From Sulfurimonas sp. C5 (GTDB lineage Bacteria > Campylobacterota > Campylobacteria > Campylobacterales > Sulfurimonadaceae): DNA of 64,000 nucleotides. Shown here one piece after another: positions 1 through 64,000 of the stretch. Position numbers and translations under genes: made by a program. The stretch is taken from positions 620,001 through 684,000 of the forward strand of contig NZ_JARXNQ010000001.1 of NCBI RefSeq assembly GCF_029872055.1, given 5' to 3'. How positions within the stretch are numbered: position 1 is the stretch's first letter; every line of letters starts with the position of its first letter. The notes under the pieces were generated by a model that had not been told where the DNA came from, did no database searches, and saw nothing but the letters and a program-made list of their open reading frames with translations.

Positions 1-914
1 CTAAAAACTGTCTGAGCAATATCGATAGCCATTTTCGTTATACCACCGTCAAGCTCATTCTTTTTATCATTACCTTTTAACTCTTGATGCTTATGCTCAT
101 AACTTTGCATAATTTCTGTCTGACATATACGTCTTACAGAAGTATTATCATATATTTCACTCAGAGTAGAAACTTCAAGACCCCACGTTGGTGAAATTCT
201 AATACCACGAGCCAGTGTTCTTATAAAAGCAAACTCACCTGAAAGTGCATAACGGAAACTATCCATATAGTCTAAGTATTTACTAGCACCGTATGTCAGT
301 TTTAACGCTTTAATCAAAGGGGAATAAAAAAGTCTTGTTGCCCTACCGTGTAATTGTTCCGTAACACGAGAGTAATATCCTTTGTTAAATTCATAATCTA
401 ATGCCGGATGTACAATCGGATAAAAAAGTTTTGCGGGAATAGCACGAGAATAATTCACAATGTCACAATCATGTAAGGCAAAAGCATGAGCATTAGGATC
501 GGAGAGTGCATACCCTATCATTGTCCAAACATTTCTACCTTTTCCTTTAATATCTAAACTACGAAAACCAGCATCTTCTATATTTTGATAAAGCTCTTGG
601 ATTTGAGGGCCCTCATTCCATAAAATATCTACCTGAACATTAAGTTCTGACATTATCACTTTGACTTTTTCATACTCCTCTTTTGTAGCACGGTCAAGAC
701 CCAAAATAATTTTGTAAAGATATTTTACATGCTTTAACTCTTCTATGATAGTTTGCATTGCCGGTGTTTCAAATTCTGAATATAAAGCAGGAAGTAACAA
801 TACCATATTGCGTCGTTTAGCAAACTTTTCCAATTCACTTTCTATATCTGAAATATCTCTGCTAGATACATCCTGTAAAGTTGTAATTATCCCGTTTTGA
901 AAAAAATCTGCCAT
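1..914 (-). CDS. gpgS: Glucosyl-3-phosphoglycerate synthase-like glycosyltransferase (3' end outside window)
   Basis: The ATG is at 914 and the frame stays open to position 1, so the C-terminus lies outside the window. About 304 residues are visible. The protein resembles the GpgS/MpgS retaining glycosyltransferases that join NDP-glucose (or GDP-mannose) to 3-phosphoglycerate, the first step to glucosylglycerate or mannosylglycerate, which are cytoplasmic compatible solutes. A metal/nucleotide-sugar site of DxD type is visible in HDCDIVNYSR, and the GKGRNVWTMIGYAL stretch matches the nucleotide-sugar binding part of the family. The gene sits 10 bases after a glycerate kinase and one gene after a HAD phosphatase of the matching family, which supports the pathway. 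Whether the donor is UDP/ADP-glucose or GDP-mannose cannot be read from the sequence; glucose is my preference. Confidence 0.75.
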   Translation of the reverse strand, partial: MADFFQNGIITTLQDVSSRDISDIESELEKFAKRRNMVLLLPALYSEFETPAMQTIIEELKHVKYLYKIILGLDRATKEEYEKVKVIMSELNVQVDILWNEGPQIQELYQNIEDAGFRSLDIKGKGRNVWTMIGYALSDPNAHAFALHDCDIVNYSRAIPAKLFYPIVHPALDYEFNKGYYSRVTEQLHGRATRLFYSPLIKALKLTYGASKYLDYMDSFRYALSGEFAFIRTLARGIRISPTWGLEVSTLSEIYDNTSVRRICQTEIMQSYEHKHQELKGNDKKNELDGGITKMAIDIAQTVF

Positions 915-924
915 AGCTGCTCCT

Positions 925-2082
925 CTAAAATTTTTGTTTTAAAATAATGACAAAGTCCATTACATTCGTTCCTGTTAATCCTGTTACAAATGAATATCCC
1001 AATTGATGAAAAAATGAAAAACTGTCATTACGCTGTAAGTACTCTTTTGGATTCAGTTTTTGTTTTTTGATTTTTTTGTAAATATCATAATCAATAAATG
1101 CACCATCTCCCTCAGAGTTACCGTCTTTTCCATCACTGCCTGCACAAAGAATAAAAATATCTTTTGTAATGCAGCTGCTATTTAATAATCTCAGAGCCAA
1201 TTCACTGTTTCTACCGCCTAAACCGTTGCCTTGCACTTCAACCGTAGTTTCTCCGCCAAATAATAAACAAAATGAATCATATTCTTTGTTATACGTTTCA
1301 ATCTCTTTAGCAATCATTTTTGCTGCTGCTTTAGAGTTTGTAGAAAGTGTTGTAGTGACTATCTTTGTTTTTTGTACATGGGACTTCACATATTTTTTTG
1401 CCCGCTCCAGAGCAATAGTATTATTTCCTATAATATAATGAGGAAAATCTGGATATAACGGTGCAGAACCTATTGTATTGAGATCATCTCCTATAACGTC
1501 ACTAAGAACCTGTACATACCCTTTTGCCTTGAAAAACTTAGCTAACTTACCGCCTTTAATAGCTGAGATCGACTTTCTTATTTTGTTGAGTGCTTTAATA
1601 TCGATTCCCGAGACTAATAAAGCATTAGAGATCTTTTGAAACTCTTCAAAACTTATTTCATCTACAGGTTTTTCTATCATAGCTGAAGCACCACCGCTTA
1701 AAAAGAAAATAAACAAGTCATCTTTTTGCAGTTTTTGAATCTCTTTTATTAACTTATTAGCACAATCAACACTTTTTTCAGACATTTGAGGATGAGTTGA
1801 GCGACATGTTTTTACGTAGGATAGGTTTTGTTTTTCCAAAGAAACAATCAATCCTCCGGATACACGGTTAGAAAGTATTTTTTCGGCTTCTTTAGCCATA
1901 AAATAAGCTGCTTTGCCGACACCGAAAATATAAAGCTTGTTAAAAGAGTTTAATTTGATTTTTTGATTGGAGATTTTGAGGTATTCTTTGTCAATTGAGA
2001 GGTTTCTTTTTACTATTTTATCAGCTTTGACACCCTCTAATGCTTTATAAAAGATTTTTTGGAGCAGTATCTTAGCGGACAT
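925..2082 (-). CDS. Glycerate 2-kinase, MOFRL/GckA family
   Basis: A 385-residue cytosolic kinase converting D-glycerate to 2-phosphoglycerate with ATP. Family features are FGVGKAAYFMA near the N-terminus, the FLSGGASAM loop, and the C-terminal MOFRL block FGGETTVEVQGNGLGGRNSE followed by CAGSDGKDG. The frame is open to 2160, but starting there would overlap the upstream phosphatase by 89 bases. The ATG at 2082 (MSAKILLQK) overlaps it by only 11 bases, typical of translational coupling, so I chose it. The gene lies between the phosphatase and synthase of a glucosylglycerate-type pathway. It may recover glycerate released when the solute is hydrolysed, or feed phosphoglycerate into it; that role is inferred from context only. 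Confidence 0.8.
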   Translation of the reverse strand: MSAKILLQKIFYKALEGVKADKIVKRNLSIDKEYLKISNQKIKLNSFNKLYIFGVGKAAYFMAKEAEKILSNRVSGGLIVSLEKQNLSYVKTCRSTHPQMSEKSVDCANKLIKEIQKLQKDDLFIFFLSGGASAMIEKPVDEISFEEFQKISNALLVSGIDIKALNKIRKSISAIKGGKLAKFFKAKGYVQVLSDVIGDDLNTIGSAPLYPDFPHYIIGNNTIALERAKKYVKSHVQKTKIVTTTLSTNSKAAAKMIAKEIETYNKEYDSFCLLFGGETTVEVQGNGLGGRNSELALRLLNSSCITKDIFILCAGSDGKDGNSEGDGAFIDYDIYKKIKKQKLNPKEYLQRNDSFSFFHQLGYSFVTGLTGTNVMDFVIILKQKF

Positions 2083-2869
2083 ATCGCAGCACCATCTCGT
2101 TAAATCCCCTACTCCCTTGGTAGCAGGACCTGTTAATGTTTGGTAAATTTGTAGAGACATAACCTCCGTAATGATTTTGGATAATCATCGCTTTATCGAC
2201 ATTTTCAAACATTGCTATATCGTTTTTACTGTCTCCAAAACCAAAAGTCACAACATCATCATGAAATAATTGTTCAAAAAGTTCTGTTGCCTTTTTTACC
2301 GCAACACCTTTATCTTGTGTTTTTGCGACTAGATGAAAAAATCTTCCACCCTGTAAAATCTTAAACCCCTGAGTTTCTGCAAACTCTTCTAGTTCAAGTA
2401 ATAAAGTAGTATTTTCTAATATAAAAGGTTCAGTAAAGTCTCTTTGCTTTGCTAATGAAGCGTTGGTATGATCAAAACCTGTTAACTGCATGATTTCATC
2501 AATACTCATATCGCTAAATCCTTTCATACTAAACTCTTGTTTGTGCTGATTGTAAAACTCCAAAACTTTAGAGTATGCTTCTCCAAACATGACTACTTTA
2601 TAACCCTCGTACTCATTTAGATCTTCTAATTCAAGGTTTTGATACCCTTTTGGAATAAACAAAGCGGCACCATTTTCTGTTATAAATGGTTCTATTATAC
2701 CGACTTTTTGTTGTAAACGTATAACTTCGGCTTTAGTCTTACTTGTCGTAAAGATAAGAGGAATATGATTTTCTTTAATATAGTGGAGTGCTTCTAATGC
2801 TGAAGCAAAGGAATAATCGTCATGGTTTAAAAATGTACCGTCTAAATCTGTAAAAATTAATTTTTTCAT
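2072..2869 (-). CDS. gpgP: Mannosyl/glucosyl-3-phosphoglycerate phosphatase, HAD-IIB
   Basis: A 265-residue HAD phosphatase that would remove phosphate from glucosyl- or mannosyl-3-phosphoglycerate to give the finished solute. Motif I is FTDLDGT (the two Asp near residues 8 and 10), motif II is the Thr in FTTSKTKAEV, and motif IV is GFGDSKNDIAMF near residue 215. The cap region between them is of the MPGP type. It is the first gene of a three-gene minus-strand cluster with a glycerate kinase and the synthase. MPGP-family enzymes accept both sugar forms, so the symbol is a best guess. Mannosyl-3-phosphoglycerate phosphatase (mpgP) is the alternative. Confidence 0.75.
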   Translation of the reverse strand: MKKLIFTDLDGTFLNHDDYSFASALEALHYIKENHIPLIFTTSKTKAEVIRLQQKVGIIEPFITENGAALFIPKGYQNLELEDLNEYEGYKVVMFGEAYSKVLEFYNQHKQEFSMKGFSDMSIDEIMQLTGFDHTNASLAKQRDFTEPFILENTTLLLELEEFAETQGFKILQGGRFFHLVAKTQDKGVAVKKATELFEQLFHDDVVTFGFGDSKNDIAMFENVDKAMIIQNHYGGYVSTNLPNINRSCYQGSRGFNEMVLRYVR

Positions 2870-2882
2870 ATCTATAAGTATA

Positions 2883-2899
2883 ATGTATTACGAATACAT
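2883..2899. promoter_or_regulatory. Short inverted repeat upstream of the solute cluster
   Basis: The sequence shows ATGTATT, a 3-base spacer and AATACAT, a perfect 7-bp inverted repeat about 14 bases upstream of the phosphatase ATG. It lies in the 65-base gap after the gene at 2935-4074. It could be an operator for the compatible-solute genes or a weak hairpin at the end of the preceding transcript. No T-tract follows it on the minus strand, which argues against a terminator. Confidence 0.3.
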
Positions 2900-2934
2900 A
2901 TTATCCTTTTCATTGTTGAAAAAACAAACAAAAA

Positions 2935-4074
2935 TTATCTTTTTCTTTGAAACCTCTCTAGAAGAAGTTTTTTGATTACATTAACGTTTGCAATACTGAA
3001 TTTATAACTGTCATCCATCATTTTATTAATATGGAAGACTTCTGTAACTGTTATCCCATATGGATCTTTTTTCTCTTTAACTATTTTACCTTCATCATTA
3101 TAACTATACAGATAAAGTGTTTTACGTGCAGTTTGAAGGTAGTAAGTAAGTACAATTTCGTCTGAGTGTTTTTTCTCAATCGCAACAACTACACGCTGAT
3201 CTTCTCTATAATCCGAAGAATTTATTCCTATAATTTTCTCTGCCGATTTTGCAGATATAAAACCTATATAAAATTTATTATAAAGATCATGGTAGCGTTG
3301 AATTTTTGGATTATATAAAAAGCCCATATCTAGAATATGCTTTTTGTGGGAACGAAGAGTTTTTGTAATCCAACTCATAGTATTGTAGTATCTAAAAGGA
3401 TGAAGTTTTAAGGTATGAGCTTCGATCATTTTAGGAGAACGGATTTTATCTTTTGGCTGCAGCTTCTGCTTTTTTAGATCGGTAATGTAGTCCAGAACTT
3501 CTTCGGCTGAAAATTCTTTAGTAAACCATACCTTACAGTAAGACGGGAATTGTTTATAACCTATTGCACCGTGATTTAAAATAATAAGTGCTTTAATCTC
3601 ATAATGGGGAAAAATAATCTCTAAGAGTGCTTTTTTCTTACGTAAACGTTTCCGCAGTTTTAAAACATTTTTAACAAGCGTCATCTCAACAAAATAGAGC
3701 TCATTGTTTTTTGTAATAAACATAGCATCAAATTCACTAATCTCGCGTGATTTTGTACGATATACAATTTGCTCTTTTTCACTGATTGAAAGTGTATTTG
3801 CATGTGCTTTTTGCTTATTTTGGTGAAAGCCTTTTAATACAAATTGTGTAATGTAATCATTCTCTTCGGCATAACGCAGTAGCTTTTCATAAATAAAGTT
3901 TTCAAATACTTCCCCTTCAAAAGAACGGTATGAGCTTAAATAAGAGGGATCATCTTTGTCAACCCCGTTCTTTATTAGTGAAAGCAAATGCTTTGTATTG
4001 TAGTCGTAGTGGAGTAAGTTATCAGCGATATCTTCTTTGTCTAAGTTTTTGATCGAATCGCTAATCTCAAGCAT
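2935..4074 (-). CDS. Uncharacterised protein with PD-(D/E)XK nuclease-like core
   Basis: A 379-residue soluble protein that I cannot assign to a named family. Residues about 52-135 look like a PD-(D/E)XK fold: an acidic helix FEGEVFENFIYEKLL, then EISEFDAMFI (Asp116), a hairpin turn and LYFVEMT (Glu130), followed by a very basic helix (RKRLRKKK, near 141-148). In active nucleases the last motif is usually ExK; here it is E-M-T, so catalysis may be lost or altered. The C-terminal 200 residues are rich in Lys and Tyr with no membrane segment or signal peptide. It overlaps the dus stop by one base (TAATG), so the two are coupled. A role in RNA or DNA binding is possible but not shown. Confidence 0.6.
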   Translation of the reverse strand: MLEISDSIKNLDKEDIADNLLHYDYNTKHLLSLIKNGVDKDDPSYLSSYRSFEGEVFENFIYEKLLRYAEENDYITQFVLKGFHQNKQKAHANTLSISEKEQIVYRTKSREISEFDAMFITKNNELYFVEMTLVKNVLKLRKRLRKKKALLEIIFPHYEIKALIILNHGAIGYKQFPSYCKVWFTKEFSAEEVLDYITDLKKQKLQPKDKIRSPKMIEAHTLKLHPFRYYNTMSWITKTLRSHKKHILDMGFLYNPKIQRYHDLYNKFYIGFISAKSAEKIIGINSSDYREDQRVVVAIEKKHSDEIVLTYYLQTARKTLYLYSYNDEGKIVKEKKDPYGITVTEVFHINKMMDDSYKFSIANVNVIKKLLLERFQRKR

Positions 4075-5027
4075 TAAGACACCATTTCAGAGTTTTTGAA
4101 AAACTCATCGATTACATCTCTGAACTCTTGAATGTCAACAATAGTATTGACTTGGTTTCTTAAAGCTGACGCACCTCTATAGCCTTTTGAATATGTATGT
4201 GTATGTTTTCTAAACATCGCTACACCATGAGCACCGTAGAACTCAATCATCTTGTCATAATGTTCCATAATGATCTCATGTTTAAGACTTAACTCTATAT
4301 GCTCGTTACCTGTTTTTAACTGGTGAAAAATCCATGGAGCACCAACGGCACCACGTCCGATCATAACTCCGTCAGCACCAGTATGCTCTAGTACCCACTG
4401 TGCTTTTTCGAAAGAGTCGATATCACCATTTGCAATTACAGGAATATTTACAGCTTGTTTAATCTCTGCAATAGCATCATAATCAACCGGAGCTTTAAAT
4501 TTTCCCGCACGTGTACGCCCGTGAACTGCTAAAAAATCAGCACCGCTGTCTTCAACAATTTTTGCAATATCAACATGATTTTTCTCTTCAAATCCTAGAC
4601 GAATCTTTACAGATGTCATTGACTTATTTGAAGTATCTTTGATAGTTTTAATAATATCACCCATTAGAGGCAGATTTAGCAGAAGTGAACTACCGCTTCC
4701 ATGCCCTACTACTTTGGGTACGGGACATCCACAGTTAAGGTCAATAATATCGATCCCCTCTTGTTCGTTTAATATCTCTACCGCCTTACGTACAATATCT
4801 ACATCTGCACCTGCTATCTGTACAGAATATGGATCTTCGAGTGGAGATTTTTCTAACATATGTAGTGTTTTTTTTGAACCGTGTGCTAAAGCGTTAGAGC
4901 TTAGCATCTCACTTACAGTAAGATCTGCCCCAAATTTTTTCACCACGCTTCTAAAAGGGAGGTCTGTAAAGCCAGCTAAAGGTGCTAGTACGTAGATAGG
5001 TTTTTCAAAAGAAAGAGGTTGTGCCAT
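4074..5027 (-). CDS. dusB: tRNA-dihydrouridine synthase, Dus family
   Basis: A 317-residue FMN enzyme that reduces uridine to dihydrouridine in tRNA D-loops. The N-terminal TIM barrel has APLAGFTDLPFR, then the signature DLNCGCPVPKV with the catalytic Cys near residue 100, and the FMN-phosphate region GVMIGRGAVGAPW. A C-terminal helical domain follows. Length is normal for DusB. It starts with ATG one base after the stop of the upstream membrane-protein gene, and its stop overlaps the next gene's start. Assignment to DusB rather than DusA or DusC is by general resemblance; most Campylobacterota have one Dus. Confidence 0.88.
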   Translation of the reverse strand: MAQPLSFEKPIYVLAPLAGFTDLPFRSVVKKFGADLTVSEMLSSNALAHGSKKTLHMLEKSPLEDPYSVQIAGADVDIVRKAVEILNEQEGIDIIDLNCGCPVPKVVGHGSGSSLLLNLPLMGDIIKTIKDTSNKSMTSVKIRLGFEEKNHVDIAKIVEDSGADFLAVHGRTRAGKFKAPVDYDAIAEIKQAVNIPVIANGDIDSFEKAQWVLEHTGADGVMIGRGAVGAPWIFHQLKTGNEHIELSLKHEIIMEHYDKMIEFYGAHGVAMFRKHTHTYSKGYRGASALRNQVNTIVDIQEFRDVIDEFFKNSEMVS

Positions 5028-6050
5028 TTATATAAACATATCTATTGGGAAATTTTTACCTGCTTCTTTAAGTGCACGGTATGCTCTGAAGTTTTGATAG
5101 TCCGCTTTTGAAGCGATATCTAAAATTTCATTTGCTGGAGTAAGCATCTCTAAATCGTATAAAGTATATAAATATGCATCCATTGCAGCTTCATTTGATT
5201 CACTTAATGTTTCAAACAGTTTCATTCTTTGTTCAGGAATCATACCGCTTTTTGAAAGAGTCATTGAAATAGTTATAAAGCTTTTTTTGTCAAACTCTAA
5301 CATATTCATCAGTTCAATTAAATGATCATTTGGAACTTCAAGTCTGTGTTCATCTGCATTAATACGAGAAAAAATAATATTAAGTGCTTCCAAAGTCATA
5401 TAGTTTTTGTATTTTTCAATTGCATCTAATGGAGCTGTTTGTACAAAATCTACATATACTTCTTTACAAAGAACATCTGCATATTTAGCCGAATTACTTA
5501 GAATAACTTCGGCAGTTAAAAATCCGTGTTTATATTTATTTCTTTTATTTGCTATAACCAGTTCATTATCAACGCTTAGCTTGTACGGTTTAAGATCAAC
5601 AACTTCTCCGCTTTTAATTTTATTTAAAAGCTCTAGAATAGTATCGATTTTTTCATTATTCGTGTTTCCAGCAATATCTTTTAAAGGCTCTATTGCTGTA
5701 TTTTCCAGTAACATTCCAAGAAGTTTATATCTTGGTGTTCTAAACTCGTAATGTCTATTTGCTTTACCTAGGTAAGCATCTACAACTGCGTCAATGATCT
5801 TTTCATAGTCTTTTTGATACTTACGATCTTTAAAAGTGTGCAGCAGTGAATGAAACCACATATGAGCTGCACTTGCGACATACAATACAAAGACAGGTAC
5901 AATAACTAATAACGCAATCGATATAGCCGGTAATGTAGTTCCGAAGAAGTTTACTACATAACTTTCTTGTGATACGTATGCATACACAAACCAACCGACC
6001 AATGCTATCCATATTAAAGAAGCTATTGTATATCTTTTTAAGTACATCAT
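5028..6050 (-). CDS. Conserved membrane protein of unknown function
   Basis: A 340-residue protein with two hydrophobic segments near residues 8-27 and 40-62, followed by a long soluble, mostly helical domain of about 270 residues. I recognise no catalytic motif. The soluble part, with many Leu/Ile-rich helices, may face the cytoplasm. It lies between a dksA-like gene (11 bases upstream) and dus (no gap), so it is probably cotranscribed with both. The first two codons are both ATG; either could be the start. Confidence 0.6.
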   Translation of the reverse strand: MMYLKRYTIASLIWIALVGWFVYAYVSQESYVVNFFGTTLPAISIALLVIVPVFVLYVASAAHMWFHSLLHTFKDRKYQKDYEKIIDAVVDAYLGKANRHYEFRTPRYKLLGMLLENTAIEPLKDIAGNTNNEKIDTILELLNKIKSGEVVDLKPYKLSVDNELVIANKRNKYKHGFLTAEVILSNSAKYADVLCKEVYVDFVQTAPLDAIEKYKNYMTLEALNIIFSRINADEHRLEVPNDHLIELMNMLEFDKKSFITISMTLSKSGMIPEQRMKLFETLSESNEAAMDAYLYTLYDLEMLTPANEILDIASKADYQNFRAYRALKEAGKNFPIDMFI

Positions 6051-6061
6051 TTGTAAATCCT

Positions 6062-6415
6062 TTATTTTTTAGACTTTTCTACTATCTCTCTACAATCTAT
6101 ACAATAAATTGCATGAGGTTTAACTTTTAGTCTTTGAAAGCCTATATCATCTTCACACATCTCACAGATACCGTATTCGCCTTTAACAATTTTTCTTAAA
6201 GCAACTTCGATCTCTGATAATTCTTTGTTTTGCTGTTGTACAATTGCACTTTCAATCATTGAATTATTATTTGCAGAAGCATGGTCTCCTTCATCATTTA
6301 ATTCTAAAGAGTTTAATTCATCAAGTTCGCTATTCACTCCATTGATGTTTTTTTCAATCTGTTCTTTGCGGCTTTGTAATATCTCTTTAAAGAACTCTAA
6401 TTCACTCGCTTGCAC
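6062..6415 (-). CDS. DksA/TraR-family zinc-finger protein
   Basis: A 117-residue protein with a coiled-coil N-terminal half and a C-terminal zinc finger. The finger shows CEMC and, 17 residues later, CIDC, in the arrangement GEYGICEMCEDDIG...IYCIDC typical of DksA/TraR proteins, which bind in the RNA polymerase secondary channel and modulate initiation with ppGpp. The acidic coiled-coil tip is hard to judge, though DEGDHASANN sits where the DxxDxA tip motif of DksA would be. It is shorter than E. coli DksA (151) and is the usual size for the Campylobacterota form. It sits 15 bases after rlmH, in an apparent operon with rlmH, thiE-like and accD. Confidence 0.82.
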   Translation of the reverse strand: MQASELEFFKEILQSRKEQIEKNINGVNSELDELNSLELNDEGDHASANNNSMIESAIVQQQNKELSEIEVALRKIVKGEYGICEMCEDDIGFQRLKVKPHAIYCIDCREIVEKSKK

Positions 6416-6430
6416 TGACTTGTTTCCCTT

Positions 6431-6889
6431 TTACTTATGATATGGATGATTATTTAGAATCGAAAATCCTCTATAAATCTGCTCAAGCAAAACTGCCTTT
6501 GCTATCTTATGACTCATAGTGATTTTACCGAGACTAATAACGGCATCACTTTTTTTCAAAAACTCATCTTCGAAGCCATAGGCTCCTCCAATGAAAAATT
6601 TAATCGACATTTTATCATTTAAAAGCTTACTAAAATCAAAACTGTCGATTAATTTTCCATCAGGATGTAAAGTTATACTAAAACTTTTACCCGTATAAGG
6701 CTCTAAAACCTTCGTATATGCCTTTTGTGCGGCATCTGGTGAGATAGTGTGTGCTTTTGTTACATCTTTAGTAAAAATTTCAGTATCACTCACATTTGCA
6801 AAGCGAGAAATCATCTTTGTTAGGTCTTTATATAAAGGATCATAGATTGATTTTTCTTTTTTTGCTATTGATACTATCTCTATATTCAT
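6431..6889 (-). CDS. rlmH: 23S rRNA (pseudouridine1915-N3)-methyltransferase RlmH
   Basis: A 152-residue SPOUT methyltransferase that methylates pseudouridine 1915 of helix 69 in 23S rRNA, using SAM. The knot region is clear: [38 protein letters not shown], and the C-terminal tail ending NNHPYHK, which closes almost every RlmH. Length is that of the family. Its start overlaps the end of the thiE-like gene by 4 bases. Confidence 0.93.
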
Positions 6890-7449
6890 GATATTAAACC
6901 GCTTCCGATCACATGATAAGTCACATTTTCAAAGCGATCTGATTGTTTTACTCCGCCAATTGCGGCTACATAATGTTTTGAATGTTGTGCTATACGATCT
7001 AAGTCATCACCTAATACGGCACAAATATCTTTCTTTGTAGCCGTATCTCTGTATGCACCTAAACCGATATAGTTCAGATCCATTTCATTAGCCTCTAAAA
7101 CCTCTTCTTTGTTATGTGTAGAGATCCCTAAGATCTTATCGTTTCCAATAACGTTGCGAAGAATTTTGACCGCTTTTTTCGGATCTGCATCTATAGCATC
7201 AAGATCTTCCTGTCCTACATGTACACCATCGCAAAATTCTATAAGTTCATAGGCGTCGTTTACAATTAAAAAACCTTCATAAAGCTTTCTAATTTTAATA
7301 AGCTGTTGTTTTATGACTGAAACATCTGCAGTTTTATTTCTATACTGAATAATCTCAGCATTATTAGCCTTTGCAATATCAATATACTCTTCGATAGAGA
7401 TGCCTCTACCATCAAGCATCTCCTGATCACAAAGTGCATATAAACGCAT
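6886..7449 (-). CDS. Thiamine-phosphate synthase-like protein (ThiE/TenI family)
   Basis: A 187-residue TIM-barrel protein. ThiE joins HMP-PP and thiazole phosphate to give thiamine phosphate. Seen here are QYRNK (the pyrophosphate-contacting loop near residue 36), [22 protein letters not shown], and a C-terminal AIGGV...VIGSGLIS phosphate-binding end. It is somewhat shorter than typical ThiE (about 210). TenI, an aminotautomerase of the same fold, is the alternative. It lies between accD (1 base upstream) and rlmH (4-base overlap), an apparent housekeeping operon. Confidence 0.72.
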
Positions 7450-7450
7450 T

Positions 7451-8296
7451 TTAATCTTTTTTTAGAAGTGTTAAAAGGTCTGAAAGTGTCTTTTTAAGCT
7501 CGTTTCTATTTACGATCATATCGATTGAACCTTTTTCAAGTAAGAACTCAGCTCTTTGGAAACCATCCGGGAGTTCTGAACCAATAGTTTGCTCAATTAC
7601 CCTTTGACCTGCAAAACCGATGAGTGCACCCGGTTCAGCAATAATAATATCACCTAATGTTGCAAACGAAGCAGAAACACCACCCATTGTAGGATCTGTT
7701 AAAACAGAGATATAAGGAAGATTATGCTGACCAAGTTTTGCTAATGCCGCAGAAGTTTTAGACATTTGTAAAAGTGAGAATGTACTCTCTTGCATTCTCG
7801 CTCCACCTGAAGCAGAGAAGATAATAAGACCATGTTTGTTTGCAATTGCACGATTTACAGCACGTACAATTTTTTCACCCTCTACAGATCCAAGAGAACC
7901 ACCCATAAATGAGAAGTCAAAAATCACAAGTTCTACACCAACACCGTTCATCATACAGCTACCGCTTACAACTGAAGATTTTCTACCAGTTTTAGCAAAA
8001 CCCTCTTCAACACGTTTTGTGTATGGTTTCGAGTCAACAAATTTAAGTGGATCAACAGGCTCTAATGAAGCATCGTGTTCTATAAAGCTTCCCTCATCAG
8101 CCAATAGTGCTATACGCTCTTTCACACCGATACGGATGTGAAATCCACATTTAGGACATACATAGTTTTGATTTTCAACCTCTTTGTAGTACATTAAAGA
8201 GTGACAAGATTTACATTTAATCCATTGAGCAGACGCTTCAACTTTTTCAGGTTCTTTTGTTTGTGATGATCTTGTAAAAAGGTTTAGTAAATTCAA
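7451..8296 (-). CDS. accD: Acetyl-CoA carboxylase carboxyltransferase subunit beta
   Basis: AccD carries the beta half of the carboxyltransferase that makes malonyl-CoA for fatty acid synthesis. The N-terminal zinc ribbon shows CKSCHSLMYY and CPKCGFHI, and the crotonase-like core includes SASGGARMQE and PTMGGVSASFA. Start choice: a TTG at 8296 has a good ribosome-binding site (AAGGA, about 8 bases upstream) and gives 281 residues. The frame also opens at a TTG at 8311, five codons earlier, but without a Shine-Dalgarno sequence. No ATG suits either, so this is a rare-start gene. It heads the thiE-like, rlmH, dksA-like run. Confidence 0.9.
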   Translation of the reverse strand: MNLLNLFTRSSQTKEPEKVEASAQWIKCKSCHSLMYYKEVENQNYVCPKCGFHIRIGVKERIALLADEGSFIEHDASLEPVDPLKFVDSKPYTKRVEEGFAKTGRKSSVVSGSCMMNGVGVELVIFDFSFMGGSLGSVEGEKIVRAVNRAIANKHGLIIFSASGGARMQESTFSLLQMSKTSAALAKLGQHNLPYISVLTDPTMGGVSASFATLGDIIIAEPGALIGFAGQRVIEQTIGSELPDGFQRAEFLLEKGSIDMIVNRNELKKTLSDLLTLLKKD

Positions 8297-8326
8297 AAAA
8301 ATATCCTTCAATTATATTAGTGGAGA

Positions 8327-8332
8327 ATTATA
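8327..8332 (-). promoter_or_regulatory. Candidate -10 box for accD
   Basis: TATAAT is read on the minus strand about 30 bases upstream of the accD TTG start, preceded by an A+T-rich tract with only a weak -35 candidate (TTCAAT near 8351-8356). It lies in the short gap between the gltD terminator and accD, where a new promoter is needed. Confidence 0.4.
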
Positions 8333-8380
8333 GCAAATTTATATTGAAAAATTGAAATTTTTAAAAGGATAGTTTAAAAT

Positions 8381-8408
8381 ATTATATCTCCGAAGATGGA
8401 GATATAAT
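8381..8408 (-). terminator. Terminator of gltBD
   Basis: An 11-bp perfect stem (ATTATATCTCC and its complement) with a 6-base loop begins at the last base of the gltD stop codon. On the minus strand the stem is followed by ATTTTAAAC, a short T-run. The position at the end of a two-gene operon and the stem length make this a convincing intrinsic terminator. Confidence 0.7.
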
Positions 8409-9793
8409 TAGTTAAGAAGTGAATCTACGATACTACGAGCAGCTTCGCGACCGTCATATGCAGCAGTTACAACAAGATCTGCTCCACGGAAACAGTCTCC
8501 TCCGGCATATACGCCCGAAGTAGTTGTTTCATGAGTTTCATCGTTAATAATGATTCCACCCCACGAATTTGTTTCAATCCCGTTTTCAGCCAAGAATGAA
8601 GGAACTACAGGATCAAATCCTAAAGACATAATGATAACGTCAGCATTTACACGGTACTCGCTGCCTTTTACCTCTTCCATTCTTTGACGGCCAGACTCAT
8701 CTTTTGCACCAAGAGATGTCTTTACAACTTCTACCGCAACAGCTTGACCGTTTTCATTTACGATAATCTCTTTCGGTGATACTTGGAAAGTAAAGTCAAC
8801 ACCCTCTTCCATAGCATTTTTATACTCTTTTTTAGAACCTGGCATATTGTGTTCATCTCTACGGTAAAGACACGTTACAGATCTTGCACCTTCACGTTTA
8901 GCAGTACGTAAACAGTCCATAGCAGTGTCACCACCACCGATTACCACAACATTTAGGTCTTTAAAGTCAAATCTTTTATCATAATCTGTTTTAAAGTTTT
9001 TCTTTTGAATATTTGTTAAATACTCCATAGCAGCATATACATTTGGTGCTTTCTCACCTGAAATACCCGCATTTTTCCCTTTTGTCGCACCGATACCGAT
9101 AAACATTGCATCATGTTTATTAGCAATATCTTCAAAAGTAATATCTTTACCAACTTCACAGTTTAGAACAAGTTCAAGACCAGCTTCTTGAAGTAATTTT
9201 ACACGACGATCAACAATTTTTTTGTCAAGTTTAAAGTTAGGGATACCATATGTTAAAAGCCCACCTGCACGATCTGCTCTTTCATACATAGTCACTGCAA
9301 TACCTGAACGAAGCAGATATGTTGCAGCTGAAAGTCCTGCAGGGCCACTTCCGATTACTGCTACTTTTTTATCTGTCGTAATTCCAGGAAAATCTGGTTT
9401 TAGTCCAGCTTTAAAGCCCTCTTCATTAATGTACGTTTCAACAGAACCGATAGTAATAGCACCGTGTCCGTCATTTAACGTACAATCACCTTCACACAGT
9501 CTGTCATGAGGACAAACTCTTCCCATAACTTCTGGGAATGGAGATGGTTCATTAGAGAGTTTAAATGCAAATTCAAGATCTTTTTCACTTACAGCTTTTA
9601 ACCATTGTGGAATGTAGTTGTGAAGTGGACACTTATTTAAACAATAAGGATCCCCACATTGAATACATCTGTCACTTTGTGAAGATGCATCGTTTGTAGT
9701 GAAAACTTCATAAATCTCTTTAAAATCTTTTGTTCTCTCAACTACTAATCTTTTTGTAGGATCGATTCTTTCTACTGTTAAAAATTCTCTCAT
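8408..9793 (-). CDS. gltD: Glutamate synthase small subunit
   Basis: A 461-residue NADPH-dependent flavoprotein subunit that passes electrons to GltB for making glutamate from glutamine and 2-oxoglutarate. The N-terminal Fe-S domain shows CIQCGDPYCLNKCPLHNYIP near residues 41-60 and a second Cys set at CPHDRLCEGDC. The FAD fold is VIGSGPAGLSAATYLL near residue 147, and the NAD(P) fold is VVIGGGDTAMDC near residue 285. The end GVYAGGDCFRGADLVVTAAYDGR is the usual FAD-binding C-terminus. It begins 2 bases after the gltB stop and ends in a hairpin terminator. Confidence 0.95.
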   Translation of the reverse strand: MREFLTVERIDPTKRLVVERTKDFKEIYEVFTTNDASSQSDRCIQCGDPYCLNKCPLHNYIPQWLKAVSEKDLEFAFKLSNEPSPFPEVMGRVCPHDRLCEGDCTLNDGHGAITIGSVETYINEEGFKAGLKPDFPGITTDKKVAVIGSGPAGLSAATYLLRSGIAVTMYERADRAGGLLTYGIPNFKLDKKIVDRRVKLLQEAGLELVLNCEVGKDITFEDIANKHDAMFIGIGATKGKNAGISGEKAPNVYAAMEYLTNIQKKNFKTDYDKRFDFKDLNVVVIGGGDTAMDCLRTAKREGARSVTCLYRRDEHNMPGSKKEYKNAMEEGVDFTFQVSPKEIIVNENGQAVAVEVVKTSLGAKDESGRQRMEEVKGSEYRVNADVIIMSLGFDPVVPSFLAENGIETNSWGGIIINDETHETTTSGVYAGGDCFRGADLVVTAAYDGREAARSIVDSLLN

Positions 9794-9795
9794 AA

Positions 9796-12700
9796 TTAAT
9801 CTCCATTCTCTAAGTTAAGAGGTAATTTTGTTAAGTTTTTAGGTTTTACTAACCAGAAGTTTCTTACTTCTGTTCTAAAATTATCTAGAATTGCTTTCCC
9901 TTTTTCACTACCTGTCTCAACAATATAATCTTTTAGTAAACGTTTTAGGTAATGTCTCGCTTCGTCACCCTCGTCAGTATCAATTCTTACTGCTTCAACT
10001 AACTCATGGTTTACGTTTTCAATAAATTGATGCTCTTCATCGTAAACAAATGCAACACCACCCGTCATACCGGCACCAAAGTTGATTCCAGTTTTACCAA
10101 GGATAGTTACAACACCACCAGTCATATATTCACAAGCATTGTCTCCAGTACCTTCAACAATTGCAAGTGCTCCAGAGTTTCTAACTGCAAAACGCTCACC
10201 TACACTTCCTGAAATATAAAGCTTACCACCTGTAGCACCGTAAAGACAAGTATTACCACCTGCACTGAACGCCTCACCCTCATTTTTAGAAGTGATGATG
10301 ATTTTACCGCCGTGCATACCTTTACCGATATAATCGTTTGCTACACCTTGTAAGTAGATAGAGATACCATTATTTAGGAATGCTCCAAGTGCTTGACCCG
10401 CTACACCTGTTAGGTTTAACTTGATAGTATCAGGTTTAAGTCCTTCATCTCCGTAATATTCTGCAATTTCACCAGAGATTAAAGTACCGAAACTTCTGTT
10501 TAGGTTTGTAATCTCAGAATCAATTTTTACTGGATGTTCAGGATATTTAATCGCTTCTCTAGCTTGTTTTAAGATCTCTTTTTCAAAACCGTTGTCGTCA
10601 AACGGAGGATTAAACGGTTGTTGACAAGTATTTACACCATCTTCTTGGTGTAACACAGCAGAGAAATCGAATTTTTGTGCAAAATCATCCTCTTTTACTT
10701 TAAGTAGATCTACACGTCCGATCATCTCTTCCATTGTTTTAAAGCCTAGTTCAGCCATGATTGCACGTACATCTTCAGCAAGTAAAGTGAAGTAATTAAT
10801 TACTTGCTCAACTTTACCTTTAAAGAACTCTTGACGAAGTTTTTCGTTTTGAGTTGCGATACCTACTGAACATTTATTTACGTGACAGATTCTTAGCATT
10901 TTACAACCAATGATCGCAAGAACACCAGTACCGAATGCATATGATTCAGCACCAAGTAATGCAGCTTTTACAACATCTAAACCAGTTTTTAAACCACCAT
11001 CAGTTTGTAATGACACTAAACCACGTAAATTATTTGCTTTTAGTGCATTATGTGCTTCTGAAAGACCAAGCTCCCATGGGTTACCTGCAAACTTAATAGA
11101 TGTAAGTGGAGCAGCACCAGTACCACCGTCTCCACCAGAGATGATGATTTTATCTGCATACGCTTTAGCAACACCCGCTGCAATAGTACCAACACCGATA
11201 GTTGAAACAAGTTTCACCGCAATTCTAGCTTTTGGATTTGCTTGTTTTAAATCAAAAATAAGTTGTGCCAAATCTTCGATCGAATAGATATCGTGGTGCG
11301 GCGGTGGCGAAATCAGTGTAACACCAGGAACTGTATGACGAAGTTTTGCAATCAGACCAGTAACTTTGTGACCTGGTAATTGTCCACCCTCACCCGGTTT
11401 TGCACCTTGAGCAACTTTAATTTGAATCTCTTCTGCACTTCTTAAGTACTCAGGAGTAACACCGAAACGTCCAGATGCAACTTGTTTGATCTTAGAAACT
11501 CTGTTTGTTCCATATCTAGCTTTGTCTTCTCCACCCTCACCCGAGTTCGATTGACCGCCGATTGTATTCATAGCAATCGCTAATGTTTCATGTGCTTCTG
11601 GAGAGATAGAACCTAAACTCATTGCAGCAGAAACGAAACGTTTGAAAATTTCTTCTTTTGGCTCAACTTCAGAGATATCGATTGCAGGTTTATCTGATTT
11701 AATATCGAAGAAATCACGAATAAACTTCAGCCCACGTTTGTTTACGATAGCTTTTAGTTTTTCAAAATCTTCAGTTTTTCCGCTATTAACAGCTGCATGA
11801 ATAGCATGAATAACAGACGGACCGAAATCATGATGTTCTTGTTCAGTATAGAATTTATAGAAACCACCGATGTTTAACGGGAAGATCTTTTTAAACCCAT
11901 CTTGTTTGAATGCTGATTTATGGAATTTTTCAATTCTTGCATCAATATCTTCATATGTTAAACCAGGAACAGCAACATTAGAAGTCTCAAAACACTCTTG
12001 TACGATCTCACGAGAAAGACCCATTACATCAAATAGACCTGAGTTTCTGTACGATGCAATCGTAGCAATACCCATTTTTGACATAATTTTTAATAGTCCG
12101 CCGTTTAGTGCAGAATGCACTGCTTTTAATGCATCTGCTTGATCGATATTGCTGTTTTTATTACGCGTTAATTGGTCTATAACTGTAGTAAAGAGTAAAT
12201 TAGGGTAAACTGCACTTGCACCGTAACCTAATAATACCGCCGCACAGTGAGAGTCTGTCACCTCACCAGTTACCGCTACGATTGAAACCAAGTGACGAAT
12301 TTTTGCTTTTAAAAGTGCAAAATTTACACGTCCAACAGCCATAGCCATAGGAATCACTTTGTTTTGCTCATTAAAATCTGCATCGTCTAAAATAACAATT
12401 CTAGCACCATCATTTTTTACAGAATCGATAATAGTATTAACTAAAGTATCTAAAGCCTCTTTTAATCCGCCTTGATACGCTGTCGAGAATGTTTTGTTTT
12501 TGTAAAAACTTTGGTAACTTGGAGATTTCTCGTCACCGAATGATTTTAATACATTTAACTTTTCTGCCGTAATAATCGGTGAAATAGATTTTAATCTGTG
12601 TGCATGAGAAGGAATCTCATTTAGGATATTATGGATTTCACCAAATCCTGTATTTAAACTCATTACAACTTTTTCACGAATTGGATCGATTGGCGGGTTT

Positions 12701-14235
12701 GTAACCTGTGCAAATTTTTGTTTAAAAAAGTCCGTAAAGTTTCTTTGTTTATCAGAAAATGCTGCAAGCGGAGTATCATCACCCATTGAACCTACAGCTT
12801 CTTTACCTTCAACCATCATAGGCTCAATCACTTGCTCTACAACTTCTTGAGTGATGTTAAAGAATTTTTGTCTTCTGATAAGCTCATCACCTGTAATTGA
12901 CTGTACCTCTGCATATTGTTCTTCAACATGCTCTTGAAGATAGATCATATGCTCGTTTAACCACTTCATATAAGGGTTTGATGATTTTAGATAGTTGTCA
13001 ATATCATCGCTTTTTAGAAGTTTTCCAGATTGAAGATCAAGACCGATCATTTGACCAGATTGAAGACGTCCACGCTCTTTGATCTCTTCCTCTGCAATAT
13101 CAATTACACCATACTCTGAAGCAATTAGAAGGTTATCATCTTTTGTTACGATATATTTTGAAGGACGTAAACCGTTTCTATCAAGTGCACATCCAATATA
13201 TCTACCGTCAGTTACAGAGAATGCTGCAGGACCATCCCATGCTTCAAATACTGTAGAGTGATACTCATAGAATGCACGAAGTTCAGGATCCATATGTGGA
13301 GCGTTTTGCCAAGCTGAAGGGATAACCGCACGTACAGCTTTAAAGAAATCCATACCGTTTACAAGTAAGAATTCCAGGAAGTTATCTGCACTAGCAGAGT
13401 CCGATGCACCTTTTTGTAAAATCGGTAAAAGTCTTTGGATCTCTTCATCACTAAATACTTCCGATGTAATAGACTCAGATTTGATCTCAACATTAACACG
13501 GTTACCTTCTACAGAGTTAATCTCACCATTGTGAGCTACTGCACGGAATGGTTGTGCCAAACGCCATTCTGGAAGTGTATTTGTAGAGAATCTTTGGTGA
13601 AAAAGTGAAAATGAAATTTTGAATGCTTCATCCGTTAAATCTTTATAAAACTCTTTAATATGCGTAGGCATAACAAGACCTTTATATGATAAAACTTTTG
13701 AACTCATAGATGCTATATAGAAGTTTCTGTCATCAATTAATTTATGTTCAACTTCTTTACGAGAAAGGTATAAAAGTGCATCAAATCTATTTGTAGCCAT
13801 AATAGAATTCGGTACAATAAATAGTTGTACAATGTGTGGTAAAGATTCTAGTGCTTGTTCACCAAGTGCTTTTGTGTCAACCGGAACTTCACGACGAAGT
13901 ACTACTTTTAAATCATTGTTAGCACAAGTTTCTTCAATAGCATCTAAATGTTCTAAATTTTTTGTAAATACTGCTGCTACTGCAAACTGTTTTGGTAACT
14001 CTACACCATTATTTTCTGCTTCTTTTCTAATAAACTCTTCAGGCATAGATAGTAAAAGTCCACTACCATCCCCAGTTTTTCCATCAGCAGCAACTGCACC
14101 ACGGTGCATCATACGTTCTAGTGCTGTGATTGCATCATTTAATACTTTGCGAGACGGCTTGTTTTTAATATTTGCTACAAGACCAAATCCACAGTTATCT
14201 TTAAATGATCGTAATAAATCGTGATGTTCTACCAT
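9796..14235 (-). CDS. gltB: Glutamate synthase large subunit
   Basis: A protein of about 1479 residues with the full GltB layout: an N-terminal glutamine amidotransferase (mature N-terminal Cys in DNCGFGLVANI near residue 14), a central domain, an FMN TIM barrel (GGDGGTGAAPLTSIKFAG), a 3Fe-4S site (CKMLRICHVNKC) and the C-terminal beta-helix GXGXG domain (GKGMHGGKIIIT). Start choice: the ATG at 14235 has GGAG five bases upstream. A GTG at 14241 is in frame but lies on that site. Nitrogen assimilation is its role. The 5' region carries an A+T-rich promoter area with palindromes. Confidence 0.95.
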   Translation of the reverse strand: MVEHHDLLRSFKDNCGFGLVANIKNKPSRKVLNDAITALERMMHRGAVAADGKTGDGSGLLLSMPEEFIRKEAENNGVELPKQFAVAAVFTKNLEHLDAIEETCANNDLKVVLRREVPVDTKALGEQALESLPHIVQLFIVPNSIMATNRFDALLYLSRKEVEHKLIDDRNFYIASMSSKVLSYKGLVMPTHIKEFYKDLTDEAFKISFSLFHQRFSTNTLPEWRLAQPFRAVAHNGEINSVEGNRVNVEIKSESITSEVFSDEEIQRLLPILQKGASDSASADNFLEFLLVNGMDFFKAVRAVIPSAWQNAPHMDPELRAFYEYHSTVFEAWDGPAAFSVTDGRYIGCALDRNGLRPSKYIVTKDDNLLIASEYGVIDIAEEEIKERGRLQSGQMIGLDLQSGKLLKSDDIDNYLKSSNPYMKWLNEHMIYLQEHVEEQYAEVQSITGDELIRRQKFFNITQEVVEQVIEPMMVEGKEAVGSMGDDTPLAAFSDKQRNFTDFFKQKFAQVTNPPIDPIREKVVMSLNTGFGEIHNILNEIPSHAHRLKSISPIITAEKLNVLKSFGDEKSPSYQSFYKNKTFSTAYQGGLKEALDTLVNTIIDSVKNDGARIVILDDADFNEQNKVIPMAMAVGRVNFALLKAKIRHLVSIVAVTGEVTDSHCAAVLLGYGASAVYPNLLFTTVIDQLTRNKNSNIDQADALKAVHSALNGGLLKIMSKMGIATIASYRNSGLFDVMGLSREIVQECFETSNVAVPGLTYEDIDARIEKFHKSAFKQDGFKKIFPLNIGGFYKFYTEQEHHDFGPSVIHAIHAAVNSGKTEDFEKLKAIVNKRGLKFIRDFFDIKSDKPAIDISEVEPKEEIFKRFVSAAMSLGSISPEAHETLAIAMNTIGGQSNSGEGGEDKARYGTNRVSKIKQVASGRFGVTPEYLRSAEEIQIKVAQGAKPGEGGQLPGHKVTGLIAKLRHTVPGVTLISPPPHHDIYSIEDLAQLIFDLKQANPKARIAVKLVSTIGVGTIAAGVAKAYADKIIISGGDGGTGAAPLTSIKFAGNPWELGLSEAHNALKANNLRGLVSLQTDGGLKTGLDVVKAALLGAESYAFGTGVLAIIGCKMLRICHVNKCSVGIATQNEKLRQEFFKGKVEQVINYFTLLAEDVRAIMAELGFKTMEEMIGRVDLLKVKEDDFAQKFDFSAVLHQEDGVNTCQQPFNPPFDDNGFEKEILKQAREAIKYPEHPVKIDSEITNLNRSFGTLISGEIAEYYGDEGLKPDTIKLNLTGVAGQALGAFLNNGISIYLQGVANDYIGKGMHGGKIIITSKNEGEAFSAGGNTCLYGATGGKLYISGSVGERFAVRNSGALAIVEGTGDNACEYMTGGVVTILGKTGINFGAGMTGGVAFVYDEEHQFIENVNHELVEAVRIDTDEGDEARHYLKRLLKDYIVETGSEKGKAILDNFRTEVRNFWLVKPKNLTKLPLNLENGD

Positions 14236-14259
14236 TTTCACTCCAAATTTTATAATTTT

Positions 14260-14307
14260 TATACAAAAAAGTATAAATTTAATCTTTTTTTAAGATAAAT
14301 TATCTTA
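14260..14307 (-). promoter_or_regulatory. gltB promoter region with two palindromes
   Basis: On the minus strand, TATACT at 14275-14270 is a plausible -10 for gltB. TAAGATAA-a-TTATCTTA (14291-14307) is a perfect 8-bp inverted repeat that would cover about -28 to -44. A smaller repeat, TATAC-6-GTATA (14260-14275), overlaps the -10 itself. The placement is that of an operator; no regulator can be named. Confidence 0.4.
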
Positions 14308-14381
14308 TTTAGAAGATTCAAGATTTCTAATATTATATTGTAATATTGATTAAAAAATTATTATAAAAGGAATATTTTTTG

Positions 14382-14387
14382 TATAAT
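14382..14387 (+). promoter_or_regulatory. Candidate -10 box for recO
   Basis: TATAAT lies 31 bases upstream of the recO GTG start, in the divergent 182-base gap between gltB and recO. The -35 region is A+T-rich and poor. TAGGAAG just before the GTG is the ribosome-binding site. Confidence 0.4.
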
Positions 14388-14417
14388 TTTAAAAATTGTA
14401 TCGTTAGGAAGCATTAA

Positions 14418-15035
14418 GTGCAGGGTTTTATTATCAACCTCAATCGTGTTAAAGAGGAAGATTTAATAGTTACTATCATATCAAAAACAAGCTTAGATAC
14501 CCTTTATAGGTTCTATGGTTCACGTCATGGTACTATCAATATAGGGTTTAAAATAGATTACGAAAAAGAAGAATCCGCCAAATCAACTATATCACGACTC
14601 AAAGATGTTATTCATATCGGATATAAATGGATTAACAATCCAAATAAACTAAGATTGTGGCAGCAGTTTATTATTCTTTTTAACCAGCATCTAAAAGAAG
14701 CAGAAGAGTTAAGTCCATTTTATTTCGATCTTTTGGAAGAAGCTTCAAAACAGTGGGATAAACAGAACCCTAAACGTATAGCAATCGAACTCTATATGAA
14801 ACTTTTGGAATATGAGGGAAGATTACACCACGATCAAATCTGTTTTTTATGTGCGAACAAGATTGATGACAACCCTTCTATTATAAGGGCTTTTTTACCT
14901 ACACATTTTCATTGTAATAAAACAATGACTATAAATAATAAAGGACTTCAAGAGCTCTACAAAAACAAGAGTTCCCTTTTTTTAAATGATAAAGAGGTTG
15001 AAAGACTTTGGAACGTACTTTTAGAAGGGCTTTAA
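14418..15035 (+). CDS. recO: DNA repair protein RecO, epsilonproteobacterial type
   Basis: A 205-residue protein beginning with GTG (MQGFIINLNRVKEEDLIVTIIS) after TAGGAAG. RecO loads RecA at SSB-coated gaps with RecR. The N-terminal OB-fold start, with the VKEEDLIV phrase, and the helical C-terminal half ending at CFLCANKID match the short, divergent RecO described for Helicobacter and Campylobacter. A CxxC pair (near residues 149-152) and one further Cys (near 176) remain of a zinc site that has four Cys in longer RecO. It is the only plus-strand protein gene in the first 60 kb. Its stop overlaps the convergent histidine-kinase gene by 4 bases. Confidence 0.75.
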   Translation: MQGFIINLNRVKEEDLIVTIISKTSLDTLYRFYGSRHGTINIGFKIDYEKEESAKSTISRLKDVIHIGYKWINNPNKLRLWQQFIILFNQHLKEAEELSPFYFDLLEEASKQWDKQNPKRIAIELYMKLLEYEGRLHHDQICFLCANKIDDNPSIIRAFLPTHFHCNKTMTINNKGLQELYKNKSSLFLNDKEVERLWNVLLEGL

Positions 15036-16252
15036 ACTCCTGTCTCTATTGCAAAAAAGTTAAATCCTTTCTCATAATAATAGAGTAATTGAAATTTATG
15101 CTTATCCAAAATTCTCTTTACAAGACTTAGTCCAAGTCCATAACCCTTCTGGTTTCTCGAATTGTCACCCTGAGTGAAATCCTCACAGTAAAACTCTAAA
15201 GGCTTATCTAACTGCTTTCCTTTGCTCTTGACAACTATTGACTTCTCTTTTACTATAATGTGCACAGGTTTCTCTGTGCCATATTTCAGAGCATTGTCGA
15301 TTAGATTTTTGAGTGCAATTGAAAGATAGTTTAAATCGGCATTAACACTGAAATTGGACTCTATATCAACATCGATTTTGGATTCATCTTCTACAAACAG
15401 TTTTGAAAGGGCAAGCCCTACCAAAGTTTCCATATCGAATGATTTGAAAATGAGTCTTTGCTGGTTAGAGTTTAACTTTTCAATATCTAAAAGTTCACTT
15501 GTCATCTGGTCTATTTCATCAAGTGCCTTTTTGAGTATCTTTTTGTATTTGCTCTCTTCTACCATTTCAACTGCAAGTTTTGACTTAGATATAGGAGTTT
15601 TTAGTTCATGCCCTATATCACGAAGAAGTCTTTGTCTTGATGTTATAAGGTTTTCTATATTCATAGCCATTGCATTAAACGTATCTGAAAGTTCTCCAAT
15701 CTCATCAGAACCAACTTTCTTGCTTCTCATAGAGTAATCACCCTCACCAAATTTTTTAATGCTTCCAGAGAGTTCTTTTAAAGGATATATCATTTTTAGT
15801 ATCACAAATGAAAGTATGATTAAAATCAAAATATCGACTAGAATCATATAGTTTAAGAACTCTTTATCTTTAAATATTTTCCCTTGTGATTGGTCCATTA
15901 CCAAAAGATCGTCATCAAGATATGTCATATATAAGAGATATCTATTATCCTCATGTTGAAGTATTTCAATACTGGATAGTTCTGTTTTATACTGATATAA
16001 AATGCTAGAAGTTTTTAAATAATGCTCTTTGTCTAACACCTCTTTAAAGTCAAGCTCTTTGAGTTTATTCTTTAAGTTGTTCATGTCATTATTAGAAAGG
16101 TATGTAAAGAGTTCGTCAGAGACTTGTATATACTTATCTTTTAAAAGTGTTTCGATCGTATTTTGAGTTAATTTATTTGTTTCGTTTGAAACAAAGATCA
16201 TTAAAGAGAAGCTAATAAAAAAAAGGATAATTACTTTCGTTATTATAGACAT
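15032..16252 (-). CDS. Membrane sensor histidine kinase of the SHP-cytochrome cluster
   Basis: A 406-residue kinase: an N-terminal membrane segment (near 5-23), a periplasmic sensor of about 105 residues, a second membrane segment (near 133-155), a HAMP linker, and HisKA with the phosphorylated His in DIGHELKTPIS near residue 216. An HATPase domain follows with N-box LIDNALKYG and G-box GYGLGLSL. It is the last gene of the run and sits 3 bases after an OmpR-type regulator gene, so the two form a pair. A CpxP/Spy-like periplasmic protein encoded just upstream suggests CpxA-like sensing. The link to cytochromes suggests that redox, oxygen or nitric oxide is the signal, which is inference. Confidence 0.88.
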   Translation of the reverse strand: MSIITKVIILFFISFSLMIFVSNETNKLTQNTIETLLKDKYIQVSDELFTYLSNNDMNNLKNKLKELDFKEVLDKEHYLKTSSILYQYKTELSSIEILQHEDNRYLLYMTYLDDDLLVMDQSQGKIFKDKEFLNYMILVDILILIILSFVILKMIYPLKELSGSIKKFGEGDYSMRSKKVGSDEIGELSDTFNAMAMNIENLITSRQRLLRDIGHELKTPISKSKLAVEMVEESKYKKILKKALDEIDQMTSELLDIEKLNSNQQRLIFKSFDMETLVGLALSKLFVEDESKIDVDIESNFSVNADLNYLSIALKNLIDNALKYGTEKPVHIIVKEKSIVVKSKGKQLDKPLEFYCEDFTQGDNSRNQKGYGLGLSLVKRILDKHKFQLLYYYEKGFNFFAIETGV

Positions 16253-16255
16253 CTT

Positions 16256-16924
16256 TTACCCTATAAACTTATATCCGATTCCCCATACGGACTTAATATA
16301 TTTCGGGTCTTTTGGATCATCGCCTATCTTCTGTCTGATATTGCTTATATGCATATCGATTGTTCTATCTTTTGAGTTATACTCTATCCCGCTTACCGCA
16401 TTGGAAATTGTTTCTCGTGAGAGTACTTTATCACTGTTGACTAAGAAAAGATGCAATATATCATACTCAATTTTTGTCAAGTCAAGTAACAGTCCTTCAA
16501 CTTTTATTTCCATCTTGGCTTCATCTATTTCAAAATCACCTATTTGTTTGTTTTTTTGATTGGTTCTTCTAAGTATGGAGTTTATACGAAGTACTAATTC
16601 ACGCGGTTCATACGGTTTTGCCAGATAATCATCCGCACCGAAATCAAAACCAAGTATCTTATCACTCATCTCACCTCGTGCAGAAGATATAATGATGGGG
16701 ATATCTGAGTTCTCTCTAATCTTTTTACATACGTCAAAACCATCTATCTGTGGTAACATGAGGTCAAGAACTATTAGGGCATACTTTTGCTTGTTCTGCT
16801 GAAAATGTAAAAGTGCATCTTTAGGGTTTTCAAATGCATCTACTTTAAAATCATAGTTTTCAAGATAATCACTTATAAGTGTTTGCATATCCAAGTCATC
16901 TTCGATCAACAAAATCTCTTGCAT
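16256..16924 (-). CDS. OmpR/PhoB-family response regulator
   Basis: A 222-residue regulator: receiver domain with the acidic pocket EDD near residue 8, phospho-Asp in LIVLDLMLPQIDG near residue 54 and Lys in YLAKPYEPREL near 103, then a winged-helix DNA-binding domain ending VWGIGYKFIG. It is encoded with its kinase and a CpxP-like protein downstream of three cytochrome genes. OmpR-type regulators bind tandem direct repeats of 10-11 bp. Such a repeat lies upstream of the first cytochrome gene at 19427-19447, so this regulator probably controls the operon that encodes it. Confidence 0.9.
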   Translation of the reverse strand: MQEILLIEDDLDMQTLISDYLENYDFKVDAFENPKDALLHFQQNKQKYALIVLDLMLPQIDGFDVCKKIRENSDIPIIISSARGEMSDKILGFDFGADDYLAKPYEPRELVLRINSILRRTNQKNKQIGDFEIDEAKMEIKVEGLLLDLTKIEYDILHLFLVNSDKVLSRETISNAVSGIEYNSKDRTIDMHISNIRQKIGDDPKDPKYIKSVWGIGYKFIG

Positions 16925-17304
16925 TATTCAACTTCCCAGTCATCAAAATAGTGTACAAATTTTTTTCTTTGCTGTGGCGTTAAAACAAAATGCATCTTTT
17001 GCAAGAACCTATTTTCTATCCCATGCGCCTCTCTATCCAACTGCTGATTTAAACTGTTGATTTTTTCCAAATCGAAACTCTTCTGTAAAAAGATATCTTT
17101 TCTTTTATCTTCTATATCCTCTTCCAGTTCTTTGTACTCTTTTAGCTCTTTTCTATATATTTTTAATATTTTTTTTACTCTGTGCTGCTGCTCTTTTGTC
17201 AAATCAAGATGGGAAAGCTCTTTATATATATGATGTTTGGAATGTAGCTCATGGTCATCTGCATATATTTTAGCTATCAATAAAAATATGACTAAAAATC
17301 TCAT
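16924..17304 (-). CDS. CpxP/Spy-like periplasmic protein
   Basis: A 126-residue protein with a signal peptide (MRFLVIFLLIAKIYA, cleavage near residue 15) and an all-helical mature part of high charge. Two LTxxQ-type motifs, LTKEQQ near residue 36 and LTPQQR near 108, are the hallmark of the CpxP/Spy family of periplasmic chaperones and sensor accessories. It lies between the cytochrome b gene and a response regulator, with 1-3 base spacing. It probably tunes the neighbouring histidine kinase or protects the cytochromes. High His and Lys content near the N-terminus could bind metal. Confidence 0.65.
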   Translation of the reverse strand: MRFLVIFLLIAKIYADDHELHSKHHIYKELSHLDLTKEQQHRVKKILKIYRKELKEYKELEEDIEDKRKDIFLQKSFDLEKINSLNQQLDREAHGIENRFLQKMHFVLTPQQRKKFVHYFDDWEVE

Positions 17305-17307
17305 GAC

Positions 17308-18423
17308 CTATCCTTTTGCTATATCAGGTATTTTAATATCTTTATCATTTAATAAACCTTGTTCGATGTTGTTGTGGCATGCTTTACAGTTTGATTTCGC
17401 TTTTACTTCGGCACTTGCAAAAATCTCTTGATCTATCTCTTGATGTCGTCTTTTCCAATAGGACGTTTTGGTAATTGCTATCGTATCTTTCTCTTTCATG
17501 CTTTTTAAAATTTTAAAAGCGGCTTCTTTTGTAGAGTCCTCAGCTGCATTGTTGACTAAATAATCTTTTATAAAAACTGTATCTGTTGCTTCTAAAGAAG
17601 CATCATCTCCAAAATGATTCTCCAGATTATCCATAAGTTTTACCCATGAAGCTTTTGGAAGTAAATAAGGTGGATAAAGAGTATGACAACTTCTACACTC
17701 ATTTTCAAAGAGCGGATGCTCTTTTTGATAATCGACTGCCTTATTGGCATCCGCTATAAGTATATTTGTCGGATGACTCAGCATATATATGAGAAAAAAG
17801 ATGCTTCCTCCTATCCAGAATACTCCAAAAAGCTTTTGAAAAAGAGTCAGTTTTAGACTTTGTGCCTCTACCTCTTTATATCCGTTTATCATCGATTCCA
17901 GTGTTTTTGGCCCGTGAAGAACTCTTTCAAGCAACACTCCTGCAATATGAGCAAAGATAACTATCATAAACGCAGTTGTGAAAAACTCATGTATCTCTTC
18001 AAAAAACTCCATCTTTTTAAAAATAGTAGTGTTTAAAAATGAGAATATCCCCATCCCTTCTTGCGTACCATAAACAAATACACCACTTAAAACCGAAAGA
18101 ATACCTAGGGTAATCATAGCCACTATAGCCCAGCTAGATGCAGGGTTATGGCCAATATATTCCTTTTTAGATCCGAATATATTAAACATATACTCTTTTA
18201 AATCATATAGATTAAAATTAAAGTCTTGAAACTTTGAATATTTTACATCCAAAAATCCCCATATAATTCTAAAAAGAAATAACACTCCAACCGTATAACC
18301 TATAATCACATGATATGAGAGTAAGTTGTCAAACTCTGCGAACAAAAATAAAAATGCTACTGTAACAACTAAAAAGATATGAAAGAGCCTTGTAAAAAAA
18401 CTCCATACATAACTTTTAGTCAT
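17308..18423 (-). CDS. Cytochrome b561-type membrane protein fused to a diheme cytochrome c domain
   Basis: A 371-residue fusion. The first half has four or more membrane helices with His in RLFHIFLVV, LSYHVIIG and FAHIAGVLLERVLHG, the pattern of b-type cytochromes that take electrons from quinol or pass them across the membrane. The second half carries CRSCH and CKACH haem c sites in a domain closely like the separate diheme cytochrome encoded just upstream: both have LLP.SW.KLM..L.NHFG.DASLEA. Start choice: the ATG at 18423 overlaps the upstream gene's stop by 8 bases (ATGACTAA). The frame is open to 18522, but that would overlap it by 107 bases. It likely delivers electrons to the periplasmic SHP protein. 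Confidence 0.85.
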   Translation of the reverse strand: MTKSYVWSFFTRLFHIFLVVTVAFLFLFAEFDNLLSYHVIIGYTVGVLFLFRIIWGFLDVKYSKFQDFNFNLYDLKEYMFNIFGSKKEYIGHNPASSWAIVAMITLGILSVLSGVFVYGTQEGMGIFSFLNTTIFKKMEFFEEIHEFFTTAFMIVIFAHIAGVLLERVLHGPKTLESMINGYKEVEAQSLKLTLFQKLFGVFWIGGSIFFLIYMLSHPTNILIADANKAVDYQKEHPLFENECRSCHTLYPPYLLPKASWVKLMDNLENHFGDDASLEATDTVFIKDYLVNNAAEDSTKEAAFKILKSMKEKDTIAITKTSYWKRRHQEIDQEIFASAEVKAKSNCKACHNNIEQGLLNDKDIKIPDIAKG

Positions 18424-18928
18424 CTTCCCATCTTCCGTAATTAGGTATTTTGATAGCTCTTTCACTGTATACTCCTTTATCAGCACTCGTATGGCACGCC
18501 ATACAGTTAGATAATGAACCAACCTCTTTTTGAATTATCAATCTTTGAGGAATCTTTCTGTGCTTTCTTTTAAAATATTTTGTCTCTGTCACGGCAATAG
18601 GTGTTTCATTTTCTTTAATACTTGCATTGATCTTTCTGCTTCTTTTATATTGTGTAAACTTTTCAGCAGAATTATCAATTAAATACTTCAGTATCCTTTT
18701 ATTATCTGCTGCTTCTAGTGATGCATCGGTACCAAAATGATTATTCAAGCCACCCATAAGTTTCTGCCATGATTTAGCTGGAAGTAATCCTGGCTGATAA
18801 GCAAAATGACAGCTTGCACATTCCACTTTATAAAACTCGTTATTTACAGGTGCTACACCAACTTTTGCATAACTGCCTGCAAACAGACTTCCCGCTATAA
18901 GAAGTGAACCTATTAAGACTTTTTTCAT
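18416..18928 (-). CDS. Diheme cytochrome c (DHC)
   Basis: A 170-residue exported cytochrome: signal peptide MKKVLIGSLLIAGSLFAGSYA, then haem sites CASCH (near 37-41) and CMACH (near 147-151). The region between holds GLLPAKSWQKLMGGLNNHFGTDASLEAAD. This is the DHC family that accompanies SHP, known from Rhodobacter and Shewanella, where DHC reduces SHP. It lies between the SHP gene (11 bases upstream) and the cytochrome b fusion (8-base overlap). Its central domain is nearly repeated in that fusion, showing a domain duplication. Confidence 0.85.
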   Translation of the reverse strand: MKKVLIGSLLIAGSLFAGSYAKVGVAPVNNEFYKVECASCHFAYQPGLLPAKSWQKLMGGLNNHFGTDASLEAADNKRILKYLIDNSAEKFTQYKRSRKINASIKENETPIAVTETKYFKRKHRKIPQRLIIQKEVGSLSNCMACHTSADKGVYSERAIKIPNYGRWEDD

Positions 18929-18939
18929 ACTCTATCCTT

Positions 18940-19359
18940 CTATTTTTTATTGATAATGTAGACGATTACGTCACCTTTTTCTAATGCCGTACCCTCTCTT
19001 TTATAGACATCATTAAAGTTTCTTCGCAACCATTTCTTTACTTCTCTTACTTTTGTAAATCTTTGTGGATTTGCATATGGAGATAAGGGCTCAATAATTT
19101 TATTTGTATGTTCATTAAGACCATTTTTTGAAAGGTCTGCAGTATGACATGATACACATGAGATCAGCTTGCCTTTCTTACCGGTATGTTCAGTGGTAAA
19201 TATCTTTTCACCGCGTTTATAGTCAAACCCTTTAAAGTTTGGATCCTGCTGTTTAGCTTGAACTTTGAGACTATCGATATACTCTTGCATCTGAGGATTC
19301 AGCTCTAAGGCTTGAAGTGATGCAGCCGCAATCAATGAAATGAGTAATAGCTTTTTCAT
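18940..19359 (-). CDS. SHP-type monohaem cytochrome c (DUF1924)
   Basis: A 139-residue periplasmic protein with a signal peptide (MKKLLLISLIAAASLQA) and one haem site, CVSCHTAD near residues 71-78. The stretch IIEPLSPYANPQRFT...KWLRRNFNDVYKREG matches the Sphaeroides haem protein (SHP), whose haem has an Asn as the removable sixth ligand so that O2 or NO can bind. The RNxN motif that would hold that Asn is kept. The two Cys that I recall flanking this loop in the Rhodobacter protein are absent here (F and G instead). It is first in an operon with DHC and a cytochrome b, as in the known SHP clusters. The physiological substrate is unknown. Confidence 0.8.
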   Translation of the reverse strand: MKKLLLISLIAAASLQALELNPQMQEYIDSLKVQAKQQDPNFKGFDYKRGEKIFTTEHTGKKGKLISCVSCHTADLSKNGLNEHTNKIIEPLSPYANPQRFTKVREVKKWLRRNFNDVYKREGTALEKGDVIVYIINKK

Positions 19360-19360
19360 A

Positions 19361-19387
19361 TTTCATATCCTTGTTTGAGATATGAAA
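19361..19387 (-). promoter_or_regulatory. Leader inverted repeat overlapping the SHP ribosome-binding site
   Basis: TTTCATATC and GATATGAAA are perfect 9-bp arms with a 9-base spacer, directly upstream of the SHP ATG. The Shine-Dalgarno sequence AAGGA sits partly in the stem and partly in the loop. A hairpin in the leader could limit translation, or the site could be a protein-binding palindrome. Confidence 0.45.
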
Positions 19388-19447
19388 AGTATAAGAGAAG
19401 TTTGTCAAGAGGGTTTTGACAAGGGGTTTACAATTTCTTTACAATTT
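19388..19447 (-). promoter_or_regulatory. Promoter of the SHP operon with response-regulator box
   Basis: Read on the minus strand, TATACT (19393-19388) is a good -10, but at the -35 position the sequence is AAACCC, far from consensus. Upstream lies an inverted repeat, TTGTCAA-7-TTGACAA (19402-19422). Next comes a direct repeat of TTTACAATTT at 19427-19436 and 19438-19447 (plus-strand reading), with a period of 11 bases. A weak -35 and an 11-bp-period repeat centred near -56 are typical of promoters activated by OmpR/PhoB-type regulators, and one is encoded in this operon. Confidence 0.6.
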
Positions 19448-19471
19448 ATGCAGAAAAATTAAAAGGAGAAG

Positions 19472-19491
19472 ATACGCTTAGAAAAGCGTAT
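19472..19491 (-). terminator. Hairpin after the methyltransferase gene
   Basis: ATACGCTT, a 4-base loop and AAGCGTAT form a perfect 8-bp stem six bases after the methyltransferase stop. On the minus strand it is followed by CTTCTCCTTTT, an imperfect T-tract. It probably ends the transcript that comes from 20-25 kb and insulates the SHP promoter. Confidence 0.55.
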
Positions 19492-19497
19492 AGAAGA

Positions 19498-20049
19498 TTA
19501 TGCCTTTCTGGCTACAAGTGAAGCAACTCTTGTATTTTCGCCACGTAAATTAATATCATCCTTCTCTTCGTAATAAATAATATCCAATCCTATAAACGCA
19601 TGTAGAAGCTCATTTTTTCTGAGCAAAAATTCAGGGTTGGAAGGATTTGAAAAATCTCCGTGCGCTATGATAAATGTCTCATAAATCAAAATACCGCCGC
19701 TTTTTAATGCATCTTTGATTTGAGGGTGAAGACGTCTACTTAAAAAGTTGATGTTTGTAATTAAATCATAACTTTCAATGTCAATATTATAAGTGTCCAG
19801 GTCTGTTTCGATCTTATTAATCTTTGCATCCTCTTTTACCTGTGAGAGAGCATAATCACTAATATCTACAGCATCTACTTCGAAGCCTTTTTCATGCATA
19901 TAGTGTGTATTTCGCCCTATTCCGCATGCTATATCAAGTGCTTTACCGACATTTGCTTCATTAATGTATTTTTCTAAAATAGGTTCTACATTATGACGCA
20001 TCGGTTTTTCGATATGGCGTTTATTCCATCTTGCTTTATCTTCAATCAT
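19498..20049 (-). CDS. Class I SAM-dependent methyltransferase (TehB-like)
   Basis: A 183-residue small methyltransferase. Motif I is ALDIACGIGRNTHYMHEKGF near residue 38, and the acidic residue of motif II is in VDAVDIS near residue 60. A weak motif IV region is at YDLITNINFL. The size and layout fit TehB or thiol/small-molecule methyltransferases; the substrate is unknown. It overlaps the end of the GGDEF-EAL gene by 8 bases and is the last gene of its run, before a hairpin. Confidence 0.75.
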   Translation of the reverse strand: MIEDKARWNKRHIEKPMRHNVEPILEKYINEANVGKALDIACGIGRNTHYMHEKGFEVDAVDISDYALSQVKEDAKINKIETDLDTYNIDIESYDLITNINFLSRRLHPQIKDALKSGGILIYETFIIAHGDFSNPSNPEFLLRKNELLHAFIGLDIIYYEEKDDINLRGENTRVASLVARKA

Positions 20050-22312
20050 TAAATTCCTTTATAAACTCTACTAAGTCATTTTTTCGTAAAGGTTTTGAAA
20101 AATAATATCCCTGAAAAATATCACACCCGTACTCTTTTAAAATATCAACCTGTTCTTTTGTTTCCGTACCTTCACATACTATTTTAAAGGAAAAGTTTTT
20201 ACCAATAGAAAAAATCGATTTAATAAGAGCATTTTTATTCCCTTTTTCTACATCATCAACAAACTGTTTATCTATTTTTAGTTCCGATATTGGTAATTTT
20301 TTTAGAATTGACAATGATGAATATCCAGTACCGAAATCATCAAGTGAAATATCAATACCGTTTTCTCTGACTTTATTCAGTAAAGGAATAACATAGTTAA
20401 ATTCTTCAATTGCCAAGCTCTCAGTTATTTCCAATGTTATATATGTCTTATCTAATCCTATTTCAGAAATCAGCTCCAATAACTGTTCTAAAAATCCTTT
20501 TTCCATAAACTGGATTACCGATATATTTAAAGAAAGATGAAATTTTAAACCTGTAAGCTCCCATATCTCTTTAATATCATTTAATGATTGGCGTAAGATC
20601 CATTCACCAATTTTTAAAATCATTCCATTATCTTCGGCAATACCGATAAATTTATCAGGCGGGATAAAACCAAGCTTTTTATTTTCCCATCTTATTAATG
20701 CCTCGACACCGTATATATCCATATAACGTGATATCTGCGGTTGATATACCATGTAAAACTCTTCATTGTCTAGAGCATGGCGCAGTTGATGTTCAATGTC
20801 TGAATGTTCAATAGATTTTCTATACATTTCTTGATCAAAGTATTTATATGAGTTTCTAACTTTTTTCGCTTCATGCATAGCGATATCTGCCATACTTAAA
20901 AGTTCATCTAAATTAATAGAATCTTGCGGATATCTTGAAACACCTATACTTACACCGAGTCTAAATTCCAAATCATCTACAATACATGGTGTAGAGATAA
21001 GCTCAATAAGTTTATTGAGATTGACCGGTGAAAAGCTTAATATAATAAACTCATCCCCACCGTGACGGATTATAATATCATCCTTGTGAAAAAATTCACT
21101 TAACCTCGTTGAAATTCCTATGAGAACCTTATCGCCTATATGATGTCCAAAACGGTCATTGATATTTTTAAAATTGTCGATATCGAAAAATATAACTTCA
21201 AAATCTTTTTGTTTCAAAGATTCGATCAAGGTAGGATCATTGCCAAGGTAATCTCTGTTATAGTAGCCTGTCAAACTATCATGATTGGCTTTATACACCA
21301 ATTCTGCTTCTTTTTCTTTCTCTTTTCTATCGATAGTTTTAAACAAGAAATAGAACATCAATACAATAAAAAGATAAAGAATAAAAATATAGAAAAAGCT
21401 GTCAAGAACTTGATTGTATAAAAATGATTGTTTTTGTGAAACAACTACCCATATTTTGTACTTTTGATTATACGAAACCGCTAGAAAAATAATTTTTCTC
21501 TGATCTTGTACTTTTGTGGAAGTGTAGTATATATTTCCATCTCTAATTGCATCAAGGCTTAAAATTTTAAATTCTTCTTGGAGATTATCCATAAAACTTT
21601 GATAAGTTTTTTTATCTAAAGGAGTATTATAAATTTGATTGTAGTTTGTCTCCGAAGCTTGGCTGAAGTATAGTTGATAAAGTTTTTTATGTTGGTCAAG
21701 ATCATGTAATAAACTGATAGTTCTATCGTCATACAGTTCTATACCGCTGAAAATATTATGTTCCTTACTATTAACAAGTCCTGCTGCCATAACAGCTACT
21801 ACATTGCCTTCTTTGTCACGAATAGCTTTTCGAACTGGGATGATCCATCTATTTAACGGAGAAAAGAAGTATGTACGTCCAACTACCATTTGTCTGCTTT
21901 TAAGTGCCTCTTCAAATGTTGTTTTAACTTCTTCGTTGATTAAAATGTTATGAACTTTGGTAGTATCAATATTTGCACTGGTAACTAACAAATTCCCTTT
22001 TACATCTGTTAAACCAAAACCTATTACATACTTCGAATTCACTAAAGCTTTTTGAAGTAAACGTTTTGCTTTTTCTTTATTTGTGTATAAATCAGAATCT
22101 AACAACTCTTGAGCCAAAGTATCGAGCAGAACCTCATTTTGACTCAGCGTTGTATCTAAAGTATTGTAGAGAATTTTATTGTATGAAGATGTAAGTGTCT
22201 TATTATTTTCAAAAATAGAGCTATAGCTTAAATATGCAATGTATATAAATACAATGCTAATAAAAGAAAATAATATATAAAAAAGATGCCAAATATTTTT
22301 TATTTTATTCAT
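20042..22312 (-). CDS. Membrane GGDEF-EAL protein with Cache-type sensor
   Basis: A 756-residue cyclic-di-GMP signalling protein. A membrane helix near 10-30 and another near 300-325 enclose a periplasmic sensor of Cache type (including VGRTYFFSPLNRWIIPVRKAI). The cyclase domain has intact HGGDEF. The position of an inhibitory RxxD site reads HKDD, so product feedback is likely absent. The phosphodiesterase domain has EALIRWE, ISLDDFGTGYSSL, ITES and CEGTE, so its metal and catalytic residues appear complete. Both activities may therefore be present, set by a small-molecule signal. It lies 15 bases after nspC. In Vibrio, norspermidine signalling and c-di-GMP are linked, but no such link is shown here. 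Confidence 0.9.
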   Translation of the reverse strand: MNKIKNIWHLFYILFSFISIVFIYIAYLSYSSIFENNKTLTSSYNKILYNTLDTTLSQNEVLLDTLAQELLDSDLYTNKEKAKRLLQKALVNSKYVIGFGLTDVKGNLLVTSANIDTTKVHNILINEEVKTTFEEALKSRQMVVGRTYFFSPLNRWIIPVRKAIRDKEGNVVAVMAAGLVNSKEHNIFSGIELYDDRTISLLHDLDQHKKLYQLYFSQASETNYNQIYNTPLDKKTYQSFMDNLQEEFKILSLDAIRDGNIYYTSTKVQDQRKIIFLAVSYNQKYKIWVVVSQKQSFLYNQVLDSFFYIFILYLFIVLMFYFLFKTIDRKEKEKEAELVYKANHDSLTGYYNRDYLGNDPTLIESLKQKDFEVIFFDIDNFKNINDRFGHHIGDKVLIGISTRLSEFFHKDDIIIRHGGDEFIILSFSPVNLNKLIELISTPCIVDDLEFRLGVSIGVSRYPQDSINLDELLSMADIAMHEAKKVRNSYKYFDQEMYRKSIEHSDIEHQLRHALDNEEFYMVYQPQISRYMDIYGVEALIRWENKKLGFIPPDKFIGIAEDNGMILKIGEWILRQSLNDIKEIWELTGLKFHLSLNISVIQFMEKGFLEQLLELISEIGLDKTYITLEITESLAIEEFNYVIPLLNKVRENGIDISLDDFGTGYSSLSILKKLPISELKIDKQFVDDVEKGNKNALIKSIFSIGKNFSFKIVCEGTETKEQVDILKEYGCDIFQGYYFSKPLRKNDLVEFIKEFND

Positions 22313-22327
22313 ACTATACAGTCATTA

Positions 22328-23470
22328 TTATGACAAACGTCCCTTGTAATCTTCATAACCAAACTCTTTAATAATATCTATTTTACCATCTTTTCTCTGA
22401 ATTGCTAAGCTAGGTAATTTGATCCCGTTAAAAGTTGTATTTTTTACAAACGTATAATGGATTTGATCTTCAAAAATAATTTGATCTCCAACTTGCAGAG
22501 GTTTATCAAAAGAGTAATCTCCCATAATATCTCCTGCTAAACAAGTATTTCCGCCAAGTCTGTAAGTATGAGCTTTTTCACCTGCTTCACCGCTTCCTCT
22601 AACATCTGCACGATACGGCATTGCTAAAGTGTCAGGCATATGTGCTTCAGCAGATGTATCTAAAATTGCAAGATCCATACCGTTATGAAATGTATCTAAT
22701 ACGCTAGAAACTAAATAACCTGTTTGCCAACCTACTGCTTCACCCGGTTCTAAATAAACATCTATACCATCATATTTTTTCTTAAATTCTTTGATTAAGC
22801 AAATAAGTTTTTCGACATCATAGTCTTTTCTAGTAATATGATGCCCGCCACCAAAATTGACATACTTTAGATTTTTAAGATATTTGCCAAACTTTTCATC
22901 AAAAGAATTTAGAACTTCTTCTAGTGCATCGGCATCTTGTTCACAAAGTGCATGAAAATTAAGCCCATCAATGTGTTCCAATACACTTTCATCAAAATTC
23001 TTAAGTGTTGTACCCAGTCTTGAGTACAAACCACAAGGGTTATAAATATCTACAGGCGAAGATGAAACTTCTGGATTAAGCCTTAGAGAAACTTCTATTT
23101 TTGGATTAATCTCTTTGACTTTTAAAATAAATCTTTTAATTTGGTTTGGAGAATTAAAAACAATGTGATCAGAAATTTTTGCGATCTCTTCAATATCTTC
23201 ATTTTTAAAAGCAGGTGAATATGTATGTACTTCTGCATTGGCATTATGCTTACAGAACTCTTCACGCGCAAGCTTCGCTTCATGCAAACCACTTGCCGTA
23301 CAACCACCTAAATATTTTGCAACGATGTCAAAAGTTGACCACATAGCAAAACCTTTAAGTGCCAAAATTATTTTTGCACCACTCTCTTTTTGAACATAAT
23401 CTAAAAGCTCTAAATTTTTTTCTAACAATGCTTCTTCACAAATATAAGCTGGTGTAGGAATATTAATCAA
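22328..23470 (-). CDS. nspC: Carboxynorspermidine/carboxyspermidine decarboxylase
   Basis: A 380-residue PLP enzyme of the alanine-racemase/DapDC fold that removes CO2 from carboxyspermidine or carboxynorspermidine to give the triamine. The PLP lysine is in ILALKGFAMW near residue 41. The glycine-rich phosphate loop is VNFGGGHH near residue 204, and the second-subunit Cys region is GNTCLAGD near 305. This is the last step of the alternative polyamine route, which in Campylobacter makes spermidine. Its partner dehydrogenase is at 24317-25501, with an HDOD gene between. Confidence 0.9.
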   Translation of the reverse strand: MINIPTPAYICEEALLEKNLELLDYVQKESGAKIILALKGFAMWSTFDIVAKYLGGCTASGLHEAKLAREEFCKHNANAEVHTYSPAFKNEDIEEIAKISDHIVFNSPNQIKRFILKVKEINPKIEVSLRLNPEVSSSPVDIYNPCGLYSRLGTTLKNFDESVLEHIDGLNFHALCEQDADALEEVLNSFDEKFGKYLKNLKYVNFGGGHHITRKDYDVEKLICLIKEFKKKYDGIDVYLEPGEAVGWQTGYLVSSVLDTFHNGMDLAILDTSAEAHMPDTLAMPYRADVRGSGEAGEKAHTYRLGGNTCLAGDIMGDYSFDKPLQVGDQIIFEDQIHYTFVKNTTFNGIKLPSLAIQRKDGKIDIIKEFGYEDYKGRLS

Positions 23471-23485
23471 CTTGAAACCTTATTA

Positions 23486-24313
23486 TTAATTCTTTATTTT
23501 TTGTTTTAATCTGCTTGTTACATGTATAAAATCATCTGGATCAAAACCTATATCTTCAATTAGTTCACAAGCATGTGCTATAGAGTCTTGTGTTAATACA
23601 TTTTTTACATTAATTGCTGTTCTTACAATATCCAATGATTTTATATAATGTTCCATTTGAGGGGATGTATCTTGAGGGATAAAGTCTAAATCTTTTAAAA
23701 TATCTGCATAAATTGGTTCTAAATTCCAATAATCAAACAGTGTTCCCGTTACAAAGTAAGAACTTGTACCGAAAAACTCATTTTCAAACTCTATTAGATC
23801 TTCTGTTTTTCGCATACCATCTTGAAACTCTTTAATTTTACCTGCTTTTACAATTTCGCGAGAAACTACTAGTTTTCCCGTTTCCATAATTAATGCAAGC
23901 GGTGTTAAAAACTGTGCATGACGAAGGTCAATCTTAGAGTACCATTGATTCATCAAAGCACTTTGTAGATGAGATATTTCATTAAACTGTGAACTTGTAA
24001 TACCATAAGGGCGAAGGTTTGCAACTAATGAACTTTCAATACAAAACTTAATCACTAAACCATAAATAATTTGTGTTCCAAAAAGAGTAACGGCTTGTGA
24101 TACAGAGGCAATTTTTCTTGAAAAACCATAGTAAGGAGCATTAATCATCTTTAAGATATTAACCGTTAAAGAAGCATCCGATTCTATTGCTCTTACAAGA
24201 TTTATTATATTAACGTTTTCAGCACCATTAGCATAAAGTTTATCAACTACCTGCGCAGTATCAGATAAAGGAGGTAATTCTTCTATCCCTTCTATAATGG
24301 TGTTGAAATCCAT
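23486..24313 (-). CDS. HDOD-domain protein
   Basis: A 275-residue protein consisting almost wholly of an HDOD domain, a non-catalytic relative of HD phosphohydrolases. Visible are LPPLSDTAQVVDKLY, the VRAIESDASLTVNILKMINAPYYG block and SVSQAVTLFGTQII, all typical. HDOD proteins work in signalling, often with c-di-GMP or kinases, but no fixed biochemical role is known. It sits between the two polyamine genes with 3 and 15 base gaps, an unusual guest in that operon. Confidence 0.85.
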   Translation of the reverse strand: MDFNTIIEGIEELPPLSDTAQVVDKLYANGAENVNIINLVRAIESDASLTVNILKMINAPYYGFSRKIASVSQAVTLFGTQIIYGLVIKFCIESSLVANLRPYGITSSQFNEISHLQSALMNQWYSKIDLRHAQFLTPLALIMETGKLVVSREIVKAGKIKEFQDGMRKTEDLIEFENEFFGTSSYFVTGTLFDYWNLEPIYADILKDLDFIPQDTSPQMEHYIKSLDIVRTAINVKNVLTQDSIAHACELIEDIGFDPDDFIHVTSRLKQKIKN

Positions 24314-24316
24314 CGA

Positions 24317-25501
24317 CTACGCCTCTAGCTCTTTAACTTGCCAAGGTAGTCCTTGTGTATTCATCTCTTCCATAAATGGATCCGGATCCATTTGCTCCAT
24401 GTTAAAGACACCAGTACCAGACCAGATTCCTTTTAGCATGAGTTTAGCACCAATCATTGCAGGAACTCCTGTCGTATAAGAAACACCTTGAGAGAGAACC
24501 TCTTTATAGCATTCTTCGTGATCTTTTACCTGGTAAATATAGATTTTTTTCTTTTTACCGTCTTTAATCCCTTCAGCTACAATACCGATGTTGGTTTTCC
24601 CTTTTGTTCTAGGACCAAGGCTTGCAGGATCCGGAAGTAGAGTTTTCAAAAACTCTATTGGAATAATTTTTTGCCCTTGATGCTCAATCGGTTCAATTCC
24701 AAGCATTCCAACGTTTTGCAATACTTCCATGTGTTTGAGATAACTTTGACCAAATGTCATAAAGAATCTAATTCTTTTAAGACCTTTGATGTGTTTTACA
24801 AGTGACTCCATCTCTTCATGATAAAGAAGATATGAATCTTTTGGACCAACTTCAGGATAATCCCAAACCTGCATAATCTCCATAGGCTCAGTTTCAATCC
24901 ACTCGCCATTTTCCCAATAACGTCCCTTTGCACTTACTTCACGAAGATTGATTTCAGGATTGAAATTTGTAGCAAACGGATATCCGTGATCACCTGCATT
25001 ACAATCTAAAATATCAATGTAATGGATCTCGTCAAAATAGTGTTTTTGAGCATATGCACAAAATACGTTTGTAGCTCCTGGATCAAAACCAGAGCCAAGA
25101 AGTCCCATGATTCCTGCTTCTTTAAACTTCTCGTCTCTTGCCCACTGTAATTTGTACTCAAATTTTGCTTCATCCGGATGTTCATAGTTTGCAGTATCTA
25201 AATATGGTGTATTTGTTGCAATACATGCATCCATAATAGTTAAATCTTGATATGGCAATGCAACATTGATTACAATACTTGCACCCACTCTCTTAATAAA
25301 TTCTATAAGTTCTTGTGTATTATCAGCATCTATACTTGCTGTCTCAATTTGTACATTTTTGATCTCTGCAGCGATCTCGTCACATTTTGACTTGGTACGG
25401 CTTGCAAGGATGATTTTTCCAAACACATCAGCATTCATAGCACATTTATGTGCTACAACTCTTCCTACACCACCGGCACCGATAATCAAAGTAGTATTCA
25501 T
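24317..25501 (-). CDS. Carboxynorspermidine/carboxyspermidine synthase (saccharopine dehydrogenase family)
   Basis: A 394-residue NADPH-dependent enzyme that condenses aspartate semialdehyde with putrescine or diaminopropane to form carboxy(nor)spermidine. The Rossmann start is TLIIGAGGVGRVVAHKCA, followed by LASRTKSKCDEIA. GLLGSGFDPGATNVFCAYA near residue 135 is typical of the Lys9-like family. Saccharopine dehydrogenase proper is less likely because nspC lies in the same run. Product identity (spermidine or norspermidine) is not readable from sequence. Confidence 0.88.
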   Translation of the reverse strand: MNTTLIIGAGGVGRVVAHKCAMNADVFGKIILASRTKSKCDEIAAEIKNVQIETASIDADNTQELIEFIKRVGASIVINVALPYQDLTIMDACIATNTPYLDTANYEHPDEAKFEYKLQWARDEKFKEAGIMGLLGSGFDPGATNVFCAYAQKHYFDEIHYIDILDCNAGDHGYPFATNFNPEINLREVSAKGRYWENGEWIETEPMEIMQVWDYPEVGPKDSYLLYHEEMESLVKHIKGLKRIRFFMTFGQSYLKHMEVLQNVGMLGIEPIEHQGQKIIPIEFLKTLLPDPASLGPRTKGKTNIGIVAEGIKDGKKKKIYIYQVKDHEECYKEVLSQGVSYTTGVPAMIGAKLMLKGIWSGTGVFNMEQMDPDPFMEEMNTQGLPWQVKELEA

Positions 25502-25554
25502 TAAAGTTCTCTCCTAAATTTTATACTTATATTTTAGCACACAAAATATTAAGT

Positions 25555-25926
25555 TTAGACCATTTTAAATGCAATCAGTAAGACAAAAATCCAGATCATT
25601 GCAGTTACAATCAAACTAAGTAGTACAAGTGTAGCTCCGGCATCTTTAGCTTTCTTTGCCATAATATGATAATCAACCGTGACAAGGTCTACTACACGTT
25701 CAATTGCAGAGTTTGCGACTTCAGATGCCACGGGGATAAATAAAGCAGTAAAAAGTATTGCAGAATAAGAAAAATCTATCGGTAAAACCCATGCAATTAT
25801 CCCCATTGTAAAAAGCATCAGCAACTGCCATTTAAATGATGTTTCCGTTTTAACTATATCTATAAATCCTTCTACAGCATAACGTCCATTTCTAAAAAGA
25901 TTATGTTTCGGTTTATTTAGCTCCAT
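25555..25926 (-). CDS. dgkA: Diacylglycerol kinase, prokaryotic DgkA type
   Basis: A 123-residue inner-membrane kinase with three hydrophobic helices (near 33-50, 53-70 and 98-120). It phosphorylates diacylglycerol (or undecaprenol in some bacteria) with ATP. The signature ASEVANSAIERVVDLVTVDYH near residues 67-87 carries the conserved Glu and Asn. The start codon lies inside the last codons of the preceding acyltransferase gene (14-base overlap), so the two are coupled in lipid metabolism. Confidence 0.9.
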   Translation of the reverse strand: MELNKPKHNLFRNGRYAVEGFIDIVKTETSFKWQLLMLFTMGIIAWVLPIDFSYSAILFTALFIPVASEVANSAIERVVDLVTVDYHIMAKKAKDAGATLVLLSLIVTAMIWIFVLLIAFKMV

Positions 25927-27757
25927 ATTTTTCCTTCATGTTTTTTACTATAGTTTCTACTTTGTTCGCTTCTGTATTAGGTTCTATCGGGTTACCAAAT
26001 ACAAGAGTTATTTGACGTCTTGAAAATAAATTTTCATGTTGGTTTGGCTCTTTATTTCGAGCAAATACACTTCCAAACATACCATCAATAAAAAACGGTA
26101 CTATTACACCATTATAATCTGTATCGATTAATTCAAATCCCTTTTGAAAACTTGCTATTTCACTATTATTTGTAATTGAACCTTCCGGAAACAGAGCTAC
26201 AATTCTACCCTCTTTTAGTCTTTTAGAAGCCTCTTTGAACGTATCTTTAAATGCTTTTGGTGAAAGAGGAATAACCTTTCCTCTTTTTAAACCTGCTTTG
26301 AGGAATCTGTTAGAGTATATATCCTTATCCATTATAAAATTAATATGACGTTTTAAAGAGAGTTGTAATAGAGCCCAATCCAGCCAGCTTACATGATTTC
26401 CAAGCAATAATACAGCTTGTTCATTGGAAACATTTTCTAAACCTTGAACTTTAATTTTATATCGTAGTAAAAACAGTCCACTGATAATCGTCCAAAAGAT
26501 TGGCACAAAATATTGTTTGAAAAGTATATATATCAGATATACCCCGACAAACCCCATACAATAAAATAATACTTCAGCATTCATACCAAAATATGCAAAT
26601 ATTGTAGTAATAATTAAAAATACAAACATAAATATGTTTTGTACGAAATTGTTAGCAGCAAGAACTACACCAAGGTGTACATTAGAAGTCAGATGTTGAA
26701 TCTGAGCATTAAGCGGTACAAGTAAAAATGCTGCGAAGACTCCAAAGGCTGTAAACATTACGGCAATCAGTCCTATTGATTTTACAAATGGTACTGTAAA
26801 AACAATAAGTGTTAAAAATATAGCACCGATACCTGTTATTCCCAAATTGATATGCTCTTTGGAAAGTTTTGAAGCGATAATAGAACCAAGTACAATTCCG
26901 ATTCCTGCTAGTGCCATAACACCTTGTATGACAATAGTATTTGTAATACCTATCTCGCTTTTTGCATATTCGCCGAAAATTGCTAAAACAACCTGAGAAA
27001 TGGACCAGAAAAAACTAAGTGCCAAAATAGCATCCAAGATCTCTTTTTTACGTGTAACTGCTTTGAGGTTTTTAAAGAGATATGCACCTTTAATATATCT
27101 CCTAAACACAAAGCTTCTCTCACTTACTTGAACTTGTGTATTTGGTAATTTTAAAGCAAGTAAAAACTGGATAGTTGAACCAAGTATTAAAAACCATCCC
27201 AGAGGTGCAATTGCCTGAAGTATCTCACCTTGCGTTTTTAGATTATCTTGATAATATGATTCAAAAAGAATAGTATAAGTAATTATCCCGCCTAAAATAG
27301 CAACTGTAGTTGCAGCCTGTACAGCTGCATTTCCACTACTGATAAACTTTTCACCTACCAACTCTTTTATATAACCGTATTTTGCAGGAGAATAAACAGC
27401 ACTTTGCAGTGCAAGTAAAAACGTTAAGGAAAAGGCTACTAAAAACCAGCCTTGATAATATGCAAAAGTGATCAGCATTGTTAAGATAATAGCTGCAAAA
27501 GCTGCATAACGCATGATATAACTTTTTGCAAACTTATCGGCTAAAAAGCCTGCGGGAGAAAATACTAAAATAAAAGGAAAGAGCACCAATGCATTTACAA
27601 TAGCCGTCAGCATAATCTGGGTAGAACCATCATATACTTTAAAAACAGTGTTTTGGATAATTATTTTGTGCCCTAAGTCAGTAAATGCATTTAAAAATAC
27701 TACCGCAACGTAATTAATCATTCCTGCGATAGCAAAAATTTTCTCTTTTTTAGCCAT
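25913..27757 (-). CDS. MFS transporter-acyltransferase fusion (LplT-PlsC-like)
   Basis: A 614-residue two-part protein. Residues about 1-410 form twelve membrane helices of the major facilitator type, like the lysophospholipid flippase LplT. Residues about 420-614 are a PlsC-type acyltransferase with NHVSWLD (the HX4D motif) near 445 and FPEGS near 515. In full-length Aas-type fusions an acyl-ACP synthetase follows; here it is missing, so acyl donors must come from elsewhere. It probably imports and re-acylates lysophospholipids. It overlaps dgkA by 14 bases, and its ATG overlaps the stop of the DUF695/RraB gene by one base. Confidence 0.85.
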   Translation of the reverse strand: MAKKEKIFAIAGMINYVAVVFLNAFTDLGHKIIIQNTVFKVYDGSTQIMLTAIVNALVLFPFILVFSPAGFLADKFAKSYIMRYAAFAAIILTMLITFAYYQGWFLVAFSLTFLLALQSAVYSPAKYGYIKELVGEKFISSGNAAVQAATTVAILGGIITYTILFESYYQDNLKTQGEILQAIAPLGWFLILGSTIQFLLALKLPNTQVQVSERSFVFRRYIKGAYLFKNLKAVTRKKEILDAILALSFFWSISQVVLAIFGEYAKSEIGITNTIVIQGVMALAGIGIVLGSIIASKLSKEHINLGITGIGAIFLTLIVFTVPFVKSIGLIAVMFTAFGVFAAFLLVPLNAQIQHLTSNVHLGVVLAANNFVQNIFMFVFLIITTIFAYFGMNAEVLFYCMGFVGVYLIYILFKQYFVPIFWTIISGLFLLRYKIKVQGLENVSNEQAVLLLGNHVSWLDWALLQLSLKRHINFIMDKDIYSNRFLKAGLKRGKVIPLSPKAFKDTFKEASKRLKEGRIVALFPEGSITNNSEIASFQKGFELIDTDYNGVIVPFFIDGMFGSVFARNKEPNQHENLFSRRQITLVFGNPIEPNTEANKVETIVKNMKEKYGAK

Positions 27758-28479
27758 TACTCTTCTATATCAGCGGCAAGAGTCGTACTCCAGCCTTCAT
27801 AATAACCATGATCTTTTTGTAAGCTCTCATATACTTCTTCAACAACCTTATCAATCGTTTCGGGTAAAAGATCGTGTGTTTTTACAAGTGCAATACCGTT
27901 TTGGAACTCTTCCGAATCAATTTCATCTTTATACTCAAACCCATCTAGCGATAAATTTTGGACAAAACGTTCTTTTTGTGTAGGAGTATCAAAATATACA
28001 TAATGTTCTACAGGCCGAGAAACATGAAGGTCATCATCTTCATCTATAAGCATCTCTAAAACATGTCTGCTTTGAATATGATGTGATTCAAGCTCTGTTG
28101 GATAAAGATTATAATTATAAAAGTCCCATTTACTGTCACGAACAACATTTGCTTCATACGGATAATCTAATGATGTCAGAATTGAAGAAACTTTACTTCC
28201 CAGTGCCTTTGAATCTCTTGCATAAAAGTAAAGTTCTGTCCAACCGTCAACTACTCTACTTCCAACATATTTCGCAGCTTCATCAAGTTCAATACTTTGT
28301 ATAATAGATGCTTTTGTATCTAAGAACTCTTCATATTTTTCTTGTACTTTATCTTCTAAATCAAATTTGATAAATACACTAAAAAGCCACGAAAACTTTT
28401 GTGAATATGCAAAAGCATTTAAATCAACTTCAGTTGCTATTTTTTGAGTATCTTCTTGTTTATAGTAATGTTCTGTCAT
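27757..28479 (-). CDS. DUF695-RraB fusion protein
   Basis: A 240-residue soluble acidic protein. Residues about 1-130 look like DUF695 (FSWLFSVFIKFDL, VDGWTELYFYARD), and the rest resembles RraB (VEHYVYFDTPTQKERFVQNL...GFE, then DLLPETIDKVVEEVYE...GYYEGWST). In enterics RraB inhibits RNase E. RNase E is generally absent from the better-studied Campylobacterota, which rely on RNases J and Y, so the partner here is open. It is coupled by one-base overlaps both to the dehydratase gene upstream and the acyltransferase gene downstream. Confidence 0.7.
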   Translation of the reverse strand: MTEHYYKQEDTQKIATEVDLNAFAYSQKFSWLFSVFIKFDLEDKVQEKYEEFLDTKASIIQSIELDEAAKYVGSRVVDGWTELYFYARDSKALGSKVSSILTSLDYPYEANVVRDSKWDFYNYNLYPTELESHHIQSRHVLEMLIDEDDDLHVSRPVEHYVYFDTPTQKERFVQNLSLDGFEYKDEIDSEEFQNGIALVKTHDLLPETIDKVVEEVYESLQKDHGYYEGWSTTLAADIEE

Positions 28480-30212
28480 TATTTTCCATTTTGATGATTA
28501 AATTCTGGGACAATCTCTTTTAATTTTGCCAATTTATTCTTTGTATTAACTAACTCATTAATATCAGAAGAAAGCTTTTCAATATTATACTCTGTTCTAC
28601 CTGCAACTGTAATAGATTCATATTGTGTTTTTGTATCACTATCACTGATTAAAAGTTCCTCATAAAGTTTTTCGCCGGGACGCAGTCCACTAAATTCAAT
28701 CTCTATATCATCTCGACCACTTAGTTCTATCATTTTCTTTGCAAGATCAACTATTTTAATCGGTTCACCCATATCAAGAATAAATATCTCCCCACCTTTA
28801 CCTATACTTGCAGCTTGCAATACTAATTCACATGCTTCAGGTATAAGCATAAAATATCTTGTAATGTCTGGATGGGTCACTGTAATTGGACCGCCGTTTT
28901 CTATTTGTAATTTAAATTTTGGAATGACACTTCCACTACTTCCTAAAACATTCCCAAACCTTACCGCCACAATCTCTGTCATTGTATTGCTAGCAATATT
29001 TTGAGCATAAAGTTCACAAATTCTTTTTGTCGTCCCCATCACATTTGTAGGTCGTACTGCTTTATCGGTAGAGATCAAAACAAACTTTTCAACATTATGC
29101 TCGATCGCACAATCGATCGCATTTTTAGTTCCAAGGATATTATTAATAATTGCTTCTTCTATGTTGTCTTCTACCAAAGGTACATGTTTATAAGCTGCTG
29201 CATGGATCACAATCTCTGGCTTATATTTCTCAAATGTTGCATCCAAAAGATCTTTATTAACAACCGATTGCATAACAAGTTTTGGATTGTATTCAGCCAA
29301 CTCTTCTGCTATTTGATAAAGATTAAACTCACTATGTTCGAGTAAAACCAATTCCTTAGCACCAAAAAAAGCACACTGTCTACTTATTTCGCTTCCGATA
29401 CTTCCTCCTGCACCTGTAATCAGTACTTTTTTATTTACTATAAACTTTTCAATAGCTTTTTTATCTAAATCCTTAGGATCTCTTGCGAGAAGATCTTCAA
29501 CGGAAATATCTTTTAACTGTGTAGACAATGCTTCACCGTTTAACATATCATTCAATGAAGGAAGAATTTTCACTGCATGAAAAGAGTTGTGAAAACGATT
29601 ATAAACTTTTTGTATAACATCTTTTGAGACACTTGGCATAGCGATAATTAAGAGATCGTACTTTCGCCCTTCAGATTTTGTTTCTAACTCTTCCCCGGAA
29701 AGAATACGAATACCGTCTATACTTCTACCTTGTAAAACCTTATCATCATCACAGAAATAAGTAATTTTATATTCACTATTTCTGAATTCTTCCTCTATTT
29801 TTATTCCTGCTTTACCAGCACCGTAAATGACCATTGTTTTTGTTTTTGAAATACGGCTTTGATTAATGAAAAAATAATACATATACATTAAAAAACTAAT
29901 TGAAGCCAGATATGTCATTGCTTCACTCAACATAAATGACATACGTACTTCACCATGAAAAATAGGTATATAAATTACAAGTGGCACTATAACTACAACA
30001 GTTTTAAGTAAAAAAGTTTTTTGGGTAGCTTTAGACCAAGAAAGAGAGTAGTCTTTATAGATTGTAAAGGAAGCAAATAATCTAAAAAAGATTACTACGG
30101 CTATAATTTGCCAGTTTACTGTTTGATGGAATATAAAAAAAGTCCAAAGAAATGTAATTGTTGTAAGAAATATAATGACTAATATATTAAGTATTCGTTT
30201 ATCTAAAATCAT
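28479..30212 (-). CDS. Membrane UDP-N-acetylhexosamine 4,6-dehydratase (PglF/WbpM type)
   Basis: A 577-residue protein with four N-terminal membrane helices (within residues 5-125) and a CoA-binding-like Rossmann region (VIYGAGKAGIKIEEEF near 138). A catalytic SDR domain starts with LITGAGGSIGSEISRQ near 268. The LISTDKAVRPTNVMGTTKR block carries the Thr-Asp-Lys catalytic set of 4,6-dehydratases that lack the usual Tyr. It converts UDP-GlcNAc to the 4-keto-6-deoxy sugar that leads to QuiNAc, FucNAc or bacillosamine. With the WecA-like transferase and the epimerase next to it, it probably makes the initiating sugar of the polysaccharide. Confidence 0.9.
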   Translation of the reverse strand: MILDKRILNILVIIFLTTITFLWTFFIFHQTVNWQIIAVVIFFRLFASFTIYKDYSLSWSKATQKTFLLKTVVVIVPLVIYIPIFHGEVRMSFMLSEAMTYLASISFLMYMYYFFINQSRISKTKTMVIYGAGKAGIKIEEEFRNSEYKITYFCDDDKVLQGRSIDGIRILSGEELETKSEGRKYDLLIIAMPSVSKDVIQKVYNRFHNSFHAVKILPSLNDMLNGEALSTQLKDISVEDLLARDPKDLDKKAIEKFIVNKKVLITGAGGSIGSEISRQCAFFGAKELVLLEHSEFNLYQIAEELAEYNPKLVMQSVVNKDLLDATFEKYKPEIVIHAAAYKHVPLVEDNIEEAIINNILGTKNAIDCAIEHNVEKFVLISTDKAVRPTNVMGTTKRICELYAQNIASNTMTEIVAVRFGNVLGSSGSVIPKFKLQIENGGPITVTHPDITRYFMLIPEACELVLQAASIGKGGEIFILDMGEPIKIVDLAKKMIELSGRDDIEIEFSGLRPGEKLYEELLISDSDTKTQYESITVAGRTEYNIEKLSSDINELVNTKNKLAKLKEIVPEFNHQNGK

Positions 30213-30233
30213 TTGCTTATTCTACCAAAACAA

Positions 30234-31196
30234 TTATTCAAAAGGCTTTTTTGCATCAACGAACTTCATACTTATAAATAATAAAACGATTGTACTGACA
30301 AAGCTTATAGCAATATTTGGTATAAAATAGATCAATACTAAAATCAATAGGTTTAATGCTATTGCATAATTTGTCACCTCAAAATGGCTCCAACCTGCTT
30401 GTGTCAATCTTTGATAAGCATGCTTTTTATGTGCCTGACTTAACTTTTCACCATTTAATTTTCTTCTTATAAGTGTATAAGTAGCATCAAACCAAAACAA
30501 TCCAAAAAGTGTAATCCAAACCCATAAATTAACAGCTTCTTGATTGGCATAATAAATTGTAAAGATAGCTACATTATAGCCTAAGAGTGTACTTCCAACA
30601 TCTCCCATAAAAATCTTCGCTTTGTTATAGTTCCAAAACAAAAAACCTAAAACGGCTACCACTAAAATACCAAATAAACTTTCGTGAAAAAGAACTAAAC
30701 CTGCTATACCTAAAAAAACAAATTCACTACCAACATAACCATTTATTCCGTCAATAAAATTTGTTAAGTTTATAAACCACAAAATCAATAAAAACGAAAA
30801 AGTAGAGGTAATAACAATATTTGAAAATTCAATTATACCAAAAGGAATACTATTTAACCCTCCCAAAAAATACAGACCTGTTAATGCTACTAAACTTTGA
30901 ATTAACAACCTCAATTTAGGACTTAATTCATATATGTCATCAAGAAAACTGACAATAGAGATTAAAGCCCCTGCTAAAAGAGCATAGAACAGTTGTATAT
31001 CTATTTGATTTGTCATGAACAAATAAAATAATCCACTAAACCATGTTGTTGCGATAGCAATACCACCACCATGAGGTGTCGGGATTGTATGAGAGCTTCT
31101 TTCATTGACCTGAGCCACAAAAGATTTTTTAATTGCATATTTTTTTATAAAATATGTTAGAAAAAAAGAGAAAAGAAATAATACTAAATACACCAC
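30234..31196 (-). CDS. Polyprenyl-phosphate HexNAc-1-phosphate transferase (WecA/WbpL type)
   Basis: A 320-residue integral membrane enzyme with about ten helices that starts polysaccharide synthesis by moving a HexNAc-1-phosphate from UDP to undecaprenyl phosphate. Motifs of the MraY/WecA family are FLDDIYELSPKLRL near residue 85, LTNFIDGINGYVG near 145, MGDVGSTLLGYN near 195 and AHKKHAYQRLTQAGWSH near 250; the HxxHAYQ end is of the WbpL/WbcO type. It lies between the 4,6-dehydratase and an epimerase of the WbpV type. The likely donor is UDP-QuiNAc or UDP-FucNAc, as inferred from these neighbours. Confidence 0.88.
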   Translation of the reverse strand: MVYLVLFLFSFFLTYFIKKYAIKKSFVAQVNERSSHTIPTPHGGGIAIATTWFSGLFYLFMTNQIDIQLFYALLAGALISIVSFLDDIYELSPKLRLLIQSLVALTGLYFLGGLNSIPFGIIEFSNIVITSTFSFLLILWFINLTNFIDGINGYVGSEFVFLGIAGLVLFHESLFGILVVAVLGFLFWNYNKAKIFMGDVGSTLLGYNVAIFTIYYANQEAVNLWVWITLFGLFWFDATYTLIRRKLNGEKLSQAHKKHAYQRLTQAGWSHFEVTNYAIALNLLILVLIYFIPNIAISFVSTIVLLFISMKFVDAKKPFE

Positions 31197-31198
31197 AG

Positions 31199-32047
31199 CT
31201 ACTCCCCTTGAATCATAAGCTTAATACCATCTTCTACACTATATGGATTTTTTAGATTTAACTTTTGTCTTGTTAAAAAGTTATTAATTTCCAAGTTACC
31301 ATAAAGTCGTTTATGGAATGAGGGTTTGAGTAATTGTATAATTGTTTCAAAAAATGGTATCTTGATAAGATACACTTTTTTATATAAATATTTTTCAATT
31401 AATTCAATTAATCGTGTGGTACTTATAGGTTCATCATCACTTGCTAGAAATAAACCGGTTTTTTCTTGTCTAATAACCTCATTAATCAAGTAACAAAGAT
31501 TACCTACATATACAAAACTTCTTTTATTTTGAATTTTTCCAAGGGGAAGAACTGAAAACTGTTTTACAATCCTTACTAAGCTTTCTATATTTCCAGGTGC
31601 ATTTTTCCCATAAACCATTGGAGCTCTTATAACACTCACTTTAAATTCATGGTTTTCTAATGCAAATAACTGTTTTTCTGCTTCCAGTTTACTCTTTCCA
31701 TAGTTTGTCACTGGATTACATAAAGTATTTTCTGTTATTAATTGAGCTTCTTCTCCATAAACTGCTATCGTACTTATAAATATAAAATGTCTTACACCTC
31801 TTTGCTTTGCCAACTCTGCTAGTTTTACTGGATATGCTACATTTATTTCATAATATTTTTCATAAGAATATTCTACTTTTTGATGTACAAGTGCAGCACA
31901 ATGTAAAATCACATCTATACCATTCAAGTCAATATCATCTAACTTTTTATTTAAAAGTGAAAAATTTTTAAAGAAATATACACCTTTATATTGATTTATA
32001 AAACTACTTCCTAAATAACCTTTACTTCCTGTAACCAATATTTTCAT
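31199..32047 (-). CDS. NAD-dependent epimerase/reductase (WbpV/FnlB-like)
   Basis: A 282-residue extended SDR. It has the nucleotide motif VTGSKGYLGSSF, ISTIAVYGEEA and the catalytic YGKSKLEAEKQL. It resembles the 4-ketoreductases that finish UDP-QuiNAc or UDP-FucNAc after the 4,6-dehydratase encoded two genes downstream. It starts within the last 4 bases of the GT2 gene upstream and is followed two bases later by the initiating transferase gene. Exact stereochemistry is not predictable. Confidence 0.75.
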   Translation of the reverse strand: MKILVTGSKGYLGSSFINQYKGVYFFKNFSLLNKKLDDIDLNGIDVILHCAALVHQKVEYSYEKYYEINVAYPVKLAELAKQRGVRHFIFISTIAVYGEEAQLITENTLCNPVTNYGKSKLEAEKQLFALENHEFKVSVIRAPMVYGKNAPGNIESLVRIVKQFSVLPLGKIQNKRSFVYVGNLCYLINEVIRQEKTGLFLASDDEPISTTRLIELIEKYLYKKVYLIKIPFFETIIQLLKPSFHKRLYGNLEINNFLTRQKLNLKNPYSVEDGIKLMIQGE

Positions 32048-32790
32048 TTTATTATCATTCCCAATAGTTTTATAGGATATTTCATAAATATTTTAAATAT
32101 ATTCGTTTTAATACCATTCTCTTTACAAACCCTTAGCTGTTCCATACTATTTATCAAAATACTACTAAATGATGTACTCACTCCACCAACTCTCATTTTA
32201 ATAAGTGGTTCTTTAATATAACTGTAGCTAATCTTCTCTGTAAATAAGAATCTGGCCATAATATCAAAATCAGCTCCAATTTTATAATCAGTTTTAAATA
32301 CTCCATATTTATCATAAACCCATTTTTTTACAAAAAAAGTAGGATGAGCTGGATAAAGAGCATATTGAAATTTACTTGGCATACATTTACTACTATCATA
32401 ATACCTCAGTACTTTTTCTAAGTTTTCAGGTTTCACAAAAACTAAATCAGCATATACACTATCTACTTGCTTTTCCTCAAACTCCTTGACAATCTTTTCT
32501 ATCACAAACTCATTTATATAAAAGTCATCACTATTTAGAATTCCCACTATATCTCCAGTGGCAAGCTTAATACCTTTATTCATAGCATCATAAAGTCCAT
32601 TATCTTCTTCACTTATAAGCTTTGTTATCTTATCTCCATAGCTTTTCACTATTTCAACTGTACCATCTGTACTTAATCCATCTACGATAATATATTCTAT
32701 ATTATTATACGTTTGACTAAGCACTGAGTCTATAGCATCTTTTATAGTGGATGCATTATTCCAAACAACAGTTATTATTGATATTTTCAT
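32044..32790 (-). CDS. Family 2 glycosyltransferase
   Basis: A 248-residue cytoplasmic GT-A transferase beginning ISIITVVWNNASTIKDAIDSVLSQ. The nucleotide-sugar metal site is GILNSDDFYI near residue 84, and GADFDIMARFLF near 165 carries acceptor-side acidic residues. It resembles WcaA/WbbD-type enzymes of colanic acid and O-antigen loci. No membrane helix. It is one of three GT2 genes in this cassette and is closely similar in layout to the one at 35805-36539. The sugar transferred is unknown. Confidence 0.85.
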   Translation of the reverse strand: MKISIITVVWNNASTIKDAIDSVLSQTYNNIEYIIVDGLSTDGTVEIVKSYGDKITKLISEEDNGLYDAMNKGIKLATGDIVGILNSDDFYINEFVIEKIVKEFEEKQVDSVYADLVFVKPENLEKVLRYYDSSKCMPSKFQYALYPAHPTFFVKKWVYDKYGVFKTDYKIGADFDIMARFLFTEKISYSYIKEPLIKMRVGGVSTSFSSILINSMEQLRVCKENGIKTNIFKIFMKYPIKLLGMIIK

Positions 32791-32795
32791 ACTAT

Positions 32796-33809
32796 CTACT
32801 TTAATTTTAAAAAAGGTTTTTCAATAAAATGCCAAGATAAAAAGGCAAAAACAAATGTAAGGAGGTATACAAAAAAGAAATATTTCAACTCCTTTACTAA
32901 ATGAAAATAAACAAAGAAATTAATTATAACAGCGTGATAAATATAAATCCCATAAGAATAATCATTTCCTTTAAAGATTAGAGAACTAAACCTTTTAAAA
33001 CTAAACACCAAAATGACAATAACTATACAAAGTAAAACAAATGTAATTGGATTCATCCCAAATAATTTATATAATAATAAACACATAGAAACTATCAAAA
33101 GTTTAGTATACCATTGTGCATTGATCAAGAAATGTAATCTATCTTTATTCTCTTGAAATAATACTCCGAGTAAAAACATATAAAACCATGGTATAAAACT
33201 TACAAACATTAACTTCATTATCAATGTTTGTTCATTAAAAGTTCCAACCTTTAGATTAGAAAATATCAAATTTACAAGACTAAAAAACAGTATGAGCACA
33301 AGTAAATATAAATTCTTCTTTTTTATATCTTTGTTTATAAAAAAATATACTATTGGAATAAGAATATAAAATTGCAATTCAACAGAAATAGTCCATAAAC
33401 TTCCATTTAATACACCAACACCAAAACTTCTTAAAAAATCTGGATTATAAAATTGAACAAAAGTACTCTGTGCAAATATCCACATCCAAAATTTAGATTC
33501 AAAAAAAATTTTTGAATCTAAATACCCAACAATAAAAAGAGACAATACTGATAAGATCAAACATACAAGTAAAGCCGGATAAATTCTTAATATTCTTTTT
33601 TTAATATAATTCATAAAAGAGGTAGACCTTGAATAAGATAAACTAATTAGAAAACCACTAATAAAAAAGAAAATTGGAACACCTGGTATCAACTTGAAAA
33701 AATCAAAAATGTAATTGTAGACTTCTATCTGTAAACGATCAATAGTATGAAAAAACAATACACTCACAGCAGCTAAAATTCTTAAAAAATCAAAATTATT
33801 ATAATGCAT
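32796..33809 (-). CDS. Acyltransferase 3 (OafA-type) membrane protein
   Basis: A 337-residue protein with about ten membrane helices and the acyltransferase_3 start NNFDFLRILAAVSVLFFHTIDR, whose Arg and His are conserved. PGVPIFFFISGFLIS near residue 45 and a second motif SLWTISVELQFYIL near 136 complete the family pattern. Such enzymes O-acetylate (or succinylate) surface glycans from acetyl-CoA across the inner membrane. It lies among glycosyltransferase and Wzy genes, so it likely decorates the same polysaccharide. Confidence 0.87.
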   Translation of the reverse strand: MHYNNFDFLRILAAVSVLFFHTIDRLQIEVYNYIFDFFKLIPGVPIFFFISGFLISLSYSRSTSFMNYIKKRILRIYPALLVCLILSVLSLFIVGYLDSKIFFESKFWMWIFAQSTFVQFYNPDFLRSFGVGVLNGSLWTISVELQFYILIPIVYFFINKDIKKKNLYLLVLILFFSLVNLIFSNLKVGTFNEQTLIMKLMFVSFIPWFYMFLLGVLFQENKDRLHFLINAQWYTKLLIVSMCLLLYKLFGMNPITFVLLCIVIVILVFSFKRFSSLIFKGNDYSYGIYIYHAVIINFFVYFHLVKELKYFFFVYLLTFVFAFLSWHFIEKPFLKLK

Positions 33810-33823
33810 CCCGTCCCTTTTTT

Positions 33824-34897
33824 TTAAAGCATAAACATAGAATTATAAGAATATTCTCTAACAGGAAAAACAAGAATTTTTAAAAAAAATGGTAATATAA
33901 TTGCCGCTACTATAAAAACCAAATTTTTATAATTTTTCTCGATAAATTCCCTCTCGATTATATAATATAATGGAAAAATATAAAAAAAGTTAAAATATTG
34001 AAATAGTCGTCCATATGTCGACATATTTACATCAATTAAATATATACACCATGTTATAGAAAGTACAACCGTCATAAATTTAAATATATTTTTGTCAAAA
34101 CTTGATATGAACGTTTTATTCAAGTAAAGATACCAAAAATAGTAAACAAAAACCACGTAATACCCTTTTGTAATCAGCATCATAGGGTTAAATCCACTTC
34201 TATTTAAATACATATCATAAATTGAGGGTATAAATCCAATAAACATCTGCTTAAAGAGTAAGAAAAAAAACAGTACAAATGGCATCATTAATGATAGTTG
34301 AAATAATCGTTTATTATCGAATCGTTTAAGAAAAAGAAAAAAAGGTATCAATAATATTATCATTAAGAATGATTTGTGAAAGAATAATGCAAATAATGCA
34401 AGCAAAATAGATTTAAAATACTTTTGTTCATATACCAAAATCAACAGTATTGGTGTTGATAATACTGCTACATATTGCCTAAGTCCATTCATTTGATTAA
34501 AATAAATTGTACTAACAATAAAAAATAAAAAAAATATCAACCACATTTTGAATTTATATTTTTTAAGCATTATTAAAATAGTAAACATCAATACTGTATG
34601 AATAAAACTAAATACTATAAATATAGATTGACTAGGTAATGCAAAATATTGTAAGAATTTAATCAAATAATAAAAGAAATACTCATGATGCAAGTGATAA
34701 TACAAATCTATTCTATTTTGAGTCTCATAAATCCATATATAACTAGAATAATCAGTTCCTACATGAAATTGAAACGCAGGACCAATAAAATAAAATAATG
34801 CTGGTATAAATAATAATACATTTGTATACTTTGTTTTATACTTCTCTAAATAATATAAATAAAACGTAATTGCAGATCCAATCATTAAATAAAACAT
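33824..34897 (-). CDS. wzy: O-antigen/exopolysaccharide polymerase, EpsG family (Wzy)
   Basis: A 357-residue inner-membrane protein with about ten to eleven hydrophobic helices and extreme Phe/Ile/Tyr content. The pattern GTDYSSYIWIYET near residue 68, an aromatic-rich loop, and NGLRQYVAVLSTPIL near 133 match EpsG-type polymerases, which join lipid-linked repeat units in the periplasm. It is the only candidate for a polymerase in the locus and lies between an acyltransferase and a GT2. Base composition is markedly A+T-rich, as is usual for wzy. Confidence 0.8.
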   Translation of the reverse strand: MFYLMIGSAITFYLYYLEKYKTKYTNVLLFIPALFYFIGPAFQFHVGTDYSSYIWIYETQNRIDLYYHLHHEYFFYYLIKFLQYFALPSQSIFIVFSFIHTVLMFTILIMLKKYKFKMWLIFFLFFIVSTIYFNQMNGLRQYVAVLSTPILLILVYEQKYFKSILLALFALFFHKSFLMIILLIPFFLFLKRFDNKRLFQLSLMMPFVLFFFLLFKQMFIGFIPSIYDMYLNRSGFNPMMLITKGYYVVFVYYFWYLYLNKTFISSFDKNIFKFMTVVLSITWCIYLIDVNMSTYGRLFQYFNFFYIFPLYYIIEREFIEKNYKNLVFIVAAIILPFFLKILVFPVREYSYNSMFML

Positions 34898-35808
34898 TAT
34901 GACAGACCTTTGTCAATACGCCATTTTAATTTTGTTATATATGTCGCTGTAAGTGGAAATTTTTTAATTAAGATAATTTTCATTTTTGCAAGAAGTCTTA
35001 ATTGTGACTTAGCAAGAGAAATCCAAGAAAATTGTCTTTCTTTCATGAATTCATTGTAAATTCTTGAACTATAAAAAATATCCTTCTCAAATCCTTCCAT
35101 TATTCTAGTTTCATTTTCAAGAATGTCCATAAGTTTTAAAAGCCTGTTAGCTCTAAAAATTACTTTTTCTACATTATAGTTTATAATTCCACCAAAAGTT
35201 TGCTTATCATGTTGTCTATATAAATAATATGGATTTTGCATAGCATATATATTTTTTGAAAATTTTTTCACCAGCATTGAAATCCACACATCCTCAAAAG
35301 GTAAACTTTCTGGCATTGGAAATATTTTATCAGCTACTTCTCTTTTAAATGACCAAGAAACTTTAGGAAGGCTTATTAAATTAGAAAGTACAAATTCGTA
35401 GTCTTTTGTTAAAATTAATGGATTATATTCATAAGTGGATTGAATATTTAGTTTATTATCAGTTATATATGAACTATGACAATGTGCATCAAATTTTTTC
35501 ATATTTTCGTATTCTCTAAAAAAACTTTGAAGTAAAACATCATCAGAATCAATACATTTAATTATATCGCCAGTAGATAAGCTATAACCATAGTTAGTAC
35601 CAACAACTTTTCCTTTAGATATATTTTTAACTAATGTTATTCTATTATCAGTATCTGAAAGTTTTTTAGCTACATTAAAAGTATTATCAGTGGAAAAATC
35701 ATCTACAATTATTAATTCCCACTTTATCATATTTTCCTTTTGAAGTTCAATTATTGCATCTGAAATATAGTTTTCTACATTATATGCCATCATGATAAAA
35801 CTAATCAT
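34897..35808 (-). CDS. Family 2 glycosyltransferase
   Basis: A 303-residue GT-A enzyme with MISFIMMAYNVENYISDAIIELQ at the start, ELIIVDDFSTDNTFN and the metal site IIKCIDSDDVLL near residue 84. A longer C-terminal part follows, with LPFEDVWISMLVKKF. The Glu-Asp in the latter is the usual catalytic-base region of GT2 enzymes that use complex acceptors. It shares single or 4-base overlaps with both neighbours, so it is tightly coupled. Donor and linkage are unknown. Confidence 0.83.
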   Translation of the reverse strand: MISFIMMAYNVENYISDAIIELQKENMIKWELIIVDDFSTDNTFNVAKKLSDTDNRITLVKNISKGKVVGTNYGYSLSTGDIIKCIDSDDVLLQSFFREYENMKKFDAHCHSSYITDNKLNIQSTYEYNPLILTKDYEFVLSNLISLPKVSWSFKREVADKIFPMPESLPFEDVWISMLVKKFSKNIYAMQNPYYLYRQHDKQTFGGIINYNVEKVIFRANRLLKLMDILENETRIMEGFEKDIFYSSRIYNEFMKERQFSWISLAKSQLRLLAKMKIILIKKFPLTATYITKLKWRIDKGLS

Positions 35809-36539
35809 TTATTCAAAACCTTTTTAAAATATTTGTATATAATCACCGGTAATGATAAAGATGCAAATAGCTTATTTCTACCATAAACTACTTTAATGGA
35901 TTCTATAGTATTTAGTTTGTAATTCATATCTCCTGTTCCGCCTAAAGAGTAGTACACAATAGGAAAATCAACTATCAAAACCTTATCTACTTTTTCAACT
36001 AAATCCAAATACCAATTTAGTTCACCTTTCAACTTATACTTAAGCGTATATTTTACAATTTCTTCTCTTTTAATAAATATTGCTTGATGGCAAACTACTC
36101 TAGTATTCCAAAGATAAAGATTAAATTTAGTAAATTTTTTTGGATGTAACAATACCTCTTTTTTACCACCAGTCACTATAGCTGGACCATATACTAAATC
36201 ATACAATAGCATTTCTTGATTATTAAATATTCTTTCTAACACATAATAATCTGCAAAACTATCACCTGCATTTAAAAAATTGATATAATCACCACTAGAG
36301 ATGTCAATTCCCTTATTCATAGCATCATAAATGCCAGCATCCTTTTCACTAATCCAATAACTAATCTTATCTTCATACTTTTTTATTATATCAATTGTTC
36401 CATCTATACTTCCACCATCTATAATAATATATTCTAGATTGTCATATGTCTGATTTAAAATACTTTGAATAGTTTTTTCTAAATATGTTGCTCCATTATA
36501 TACAACTGTGATTATTGAAATTTTCACATCACTTTTCAT
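35805..36539 (-). CDS. Family 2 glycosyltransferase
   Basis: A 244-residue GT-A enzyme, VKISIITVVYNGATYLEKTIQSILNQ at the start, IIIDGGSIDGTIDII, and NFLNAGDSFADY near residue 87. In that last motif the usual DD is AGDS, so the metal site is slightly altered, as in WcaA-like enzymes. It overlaps its neighbours by 4 bases on each side. It is probably a paralogue of the gene at 32044-32790. Confidence 0.83.
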   Translation of the reverse strand: MKSDVKISIITVVYNGATYLEKTIQSILNQTYDNLEYIIIDGGSIDGTIDIIKKYEDKISYWISEKDAGIYDAMNKGIDISSGDYINFLNAGDSFADYYVLERIFNNQEMLLYDLVYGPAIVTGGKKEVLLHPKKFTKFNLYLWNTRVVCHQAIFIKREEIVKYTLKYKLKGELNWYLDLVEKVDKVLIVDFPIVYYSLGGTGDMNYKLNTIESIKVVYGRNKLFASLSLPVIIYKYFKKVLNK

Positions 36540-37630
36540 TTAATTTCCTTTAAAAAAGTATCTAGCTTTAAATCATCATAGTTTTTAGAACTAAACCCTA
36601 CATCAGTTATTTCACAATTTTTATTAATGAACTTATAACCAATATTATGTAAAATATTATCAATATTTTGAAATACATTATTTTCTAGAATATTATCAAA
36701 CCAATGATAGATGTATACAGGAACTGCACCCTGTGCATTAAGATTTAATAATGCAGCACTTAAAAATGAAAATACATATTTAGTTTTATAAATGACTAAT
36801 AAATTTTCAACAGGTGAATTATCTTGAATTATTTCTACATTCGAGTATTGATTTAAAATTTTCAACTGCCATAATTTATTTTCTTCAGTTTCTTTTGGAT
36901 GAAATTTAAAATATACTATTTCAAACTTATCTATCATTTTTTCAATACAAATTTTCAATATATCAGAATATTCACTTTTTGAACAATAATATTCATAAAT
37001 TTTTTCATTTAGAAACAATGCTTTACTTTTATCAAGGTCTAGTTGTTTTTTATTTTTAGAAAGTAAAAATTTTTTTATATTTCTTACAATATTTATATCT
37101 AAATACAACAAAACACCATCCAGATAATTTTCATTAATCTGAGGAAAAATCAAATTATTATATTTTAAGAAGTTTACAAATCTATATCCAAGAAAATAAT
37201 TGAAGTAAAATAGTTTAATCTTTTCCTTTAAGCTTAAAGGTTCTGTATCTTCGATACTATATGTTAAATAAGTAGGAAAACCACCGTCCTCAATGACATA
37301 AACTTTCGCCCCATTTTTTTTAAACAATGTTATTATGTATTGATTTAGTATTTCATATTCAGTGTATACAAATAGTATATCATTAGCATTTATTGTTAAT
37401 TTTGACTTTACTTTTCTTTCGATTTTTTTTACATTGATAATATTAAAATAATTTTTCATTTTACTGAAAGGTGTTTTAAATATAAAAATATTATTAAAAT
37501 TTTCATCTTTACTTATACATTCTAAAGTATGAGGAATTTGAATCAAAGACTTCTCAAATTTTCGTAAATTTTTACAATGTTCATAAACATCTAACAGATG
37601 ATAATTATTGTTCACTAAAAAATAAATCAA
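36536..37630 (-). CDS. GT-B glycosyltransferase with bacterial sialyltransferase motifs
   Basis: A 364-residue protein without membrane helices. It resembles the GT52/polysialyltransferase group: VIEDGGFPTY holds the E-D-G motif (114-116), YFKFHPKE the His-Pro motif (244-245), and SPVENLL followed by FSFLSAALLN (near 272-296) the serine region near the CMP site. In bacterial sialyltransferases the D/E-D/E-G acid is the catalytic base and the HP His binds CMP. The same locus encodes legionaminic acid synthesis, so this is the best candidate for the nonulosonic acid transferase. Overall similarity to named enzymes is low and the assignment is motif-based. Confidence 0.6.
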   Translation of the reverse strand: MIYFLVNNNYHLLDVYEHCKNLRKFEKSLIQIPHTLECISKDENFNNIFIFKTPFSKMKNYFNIINVKKIERKVKSKLTINANDILFVYTEYEILNQYIITLFKKNGAKVYVIEDGGFPTYLTYSIEDTEPLSLKEKIKLFYFNYFLGYRFVNFLKYNNLIFPQINENYLDGVLLYLDINIVRNIKKFLLSKNKKQLDLDKSKALFLNEKIYEYYCSKSEYSDILKICIEKMIDKFEIVYFKFHPKETEENKLWQLKILNQYSNVEIIQDNSPVENLLVIYKTKYVFSFLSAALLNLNAQGAVPVYIYHWFDNILENNVFQNIDNILHNIGYKFINKNCEITDVGFSSKNYDDLKLDTFLKEIK

Positions 37631-38187
37631 TAAAATTCACCACTTGATTTTAATTTTTGAAATTCATCTATATCTCTAAATTTGATTATCTTGGCAGGAT
37701 TACCACCAATTACAGCATAGTCAGGAATATTTTTTGTTACTACACTTCCTGCTCCTATAACAACACCTTCACCAATAATTACACCTGGTACTATAGTCAC
37801 ATTTGCACCACACCATACAAAATCTTTTATAACTACAGGTTTATCAATAGATACATCATCATAAGGTATCCTTGTTGTATTTTCATAATTATGGTTTGTG
37901 GAAAATATTGTTAATCCACGACCAGTGTGAAAATATTTACCAATAGTTACACCACCTGAACATTCTATAAACGTATTTGATTTCAAATGACTTGTTGGGT
38001 CTATTTTAAATTTTTTTACATTGCCACCTAATGTTATATTTCCAGGACCTTGTGATACAAAATTAATTCTACATTGACATTCTTCTTCATATCTTTTAAT
38101 TTTTACTTGGTTAACTATAAATAAACAATTGTCAATGATCTTATCAATTTTACATATTTTAAAAAATACAAATAGTATTTTTTTCAT
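37627..38187 (-). CDS. Hexapeptide-repeat acetyltransferase
   Basis: A 186-residue left-handed beta-helix acetyltransferase of the maltose/galactoside type (LbetaH). Repeats are visible from VTIGKYFHTGRGLTIFSTNH through VWCGANVTIVPGVIIGEGVVIGAGSVVTKNIPDYAVIGGNPAKII. The His in STNHNY is the usual catalytic base. It probably O-acetylates a sugar of the repeat unit in the cytoplasm with acetyl-CoA. It lies between wzx (4-base overlap) and the sialyltransferase-like gene (4-base overlap). Confidence 0.82.
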   Translation of the reverse strand: MKKILFVFFKICKIDKIIDNCLFIVNQVKIKRYEEECQCRINFVSQGPGNITLGGNVKKFKIDPTSHLKSNTFIECSGGVTIGKYFHTGRGLTIFSTNHNYENTTRIPYDDVSIDKPVVIKDFVWCGANVTIVPGVIIGEGVVIGAGSVVTKNIPDYAVIGGNPAKIIKFRDIDEFQKLKSSGEFY

Positions 38188-39407
38188 TCTATAATACCTC
38201 TTGTTTTCAACTCATTTAAAGCAAAATAATATGAAACAAATAAAATTATAACAAAAGAAGCTAGTGTGCCTACTGCAGGTGCCAAATAATCAATAAAAGG
38301 AAGCAATGATAAAGAAATGATTAAGTTCATTATAGCACCTAAGACCACAAACTTAGTTTTTAATACAGTAAGCTTATAAAATTCAAAAATAGCCCCATAA
38401 CCCGAGTATACACCAAAAAAAGCGTATGCAAAAAGAACTACTGATATAATTTTCCAAACTCCTAAATACTTTTCTCCCAATATAAAAGCATCAAAAAAAT
38501 AAAATATAATAGATAAAAAAAGTGCTAAAGTAAAAATAACTAATCCATAGTATATTTGAAATTTCTTCATAAGATTTATACCTCTTCCTGAAGAAAGTTC
38601 CATTCGAAGCCTTGGAACATATGCATTTCTAACTGATTGGTTAACTATGTTTAGACTTGCACCTATTGTGTAGGCAACTGTATATAAACCTACTAACTCC
38701 AATGAAAAAAAATGATTGACTATCAGCTTATCAAACTCAAATGTAATCCAACTTGCAAAAAGTGCAATAAACAATGGTAATCCGTAGAAAACTATTTCTT
38801 TTATTTGTATTTTATCTATCAAAATATTATAATTGATAACAATATCGGAAAAAAAGTATAAACGTATTGTAGATAATAATAAATCTGCTAACAATAAAGA
38901 CAATAACCTACCTTCCCAGGACATTTCAACAAATGAAAGGCATATAACTGTAAAAGATAATGCTAATAGTTGGTTGGTTAAATTTAATTGCCCAAATATT
39001 GAAGCTTTACCATCTTGAATTATCTCTTGATTGTGTATTTGTATTAAATGTCTACAAATTGCAATCAAATATGTAAGTATTATAAGCAACATATATTTTT
39101 TAAAAAAAAAACTGACTATTAGAAATAGTGGTATAGATAATAAAACAATCATAAATATTGAAAAATTAATATAACTGTTTCTAAATGTTCGAAAGTCATC
39201 ATATGACTGTTTAACTTTATTAATACCAATTAGGCTTACTGATTGAAATCCAAAGAAAGGAATTAAAATAAATAATATAACTTGCATAATACCTATATAA
39301 GCAAATTCTTCAGGTGACAACATTCGAGTCAAATAAGGTAAAGATAGAATCCCCACTAAACTACCCACGATTGAGTATGAAAAGTAATTAAATGATTTTT
39401 TTATCAT
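38184..39407 (-). CDS. wzx: Polysaccharide repeat-unit flippase (Wzx)
   Basis: A 407-residue membrane protein with about twelve hydrophobic helices and the Wzx/RfbX start SFNYFSYSIVGSLVGILSLPYLTRMLSPEEFAYIG. It would turn undecaprenyl-linked repeat units to the periplasmic face. GLYTVAYTIGASLNIVNQSV in the middle is typical of the MOP superfamily. Together with the Wzy-like polymerase it defines a Wzx/Wzy pathway. It overlaps the sulfotransferase stop by one base and the acetyltransferase start by 4 bases. Confidence 0.85.
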   Translation of the reverse strand: MIKKSFNYFSYSIVGSLVGILSLPYLTRMLSPEEFAYIGIMQVILFILIPFFGFQSVSLIGINKVKQSYDDFRTFRNSYINFSIFMIVLLSIPLFLIVSFFFKKYMLLIILTYLIAICRHLIQIHNQEIIQDGKASIFGQLNLTNQLLALSFTVICLSFVEMSWEGRLLSLLLADLLLSTIRLYFFSDIVINYNILIDKIQIKEIVFYGLPLFIALFASWITFEFDKLIVNHFFSLELVGLYTVAYTIGASLNIVNQSVRNAYVPRLRMELSSGRGINLMKKFQIYYGLVIFTLALFLSIIFYFFDAFILGEKYLGVWKIISVVLFAYAFFGVYSGYGAIFEFYKLTVLKTKFVVLGAIMNLIISLSLLPFIDYLAPAVGTLASFVIILFVSYYFALNELKTRGIIE

Positions 39408-40249
39408 TATTTCTCTAATAATCTATATTTATAATTATAAAATTTATTTTTAAAAATTGTCATCAATGATAAAGAATCTATTTTTGAGATTTCTTTCCAT
39501 TCATTGTCATCTTCTAAATAACTATATTTCATCATCATCTTATAGTTAATATCATATTTTATAAACTCTCTTTTACAAAACATTGACAATTGATTTTTTG
39601 ATTCTCCATTTTTAGCAGACCGAACAAAATGAAAGTCTTTATCTTTACTTTTCATAAATTCTCCACTACCCGACATTTTTTTCATTTTATCTTTACTAGA
39701 TAACTCAATTGCAATTTTTATATCTTCAAGTGAAAATTCATAACCTAAAAAATCCATACATTTTTTTATTGTTTCAGTAGGGTTTTGCATTAAATTTTCA
39801 TAACTAATTGCATAAATATTATGAGATTTGATAGTTTTTTCATCTTCCAACCATGAAAATAGATGCTCTCCCCACTGTCGATAATTATTCCAATAGTACT
39901 TCGTAAAAGTTTCTATATTAGGATACATTCCAGGATTTTGAGCATTTCTAAAATGCCAATAAGATAGTAGTGTATCAAAACCATTTCTATATATATAGAT
40001 TGCCTTTTTAAAGTTCTTATAAGGCATATCATAATAGCTATAATGTTCTTTTATGAATAATGGTGCATTAGGCTTTAATAATGATATCATCTTAGAATGA
40101 TCTTCACTATGTGATGTTGACGAAATATCATTAATATTTTTAAAATTAATATCAAATAATTCATCTTTCTTGAATAAATTTGACAATATAAATCTCATCC
40201 AAGTATTTCCAGATTTTGGAAATGACACTAGAGGTATTATTTCATTCAT
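39407..40249 (-). CDS. PAPS-dependent sulfotransferase
   Basis: A 280-residue soluble enzyme of the Sulfotransfer_1 family. The 5'-phosphosulfate loop is FPKSGNTWMRF (residues 11-17 are PKSGNTW). FIKEHYSY has His69 at the place of the catalytic His of cytosolic sulfotransferases. The 3'-phosphate site is YIYRNGFDTLLSYWHF (Arg88, Ser96). The C-terminal KMSGSGEFMKSK resembles the GxxGxxK end that closes over PAPS. It overlaps neighbours by 1-4 bases within the glycan cassette. The PAPS-making genes cysDNC lie at the head of the locus, so its acceptor is very likely a sugar of this polysaccharide. The acceptor itself is not identifiable. Confidence 0.85.
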   Translation of the reverse strand: MNEIIPLVSFPKSGNTWMRFILSNLFKKDELFDINFKNINDISSTSHSEDHSKMISLLKPNAPLFIKEHYSYYDMPYKNFKKAIYIYRNGFDTLLSYWHFRNAQNPGMYPNIETFTKYYWNNYRQWGEHLFSWLEDEKTIKSHNIYAISYENLMQNPTETIKKCMDFLGYEFSLEDIKIAIELSSKDKMKKMSGSGEFMKSKDKDFHFVRSAKNGESKNQLSMFCKREFIKYDINYKMMMKYSYLEDDNEWKEISKIDSLSLMTIFKNKFYNYKYRLLEK

Positions 40250-40932
40250 GTTATATTTTCCTTATTTAATGCTTTAATTAATATCTCAAAAACTTTAAAA
40301 TGACCTATCTCATTTATATGAATTCCATCTTCTAGAAGCATATTTTCTTTTATTTGAAAATTCATATCTAACATATATATATTATTTTCGTCTGCTATCT
40401 GTTTTATAATAGTATTATACTGATATATATTTTTTTCAAAATTAAAAGATTTTTTCTTATTTTCAACGTTTGTGTCACAAATATTTAGCAAAAAAATCTT
40501 CTCAATTCCATTTTTTTTACATTCTTTAATCAGTTTTGAATAATAATTGTAAAAATCGCTTTTTTTAACATATACTTTTGGATTATATTTTGTGAAAAAA
40601 AATCTATGTTTAGAAAAAAAAGCAATTATAAATTTATTTATCCATTTTAACTTTGATAAAATCAAATTTTCTATTGGAGTAAATAATCTTGGAGCACAAT
40701 CTACAATGCCTAAATGAACAATTAGTATTTTAGGATTCAAAAAAACAATATCATCCAAAATGCTTTGAGAACTAGCTTGTTTTTTTATAGTATTTGCCCT
40801 TTGATTTTTACTAATGATTTCAAAATCTTTTAATTCATTTTTTAATAAATAAGGATATGTTTTTTCTAACGGAACTTCAAAACGTGGCATAGCCAAGGAG
40901 TCACCTATAATTACTATCCTATTATCTTTCAT
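40246..40932 (-). CDS. SGNH/GDSL-type hydrolase or acyltransferase
   Basis: A 228-residue protein: block I VIIGDSLAM with the nucleophilic Ser near residue 12, a GIVDCAP segment that replaces the usual GxND, and the Asp/His pair in DGIHINEIGH near the C-terminus. Such enzymes remove or transfer acyl groups on surface sugars. No signal peptide, so it acts in the cytoplasm. Start choice: the ATG at 40932 overlaps the upstream stop by 11 bases. A TTG at 40941 is in frame but less likely. Neighbours are a sulfotransferase and Gfo/Idh genes. Confidence 0.72.
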   Translation of the reverse strand: MKDNRIVIIGDSLAMPRFEVPLEKTYPYLLKNELKDFEIISKNQRANTIKKQASSQSILDDIVFLNPKILIVHLGIVDCAPRLFTPIENLILSKLKWINKFIIAFFSKHRFFFTKYNPKVYVKKSDFYNYYSKLIKECKKNGIEKIFLLNICDTNVENKKKSFNFEKNIYQYNTIIKQIADENNIYMLDMNFQIKENMLLEDGIHINEIGHFKVFEILIKALNKENIT

Positions 40933-41872
40933 AATTTGCAATTTTATTATAAATTTCGATCATTTTAAACTGTTCGTCAAAAGAACACATATCCTCAACA
41001 TCATCTTCTAAAAATTTTTTTGTTTGAATATACAACCCTGGTTTATATTCTTCATCTAAGGTATAATCTATACTCTCATCGAATTCTTGAGCTATACTAC
41101 CTCTTTTTTGAACTTGAAGCTTTTCCATAGGTCTAAATATCAATCTATGTTCGTTAGTTAAAACTTCTACAGCCCATCTACCTGCACTTTCCCAATTAGC
41201 CTGATAAGAAAATAAAGCATCTTTTTCACTTATTCCAGCACCAGAAAAATTCGAAGCACTAGGATGCCAAGATAAACTTCCATTTGTAAAAGTACTGATC
41301 TCTTTAGGTTTTCCACCAAGATAAAATGCTAAATCTACCACATGTGTAGAATTGCCTAAAAACCATTTTTCTTTTACACCCTCTGCTTTTACTGATGGTT
41401 CAATTATGTGCGCCCACTCTGTAAACTCAAAATTAAAAGAAGCAACTCCTCCATCTTGCCTGATAATCTCTTTTGCTTTTAATACAGATGCATAAAACCT
41501 TCGATTATAACCAATAATTAAATTAGCGTCATTCTCTTTTGCCAATGTATTTAATTCTTCAAATTGCCAGGCTTCTAATGCACCTGGTTTTTCAACTAAT
41601 ATGTTTTTAACTCCATATCGAAGTAGTTCTCTAGTAGTCTCATAAAGCTTTTCTATACCCACTGCTACGATAGCATGAGGACAAACCTGAGGTTTTAAAT
41701 TTAAATATGTTTCAAGTCCACCTATGTGTACTTGGCAACCAGTAGCTTTTTCACACTTAATAGCACTCTCTTCACTACGACCAATAACAATAAAGTCACT
41801 ACTTAAGTCTGTTAAAACCTTTATATAATCTTGTGCCATGCCACCAGCACCTATTAACCAAACTTTGTTCAC
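40922..41872 (-). CDS. Gfo/Idh/MocA-family sugar oxidoreductase
   Basis: A 316-residue NAD(P)-dependent oxidoreductase. The Rossmann start is WLIGAGGMAQDYIKVL, and the family motif ILVEKPGALEAW is near residue 95. A substrate region follows with KWFLGNSTHVVDLAFYLGG. In glycan loci these enzymes make or epimerise unusual sugars. It follows a second Gfo/Idh gene by 13 bases and could belong to the nonulosonic acid pathway or to a separate sugar. Substrate unknown. Confidence 0.8.
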   Translation of the reverse strand: MNKVWLIGAGGMAQDYIKVLTDLSSDFIVIGRSEESAIKCEKATGCQVHIGGLETYLNLKPQVCPHAIVAVGIEKLYETTRELLRYGVKNILVEKPGALEAWQFEELNTLAKENDANLIIGYNRRFYASVLKAKEIIRQDGGVASFNFEFTEWAHIIEPSVKAEGVKEKWFLGNSTHVVDLAFYLGGKPKEISTFTNGSLSWHPSASNFSGAGISEKDALFSYQANWESAGRWAVEVLTNEHRLIFRPMEKLQVQKRGSIAQEFDESIDYTLDEEYKPGLYIQTKKFLEDDVEDMCSFDEQFKMIEIYNKIANYER

Positions 41873-41885
41873 TTTTCTAAACTCC

Positions 41886-42860
41886 TTACGTTATCGGACA
41901 AATTTTATGTTCTTTGTTTTCAATCTTATTCATATGCTCTAATAATGAACGAATAAAAGGAATGTGTAAGCTCATAGCTTCACTATATGTAGGTAATATC
42001 AAGTTATTATCTACTAAAACATCAGTAACAATCTTATTTGAAAGTTCACTTTGATAGTAAACAATTTTTTCTTCTAATGACTCTGACTTCCAATTGTTTT
42101 CTCTTAACTTCAAGTCAATTTTCCCATTTTCTTCATCTATATTTGCTATGAGTTTATCTGAAACTATTGTAAGTATCATAGGGCTATATGTAGAATTTGA
42201 ATACAATGAAAATGTATGGTTATCTATTTTTCCATTTAACAATCCATTAAACTCTATATATCCTGATCGCTTTGAATTATATATTTTAGGATCAAGACAT
42301 TTTGTTTCTAATTCAATATTATTTGAATCTACAAGATATGCCAAATGGTCTATAAAATGTAAAGCGTTACAGCCTATGCCCCAATCTCCACCTTGAAAAT
42401 TATAAGATACTTGTTTCGAACCTTCTAAAAGAGTCTTCAATTGTTTATACACTGGAAACATTCTTCTTGGGTGATTTACCCAACATTTTATACCTGATTC
42501 ATCTAATAATTTTTCAGTTTGATAGTATTCTTCAATCTTTTGAAACAAAACTTTTTCTAAAATTAAATTTTTTACTTTTTTATTTTTTGCTAATTCATCT
42601 ATAATCTTAAATCTAACATCAGCACTAGTCGCAATAATTACTAAATCTAATGTAGCAGATAATTCTTCTACAGCTTCAAAAAATTTGATACTGTTTACAT
42701 TATCTCTATTCTGTACTTCATAATACCTTTCTTCTGCTCTTTTTCTTGAACTTTCAAATGGTTCTACAACTTCTATGTCAATTTTAATACTACTTTGTGC
42801 TATACCTTGTAAATGTCTACTTCCTAGTTGACCTGCTCCAATGATGGCAACTTTTTTCAT
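41886..42860 (-). CDS. Gfo/Idh/MocA-family sugar oxidoreductase
   Basis: A 324-residue oxidoreductase beginning KVAIIGAGQLGSRHLQGIA, with NLILEKVLFQK at the EKP-motif position (Val for Pro) near residue 99 and NALHFIDHLAYLVDS near 180. It is a distant relative of its downstream neighbour, so not a recent duplication. The Shine-Dalgarno AAAGGA lies inside the tail of a decayed SDR gene immediately upstream, showing that the join happened at that point. Confidence 0.8.
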   Translation of the reverse strand: MKKVAIIGAGQLGSRHLQGIAQSSIKIDIEVVEPFESSRKRAEERYYEVQNRDNVNSIKFFEAVEELSATLDLVIIATSADVRFKIIDELAKNKKVKNLILEKVLFQKIEEYYQTEKLLDESGIKCWVNHPRRMFPVYKQLKTLLEGSKQVSYNFQGGDWGIGCNALHFIDHLAYLVDSNNIELETKCLDPKIYNSKRSGYIEFNGLLNGKIDNHTFSLYSNSTYSPMILTIVSDKLIANIDEENGKIDLKLRENNWKSESLEEKIVYYQSELSNKIVTDVLVDNNLILPTYSEAMSLHIPFIRSLLEHMNKIENKEHKICPIT

Positions 42861-42869
42861 TTTTTTCCT

Positions 42870-42972
42870 TTATAAACTAAATCCATCATCAACGACAACA
42901 TTTGTCCGTTCACAAACTGACTCATATATTTAAATAGACCTGCATATACTATTGTATACACGTCATCTTGAT
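42870..42972 (-). pseudogene. Frameshifted C-terminal remnant of a short-chain dehydrogenase (PtmA-like)
   Basis: The 115 bases between ptmE and the Gfo/Idh gene are not random spacer. One frame reads LFKYMSQFVNGQ, and the adjacent frame continues TNVVVDDGFSL and a stop at 42870. Joined, this is the standard C-terminus of classical SDR oxidoreductases (S-x-F-V-N-G-T-N-V-V-V-D-D-G-F), as in PtmA-like proteins of legionaminic acid clusters. Restoring a single A (GGACAAAT to GGAACAAAT) would heal the frame. The N-terminal 85-90 percent of the gene is gone. It begins directly after the ptmE stop. Confidence 0.7.
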
Positions 42973-42975
42973 GCA

Positions 42976-44022
42976 CTAAAATACCTCATCATATTCTTCG
43001 TTGGCTTTGTTATACTCTTCAATCCGTCCAATATCCAACCAATATTCTCTCAAAGGAAAAGAAACCGTATTTTTATTTTTACTAATAAGTGTTTCAAATA
43101 ATGTTGGCATATCAAAAAATTCATTTTCCGGAATATATTCTAAAACTGCTGGAGAAAGCATATAGATTCCAGCACTAACAAAAAATTTATGTACAGGCTT
43201 TTCTACTATAGACAATATCTTACTTTCATTAATATTGACAACTCCATATGGCACTTGAAAATCATATTCACGTACACACATTGTCCCTACTCCATTATTA
43301 GATATATGGTAATCATGAAGATGTTCAAAATTAACATTTGTAAGTAAATCGCCATTCATAACAAAAAATGGTTCTGTCGGTTTTTCTTCTAAAAGACTTA
43401 ATGCACCTGCTGTACCCATTCTTCGTTCTTCTAAAATATACTCAATATTAACTCCAAACTTTGTTCCATCTCCAAAATAATCCTGTATAACATGAGATTT
43501 ATAATTTACACACATTACAATATTTACATATCCATACTCTGCAAATTTTTCAACAATAGTCTCGAGAATAGGTTTATTCCCAACTTGCAACATTGGTTTT
43601 GGTACATCTTTGGTAAGCGGTCTCAATCTTGTTCCTAAACCGCCAACCATTAAAACAACTTTATTTGTCTTTATCTTTGGTTTAATTAGCTCTTCAATTT
43701 CCTGAAGTCCAACAACTTTTCCTTCTGCAGTAATTATTGGAATTTGATGCAGTTTTTTTGAGAGAGCTAATTTTAAAATTTCTTCTTTAGTATTACTAAG
43801 AGTAGCTATAGTTGGTGTAGTATATACAATTGATTCTACACTACTATTTAAATCTAATCCTTTTAATAACCCTCTTCTTATATCACCATCCGTTATAGTA
43901 CCTAATAACTTATCATTTTCATCTACTACTAGTGCTATTTGTAAAGCCCCATGGTCAATGATAGTTAAAGCTTCCTTTATTGTAGAATGAGTTTGTAGTT
44001 TTAGATTCTCTATATTTTTCAT
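42976..44022 (-). CDS. ptmE: Glucosamine-1-phosphate guanylyltransferase with CBS pair (PtmE-like)
   Basis: A 348-residue protein. Residues about 1-115 are two CBS repeats (TITDGDIRRGLLKG is the first signature), which may bind a nucleotide for regulation. The rest is a sugar nucleotidyltransferase with VVLMVGGLGTRLRPLTKDVPKPMLQVGNKPI near 122-153 and a catalytic Asp region in FVMNGDLLTNV. In Campylobacter PtmE makes the GDP-linked glucosamine precursor for legionaminic acid. It follows legG with no gap, which supports that role. A general hexose-1-phosphate nucleotidyltransferase is the alternative. Confidence 0.82.
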   Translation of the reverse strand: MKNIENLKLQTHSTIKEALTIIDHGALQIALVVDENDKLLGTITDGDIRRGLLKGLDLNSSVESIVYTTPTIATLSNTKEEILKLALSKKLHQIPIITAEGKVVGLQEIEELIKPKIKTNKVVLMVGGLGTRLRPLTKDVPKPMLQVGNKPILETIVEKFAEYGYVNIVMCVNYKSHVIQDYFGDGTKFGVNIEYILEERRMGTAGALSLLEEKPTEPFFVMNGDLLTNVNFEHLHDYHISNNGVGTMCVREYDFQVPYGVVNINESKILSIVEKPVHKFFVSAGIYMLSPAVLEYIPENEFFDMPTLFETLISKNKNTVSFPLREYWLDIGRIEEYNKANEEYDEVF

Positions 44023-45183
44023 TTAATATTCCAAGTCAAAAAATGATTTTTTTAATAATTCTTTTAAGTTATTTGTCTTCAAAACTTCTACTATTGTTTT
44101 ACTAGCCATACCTTCTCCATATGGATTTTTAACAGTAGATAAAGATTTCTGAAATTTATCACTATATAATTTAGAAATAGCGTGCAAAATATCTTGCTTT
44201 GTTGGTTTACAATCAATAATACTTTTTGCCTTGATACGCCCTTTTTGCCGATCACCAATATTAATAGTCCCTTTTTGAAAACTTGGAACTTCTAAAAGAC
44301 CGCTCGAACTGTTACCGACAGCTGCATCCACATACTGTAAAGCACTTAAATATCTTAATTGCCCCATAGAAGTAAATGCTATAGAATTTTTAGAATTTTT
44401 TAATACATATTCATCAATCATTGCATTAATAATTCTGCCATCAGTATCACTATTTGCTTTAGTAAAAATAATATTTGTATCATTCAATTCATCTATTGCA
44501 TCTAATAATTCTTGAAATTGTTCCTTTGCTGTTTCATTTTCCAAAGTGACAGGATGAAATGTGACTAAAATATTTCGTTTGTTCAATTGAAAGTTTATTG
44601 AATTTTCAAATTCTTTTTTCGATAATAGTTTCAGTCTTTTAATATTCTCTATTCCCATACCACCAACATTAAATACATTCTCAGGATTTTCTCCCAACTG
44701 AATAACTCTGTTTTTATATTCTTCAGTTGCAGTAAAATGTAAATGGCTCATTTTTGTAATACTATGTCTTATCGCTTCATCAAAAGCTCCTTCTGTAACT
44801 TCACCGCCATGAAGATGTGCAATAGGAATTCGTGATATCATGGCAGAACTAGCAGCGCTGAAGATCTCATATCTATCTCCTAGAAGAACGACAACATCCG
44901 GTTTTAAATCTTCATATACTTCAGAAAATGAAATTTGTGCTAGACCCATTGATTTTGAAATACCTACAGCTGTATCCGATGACAAAAGTATTTCAACTTT
45001 TTTATTAATGTTAAATTCTTCTTCTATCTCTTTATATGTTAAGCCAAATTCAGGACTCAGATGCATACCTGTAACTATTAATTGCAGTTCTAATTCAGGA
45101 TCTGCTTCTACAGTTTTCATAAGCCAATAAAGAAGTCCATATTCTGCTCTAGTACCGGTTACTACACAAATCTTTCTTTTCAT
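44023..45183 (-). CDS. legG: GDP-sugar hydrolysing 2-epimerase for legionaminic acid (LegG/NeuC family)
   Basis: A 386-residue enzyme of the hydrolysing UDP-GlcNAc 2-epimerase family. The start ICVVTGTRAEYGLLYWLMK, then GMHLSPEFGLTYKEIEEE, the His pair in PIAHLHGGEVTEGAFDE, and VGNSSSGLLEVPSF near 295 are all family hallmarks. In the Campylobacter pathway it releases 2,4-diacetamido-2,4,6-trideoxymannose from its GDP carrier. It overlaps legI by 4 bases and abuts ptmE. Confidence 0.9.
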   Translation of the reverse strand: MKRKICVVTGTRAEYGLLYWLMKTVEADPELELQLIVTGMHLSPEFGLTYKEIEEEFNINKKVEILLSSDTAVGISKSMGLAQISFSEVYEDLKPDVVVLLGDRYEIFSAASSAMISRIPIAHLHGGEVTEGAFDEAIRHSITKMSHLHFTATEEYKNRVIQLGENPENVFNVGGMGIENIKRLKLLSKKEFENSINFQLNKRNILVTFHPVTLENETAKEQFQELLDAIDELNDTNIIFTKANSDTDGRIINAMIDEYVLKNSKNSIAFTSMGQLRYLSALQYVDAAVGNSSSGLLEVPSFQKGTINIGDRQKGRIKAKSIIDCKPTKQDILHAISKLYSDKFQKSLSTVKNPYGEGMASKTIVEVLKTNNLKELLKKSFFDLEY

Positions 45184-46178
45184 ATGAGTTCATCTTTTTG
45201 ATAATTTTTTTGAGCGATTGAACCAATTACTTCATCCCATCTCATAGGGCTAATACCATTCCCAGGTCTTTTCACAACTATATTTTTTTCACTGAGTATA
45301 TCACCTTTTTGAATATCTGTACTAGCAACTATTGACTTTCTTGCAATTACAATATTTTTGCTTTCACTTTGACTAGGTTTTTTTATGCTACTACCTAAAG
45401 CAAGTTCTATATTTCTAATAGTCTTAATCATCTCTTTCAATTCATCCGGTTCTAACGAAGCTTTATGATCGGGACCTTCCATAGTTTTATCTAAAGTGAA
45501 ATGCTTTTCTATACATATTGCACCCATAGCAACTGCTGCGATAGGGACTTCAATACCCAGTGTATGATCGCTATATCCATAAGTTATATCAAATGTATTA
45601 CCAATTGTCATCATTGCTTTTAAATTAACATCCTGCATAGGAGTTGGGTACTCAGTATTTGCATGAAGAACTGTTATATTATCTTTAGTTGTACCAGTTG
45701 CGACTAAAACATCTAAAGCATCTTCAATTTCCCCAATATCTGCCATACCTGTAGAAAGAATGACTTTTTTATTTAGTTTCCCTATATCCCTAAGATATGG
45801 TAAATTTGTTATCTCACCACTTGGAATTTTAAAAATTTCTAATCCTAAATTATTTAAAAGTTCAATACTGTCATGGTCAAAAGGAGTTGATAAAAACATG
45901 ATTTTTTTCTGTTCACAATAACTGATAAGTTCTTTATGTGTATCTATATCGAGTTCAAGTTTTTTAATCATATCAAACTGTGACTCTTCTTGATCCGTAG
46001 TTTCTTTTTGATAGTCCGCTTTTTGTGCATTTTTAGAAACAAGGTTTTCTGTTTTAAAAGTTTGAAATTTCACTGCATCAGCACCTGCTTCAACAGCTAC
46101 ATCAATAAGTTGTTTTGCTAAATCAATAGAACCATTATGATTAACTCCTGCTTCTGCAATAATAAAGACTTTTTTCAT
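45180..46178 (-). CDS. legI: Legionaminic acid synthase (NeuB family)
   Basis: A 332-residue synthase that condenses the trideoxymannose derivative with phosphoenolpyruvate to give legionaminic acid. The N-terminal TIM barrel has AEAGVNHNGSIDLAKQLID and VKFQTFKTENLVS, the PEP-site ILSTGMADIGEIE and the metal/His site GYSDHTLGIEVP. A C-terminal SAF (antifreeze-like) domain starts near residue 275 with ARKSIVAS. Pseudaminic acid synthase and NeuB proper are close relatives; the surrounding leg genes favour legionaminic acid. Confidence 0.9.
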   Translation of the reverse strand: MKKVFIIAEAGVNHNGSIDLAKQLIDVAVEAGADAVKFQTFKTENLVSKNAQKADYQKETTDQEESQFDMIKKLELDIDTHKELISYCEQKKIMFLSTPFDHDSIELLNNLGLEIFKIPSGEITNLPYLRDIGKLNKKVILSTGMADIGEIEDALDVLVATGTTKDNITVLHANTEYPTPMQDVNLKAMMTIGNTFDITYGYSDHTLGIEVPIAAVAMGAICIEKHFTLDKTMEGPDHKASLEPDELKEMIKTIRNIELALGSSIKKPSQSESKNIVIARKSIVASTDIQKGDILSEKNIVVKRPGNGISPMRWDEVIGSIAQKNYQKDELI

Positions 46179-46753
46179 TTTAGTATACTCCCTGCTTTTA
46201 CAAAACCTTGTATTTCTACATCCTGTTTTGAAACTGCATTACTTCCATAAAAAGTATTTACTTTTACTGTCACACCACCATTGACAACACTTGCAGTTGC
46301 AATATGACAATTATCTTCAATTATCACATCATGTTCAACTAATGCTTTTGAATTGATAATACAATTTACACCTATTTTAGCGTTTGCATTGACAAGAGCA
46401 TGATGCATTACAATACTACCTTCTCCTATTTGAGCATACTTAGATACATAAGCAATTGGAGATATTACAATAGGTAGTGAAAAACCTATCTCTTTCAACT
46501 TTTGAAATAATTGAACACGTATTTTATTCGACTGAATATGTCCAATAGTAATAACTGCATTTTTACAATTTTGAAATATAGTTTGTAAATCATCATCACT
46601 CCCTATCACTTCATAACCTAAAATTTTTTTCCCTTTTAATTCCGGTTTATCGATAATCCCCATAATCTTATACTTATTTTCTTGTTCCAGTACATCTATA
46701 ACACTATGACAATGCCCACCACCACCAATTAATAAAACTTTTTCTTTACTCAT
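46175..46753 (-). CDS. legH: Sugar N-acetyltransferase (LegH/PglD/NeuD family)
   Basis: A 192-residue two-domain acetyltransferase: an N-terminal Rossmann-like half (VLLIGGGGHCHSVIDVLEQ) that binds the nucleotide sugar, and a C-terminal left-handed beta helix with the catalytic His in ALVEHDVIIEDNCHIA. It would acetylate the 4-amino group of the GDP-sugar made by LegC. It lies between legC and legI with 4-base overlaps. NeuD-type O-acetylation of the finished nonulosonate is a possible alternative. Confidence 0.85.
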   Translation of the reverse strand: MSKEKVLLIGGGGHCHSVIDVLEQENKYKIMGIIDKPELKGKKILGYEVIGSDDDLQTIFQNCKNAVITIGHIQSNKIRVQLFQKLKEIGFSLPIVISPIAYVSKYAQIGEGSIVMHHALVNANAKIGVNCIINSKALVEHDVIIEDNCHIATASVVNGGVTVKVNTFYGSNAVSKQDVEIQGFVKAGSILK

Positions 46754-47886
46754 ATTCTTACCGAACTAGGAATATTAACTATTCTGTCTTCTAAATATTT
46801 TGCATTTTCAAGATTCTCTGTTTGACAATATTTAAACATTTCAAGTTCATTCATCAGTTTCCAAATAGGTCTTGTCATTACACCATTTTTATTGGTATAT
46901 TCCAGAAACTGATTTCTCTGCTCTAAATTATCAAATAAAATTGCTTGAAGCCAATAATTTGAACATGATTCAATAGGCTCCATTACAAACTTCATCTGTA
47001 AAGTTGCAAAAAAGTCTTTATATATATCGGCCAATTCTCTTTTTGATTGCAAAAATTTTTCAAGATTTTCCATCTGAGCAACTAAAAGAGCTGCATTTAT
47101 ATTTGGCATTCTGTAATTATAAGCTATTTCATCATGTACATATTCATATAGATGTGGTACTTTTGCAGTAGTGGTCAAATGCTTTGCTTTCCTTGCTAAA
47201 ACTTCATCATCTGTCACTATAATTCCACCTCCCCCAGAAGTGATGATTTTATTCCCATTAAAACTAAATGCACCTAATTTACCGAATGTACCCGTATGCC
47301 GTCCCTTATAATAAGAACCTAAACTTTCTGCTGCATCTTCTACTAAGGCTATATTCCAATTGTCACATATCTCTTTAATTTCTGCTATTTTACACGGATG
47401 GCCAAATGTATGCATTGGTACACATGCTCTAATTACTTTATTCGTAGTTTTGTTGATACATTGCTGGTTAATTAATTTACAATTATTTTCTAAAAAATTT
47501 TTTAAAGATTTTGGTGATAATCCCATCGTATCTAAATCAACATCTACAAAAACAGGCTTTGCACCAATATAAGAAATAGCATTACAAGTAGCTATAAAAG
47601 TAAGAGGTTGCGTAATCACTTCATCATCTTGTTTTACTTCTGCCAGTAAAAGCGATATATGCAAAGCAGAAGTTCCATTTACAGTTGCTACAGCATATTT
47701 ACTTCCTGTATATTTTGCAAATTCTTGTTCTAATGTATCTACATATTGCCCAACACTAGAAACAAAAGTCGAGTCTATACATTGATTTAGGTATGCTTTT
47801 TCATTTCCTATAAATCTTGGTTCATGCAAAGGTATAAACTCTGTCGTATTATAAATTTTTTGTATATATTCAACAACTTTTTGCAT
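46750..47886 (-). CDS. legC: GDP-4-keto-6-deoxy sugar aminotransferase (LegC, DegT family)
   Basis: A 378-residue PLP aminotransferase that puts an amino group at C4 of the keto sugar made by LegB. The PLP-binding parts seen are TVNGTSALHISLLLA, LVEDAAESLGSYYKGRHTGTFG and the lysine region GAFSFNGNKIITSGGGGIIV near residue 203. The final part, IPSSVRI, is the usual DegT end. It overlaps both legB and legH by 1-4 bases. The family is shared by perosamine and other aminotransferases; context decides. Confidence 0.88.
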   Translation of the reverse strand: MQKVVEYIQKIYNTTEFIPLHEPRFIGNEKAYLNQCIDSTFVSSVGQYVDTLEQEFAKYTGSKYAVATVNGTSALHISLLLAEVKQDDEVITQPLTFIATCNAISYIGAKPVFVDVDLDTMGLSPKSLKNFLENNCKLINQQCINKTTNKVIRACVPMHTFGHPCKIAEIKEICDNWNIALVEDAAESLGSYYKGRHTGTFGKLGAFSFNGNKIITSGGGGIIVTDDEVLARKAKHLTTTAKVPHLYEYVHDEIAYNYRMPNINAALLVAQMENLEKFLQSKRELADIYKDFFATLQMKFVMEPIESCSNYWLQAILFDNLEQRNQFLEYTNKNGVMTRPIWKLMNELEMFKYCQTENLENAKYLEDRIVNIPSSVRI

Positions 47887-49076
47887 TACATTTTTCCATC
47901 TAAATATTTACCTGTTTCTTTGTGTCCAAAGTCTGGAATAAGTTTAAAAAACTCTTTTACAATATCATCCTTAGACCATGAAAGTTGAGTTTTAAAGTTA
48001 TTAATAACTTTTTCAAAACTATTTAGTTTAGCTTCATCATAAATTGCTTCGTTTTTTATGATACCAAGATTTTCAAATCTATCCATATCTAAAACTTCTT
48101 TATCAGTAAAAAACTCTTCAAAATCTTTTTCACCAGTTGTGTCACTCGGAGTAAAGAGGCATGGCCATTTACCTTGAGATGGTAAAGTTTTAGTTAACTC
48201 TCTCGCTTCATTTTCATCTTTGCATAAATATGGCTCATAACCCAAGTTTTTTAAATATTTTATGGCAATTTCAGAAAATGTGATAAGGTGTAAATTTTCA
48301 CTTAATTTAGGAAAAAATATATCTCTGTTTTCACCAAAAATACAAGACATTAGACAAAGTTCACCACTTTCTTGAGGTGTAACAAAATATCTTTTGATAT
48401 CATTTGGAGCAACTATAGGCTGTTGTTTTTGTATTCTTTGGTTAAAGCCGTGTAAAAGAGAACCATCACTAAAAGCTACATTTGCAAAGCGAGCCATTGA
48501 AACATCTATTTGTTTTGATTTTTTCATAACAAACATTTCCATAATTCTTTTACTAGCACCCATCATGTTTACAGGATTAGCTGCTTTATCCGTACTTACA
48601 CAAAAATATTTTTTAGTTTTGTTATTAATTGCCTGTTGTAGAGTTTTATCAGTATTAAAAATGTTTGTATCAATCATTCTCATTAAAGTGAAAGGGTCTT
48701 TTTCACTTCTAACATGCTTTAAAGCGGAAAGGTTTAAGATATAATCATATTGACCATCATTTTTTATAAAAGCGTCATATTCCATACTCCCTATATCAAG
48801 AGCAAAAGTAGCAAATTCCCCGTCAATATATCCAAAACTACTTCTGACATCCCTTACTAATTCAACCATATTATTTTCTGAAATATCTACTACATGTAAT
48901 TTTTTAGGATTTCTTTTAAAAATTTCTTTTGTAACGGCCTGTCCAATAGAACCTGCTCCACCTAAAACTAAGAATGATGATTCTGAAACAATTTTTGCCA
49001 ATTCTATTTGATTATTGTTAATATCATTTACAAAAAGTTCTTTAGTCCGTCCAATTAAGTTTAATATTTTTGACAC
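47886..49076 (-). CDS. legB: GDP-N-acetylglucosamine 4,6-dehydratase (LegB)
   Basis: A 396-residue extended SDR with the nucleotide motif FLVLGGAGSIGQAVTKEIF near residue 31, ALDIGSMEYDAF, and FCVSTDKAANPVNMMGASKR, whose T-D-K/M-x3-K set replaces the usual Tyr as in inverting and PglF-like dehydratases. In Campylobacter LegB starts the legionaminic branch from GDP-GlcNAc. It is the first of six consecutive leg genes. It overlaps the UDP-sugar dehydrogenase stop by one base. Confidence 0.88.
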   Translation of the reverse strand: MSKILNLIGRTKELFVNDINNNQIELAKIVSESSFLVLGGAGSIGQAVTKEIFKRNPKKLHVVDISENNMVELVRDVRSSFGYIDGEFATFALDIGSMEYDAFIKNDGQYDYILNLSALKHVRSEKDPFTLMRMIDTNIFNTDKTLQQAINNKTKKYFCVSTDKAANPVNMMGASKRIMEMFVMKKSKQIDVSMARFANVAFSDGSLLHGFNQRIQKQQPIVAPNDIKRYFVTPQESGELCLMSCIFGENRDIFFPKLSENLHLITFSEIAIKYLKNLGYEPYLCKDENEARELTKTLPSQGKWPCLFTPSDTTGEKDFEEFFTDKEVLDMDRFENLGIIKNEAIYDEAKLNSFEKVINNFKTQLSWSKDDIVKEFFKLIPDFGHKETGKYLDGKM

Positions 49077-50329
49077 TATAATCTTCCATCAGCTTCTATT
49101 AATAATCCCTTGATATCATAAACAACTTTACTAGAACTTATTTTTAAATCAAGTGTTTTAAACTCATCATGAGCAACTGCTAAAATAATAGCTTTATACT
49201 CTTCAAGATTATATTTTCCTACTAAATCTAAGTTGTACTCATCTTTAACTTCTTGAGCATCCGCCCAAGAATCATAAATATCTATCTTGCAACCATATTC
49301 ACTAAGTTCTGAAACAATATCTACTATTTTTGAATTTCTAACATCAGGACAATTTTCTTTAAATGTAATTCCTAGGATTAATACTTTAGAGTTTTTAATA
49401 GGTAAACCTTTTTTTATCATCAGCTTGATAGTTCTTTCAGCTACATATTTTCCCATACCATCATTGATTTGCCTTGCACCTAAGATAAGGTTTGGTTTAT
49501 AACCCAATTCTTCAGCTTTATAAGTTAAATAGTATGGATCAACACCTATACAGTGCCCTCCAACTAGTCCTGGCTTTAATTTTATAAAATTCCATTTTGT
49601 TGCAGCTGCATCTATTACTTCATTTGTATTTATATTCATAGTATTAAAAACAAGTGCTAACTCATTTATTAAAGCTATGTTTACATCTCTTTGAGTATTT
49701 TCAATTACTTTCGCAGCTTCTGCTATTTTTATTGAACTACATTTATGAGTACCTGCTGTAATAATTGATGCGTAAAGTTCATCTACTTTATTTGCTATTT
49801 CAGGAGTACTACCTGCAGTAACTTTTAATATCTTTGTAACCGTATGTTCTTTATCCCCGGGATTGATTCTTTCTGGACTGTACCCAGCAAAAAAATCAAT
49901 ATTAAATTTTAGTCCACTTGTATTTTCTAATTCAGGTACACATACTTCTTCAGTTACACCTGGATATACAGTTGATTCATAAATTACAATATCATCTTTT
50001 TTTAGAACTTTTCCAACCGTTTGAGAAGATTTAATAAGTGGAGTCAAATCTGGTTTCTTCTTCTTATCAATAGGAGTTGGTACTGTAATAATATATATAT
50101 TACAATCTTTTATATCATCAATATTAGTTGAAAATTTCATACCATTTTTGATAGCTTCATTTACTTGAGCTTCATTTAACTCATCAGTTCTATCAAAGCC
50201 ATTTTTGAGCTCTTGTATTCTACTATTATTGATATCAAATCCTACTACCTGATATTTTTTAGAAAATGCATGTGCCAGTGGTAGTCCAACATAACCTAAA
50301 CCTATTATACATATTTTACAATTTTTCAT
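49076..50329 (-). CDS. UDP-N-acetylhexosamine 6-dehydrogenase (TviB/WbpO-like)
   Basis: A 417-residue NAD-dependent dehydrogenase that oxidises C6 of a UDP-HexNAc to the uronic acid. Seen are KICIIGLGYVGLPLAHAFS, the hinge region AEAAKVIENTQRDVNIALINEL, and the catalytic Cys in LVGGHCIGVDPYYLTYKAEELG near residue 260. The C-terminal domain VLILGITFKENCPDVRNSK is typical. Start choice: ATG at 50329, behind AGG; the frame is open to 50362 but that would overlap fcl by 28 bases. It is most like the TviB group acting on UDP-GlcNAc or UDP-GalNAc, so the polysaccharide probably contains a HexNAc uronic acid. Confidence 0.87.
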   Translation of the reverse strand: MKNCKICIIGLGYVGLPLAHAFSKKYQVVGFDINNSRIQELKNGFDRTDELNEAQVNEAIKNGMKFSTNIDDIKDCNIYIITVPTPIDKKKKPDLTPLIKSSQTVGKVLKKDDIVIYESTVYPGVTEEVCVPELENTSGLKFNIDFFAGYSPERINPGDKEHTVTKILKVTAGSTPEIANKVDELYASIITAGTHKCSSIKIAEAAKVIENTQRDVNIALINELALVFNTMNINTNEVIDAAATKWNFIKLKPGLVGGHCIGVDPYYLTYKAEELGYKPNLILGARQINDGMGKYVAERTIKLMIKKGLPIKNSKVLILGITFKENCPDVRNSKIVDIVSELSEYGCKIDIYDSWADAQEVKDEYNLDLVGKYNLEEYKAIILAVAHDEFKTLDLKISSSKVVYDIKGLLIEADGRL

Positions 50330-50334
50330 CCTAT

Positions 50335-51396
50335 TTAAACCCCATTTATATTTAAATACCACTCATACATAGTTTTAATCCCATCTTCAAGCTCAACCTT
50401 ATGCTTCCATCCAAGATTATGTAATTTAGTTGGATCTGTAAGCTTAATCATAGTTCCATCTGGTTTATCTGTATTAAAATACAGCTTACCTTGAAAGCCA
50501 ATAATTCTTTGAATAAGTTGAGCTAATTCTTTAATACTAATATCTAAACCTGTTCCTATATTAATATGTGTATTTCTAATTTCTTTGTCTTCAGTATTGT
50601 AAGTATCTGTAAAATCCCTATTTTCAAGTAAAAATACACAAGCATCTGCCATATCTTCTGAGTAGAGAAATTCTCGTCTTGGTTTTCCTGTACCCCAGAT
50701 CTCTACGCTGTTTTCATTCACACCATATTTAGAAAGGTATTCTTTAGCTTCTTCAATAGTTGAAAACTGTAAGTCTTTTAGAACTTCTTCTATTTTACCT
50801 TCATAAAGAAGTTTTGCTAAATATATCTTTCTAATAAGAGCCGGAAGAACATGTGACTTCTCAAGATCAAAGTTATCGTTTGGTCCATAAAGATTTGTGG
50901 GCATTACAGATATAAAATTGGTACCATATTGAAGATTATATGATTCACACATTTTGATACCTGCTATTTTAGCTATAGCATATGGTTCATTTGTATACTC
51001 TAATGGTGAAGTTAATAAACAATCTTCTGGCATCGGTTGTGGAGCTTCTTTAGGATAGATACAAGTACTTCCTAAAAATAGTAATTTTTGCACTTTATGT
51101 AAATATGACTGATGAATCACATTATTCTGAATAACAAGATTCTCATATATAAAGTCTGCTCTATATGTATTATTGGCTACTATACCTCCAACCTTTGCAG
51201 CAGCAAGTATTACATATTCTGGTTTTTCACTTTCAAAAAACTCTGCTACAGCTTGTTGGTTAGTGAGATCCAGTTCACAATGCGTTCTATAAATTACATT
51301 TGTATAGCCTTTAGAATGCAGGTTTTTGACTATCGCAGAGCCTACTAATCCTTTATGACCAGCTACATATATTTTTGAATCTTTTTGGATATTCAT
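50335..51396 (-). CDS. fcl: GDP-L-fucose synthase
   Basis: A 353-residue SDR that epimerises and reduces GDP-4-keto-6-deoxymannose to GDP-L-fucose. [18 protein letters not shown] is the fcl/WcaG start, [18 protein letters not shown] carries the Ser, and [18 protein letters not shown] the catalytic Tyr/Lys. Start choice: ATG at 51396, 17 bases after the gmd stop, with AGGAAA upstream; a TTG at 51420 is in frame but would overlap gmd. It directly follows gmd in the operon. Confidence 0.92.
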
Positions 51397-51412
51397 ATTA
51401 GTATCTATTTTC

Positions 51413-52558
51413 CTATTCAAAGTAACTCATAATTTGATAACCACCATCTTTTAGATATTGGTCTTTGGTCATAAGCTTAATGTCACTGTGCATCATATCA
51501 TTTACCAAATCTTGTAAATTATATTCTCTACTCCAGCCAAGTTTTTGCTCTGCTTTAGTCGGATCACCTAAAAGTAAATCAACTTCTGTTGGTCTAAAAT
51601 ATCTAGGATCTACAGCTACAACCTCTTGACCTATTGAAAGATGTGATAAATCCACGTTAGATGCTTTGGCTTTTGTTTCATCAAACGAATCTATAATACC
51701 TTTTTCATCTATACCTTCACCTTCAAATCTTAAGTTAATTCCAGTATAAGCAAAAGCAAATTTCACAAAATCTCTTACAGCAGTAGTTTGACCTGTAGCA
51801 ATTACCCAATCCTCTGGTTCATCAGCTTGAAGAATCATCCACATCATTTTTACATAATCTTTTGCATGTCCCCAATCTCTTTTTGCATCAAGATTACCTA
51901 AATAAAGTTTATCTTGTAAATTCAGTGCTATTTTTGAAGCAGCCCTAGTAATTTTTCTAGTAACGAATGTTTCGCCACGTACAGGAGATTCATGGTTAAA
52001 AAGGATACCGTTACATGCATACATACCATATGCTTCTCTATAGTTTACGGTAATCCAATATGCGTACATCTTAGCTACTGCATAAGGAGATCTCGGATAA
52101 AATGGAGTTGTTTCACTTTGAGGAGTTTCTTGTACTTTTCCATAAAGTTCAGAAGTACTTGCTTGATAAATTTTAGTTTTATTTTCCAGTCCTAAAAGTC
52201 TTACTGCTTCTAAAATTCTAAGTGTTCCTGTACCATCAGCATTTGCTACATATTCAGGAGTTTCAAATGATACGGCAACATGGCTCATTGCAGCAAGGTT
52301 ATAAATTTCATCTGGTTGTGTCTCTTGGATAATACGAGTAAGATTCATAGAATCTGTCATATCACCATAATGTAAGATTAAGTTTCTATTTTCTACATGT
52401 GGATCTTCATAGAGATGATCTATTCTATCTGTATTAAATAGAGAACTTCTTCTTTTTATACCATGAACTATATAACCTTTTTTTAATAGGAATTCAGATA
52501 AATATGAACCATCTTGGCCTGTTATCCCTGTTATTAATGCTACTTTTTTCTCTGTCAT
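51413..52558 (-). CDS. gmd: GDP-mannose 4,6-dehydratase
   Basis: A 381-residue extended SDR that forms GDP-4-keto-6-deoxymannose. Signature parts are [76 protein letters not shown] with the catalytic Tyr/Lys, and [16 protein letters not shown]. Length is that of the family. It lies between gmm and fcl, so GDP-fucose is the expected product, although other 6-deoxy sugars could branch off. Confidence 0.95.
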
Positions 52559-52560
52559 TT

Positions 52561-53022
52561 TTATCTGTCTTCTCCTATATTTAATTGTTTAAAATAATCT
52601 TTTACATATTGGTGCACTTCATTGCTTTGAAGTAGTTCGTCTATATCAAACCATTTATAACTGCTGTGTTGTTCTTTTGGAATATTCTCCAATTTTTCAT
52701 TCAGATCTAATAAATACCCATGGTTGACATAATGCGTTGAAACACCTTCAAAAATACCATCATCATAAAAATGCTCAAACACACCTATAAAGGCTAGTTC
52801 TTGACTTATCTCAATTCCTAGCTCACCTTTTGCAATTCTTTTTTTCGCATTTTCAAATGTCTCATTCTTACGAACTATTCCACCTGTCGTAAAGTAAAAA
52901 TCTTTCGCTGGCTTATTAACTCTTTTTCCAAGTAAAACTTTTCCATTATACATAGTTACTAAATCTATTGAAATAAGAGGTGAAAACTCTACTACTATTT
53001 TAAAATACTCTGTCGAAATCAA
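52561..53022 (-). CDS. gmm: GDP-mannose mannosyl hydrolase (Nudix family)
   Basis: A 153-residue Nudix-related enzyme that cleaves GDP-mannose to GDP and mannose and so tunes the nucleotide-sugar pool. [39 protein letters not shown] resembles Gmm/WcaH, in which the Nudix box is incomplete; the usual second Glu pair is missing here as in that family. It overlaps manC by 4 bases and precedes gmd by 2, the same set as in colanic acid operons. Confidence 0.87.
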
Positions 53023-54398
53023 TATAAGTCCCTTTTATAGTCATCATCAACTCTAACAATATCATCTTCACCTGTATACTCACCAACTTGTGCTTCTATA
53101 AGTATTAAGGGTGATTTTCCTTTATTAGTAAGTCTATGGAGTTCACCAGCCTTAATATACGTACTTTCATTTGGACGCACTAAAAAAGTCCTATCTTCTA
53201 CTTCTACTGTTGCAGTACCACTAACTACTATCCAGTGCTCATTTCTATAAAAATGTTTTTGTAATGAAAGACGTTTTCCAGGTTTTACTTCTATTCTTTT
53301 TATTTTATAACCTGGTGAATCTTCAAGCACTGTATATGTCCCCCATGGTCTATGACCTGTTAAATGAATATTATGAAGTTCTGACTTAGATTCTTTTAGT
53401 TTTTCAACTACTTTTTTAACTTTTTGGGATGATCCTTTTTTAGAGATTAAAAGTGCATCTCCAGTATCTACTACAATAGTATTTTCAATGTCTACTGTAG
53501 CTATCTTTCTTTCATTGCCATAAATAAGATTGTTTTTAGAATCAATTGAAATATAATTAGTGTTTATTGTATTACCATCTTCATCATGTTGTAGTTCATC
53601 ATATAATGAATCAAAGCTTCCTAAATCACTCCAATTAAAATCCGCAGGAACAACTTTTACTTTGGTTGATTTTTCCATTAGAGCATAATCTATACTCTCT
53701 TCCGGAATTGCTAGCATATTTTCATGTTTAATTCGAATAAGATTATTTTCTTTTGAAGCACTTGTAAAGGCATTGTATGAAGCTTTATATATTTCTGGAG
53801 AATATTTTTTTAACTCTTCTAAAAACACTCCAACTTTAAACATAAACATTCCACTATTCCAGTAATAATTTCCTGCTTTTAAATACTTTGTAGCTGTATC
53901 AAAATTTGGCTTTTCATGAAAAGCTTTTACGTCTTCCTGTTCTGCTTCTATATAACCAAATCCTGTCTCAGCGAATATTGGCTTTATCCCAAATGTAACC
54001 AAAAAATTTTCATTTGCCAATTTTTGCGCTCTGACAATAGCTTTTTTGTATTCTGTTTCATCTTTAATTAAATGGTCAGAAGGAGTTACAAGTACGATCT
54101 CATCTTCATCAAATTCCATACAGGCCAATGCTATAGCTGGAGCTGTATTTCGACCTACTGACTCTAGTAAATATCTATTGTCAGATTGTTGTAGCTCTTC
54201 AAGTTGATCAATTGCCAAAAAATACTGTTCCGCATTGGAGACAATAAACTGTGACTGACACACTTTAGAATTTCTTGCAACTGTCAATTGAAACAAAGAC
54301 TTATCATCAAAAAGCTTAACAAACTGCTTTGGCATAAGTGTACGACTTATTGGCCACAATCTTGTACCATTTCCTCCGCAAAGAATTATATTAGTCAT
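53019..54398 (-). CDS. manC: Mannose-1-phosphate guanylyltransferase / mannose-6-phosphate isomerase
   Basis: A 459-residue bifunctional type II enzyme. The N-terminal guanylyltransferase starts NIILCGGNGTRLWPISRTLMPKQFVKLFD, with VTPSDHLI and the FGYIEAE motif. The C-terminal cupin, RPWGTYTVLEDSPGYKIKRIEV, then QKHFYRNEHWIVVSGTATVEVE, is the mannose-6-phosphate isomerase part. It gives GDP-mannose for gmd/fcl and possibly mannose itself. No phosphomannomutase (manB) lies in the window, so it must be supplied from elsewhere. Confidence 0.93.
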   Translation of the reverse strand: MTNIILCGGNGTRLWPISRTLMPKQFVKLFDDKSLFQLTVARNSKVCQSQFIVSNAEQYFLAIDQLEELQQSDNRYLLESVGRNTAPAIALACMEFDEDEIVLVTPSDHLIKDETEYKKAIVRAQKLANENFLVTFGIKPIFAETGFGYIEAEQEDVKAFHEKPNFDTATKYLKAGNYYWNSGMFMFKVGVFLEELKKYSPEIYKASYNAFTSASKENNLIRIKHENMLAIPEESIDYALMEKSTKVKVVPADFNWSDLGSFDSLYDELQHDEDGNTINTNYISIDSKNNLIYGNERKIATVDIENTIVVDTGDALLISKKGSSQKVKKVVEKLKESKSELHNIHLTGHRPWGTYTVLEDSPGYKIKRIEVKPGKRLSLQKHFYRNEHWIVVSGTATVEVEDRTFLVRPNESTYIKAGELHRLTNKGKSPLILIEAQVGEYTGEDDIVRVDDDYKRDLY

Positions 54399-54705
54399 AT
54401 TGTATCTTTTTGTATTGTTCTAGTTCTTGTTGAAGTTTATCATATTCTTCTTTTTTGATCTGGATAACCTTTTCTGTTATTGCTATTTTTTCTTTGACAC
54501 CTTGGAGAGTTAAAAGGTATTTGTATTGTATTTTATTTTTAGAGTTTACAAACTTCTCAGCTTTAACAAGCCCTTTTTTAATAAGTTTTTTTAAAATATA
54601 GTTAACTTTTCCAACACTGTAGCCAATTTCATCAGCTATAGTCCTTTGTGTAGTCACTTTTCCTAAACTTCTCAAAACTTCAAGTTCTTTCTCTTCTTGA
54701 TGCAA
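54391..54705 (-). CDS. EPS-associated winged-helix (MarR-like) transcriptional regulator
   Basis: A 104-residue protein with an N-terminal winged helix (KELEVLRSLGKVTTQRTIADEIGYSVGKVNYILKKLIKKGLVKAEKF) and a C-terminal Lys/Glu coiled coil. It matches the small MarR-like regulators regularly found at the head of exopolysaccharide operons. It starts with TTG at 54705, with AAGGA six bases upstream; no ATG fits. It overlaps manC by 8 bases. Three palindromes lie in the 66 bases upstream, so autoregulation is likely. Some family members may act on nascent transcripts rather than as classical repressors; that is not resolved here. Confidence 0.82.
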   Translation of the reverse strand: MHQEEKELEVLRSLGKVTTQRTIADEIGYSVGKVNYILKKLIKKGLVKAEKFVNSKNKIQYKYLLTLQGVKEKIAITEKVIQIKKEEYDKLQQELEQYKKIQYD

Positions 54706-54720
54706 GAAAATCCTTTATGA

Positions 54721-54766
54721 CATATAGTATGTAATATATGCAATTGTATTGCATTCAAACTTTGAA
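54721..54766 (-). promoter_or_regulatory. Cluster of palindromes upstream of the EPS regulator
   Basis: Three inverted repeats are packed in 46 bases: CATATA-8-TATATG (54721-54740), TGCAAT-3-ATTGCA (54739-54753) and TTCAAA-1-TTTGAA (54754-54766). They fill the gap between the DUF2061-APS kinase gene and the regulator gene. Plausible functions are operator sites for the regulator and an internal promoter. The last repeat could also form a weak hairpin behind the cys genes. No clean -35/-10 pair is visible. Confidence 0.45.
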
Positions 54767-54771
54767 CACTC

Positions 54772-55497
54772 TTATTTTATATTATTCTTTTTTATATACT
54801 CAACTATTTTTTGTGTCGCTTTTTCAACAGAAGTAGTATCTGTATCTATCACAATCTCTGCATGTTGTGGTTCTTCATACACATCATTAATTCCAGAGAA
54901 ATGTTTGAGTTCACCTTTTAATGCTTTTTCATAAACACCTTTGTAATCTCTTGATTTACAAGTTTCTATATTAGCTTTTACATATACTACAATATTGTTT
55001 TGAACCATCTTGCGAATTGCTTTACGCGATTCTCGATATGGTGAACCAAATGAAGCAACAGTTGAAACAGAATTATTTTGTAAAGTTTTGATCAAGTGTC
55101 CTATACGATGCATATGACGGTTTCGATCTTCTCTACTAAATCCTACACCGGGAATAATTTCACGAATATCTTTAGAGTCTAATCTTTCTAAAGGAATATC
55201 TAATTTTTGAAGCTCTTTATAGACAGCATCAGCTATTGTTGTTTTTCCAGACAAAGGTAAACCTGTAAACCAAAGATTAAATGGTTCTATCTTTTTACGT
55301 CCCCATTTTATCTTAAACCATGCTCTTTCATGCGCCCAGTAAAGTGCAACTTTAGCCACACTTTCAAGCATACCTGCTGCAATAGCCAGGTCAAGCCTAC
55401 CAAAAAAAATATAGACAATAATAACAGTAGTAAAAGTAGCAAAAAAACGCCAGCTAATACCCTTTACAATTGAACGCTTATTCGTATCTTTATACAT
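54772..55497 (-). CDS. DUF2061 membrane domain fused to an APS kinase-like domain
   Basis: A 241-residue fusion. Residues 1-60 are DUF2061: two hydrophobic helices with RSIVKGISWRFFATF at the start and AKVALYWAHERAWFKIKWG at the end. Residues about 68-241 are CysC-like, with the P-loop GLPLSGKTT (79-87) and the active-site loop ASFGSPYRESRK (Ser near 152). The usual DGDNVRHGL segment reads DSKDIREII, so the APS pocket differs from that of the standard CysC encoded at 57869-58474. It may anchor PAPS formation at the membrane beside the glycan machinery, or phosphorylate something else. It overlaps cysN by one base. Confidence 0.82.
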   Translation of the reverse strand: MYKDTNKRSIVKGISWRFFATFTTVIIVYIFFGRLDLAIAAGMLESVAKVALYWAHERAWFKIKWGRKKIEPFNLWFTGLPLSGKTTIADAVYKELQKLDIPLERLDSKDIREIIPGVGFSREDRNRHMHRIGHLIKTLQNNSVSTVASFGSPYRESRKAIRKMVQNNIVVYVKANIETCKSRDYKGVYEKALKGELKHFSGINDVYEEPQHAEIVIDTDTTSVEKATQKIVEYIKKNNIK

Positions 55498-56957
55498 TAG
55501 ATTTCTTTACATTCCCACTCAGGAAAGTGTGTTCTAATATATTCATTTAAAGCACGTTCAGCTTCTGTATATTCTCTTGAAAATATTTCATCATCCATGG
55601 ACTCATTGATAATAGAAGAAGCGATCATCCCTGCACCTACAGTATTATTAGTATAACGATCAATTACTATAAAGCTACCTGTATAACGGTTATCATTATA
55701 AGAATCTACTGCTATTTTTCTATCTAATGAAAGTGTACACTTTGCTATATCGTTAAGTTCAAGTTTGTGTGCATCTACTTCCTCAAAAGTATTAACATCT
55801 TTTTTGTATTCAATTGTTTTAAAAGTCCCATTAATTACAGATGTAGCACGTTTAATGATATAGTTAGAGTTTAATGTCATTGGTTGTTCATTCATCCAAA
55901 CCATCATTACACTAAATTTATTTGAAACTTCTGGAATATCACTTGATTTTACAATCATATCACCACGGCTAATATCGATCTCATCTTCAAGTGTAAGTGT
56001 AGTAGACATCGGAGCAAATGCTCTTTCAATAGTCTCTACACTTTCATCTTTAGTTTTTGGACGGAGCTCTTTAATCTCATTTGATATAATTGATTTTACT
56101 GTGGATGTTTTACGCGAAGGAAGAACTGTAATTGCATCACCAACTTTTATCTCACCACTTGAAATAGTCCCACAAAAACCTCTAAAATTCAAATGTGGAC
56201 GGTTGACATACTGAACTGGTAATCTAAAGTGTTCATTTACTTTTTTATTTACAGTAACTGTATCTAAAATTTCCATCAATGATTTATCAGTATACCAAGT
56301 ACATTTATCAGAATTTAAAACAATATTATCACCATCTAAAGCAGAGATAGGAATATATTGAAAATCGATATCAGTATAGTGTGGTAGATTTGGGATAATT
56401 CTCTCATAGTCAGCTTTAATCTCTTCAAATCTCTCTTGACTAAAATCAACCAAGTCCATCTTGTTAATGGCAACAACAATATTTTTAATGCCAAGTAATG
56501 ATGATATGTAAGAATGTCTCTTAGTTTGTGTTAAGACACCTTGACGAGCATCAATTAAAATAATTGCTACATCAGCAGTTGAAGCACCTGTAGCCATATT
56601 ACGAGTATACTGTTCATGTCCAGGAGTATCTGCAATAATAAATTTTCTTTTATCCGTTGAAAAAAAACGATACGCTACATCTATTGTAATCCCCTGCTCT
56701 CTTTCTGAAGCTAAACCATCCACTAAAAGAGCTAAGTCAATTTTATCACCTGTAGTTCCACTCTTTTTAGAATCTTTTTCAATTGCACTCAGTTGGTCTT
56801 CAAAGATCATTTTTGAATCATATAACAAACGACCAATTAAAGTACTTTTTCCATCATCTACAGATCCACAAGTTATAAAACGCAATATCTCTTTATTTTC
56901 ATGTTCTCTAAGGTATTGCTCTATATTTTCTGCTATTAAGTCTGATTGATGTGCCAT
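55497..56957 (-). CDS. cysN: Sulfate adenylyltransferase subunit 1 (GTPase)
   Basis: A 486-residue GTPase of the elongation-factor type that drives APS formation by CysD. Seen are the P-loop CGSVDDGKSTLIGRLLYDSK, ADTPGHEQYTRNMATGAS (G3), AINKMDLVDFS (G4) and two C-terminal beta-barrel domains. It overlaps both cysD and the APS-kinase fusion by one base. Unlike NodQ, it is not fused to CysC here. No cysH or cysI reductase gene is nearby, so the APS is not obviously for cysteine synthesis. Confidence 0.94.
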   Translation of the reverse strand: MAHQSDLIAENIEQYLREHENKEILRFITCGSVDDGKSTLIGRLLYDSKMIFEDQLSAIEKDSKKSGTTGDKIDLALLVDGLASEREQGITIDVAYRFFSTDKRKFIIADTPGHEQYTRNMATGASTADVAIILIDARQGVLTQTKRHSYISSLLGIKNIVVAINKMDLVDFSQERFEEIKADYERIIPNLPHYTDIDFQYIPISALDGDNIVLNSDKCTWYTDKSLMEILDTVTVNKKVNEHFRLPVQYVNRPHLNFRGFCGTISSGEIKVGDAITVLPSRKTSTVKSIISNEIKELRPKTKDESVETIERAFAPMSTTLTLEDEIDISRGDMIVKSSDIPEVSNKFSVMMVWMNEQPMTLNSNYIIKRATSVINGTFKTIEYKKDVNTFEEVDAHKLELNDIAKCTLSLDRKIAVDSYNDNRYTGSFIVIDRYTNNTVGAGMIASSIINESMDDEIFSREYTEAERALNEYIRTHFPEWECKEI

Positions 56958-57868
56958 TAAAAATATCCCTCTTGTTTTTTCTTCTCCATACTTGCATCTC
57001 CATCACTGTCTATCAAACGACCTTGACGTTCACTCGTAGTAGTTAAAAGCATCTCTTGTATAATCTCTGGAAGAGTATTTGCTTCTGAACTGATAGCACC
57101 AGTTAATGGATAACAACCAAGTGTTCTAAAACGTACCATCTCTTCTTTAGCTGTATTACGCAACTCTTCTGGCATACGCTCATCGTCTACCATTATTTTT
57201 GTACCCATATACTCAACTACAGGACGTTTTTTTGCAAAGTAAAGCTCCGGAATAGGAATTTGTTCTAAATAGATATACTGCCATATATCAAGTTCTGTCC
57301 AGTTACTTAATGGAAAGACTCTAATTGATTCACCTTTTTTATGTCTTCCATTGTATATGTTCCAAAGTTCAGGTCTTTGATTTTTTGGATCCCATCTATG
57401 GTTCTCATTACGAAAAGAATAAATACGCTCTTTTGCACGAGACTTTTCTTCATCACGTCTAGCTCCACCAAAAACAGCATCAAATTTATAGATATCTAGC
57501 ATTTGCTTGAGACCTTCTGTCTTCATTACATCAGTATGTAATGAAGACCCATGTTTAAAAGGTGAAATATCCATCTCCTCACCTTTAGGATTAGAATAAA
57601 CAATAAGTTCCATTCCAACTTCTTTTGCACGACGATCACGAAATTCTATCATCTCCTTAAATTTCCATTTAGTATCTACATGAACTAATGGTAATGGAGG
57701 TGGAGCAGGATAAAAGGCTTTTTGAAGAAGATGTAACATCACAGAAGAATCTTTTCCAACAGAGTAAAGCATAGCAGGATTTTGAAACTCTGCTATAACT
57801 TCACGCATAATATGAATAGATTCTGCTTCTAGTTGTTTAAGATGAGTTAATCTATTTGCTTTTATCAA
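56957..57868 (-). CDS. cysD: Sulfate adenylyltransferase subunit 2
   Basis: A 303-residue ATP-pyrophosphatase-fold enzyme that joins ATP and sulfate to give APS. The PP-loop is [18 protein letters not shown] near residue 36, followed by [37 protein letters not shown] and the C-terminal [22 protein letters not shown]. Length and motifs are complete. It follows cysC without a gap and is coupled to cysN. Confidence 0.95.
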
Positions 57869-58474
57869 TTAATTTCCCTTCCATTTTACATATTCTTTTT
57901 CAACTAAATAATTCATTATTTGTTGACACGCATTTTCTATAGAAATTTTATCGTTTTTAATATATATATCCGCTTTAGTAGGTACTTCATATGGAGAGTT
58001 TATACCTGTAAAATCCTTAATCTTTCCAGCTCTTGCTTTTTTATAAAGTCCTTTTGGATCTCTAGATTCACATACTTCCAATGGGGTATCTATAAACACT
58101 TCAATAAATTCTGTATCTTCGACAAGATTACGTACAAGCTTTCTATCTGATGCAAATGGTGAAATAAATGCAGTTAATACAATTAAACCACTATCAACAA
58201 ACAGTTTGGATACTTCTCCAACACGTCTAATATTTTCAATTCTGCTTTTATTATCAAAGCCTAAATCGTAATTTAGACCATGTCTTACATTATCCCCATC
58301 TAGCAGATATGTAAAATTACCATTATGATATAAAACTTTTTCTAATGCATTTGCTATTGTAGATTTTCCAGAACCACTAAGCCCTGTAAACCATAGGATA
58401 CACGGCTTTTGGTTAGTATGTTTTGACCTGTCAGTTTTAGTAATTTGATAATTATGCCACACTATATTTTTCAT
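57869..58474 (-). CDS. cysC: Adenylylsulfate kinase
   Basis: A 201-residue APS kinase that makes PAPS from APS and ATP. The P-loop is FTGLSGSGKSTIANAL (31-39 is GLSGSGKST), with LLDGDNVRHGLNYDLGF for APS binding, TAFISPFASDR with the active-site Ser, and FIDTPLEVCESRDPKGLYKKAR. Start choice: ATG at 58474, overlapping the cysQ stop by one base; the frame is open six codons further up. With cysD and cysN it makes a complete PAPS supply next to a sulfotransferase. Confidence 0.94.
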   Translation of the reverse strand: MKNIVWHNYQITKTDRSKHTNQKPCILWFTGLSGSGKSTIANALEKVLYHNGNFTYLLDGDNVRHGLNYDLGFDNKSRIENIRRVGEVSKLFVDSGLIVLTAFISPFASDRKLVRNLVEDTEFIEVFIDTPLEVCESRDPKGLYKKARAGKIKDFTGINSPYEVPTKADIYIKNDKISIENACQQIMNYLVEKEYVKWKGN

Positions 58475-59238
58475 TATTTCACTACAAACCAAGGATTTAA
58501 TAAATTTTCTTTGTTGTAGACTACAGGGATATCAGAATTAAACTGATACGTCATTTTTCCTGCTTCTCTAACTATAGCATCAGCAGCTGCTGTATCCCAC
58601 TCCATCGTTGGAGCAAGCCGAGGATATATATCTGCACTTCCTTCCGCTACCATACACAGCTTTAGTGAGCTACCTTTGGAAACTTGTTCTATCTCGTTTG
58701 CATTAAGATTATCTATAAATTGTTGAGTTTCATGTGACAGATGAGATTTAGAAGCAACTACATAAAGTTTATCACCTTGTTTTTCATTAATATACAATGG
58801 AAGTTTTTTACCATTTAAATAAGCACCTTTTCCCTGTTTTGCACTATACATAGCACAAATAGCTGGTGCATATACAACACCTAATACTGGAGTATTTTTA
58901 TGAATCAAAGCAATATTTACAGTAAATTCATCATTTTTTTTGATAAACTCTTTTGTCCCATCAATGGGATCGATACACCAATAATACTCCCAATTTCTCC
59001 TTATTTCATACTCTATCTGTTTGTTTTCTTCTGACATGATGGGAATATTTGGATATAACTCCATTAAAGTTTCACAAATTAGCTTATTTGATGCTAAATC
59101 AGCTTCTGTTAATGGGGATTTATCATCTTTATATTCAACCTGAAAATCTTTCTTATATATCTCCATGATCTCTTTCCCAGCTTTTTCTGCAATTTTTATT
59201 ATTTTTTCTAAGTCTATTTTATCAATTGTTACGCTCAT
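58474..59238 (-). CDS. cysQ: 3'(2'),5'-bisphosphate nucleotidase
   Basis: A 254-residue phosphatase of the inositol-monophosphatase fold that hydrolyses PAP, the by-product and inhibitor of sulfotransferases. Metal-site motifs are IPIMSEENK, WCIDPIDGTKEFIKK near residue 90 and MEWDTAAADAIVREAG near 208. It heads the cysQ-cysC-cysD-cysN set and is coupled to cysC by a one-base overlap. Its presence fits real PAPS turnover. Confidence 0.93.
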   Translation of the reverse strand: MSVTIDKIDLEKIIKIAEKAGKEIMEIYKKDFQVEYKDDKSPLTEADLASNKLICETLMELYPNIPIMSEENKQIEYEIRRNWEYYWCIDPIDGTKEFIKKNDEFTVNIALIHKNTPVLGVVYAPAICAMYSAKQGKGAYLNGKKLPLYINEKQGDKLYVVASKSHLSHETQQFIDNLNANEIEQVSKGSSLKLCMVAEGSADIYPRLAPTMEWDTAAADAIVREAGKMTYQFNSDIPVVYNKENLLNPWFVVK

Positions 59239-59256
59239 ATACTGTCTTTATTCCAC

Positions 59257-60285
59257 TTACACATTTACTAATTCATTGACTTCAAGCCCGAATCCACTAA
59301 GTCCTACAAAGTCTGTATGTATCATAGAAGTGATTAAATTCATTTTTGAAATGCCAAAGTGTTTTATGATCTGAGCACCTATACCGAACTCTTTCGGTGC
59401 AGAATTATCTTGATGATGTGTTTTATTTATAAAAACTAAAAGTCCACTGTTTTTTTTCAGATATTCTATAGAGTTAATTAGATGATGATATTTATCTTGA
59501 TGTAAAAGCAGTTCACAATCAGGAACAACATTATGTACACGTACATTTGCCAGTTCTTTAGGGTTGTAAAATGCTATTGCCGTATGTTTTATACCGTCAT
59601 GGTCTTGGAATGTATGACGATTGACTTTCACACCAAAAAACTCTACTTCTTCAACACCAAGTTCTTTTACAAGTGACTCATTCGCCAAACGGTATTCAAC
59701 AATGTCTGATATAAATACTGTATGAAGGTTATGTTGTTGAGCAAAGATATCTAGATCGTCACGTCTAGCCATCGTTCCGTCTTCTTTAATAATCTCACAA
59801 ATAACGCCTGCTTCACTAAGTCCTGCTAAACGGCACAGGTCAACTGAACCTTCAGTATGACCAGTTCTAACAAGTGTACCACCCTCTTTAGCTATGAGAG
59901 GAAAGATATGACCAGGACGTACTAACTCTTCACTTTTTGAAATTGGATTTGCAAGTATCTTTATTGTATCATCTCTCTCTTTTGCAGAAATTCCTGTTGT
60001 AGCCGTTGTAGCATCAACTGAAACAGTAAATGCAGTTTCATATGAAGATGTATTTGAACTTACCATAGGATTAAGTTCTAATCTATTTGCTATCTGTTTT
60101 GAAAGAGCTACACAGATTAATCCTCTTGCATGTGTAGCCATAAAGTTAACGTGTTCTGGTGTTGAAAAAGCTGCAGCATAAACAAGGTCCCCTTCATTTT
60201 CTCTATCTTCATCATCACACATGATGACCATATTGCCTTTTTTGATCTCTTCTATAGCTTTTAAAACTCTATCAATTGGTGTCAT
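59257..60285 (-). CDS. ribB: 3,4-dihydroxy-2-butanone-4-phosphate synthase with degenerate GTP cyclohydrolase II domain
   Basis: A 342-residue two-domain riboflavin enzyme. The first 200 residues are an intact RibB: MCDDEDRENEGDLVYAA, GLICVALS and RTGHTEGSVDLCRLAGL. The C-terminal half has the RibA fold outline (PNxxKAxA-type patches are weak; KEFGIGAQIIKHFGISKMNLIT), but the zinc Cys cluster C-x10-C-x-C of GTP cyclohydrolase II is absent, so that domain is probably inactive. Start choice: ATG at 60285 behind AAGAG; an ATG at 60300 is in frame but lacks a ribosome-binding site. TATAAT at 60318-60313 is the likely -10. Confidence 0.88.
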   Translation of the reverse strand: MTPIDRVLKAIEEIKKGNMVIMCDDEDRENEGDLVYAAAFSTPEHVNFMATHARGLICVALSKQIANRLELNPMVSSNTSSYETAFTVSVDATTATTGISAKERDDTIKILANPISKSEELVRPGHIFPLIAKEGGTLVRTGHTEGSVDLCRLAGLSEAGVICEIIKEDGTMARRDDLDIFAQQHNLHTVFISDIVEYRLANESLVKELGVEEVEFFGVKVNRHTFQDHDGIKHTAIAFYNPKELANVRVHNVVPDCELLLHQDKYHHLINSIEYLKKNSGLLVFINKTHHQDNSAPKEFGIGAQIIKHFGISKMNLITSMIHTDFVGLSGFGLEVNELVNV

Positions 60286-60312
60286 ACTATCTCTTTTCAT
60301 TTTATTAGGTGT

Positions 60313-60318
60313 ATTATA
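60313..60318 (-). promoter_or_regulatory. Candidate -10 box for ribB
   Basis: TATAAT on the minus strand, 28 bases upstream of the preferred ribB ATG (60285). The -35 region is weak. No FMN-riboswitch-like conserved leader is visible, as the leader is far too short. Confidence 0.45.
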
Positions 60319-60375
60319 TAAAAATCTTTATTAATAGTAGTTCAAAAAAAAATTTCAAATTTTTCAGAAAAACCC

Positions 60376-60404
60376 TTGACATAGGAGTTTTTTTTTCCTA
60401 TAAT
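60376..60404 (+). promoter_or_regulatory. Consensus sigma-70 promoter of the tRNA cluster
   Basis: TTGACA (60376-60381), a 17-base spacer with a long T-run, and TATAAT (60399-60404) form a perfect vegetative promoter. Transcription would start near 60411, 30 bases before the initiator tRNA gene. Such a full-consensus promoter is rare elsewhere in this A+T-rich window and fits strong stable-RNA expression. Confidence 0.85.
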
Positions 60405-60440
60405 TTCGCCCACAAACAAAGAGAACTTGTTTGAAAATAC

Positions 60441-60517
<77 letters not shown>

Positions 60518-60537
60518 AAATTACTTTTATTAAAGAT

Positions 60538-60612
60538 TGGGGTATCGCCAAGCGGTAAGGCATTGGTTTTTGGTACCAACATTCGGGGGTTCGAATCCCT
60601 CTACCCCATCCA
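60538..60612 (+). tRNA. tRNA-Gln (TTG), copy 1
   Basis: A 75-base cloverleaf with acceptor TGGGGTA/TACCCCA, T-arm GGGGGTTCGAATCCCTC and anticodon TTG in the loop TTTTGGT. CCA is encoded. It is identical to copy 2. Confidence 0.95.
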
Positions 60613-60662
60613 CCTTTTAATTATTCAAAACAACTCACAAATATTTTAAACACCGTAAACAT

Positions 60663-60737
60663 TGGGGTATCGCCAAGCGGTAAGGCATTGGTTTTTGGTA
60701 CCAACATTCGGGGGTTCGAATCCCTCTACCCCATCCA
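60663..60737 (+). tRNA. tRNA-Gln (TTG), copy 2
   Basis: Identical over its 75 bases to the tRNA-Gln at 60538-60612, including the encoded CCA. Identity extends a few bases on both sides (two bases before, and the CCTTTTAA after), so the copy arose by tandem duplication of a unit of about 125 bases. Confidence 0.95.
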
Positions 60738-60839
60738 CCTTTTAAGCCTTATAAACAAGCATTTATTATCAATTATTTCTTTATACTATGGACTATCCTA
60801 TAATATCAAATTCATACAAAAAAAGTCTTGCATTATATA

Positions 60840-61301
60840 TTATGCTTCAAGTATCTGAAGCATATTCATATGTCCTTTTTCCTTAGCAATAGTCAATGCT
60901 GTTCTGCCATCTTCATCTTTTGCCTCAATATTTGCACCTTTTGATAATAATAGCTCTACTAATTCCTTGTTACCACCATGATTCACTGCATGCATTAGAG
61001 CTGTCCAACCCTTATTATCGTTTGCAGAAACATCTGCACCTTTTGATAACAACAACTCTACTATCTCTTTTTGAGAATTTCTAGCTGCTAATATTAATGC
61101 TGTCCAGCCATCTTCATCTTTTAACTCAATGTCTATACCTGTTGATAATAAACACTCTACTAGTTCCTTTCTACCTTGATTCACTGTACGCATTAAAGCT
61201 GGCCAGCCATCTTCTTCATCTCCACATTCAAAAGACGCTTCTTCTTCATCGCTAAAATTAATAACAGGAATTTTAAGAAACTCATTATCTTTCATTTTCA
61301 T
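60840..61301 (-). CDS. Ankyrin-repeat protein
   Basis: A 153-residue protein with three to four ankyrin repeats from residue 30 to the end: GWPALMRTVNQGRKELVECLLSTG, DGWTALILAARNSQKEIVELLLSKG, KGWTALMHAVNHGGNKELVELLLSKG and DGRTALTIAKEKGHMNMLQIL. The acidic N-terminus (DEEEASFECGDEEDG) has no signal peptide, so it is cytosolic. Ankyrin repeats bind other proteins; no enzymatic part is seen. It may be expressed with a tiny coupled frame just upstream (61298-61384). Confidence 0.88.
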   Translation of the reverse strand: MKMKDNEFLKIPVINFSDEEEASFECGDEEDGWPALMRTVNQGRKELVECLLSTGIDIELKDEDGWTALILAARNSQKEIVELLLSKGADVSANDNKGWTALMHAVNHGGNKELVELLLSKGANIEAKDEDGRTALTIAKEKGHMNMLQILEA

Positions 61302-61384
61302 AATAATCCTGAATAATCATAAAATAATATTTCGGATATATCTGCAACGTATTTTAATAATCTCTCAATTTCATCTGCAGTCAT
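61298..61384 (-). CDS. Small open frame coupled to the ankyrin gene
   Basis: A 28-residue frame (MTADEIERLLKYVADISEILF and seven more residues) starts at ATG 61384, with GGAG just upstream, and its TGA overlaps the ankyrin ATG. The good ribosome-binding site and stop/start overlap suggest it is translated, perhaps as a leader that couples to the ankyrin gene. The peptide is amphipathic and helical. It could also be the remnant of a larger gene. Confidence 0.4.
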   Translation of the reverse strand: MTADEIERLLKYVADISEILFYDYSGLL

Positions 61385-61528
61385 ACATTCTCCTTTTAAT
61401 TATAAGCATTATATCTGATCAACTTTATTATATAAAAGGATAAGTAGTAGAAAGAAATGATTAAGTTCGTAGATAAGCTTTGAGAATATATCATTACATG
61501 CAGAGGATATTCCCCTACATTATTATAT

Positions 61529-61732
61529 TTATTTAGTATCGTTACCCATATTTTTTGAATTACCGTTTTGACCACATTGGCATGATGCACCACATGGACA
61601 AGGTTTTGCACATTTACAATTAGGATTGTTACAAACACCGCCATTTAATGGACGAAGCTCATTTGAATTGCTAGAACAACCAATCATTGTTAATAAACCT
61701 AAAACTGAAAACAATTTGACTAAAGACTTCAT
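61529..61732 (-). CDS. Cysteine-rich lipoprotein, metallothionein-like
   Basis: A 67-residue lipoprotein. The signal MKSLVKLFSVLGLLTMIGC ends in a lipobox whose Cys19 would be lipidated. After a short SSNSNELRP linker come eight Cys in 22 residues, in the pattern CNNPNCKCAKPCPCGASCQCG, which recalls metallothionein CxC and CxxxC clusters. It probably binds soft metals such as copper or zinc at the cell surface or periplasmic face. TATAAT at 61767-61762 is a likely -10 for it. Function is inferred from composition. Confidence 0.75.
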   Translation of the reverse strand: MKSLVKLFSVLGLLTMIGCSSNSNELRPLNGGVCNNPNCKCAKPCPCGASCQCGQNGNSKNMGNDTK

Positions 61733-61761
61733 TACTATACTCCTAAACCTGAAATGTAGGA

Positions 61762-61767
61762 ATTATA
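61762..61767 (-). promoter_or_regulatory. Candidate -10 box for the Cys-rich lipoprotein
   Basis: TATAAT preceded by TAG on the minus strand, 30 bases upstream of the lipoprotein ATG, in the divergent gap shared with the small plus-strand gene at 61813. No good -35 is visible. Confidence 0.4.
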
Positions 61768-61812
61768 CTATAAAAATTTGTTAAAATATGCAATAAAAAG
61801 TTAGGATATAAA

Positions 61813-61917
61813 ATGAATGATACGACAGATATTACAACGTTAACGATAAGAATGTTAATCTTTTTAGTAATAGCGGGGATATTTTTCTTTGTATTACGAT
61901 CAAAAAAGGAGAAATAA
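61813..61917 (+). CDS. Single-helix membrane microprotein (34 aa)
   Basis: ATG at 61813 with AGGATA upstream, giving 34 residues: a short polar N-terminus (MNDTTDITT), one hydrophobic helix (MLIFLVIAGIFFFVL) and a basic tail (RSKKEK), which predicts an N-out, C-in single-pass protein. A hairpin terminator follows at once. It is flanked by a divergent lipoprotein gene and a convergent cytochrome gene. I recognise no family, though tiny proteins of this kind often attach to respiratory complexes. Confidence 0.6.
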   Translation: MNDTTDITTLTIRMLIFLVIAGIFFFVLRSKKEK

Positions 61918-61935
61918 AGAGAAAAAATTCTCTTT
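61916..61935. terminator. Bidirectional terminator between the microprotein and sorB
   Basis: AAAGAGAA, a 4-base A loop and TTCTCTTT form a perfect 8-bp stem. It is followed by ATTTT on the plus strand and preceded by A-rich sequence that reads as T-rich on the minus strand. It overlaps the microprotein stop and the very end of sorB (61934), serving both convergent genes. Confidence 0.65.
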
Positions 61936-62242
61936 ATTTTGTTTTACCGTTACCGTAATGCTCAAATAAGTACTCTGTACAAATTTTTGCATCTTCTTTT
62001 GTAATTGGTGCTTTAAAATGAGTGATCATTTTATCTACTTTTTTAGCCCAAAAATCTTTTGATTGCGGCCCTTGGTTAATAATATAACCGAATGAATGAC
62101 ACATCAAACAATTTGCTTGAATAGCATCAAAACCTTCACCCATTTTGATTTCATATGCGATATATGGAACTTCTACATCACTTTTTACTTGTGCGAAAAG
62201 TGAACTTACCGATAAAATTGCTAATAATAATATTTTTTTCAT
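61934..62242 (-). CDS. sorB: Monohaem cytochrome c, sulfite dehydrogenase subunit (SorB-like)
   Basis: A 102-residue periplasmic cytochrome with a signal peptide (MKKILLLAILSVSSLFA) and one haem site, CLMCHSF near residues 45-49. Met residues that could be the sixth ligand are near 70-72 (VDKMITHFK). It is encoded 12 bases after the molybdenum sulfite dehydrogenase, so it is its likely electron acceptor, passing electrons from sulfite to the respiratory cytochromes. Confidence 0.8.
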   Translation of the reverse strand: MKKILLLAILSVSSLFAQVKSDVEVPYIAYEIKMGEGFDAIQANCLMCHSFGYIINQGPQSKDFWAKKVDKMITHFKAPITKEDAKICTEYLFEHYGNGKTK

Positions 62243-62254
62243 AATTGACCTTTA

Positions 62255-63454
62255 TTAAACTACTTCAACTGTTACAACGTCGATACCGTTATATTTGTAA
62301 CCACCGTGGTTCCATAGAATATCTTTTGCAAGTGGTTGTTCTTTACCTAAACGGTTAATAGCTTTTGCCATAAATTTTAATTGACCATATTTTGTCGGTT
62401 TAAATGAATATCTAAATTCCGTATATGAATAACGTCCGTTATCCTGTTTAAGTAGAGCTTTCTCCCAAGTTTTACCTTCATCTGTCGAGATCATTACGTC
62501 TCTAATACCAGTACCATCATCAAAAGCAACACCACGAACTACTACGTGAGAGTTATGGTAAACCTTCATTCCGTTTTCAGGGTAACCAATAACAGATTTT
62601 ACGTTCATATGTGTAATAGGTTTTGTTGGTTTAAAATGTTTATCCGGTGTTTCACTTTCAGTTGCATTGTCCGGTATACGGTAAGCAACATCCATAAAGA
62701 ATAAATGCTTATATTTATCTGTTACAGTAATGTTACTTAACATTTTAACCCAGCTGTCTGAGTAGTAACCTGGCATTACTAAACGAATTGGATAACCGTT
62801 TAAATATGGAAGGTCTTCACCATTCATCTCATAAGCAAGGATAACATGATCGTCAAGTTCATGTGTTTCAATCTCTCTAACAAAGTTTGGAGTCTCGTAG
62901 TAAGCAGCGTTGTCTTTTCCGTTAAATCCAATCCAATGTGCTTCTTTTTTAAGACCTGCACGGTTAAGAACGTCACGAAGTCTTACACCCTTCCATTTAG
63001 CACATCCCATAGCACCGCTACCCCATTGGATACCACCTGCAATTGGATGGAATGCTGAACGAGAATTTCCCCCACATTGTAAAACAGCTGTTACTTCAAC
63101 TTGTTCAAATTCTGTTTTTAATTCTTTTAATGAAATTTCTAATTCTTTTTCAACTAAACCGTTAACTTTGATCGTATATTTATCAGGATCATTGTGTGTT
63201 GGAATTTCAGGTAAATGCCATCTTACGAAGAACTCATCATTCGGAGTGATTCCTTGCGTAAATACACTTCTAGGTGATTCTAAAAGTGGTGGTCTGTCTG
63301 AATATGTAATTAATGGTTTTTTTTCTGGAAAAGCCATATTTGAAACTTTTCTATTGTCTATCGGTTGTGTAGTTTCCCCCGCAGATAAAGCAGTACTGCC
63401 AAGAACAGCTGCTGAAGCTACAAGAGAACTCTTTAGGAACTCTCTTCTTTGCAT
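62255..63454 (-). CDS. sorA: Periplasmic sulfite dehydrogenase, molybdenum subunit (SorA/SoxC-like)
   Basis: A 399-residue enzyme exported by the Tat system (RREFLKSSLVASAAVLG). The sulfite-oxidase fold has the molybdenum Cys in AVLQCGGNSRSAF near residue 127, WGSGAMGCAKWKGVRLRDVL, GYPIRLVMPGYYSDSWVKM and a C-terminal dimerisation domain (VMISTDEGKTWEKA). It oxidises sulfite to sulfate with transfer to SorB. The SoxCD sulfur dehydrogenase is a relative; the monohaem partner and absence of other sox genes favour SorAB. Confidence 0.88.
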   Translation of the reverse strand: MQRREFLKSSLVASAAVLGSTALSAGETTQPIDNRKVSNMAFPEKKPLITYSDRPPLLESPRSVFTQGITPNDEFFVRWHLPEIPTHNDPDKYTIKVNGLVEKELEISLKELKTEFEQVEVTAVLQCGGNSRSAFHPIAGGIQWGSGAMGCAKWKGVRLRDVLNRAGLKKEAHWIGFNGKDNAAYYETPNFVREIETHELDDHVILAYEMNGEDLPYLNGYPIRLVMPGYYSDSWVKMLSNITVTDKYKHLFFMDVAYRIPDNATESETPDKHFKPTKPITHMNVKSVIGYPENGMKVYHNSHVVVRGVAFDDGTGIRDVMISTDEGKTWEKALLKQDNGRYSYTEFRYSFKPTKYGQLKFMAKAINRLGKEQPLAKDILWNHGGYKYNGIDVVTVEVV

Positions 63455-63493
63455 AAATTTTCCTTAATATAATAATAATAATTTGTCCGACTT

Positions 63494-63499
63494 ATTATA
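63494..63499 (-). promoter_or_regulatory. Candidate -10 box for sorAB
   Basis: TATAAT on the minus strand (GTGTTATAATAAG), 40 bases upstream of the sorA ATG. The ribosome-binding site AAGGAAAA is well placed. The -35 is not evident, so an activator is possible. Confidence 0.45.
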
Positions 63500-63526
63500 A
63501 CACCTTTGTAGTAAACAAACTTAAAT

Positions 63527-64000
63527 TTAAATGTAATTTTGTGATAGTTTTTTGATCTTGTGGTAAATTTTTTCAAAATCTGTAGAATAAACTCGGTTGT
63601 TTCCTATAGCAGTAATAAAGTTTGTATCTCTTTCCCATCTAGGAACCAAATGTAAGTGAATGTGCTCAGCAATCCCTGCCCCACCAGCTTTTCCTAAGTT
63701 CATTCCAATGTTTACACCGTGTGCTCCAAGCCCTTCTTTTAAAAGACGAACCCCTTTTTGTGCCAAAGCAGAAATATGTAACCATACTTCACTTTCCAAA
63801 TCTTCTAATTTATCTGTATGTGTATGGGGAATAATCATAAAATGTCCAGGTGTGTATGGATATCTGTTCATTACCATAAAACAGTGCTCATCTCGGTAAA
63901 TCACATGAAGTTTTTCATCATCGCTTTTATGGGAACTGATATGACAAAAAACACAACCCTCTATTTTTTCATTCGTAATATATTCATCTCGCCAAGGTGC
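63527..64000 (-). CDS. HIT-family nucleotide hydrolase (5' end outside window)
   Basis: The frame is open through the window edge: the visible N-terminal part reads APWRDEYITNEKIEGCVFCH, the standard HIT start with its CVFCH zinc-type motif, so a GTG at 63904 is internal and not the start. The catalytic HxHxHxx motif is AEHIHLHLVPRW near the C-terminus, with GMNLGKAGGAGI before it. The group includes Ap4A phosphorylases and Fhit/HinT-like nucleotide hydrolases. 158 residues are visible; only a few N-terminal residues are likely missing. Confidence 0.88.
   Translation of the reverse strand, partial: APWRDEYITNEKIEGCVFCHISSHKSDDEKLHVIYRDEHCFMVMNRYPYTPGHFMIIPHTHTDKLEDLESEVWLHISALAQKGVRLLKEGLGAHGVNIGMNLGKAGGAGIAEHIHLHLVPRWERDTNFITAIGNNRVYSTDFEKIYHKIKKLSQNYI

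Follow-up and report, generated by a model that had tools for sequence, protein, structure and literature searches.

Two legionaminate clusters in the genome of Sulfurimonas sp. C5 have most likely undergone complementary reduction into one split pathway, in which a cluster in the window (the whole stretch of 64,000 nucleotides that was analysed) supplies the LegF protein encoded on another contig, C3. The genes legB, legC, legH, legI, legG and ptmE are located in the window and legF on C3, so that the set for CMP-legionaminate (CMP-Leg) is complete in the genome. The latter is a 2.06-Mb draft of 25 contigs (99.97% complete), and the junction at which the window cluster was shortened, between ptmE and the oxidoreductase gene Gfo1, is internal to an 860-kb contig.

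Gene content of the window cluster

The following features were distinguished in the window.

47886-49076, minus strand: legB, dehydratase; 70-87% identical to legB of relatives, with the same gene order
46750-47886, minus strand: legC, aminotransferase (TIGR04181, 565 bits)
46175-46753, minus strand: legH/neuD-type acetyltransferase (TIGR03570)
45180-46178, minus strand: legI, NeuB-type nonulosonate synthase (TIGR03569, 528 bits)
44023-45183, minus strand: legG, NeuC-type epimerase/hydrolase (TIGR03568, 505 bits)
42976-44022, minus strand: ptmE, intact, CBS and nucleotidyltransferase domains, 348 aa; groups with the non-flagellar PtmE of genome G047 (support 0.993)
42940-42975, minus strand: 36-nt filler from the ptmE stop to the ptmA remnant, containing or bordering the deletion junction
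42939-42870, minus strand: remnant of the 3' end of a ptmA-type SDR gene (DNA alignment and joined reading)
42861-42869, minus strand: 9-nt spacer with AGGA (AGGAAAAAA) from the old ptmA stop to the Gfo1 start; locus L121 has 8 nt there
41886-42860, minus strand: Gfo1, Gfo/Idh/MocA oxidoreductase (PF01408); 50% identical over 324 aa to that of L121
40922-41872, minus strand: Gfo2, second Gfo/Idh/MocA oxidoreductase (PF01408); 63% identical to that of L121
36536-37630, minus strand: polysialyltransferase-family protein (PF07388, 41.9 bits, cut-off 23.3)

The legI gene encodes the sole NeuB of the genome (a single PF03102 match in the own-genome search), and legC is the only match in the genome above the LegC cut-off. 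The PF07388 protein is the likely candidate user of CMP-nonulosonate in this cluster.

A sulfotransferase gene (PF00685; 39407-40249) is found in the same polysaccharide region as genes resembling cysC, cysN, cysD, a second cysC and cysQ (54772-59238; names assigned by eye). Since the cys-like genes would yield PAPS and a sulfotransferase is present, the surface polysaccharide may be sulfated.

A ptmA remnant between ptmE and Gfo1

Between the end of ptmE (42976) and the start of Gfo1 (42860) there is a spacer of 115 bp, in which the sequence-only reading had recognized an SDR C-terminus spread over two frames. The frames are as it described, the first reading ...YMSQFVNGQ and the second TNVVVDDGFSL-stop; joined, they resemble (best E about 1e-9) the C-terminus of the 256-aa SDRs that relatives encode after ptmF-legF. 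When the DNA was aligned with ptmA 3' ends, the frames left unjoined, the score exceeded the best of 100 shuffles at 22 of 24 loci. The top score, 83, was obtained with ptmA of L120 (shuffle maximum 31), and most other ptmA genes scored 38-75 (best of 100 shuffles 25-37). Some 20 relatives carry an SDR gene at this place, contrary to the condition (no SDR gene in any relative) under which the sequence-only reading would have been refuted.

The remnant comprises the last approximately 23 codons, including the stop, and its frame is broken by small deletions. Although frameshifted, it matches the C-terminal motif of ptmA-type SDRs, ...DMSxYVNGQNIVVDDGFxL-stop, both as DNA and as joined protein. 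The cofactor-binding fold and the catalytic residues of the whole SDR domain are absent from these 23 or so codons and, judged from its sequence, the segment is an unusable remnant and not a working family member. The old ptmA stop is located at 42872-42870 and is followed by 9 nt up to Gfo1, compared with 8 nt between the intact ptmA and Gfo1 in L121. Genes for ptmA-type SDRs are placed after legF, and in one relative, L121, directly before Gfo1. The shortness of the spacer and the need for two frames in the protein reading could suggest ordinary intergenic DNA with a chance likeness to ptmA. However, the unjoined DNA alignment lies far above shuffles with many ptmA genes, and both the position and the spacing of the remnant agree with L121; this explanation is refuted by the shuffles and L121 and retains virtually no probability.

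The 36-nt filler matched neither the upstream codons of ptmA nor, by eye, the starts of ptmF, and gave no convincing match within its own genome. The whole spacer, used as a query against that genome, returned itself and short chance matches only. As had been claimed from the letters alone, the 64-kb window contains no intact legF or ptmA. In the genome as a whole, orthologues of the ptmA and ptmF genes of the Campylobacter pathway were not found: the best SDR was 27% identical to ptmA, and ptmF gave no match. A 39-codon GTG-started frame (42975-42861, minus strand) spans the spacer and overlaps both ptmE, at its stop, and the start of Gfo1. It is probably a chance frame, but it could maintain translational coupling of ptmE and Gfo1.

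Origin of the ptmE-Gfo1 junction

In most relatives, what comes after ptmE is legF itself or the set ptmF-legF-ptmA, the latter intact in many of them, and the tree clade that includes the window PtmE holds both kinds of downstream order. The undeleted order ptmE-ptmF-legF-acetyltransferase-ptmA-Gfo1-Gfo2 was identified in L121, a locus of the metagenome-assembled genome Zod_Metabat.1333 (Campylobacterales). A Gfo1 search of 149 genomes (E 1e-20) found none besides the own genome of the window, and L121 was detected via the ptmE search alone. A single deletion, extending from the end of ptmE to approximately codon 234 of ptmA, converts the L121 order into that of the window; the lost stretch is about 2.3-2.8 kb, as measured on L037 and L121. 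Given the identities of its Gfo1 (50%) and Gfo2 (63%), L121 can stand in for the ancestor but is no sister; it also carries an extra acetyltransferase gene between legF and ptmA.

The junction is best read as an in-place deletion of ptmF, legF and most of ptmA. The earlier reading, which had legF and most of the SDR gene removed between ptmE and the Gfo/Idh gene, thus holds for the SDR remnant, the legF loss and the junction. It had left deletion and cassette exchange side by side; of the two, deletion is favoured because Gfo1-Gfo2 directly follow ptmA in the undeleted order of L121, and ptmF has to be added to the losses. Under cassette exchange, the segment from Gfo1 onward would have recombined in with a ptmA tail, replacing the genes after ptmE. 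Polysaccharide clusters are mosaic, and the PtmE closest to that of the window (86% identity, support 0.993), from G047, is encoded directly before legF, with other genes behind. If the ancestor resembled G047, the ptmA tail and Gfo1-Gfo2 would have arrived together from elsewhere. Nevertheless, L105, L109 and L037, whose PtmE falls in the same clade, carry ptmF-legF-ptmA after ptmE, and ptmE to Gfo2 form one run in L121, so that a single deletion suffices; we consider the exchange unlikely.

The legF gene on contig C3

Three matches to PF02348 (CTP_transf_3) were found in the genome, namely KdsB, GlmU and one stand-alone CMP-nonulosonate synthetase. The last is the only such synthetase of the genome and is encoded on another contig than the window.

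C3:125354-126061: legF, predicted CMP-nonulosonate synthetase (PF02348, 117 bits, cut-off 22.6); intact frame

The genome-wide search proposed in the sequence-only reading therefore yields a single enzyme. Of the two outcomes foreseen there, a legF elsewhere or a nonulosonate that is no longer activated, the first proved right, as an intact legF is present in a flagellar island on C3. The best PDB relatives of the C3 LegF are CMP-NeuAc synthetases, and its score with the NCBIfam PseF model (186) is under the cut-off of 205.7. LegF proteins from 32 other genomes of the genus, in nearly all cases encoded next to or near ptmE, share 52-73% identity with the C3 LegF, which forms a clade with flagellar-island LegFs (support 0.911) and is orthologous to the synthetases encoded at the end of leg operons. 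Relocation of the window legF to C3 was considered and rejected: the C3 protein belongs to this flagellar-island clade and is of another subtype, with 38% identity to the ptmB-type LegF encoded after ptmE-ptmF in relatives of the window.

Among the other legF genes of the C3 subtype that could be read in the genus, nearly all have an intact ptmE upstream or at most two genes away; an exception is G083 (L188/L203), in which legF lies amid unrelated genes. In addition, Sulfuricurvum sp. MLSB (L127) has a ptmE without legF within 9 kb, and in Arcobacteraceae STC_79 (L106) legF is located about 9 kb past ptmE. Judging by L127, L106 and L203, unlinking of legF may be commoner than the present case.

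A reduced flagellin-glycosylation island

The C3 locus has the order fliS-fliD, a 97-aa ORF, legF, maf, maf, maf and flagellin, and this fliD-legF-maf-flagellin arrangement is a flagellin-glycosylation island. Three different tandem maf genes adjoin flagellin here (L004:13065-18948), and the islands of most relatives have one maf.

The 97-aa ORF is situated directly upstream of legF. Over its residues 9-97, the ORF shares 92% identity with the C-terminal end (89 residues, 261-349) of the PtmE from the flagellar island of G064, next to which it is placed in the tree (support 0.945), and 57% identity with the window PtmE. G064 is near-identical to G047, a single-contig genome from a species of the same genus as that of the window. 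In the island of G064, all genes from legB to legF are present between fliD and maf. The first residues of the ORF, MDKILTL, resemble the LegB start (M-x-KIL-x-LIGR) and occupy the same place as the legB start of G064. The ORF thus contains the C-terminus of ptmE and probably the start of legB, and the C3 island, which has no legB to ptmE, was probably shortened by a deletion running from the legB start into ptmE. The ORF is still open, with few amino-acid changes relative to G064 (dN about 0.04, dS 0.5-0.8), so either the loss is recent or the piece has been kept, perhaps owing to overlap with the legF start.

The island of G047 retains about 16 codons from the legB start that run into the final codons of ptmE, followed by legF beside maf; the one NeuB of this genome is encoded in a second, non-flagellar cluster. 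G047 has lost the same island genes by an independent deletion with other endpoints. In L042, L201 and L208, the leg operon has the other orientation relative to fliD and maf, and such altered orientation in some species indicates that the flagellar island is often rearranged.

A sigma-54-type motif, TGG-N8-TTGC, was identified 46 nt upstream of the 97-aa ORF. It precedes seven of 13 flagellar-island leg operons, including that of C3; two of the seven come from G047 and G064, which are near-identical. It was absent from 15 other leg operons, and by shuffling its chance is 0-0.7% per 120-nt stretch.

A proposed split legionaminate pathway

Since the single NeuB and the single LegC are encoded in the window and the single LegF in the island, neither locus would suffice for CMP-Leg by itself. 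The surface-polysaccharide locus would originally have contained the cluster legB-legC-legH-legI-legG-ptmE-ptmF-legF-ptmA-Gfo1-Gfo2. A deletion of roughly 2.3-2.8 kb would have removed ptmF, legF and most of ptmA, leaving a scar of about 23 codons to decay, and the C3 island would have lost the opposite set, legB to ptmE, keeping the fused start and the ptmE C-terminus. The window LegB, LegC, LegH, LegG, LegI and PtmE would then make legionaminate, which the flagellar LegF would activate to CMP-Leg. Cytoplasmic transfer of the sugar to flagellin would be the task of the Maf proteins, in line with reports on Maf systems (PMC9298399, PMC4065374), and its addition to polysaccharide may fall to the PF07388 transferase. 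With LegF behind a sigma-54-type motif, the activation step may be coupled to the regulation of flagellar genes.

Most flagellar islands of the genus also have no ptmF and ptmA, and therefore the loss of these two genes is probably tolerable. In Plesiomonas, a ptmA insertion abolished flagella (PMC4481668), and by analogy the loss of ptmA could matter.

Gene loss at both loci and the decaying SDR remnant might instead indicate a dying cluster, whose legionaminate is no longer activated or used, with the flagellar legF as a leftover. This is very unlikely, since legB, legC, legH, legI, legG and ptmE, like legF on C3, have intact frames of full length, and three intact maf genes and the PF07388 transferase gene are present. 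A variant of the split pathway has LegF serving flagellin alone, the window acting as a precursor supplier and the polysaccharide free of legionaminate. LegF does adjoin the maf genes, and the PF07388 protein, with its modest 41.9 bits, is the sole candidate nonulosonate transferase found in the window. On the other hand, the leg genes are surrounded by polysaccharide genes, this polysialyltransferase-family gene among them, and shared use of a CMP-nonulosonate is known in Aeromonas caviae (PMC4065374). Flagellin-only use is thus a serious possibility, albeit one that we do not favour over a split pathway serving both.

More speculatively, a second leg cluster in a polysaccharide locus might repeatedly drive the loss of legB to ptmE from the island, with legF kept behind its sigma-54 promoter. 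Flagellar control would then set the amount of activated legionaminate for the whole surface, including polysaccharide; we put this forward tentatively, as a proposal that may well prove wrong.

Annotation of such loci calls for caution, as a missing legF need not mean that a leg cluster is dead, and an isolated legF next to maf genes may have partner genes elsewhere.

Comparison with known systems

The CMP-legionaminic acid pathway of Campylobacter jejuni comprises legB, legC, legH, legG, legI and legF together with ptmA, ptmE and ptmF, and in Campylobacter the gene order is legI-legG-ptmE-ptmF-legF-ptmA. The enzyme set is the same here, including the GDP-sugar entry enzyme PtmE, and this order is conserved in relatives of the window. 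In contrast to C. jejuni, the present genome has an unlinked legF of another subtype and no ptmF or ptmA.

Plesiomonas shigelloides has a Leg cluster of the same composition beside flagellar genes; one gene of the pathway, pgmL, is unlinked from the cluster, and deletion of legF abolishes flagella (PMC4481668). However, its legF and ptmA are within the cluster, and there is no split between polysaccharide and flagellar loci (PMC4481668). In Aeromonas caviae, one CMP-pseudaminate pool feeds both Maf-dependent flagellin glycosylation and the O-antigen transferase Lst (PMC4065374). The likeness lies in one activated nonulosonate serving flagellin and LPS, but the sugar is another one, and two decayed copies merging into a split pathway are not described there (PMC4065374).

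All enzymes considered here belong to known families; the unusual part is the complementary decay of two clusters, and no description of such decay into a split leg pathway was found for this group in the openly accessible literature. The case illustrates how complementary decay can turn two redundant sugar pathways into a single one spread over two loci, so that polysaccharide and flagellum come to depend on one source of CMP-Leg. The nearest parallel is G047 (loci L081 and L082): there, too, the leg genes of the island are reduced to legF beside maf and the single NeuB is encoded in a non-flagellar cluster, but the deletion endpoints differ and the second cluster still has a legF of its own. 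A different deletion at the same island in a second species makes the trend testable across the genus.
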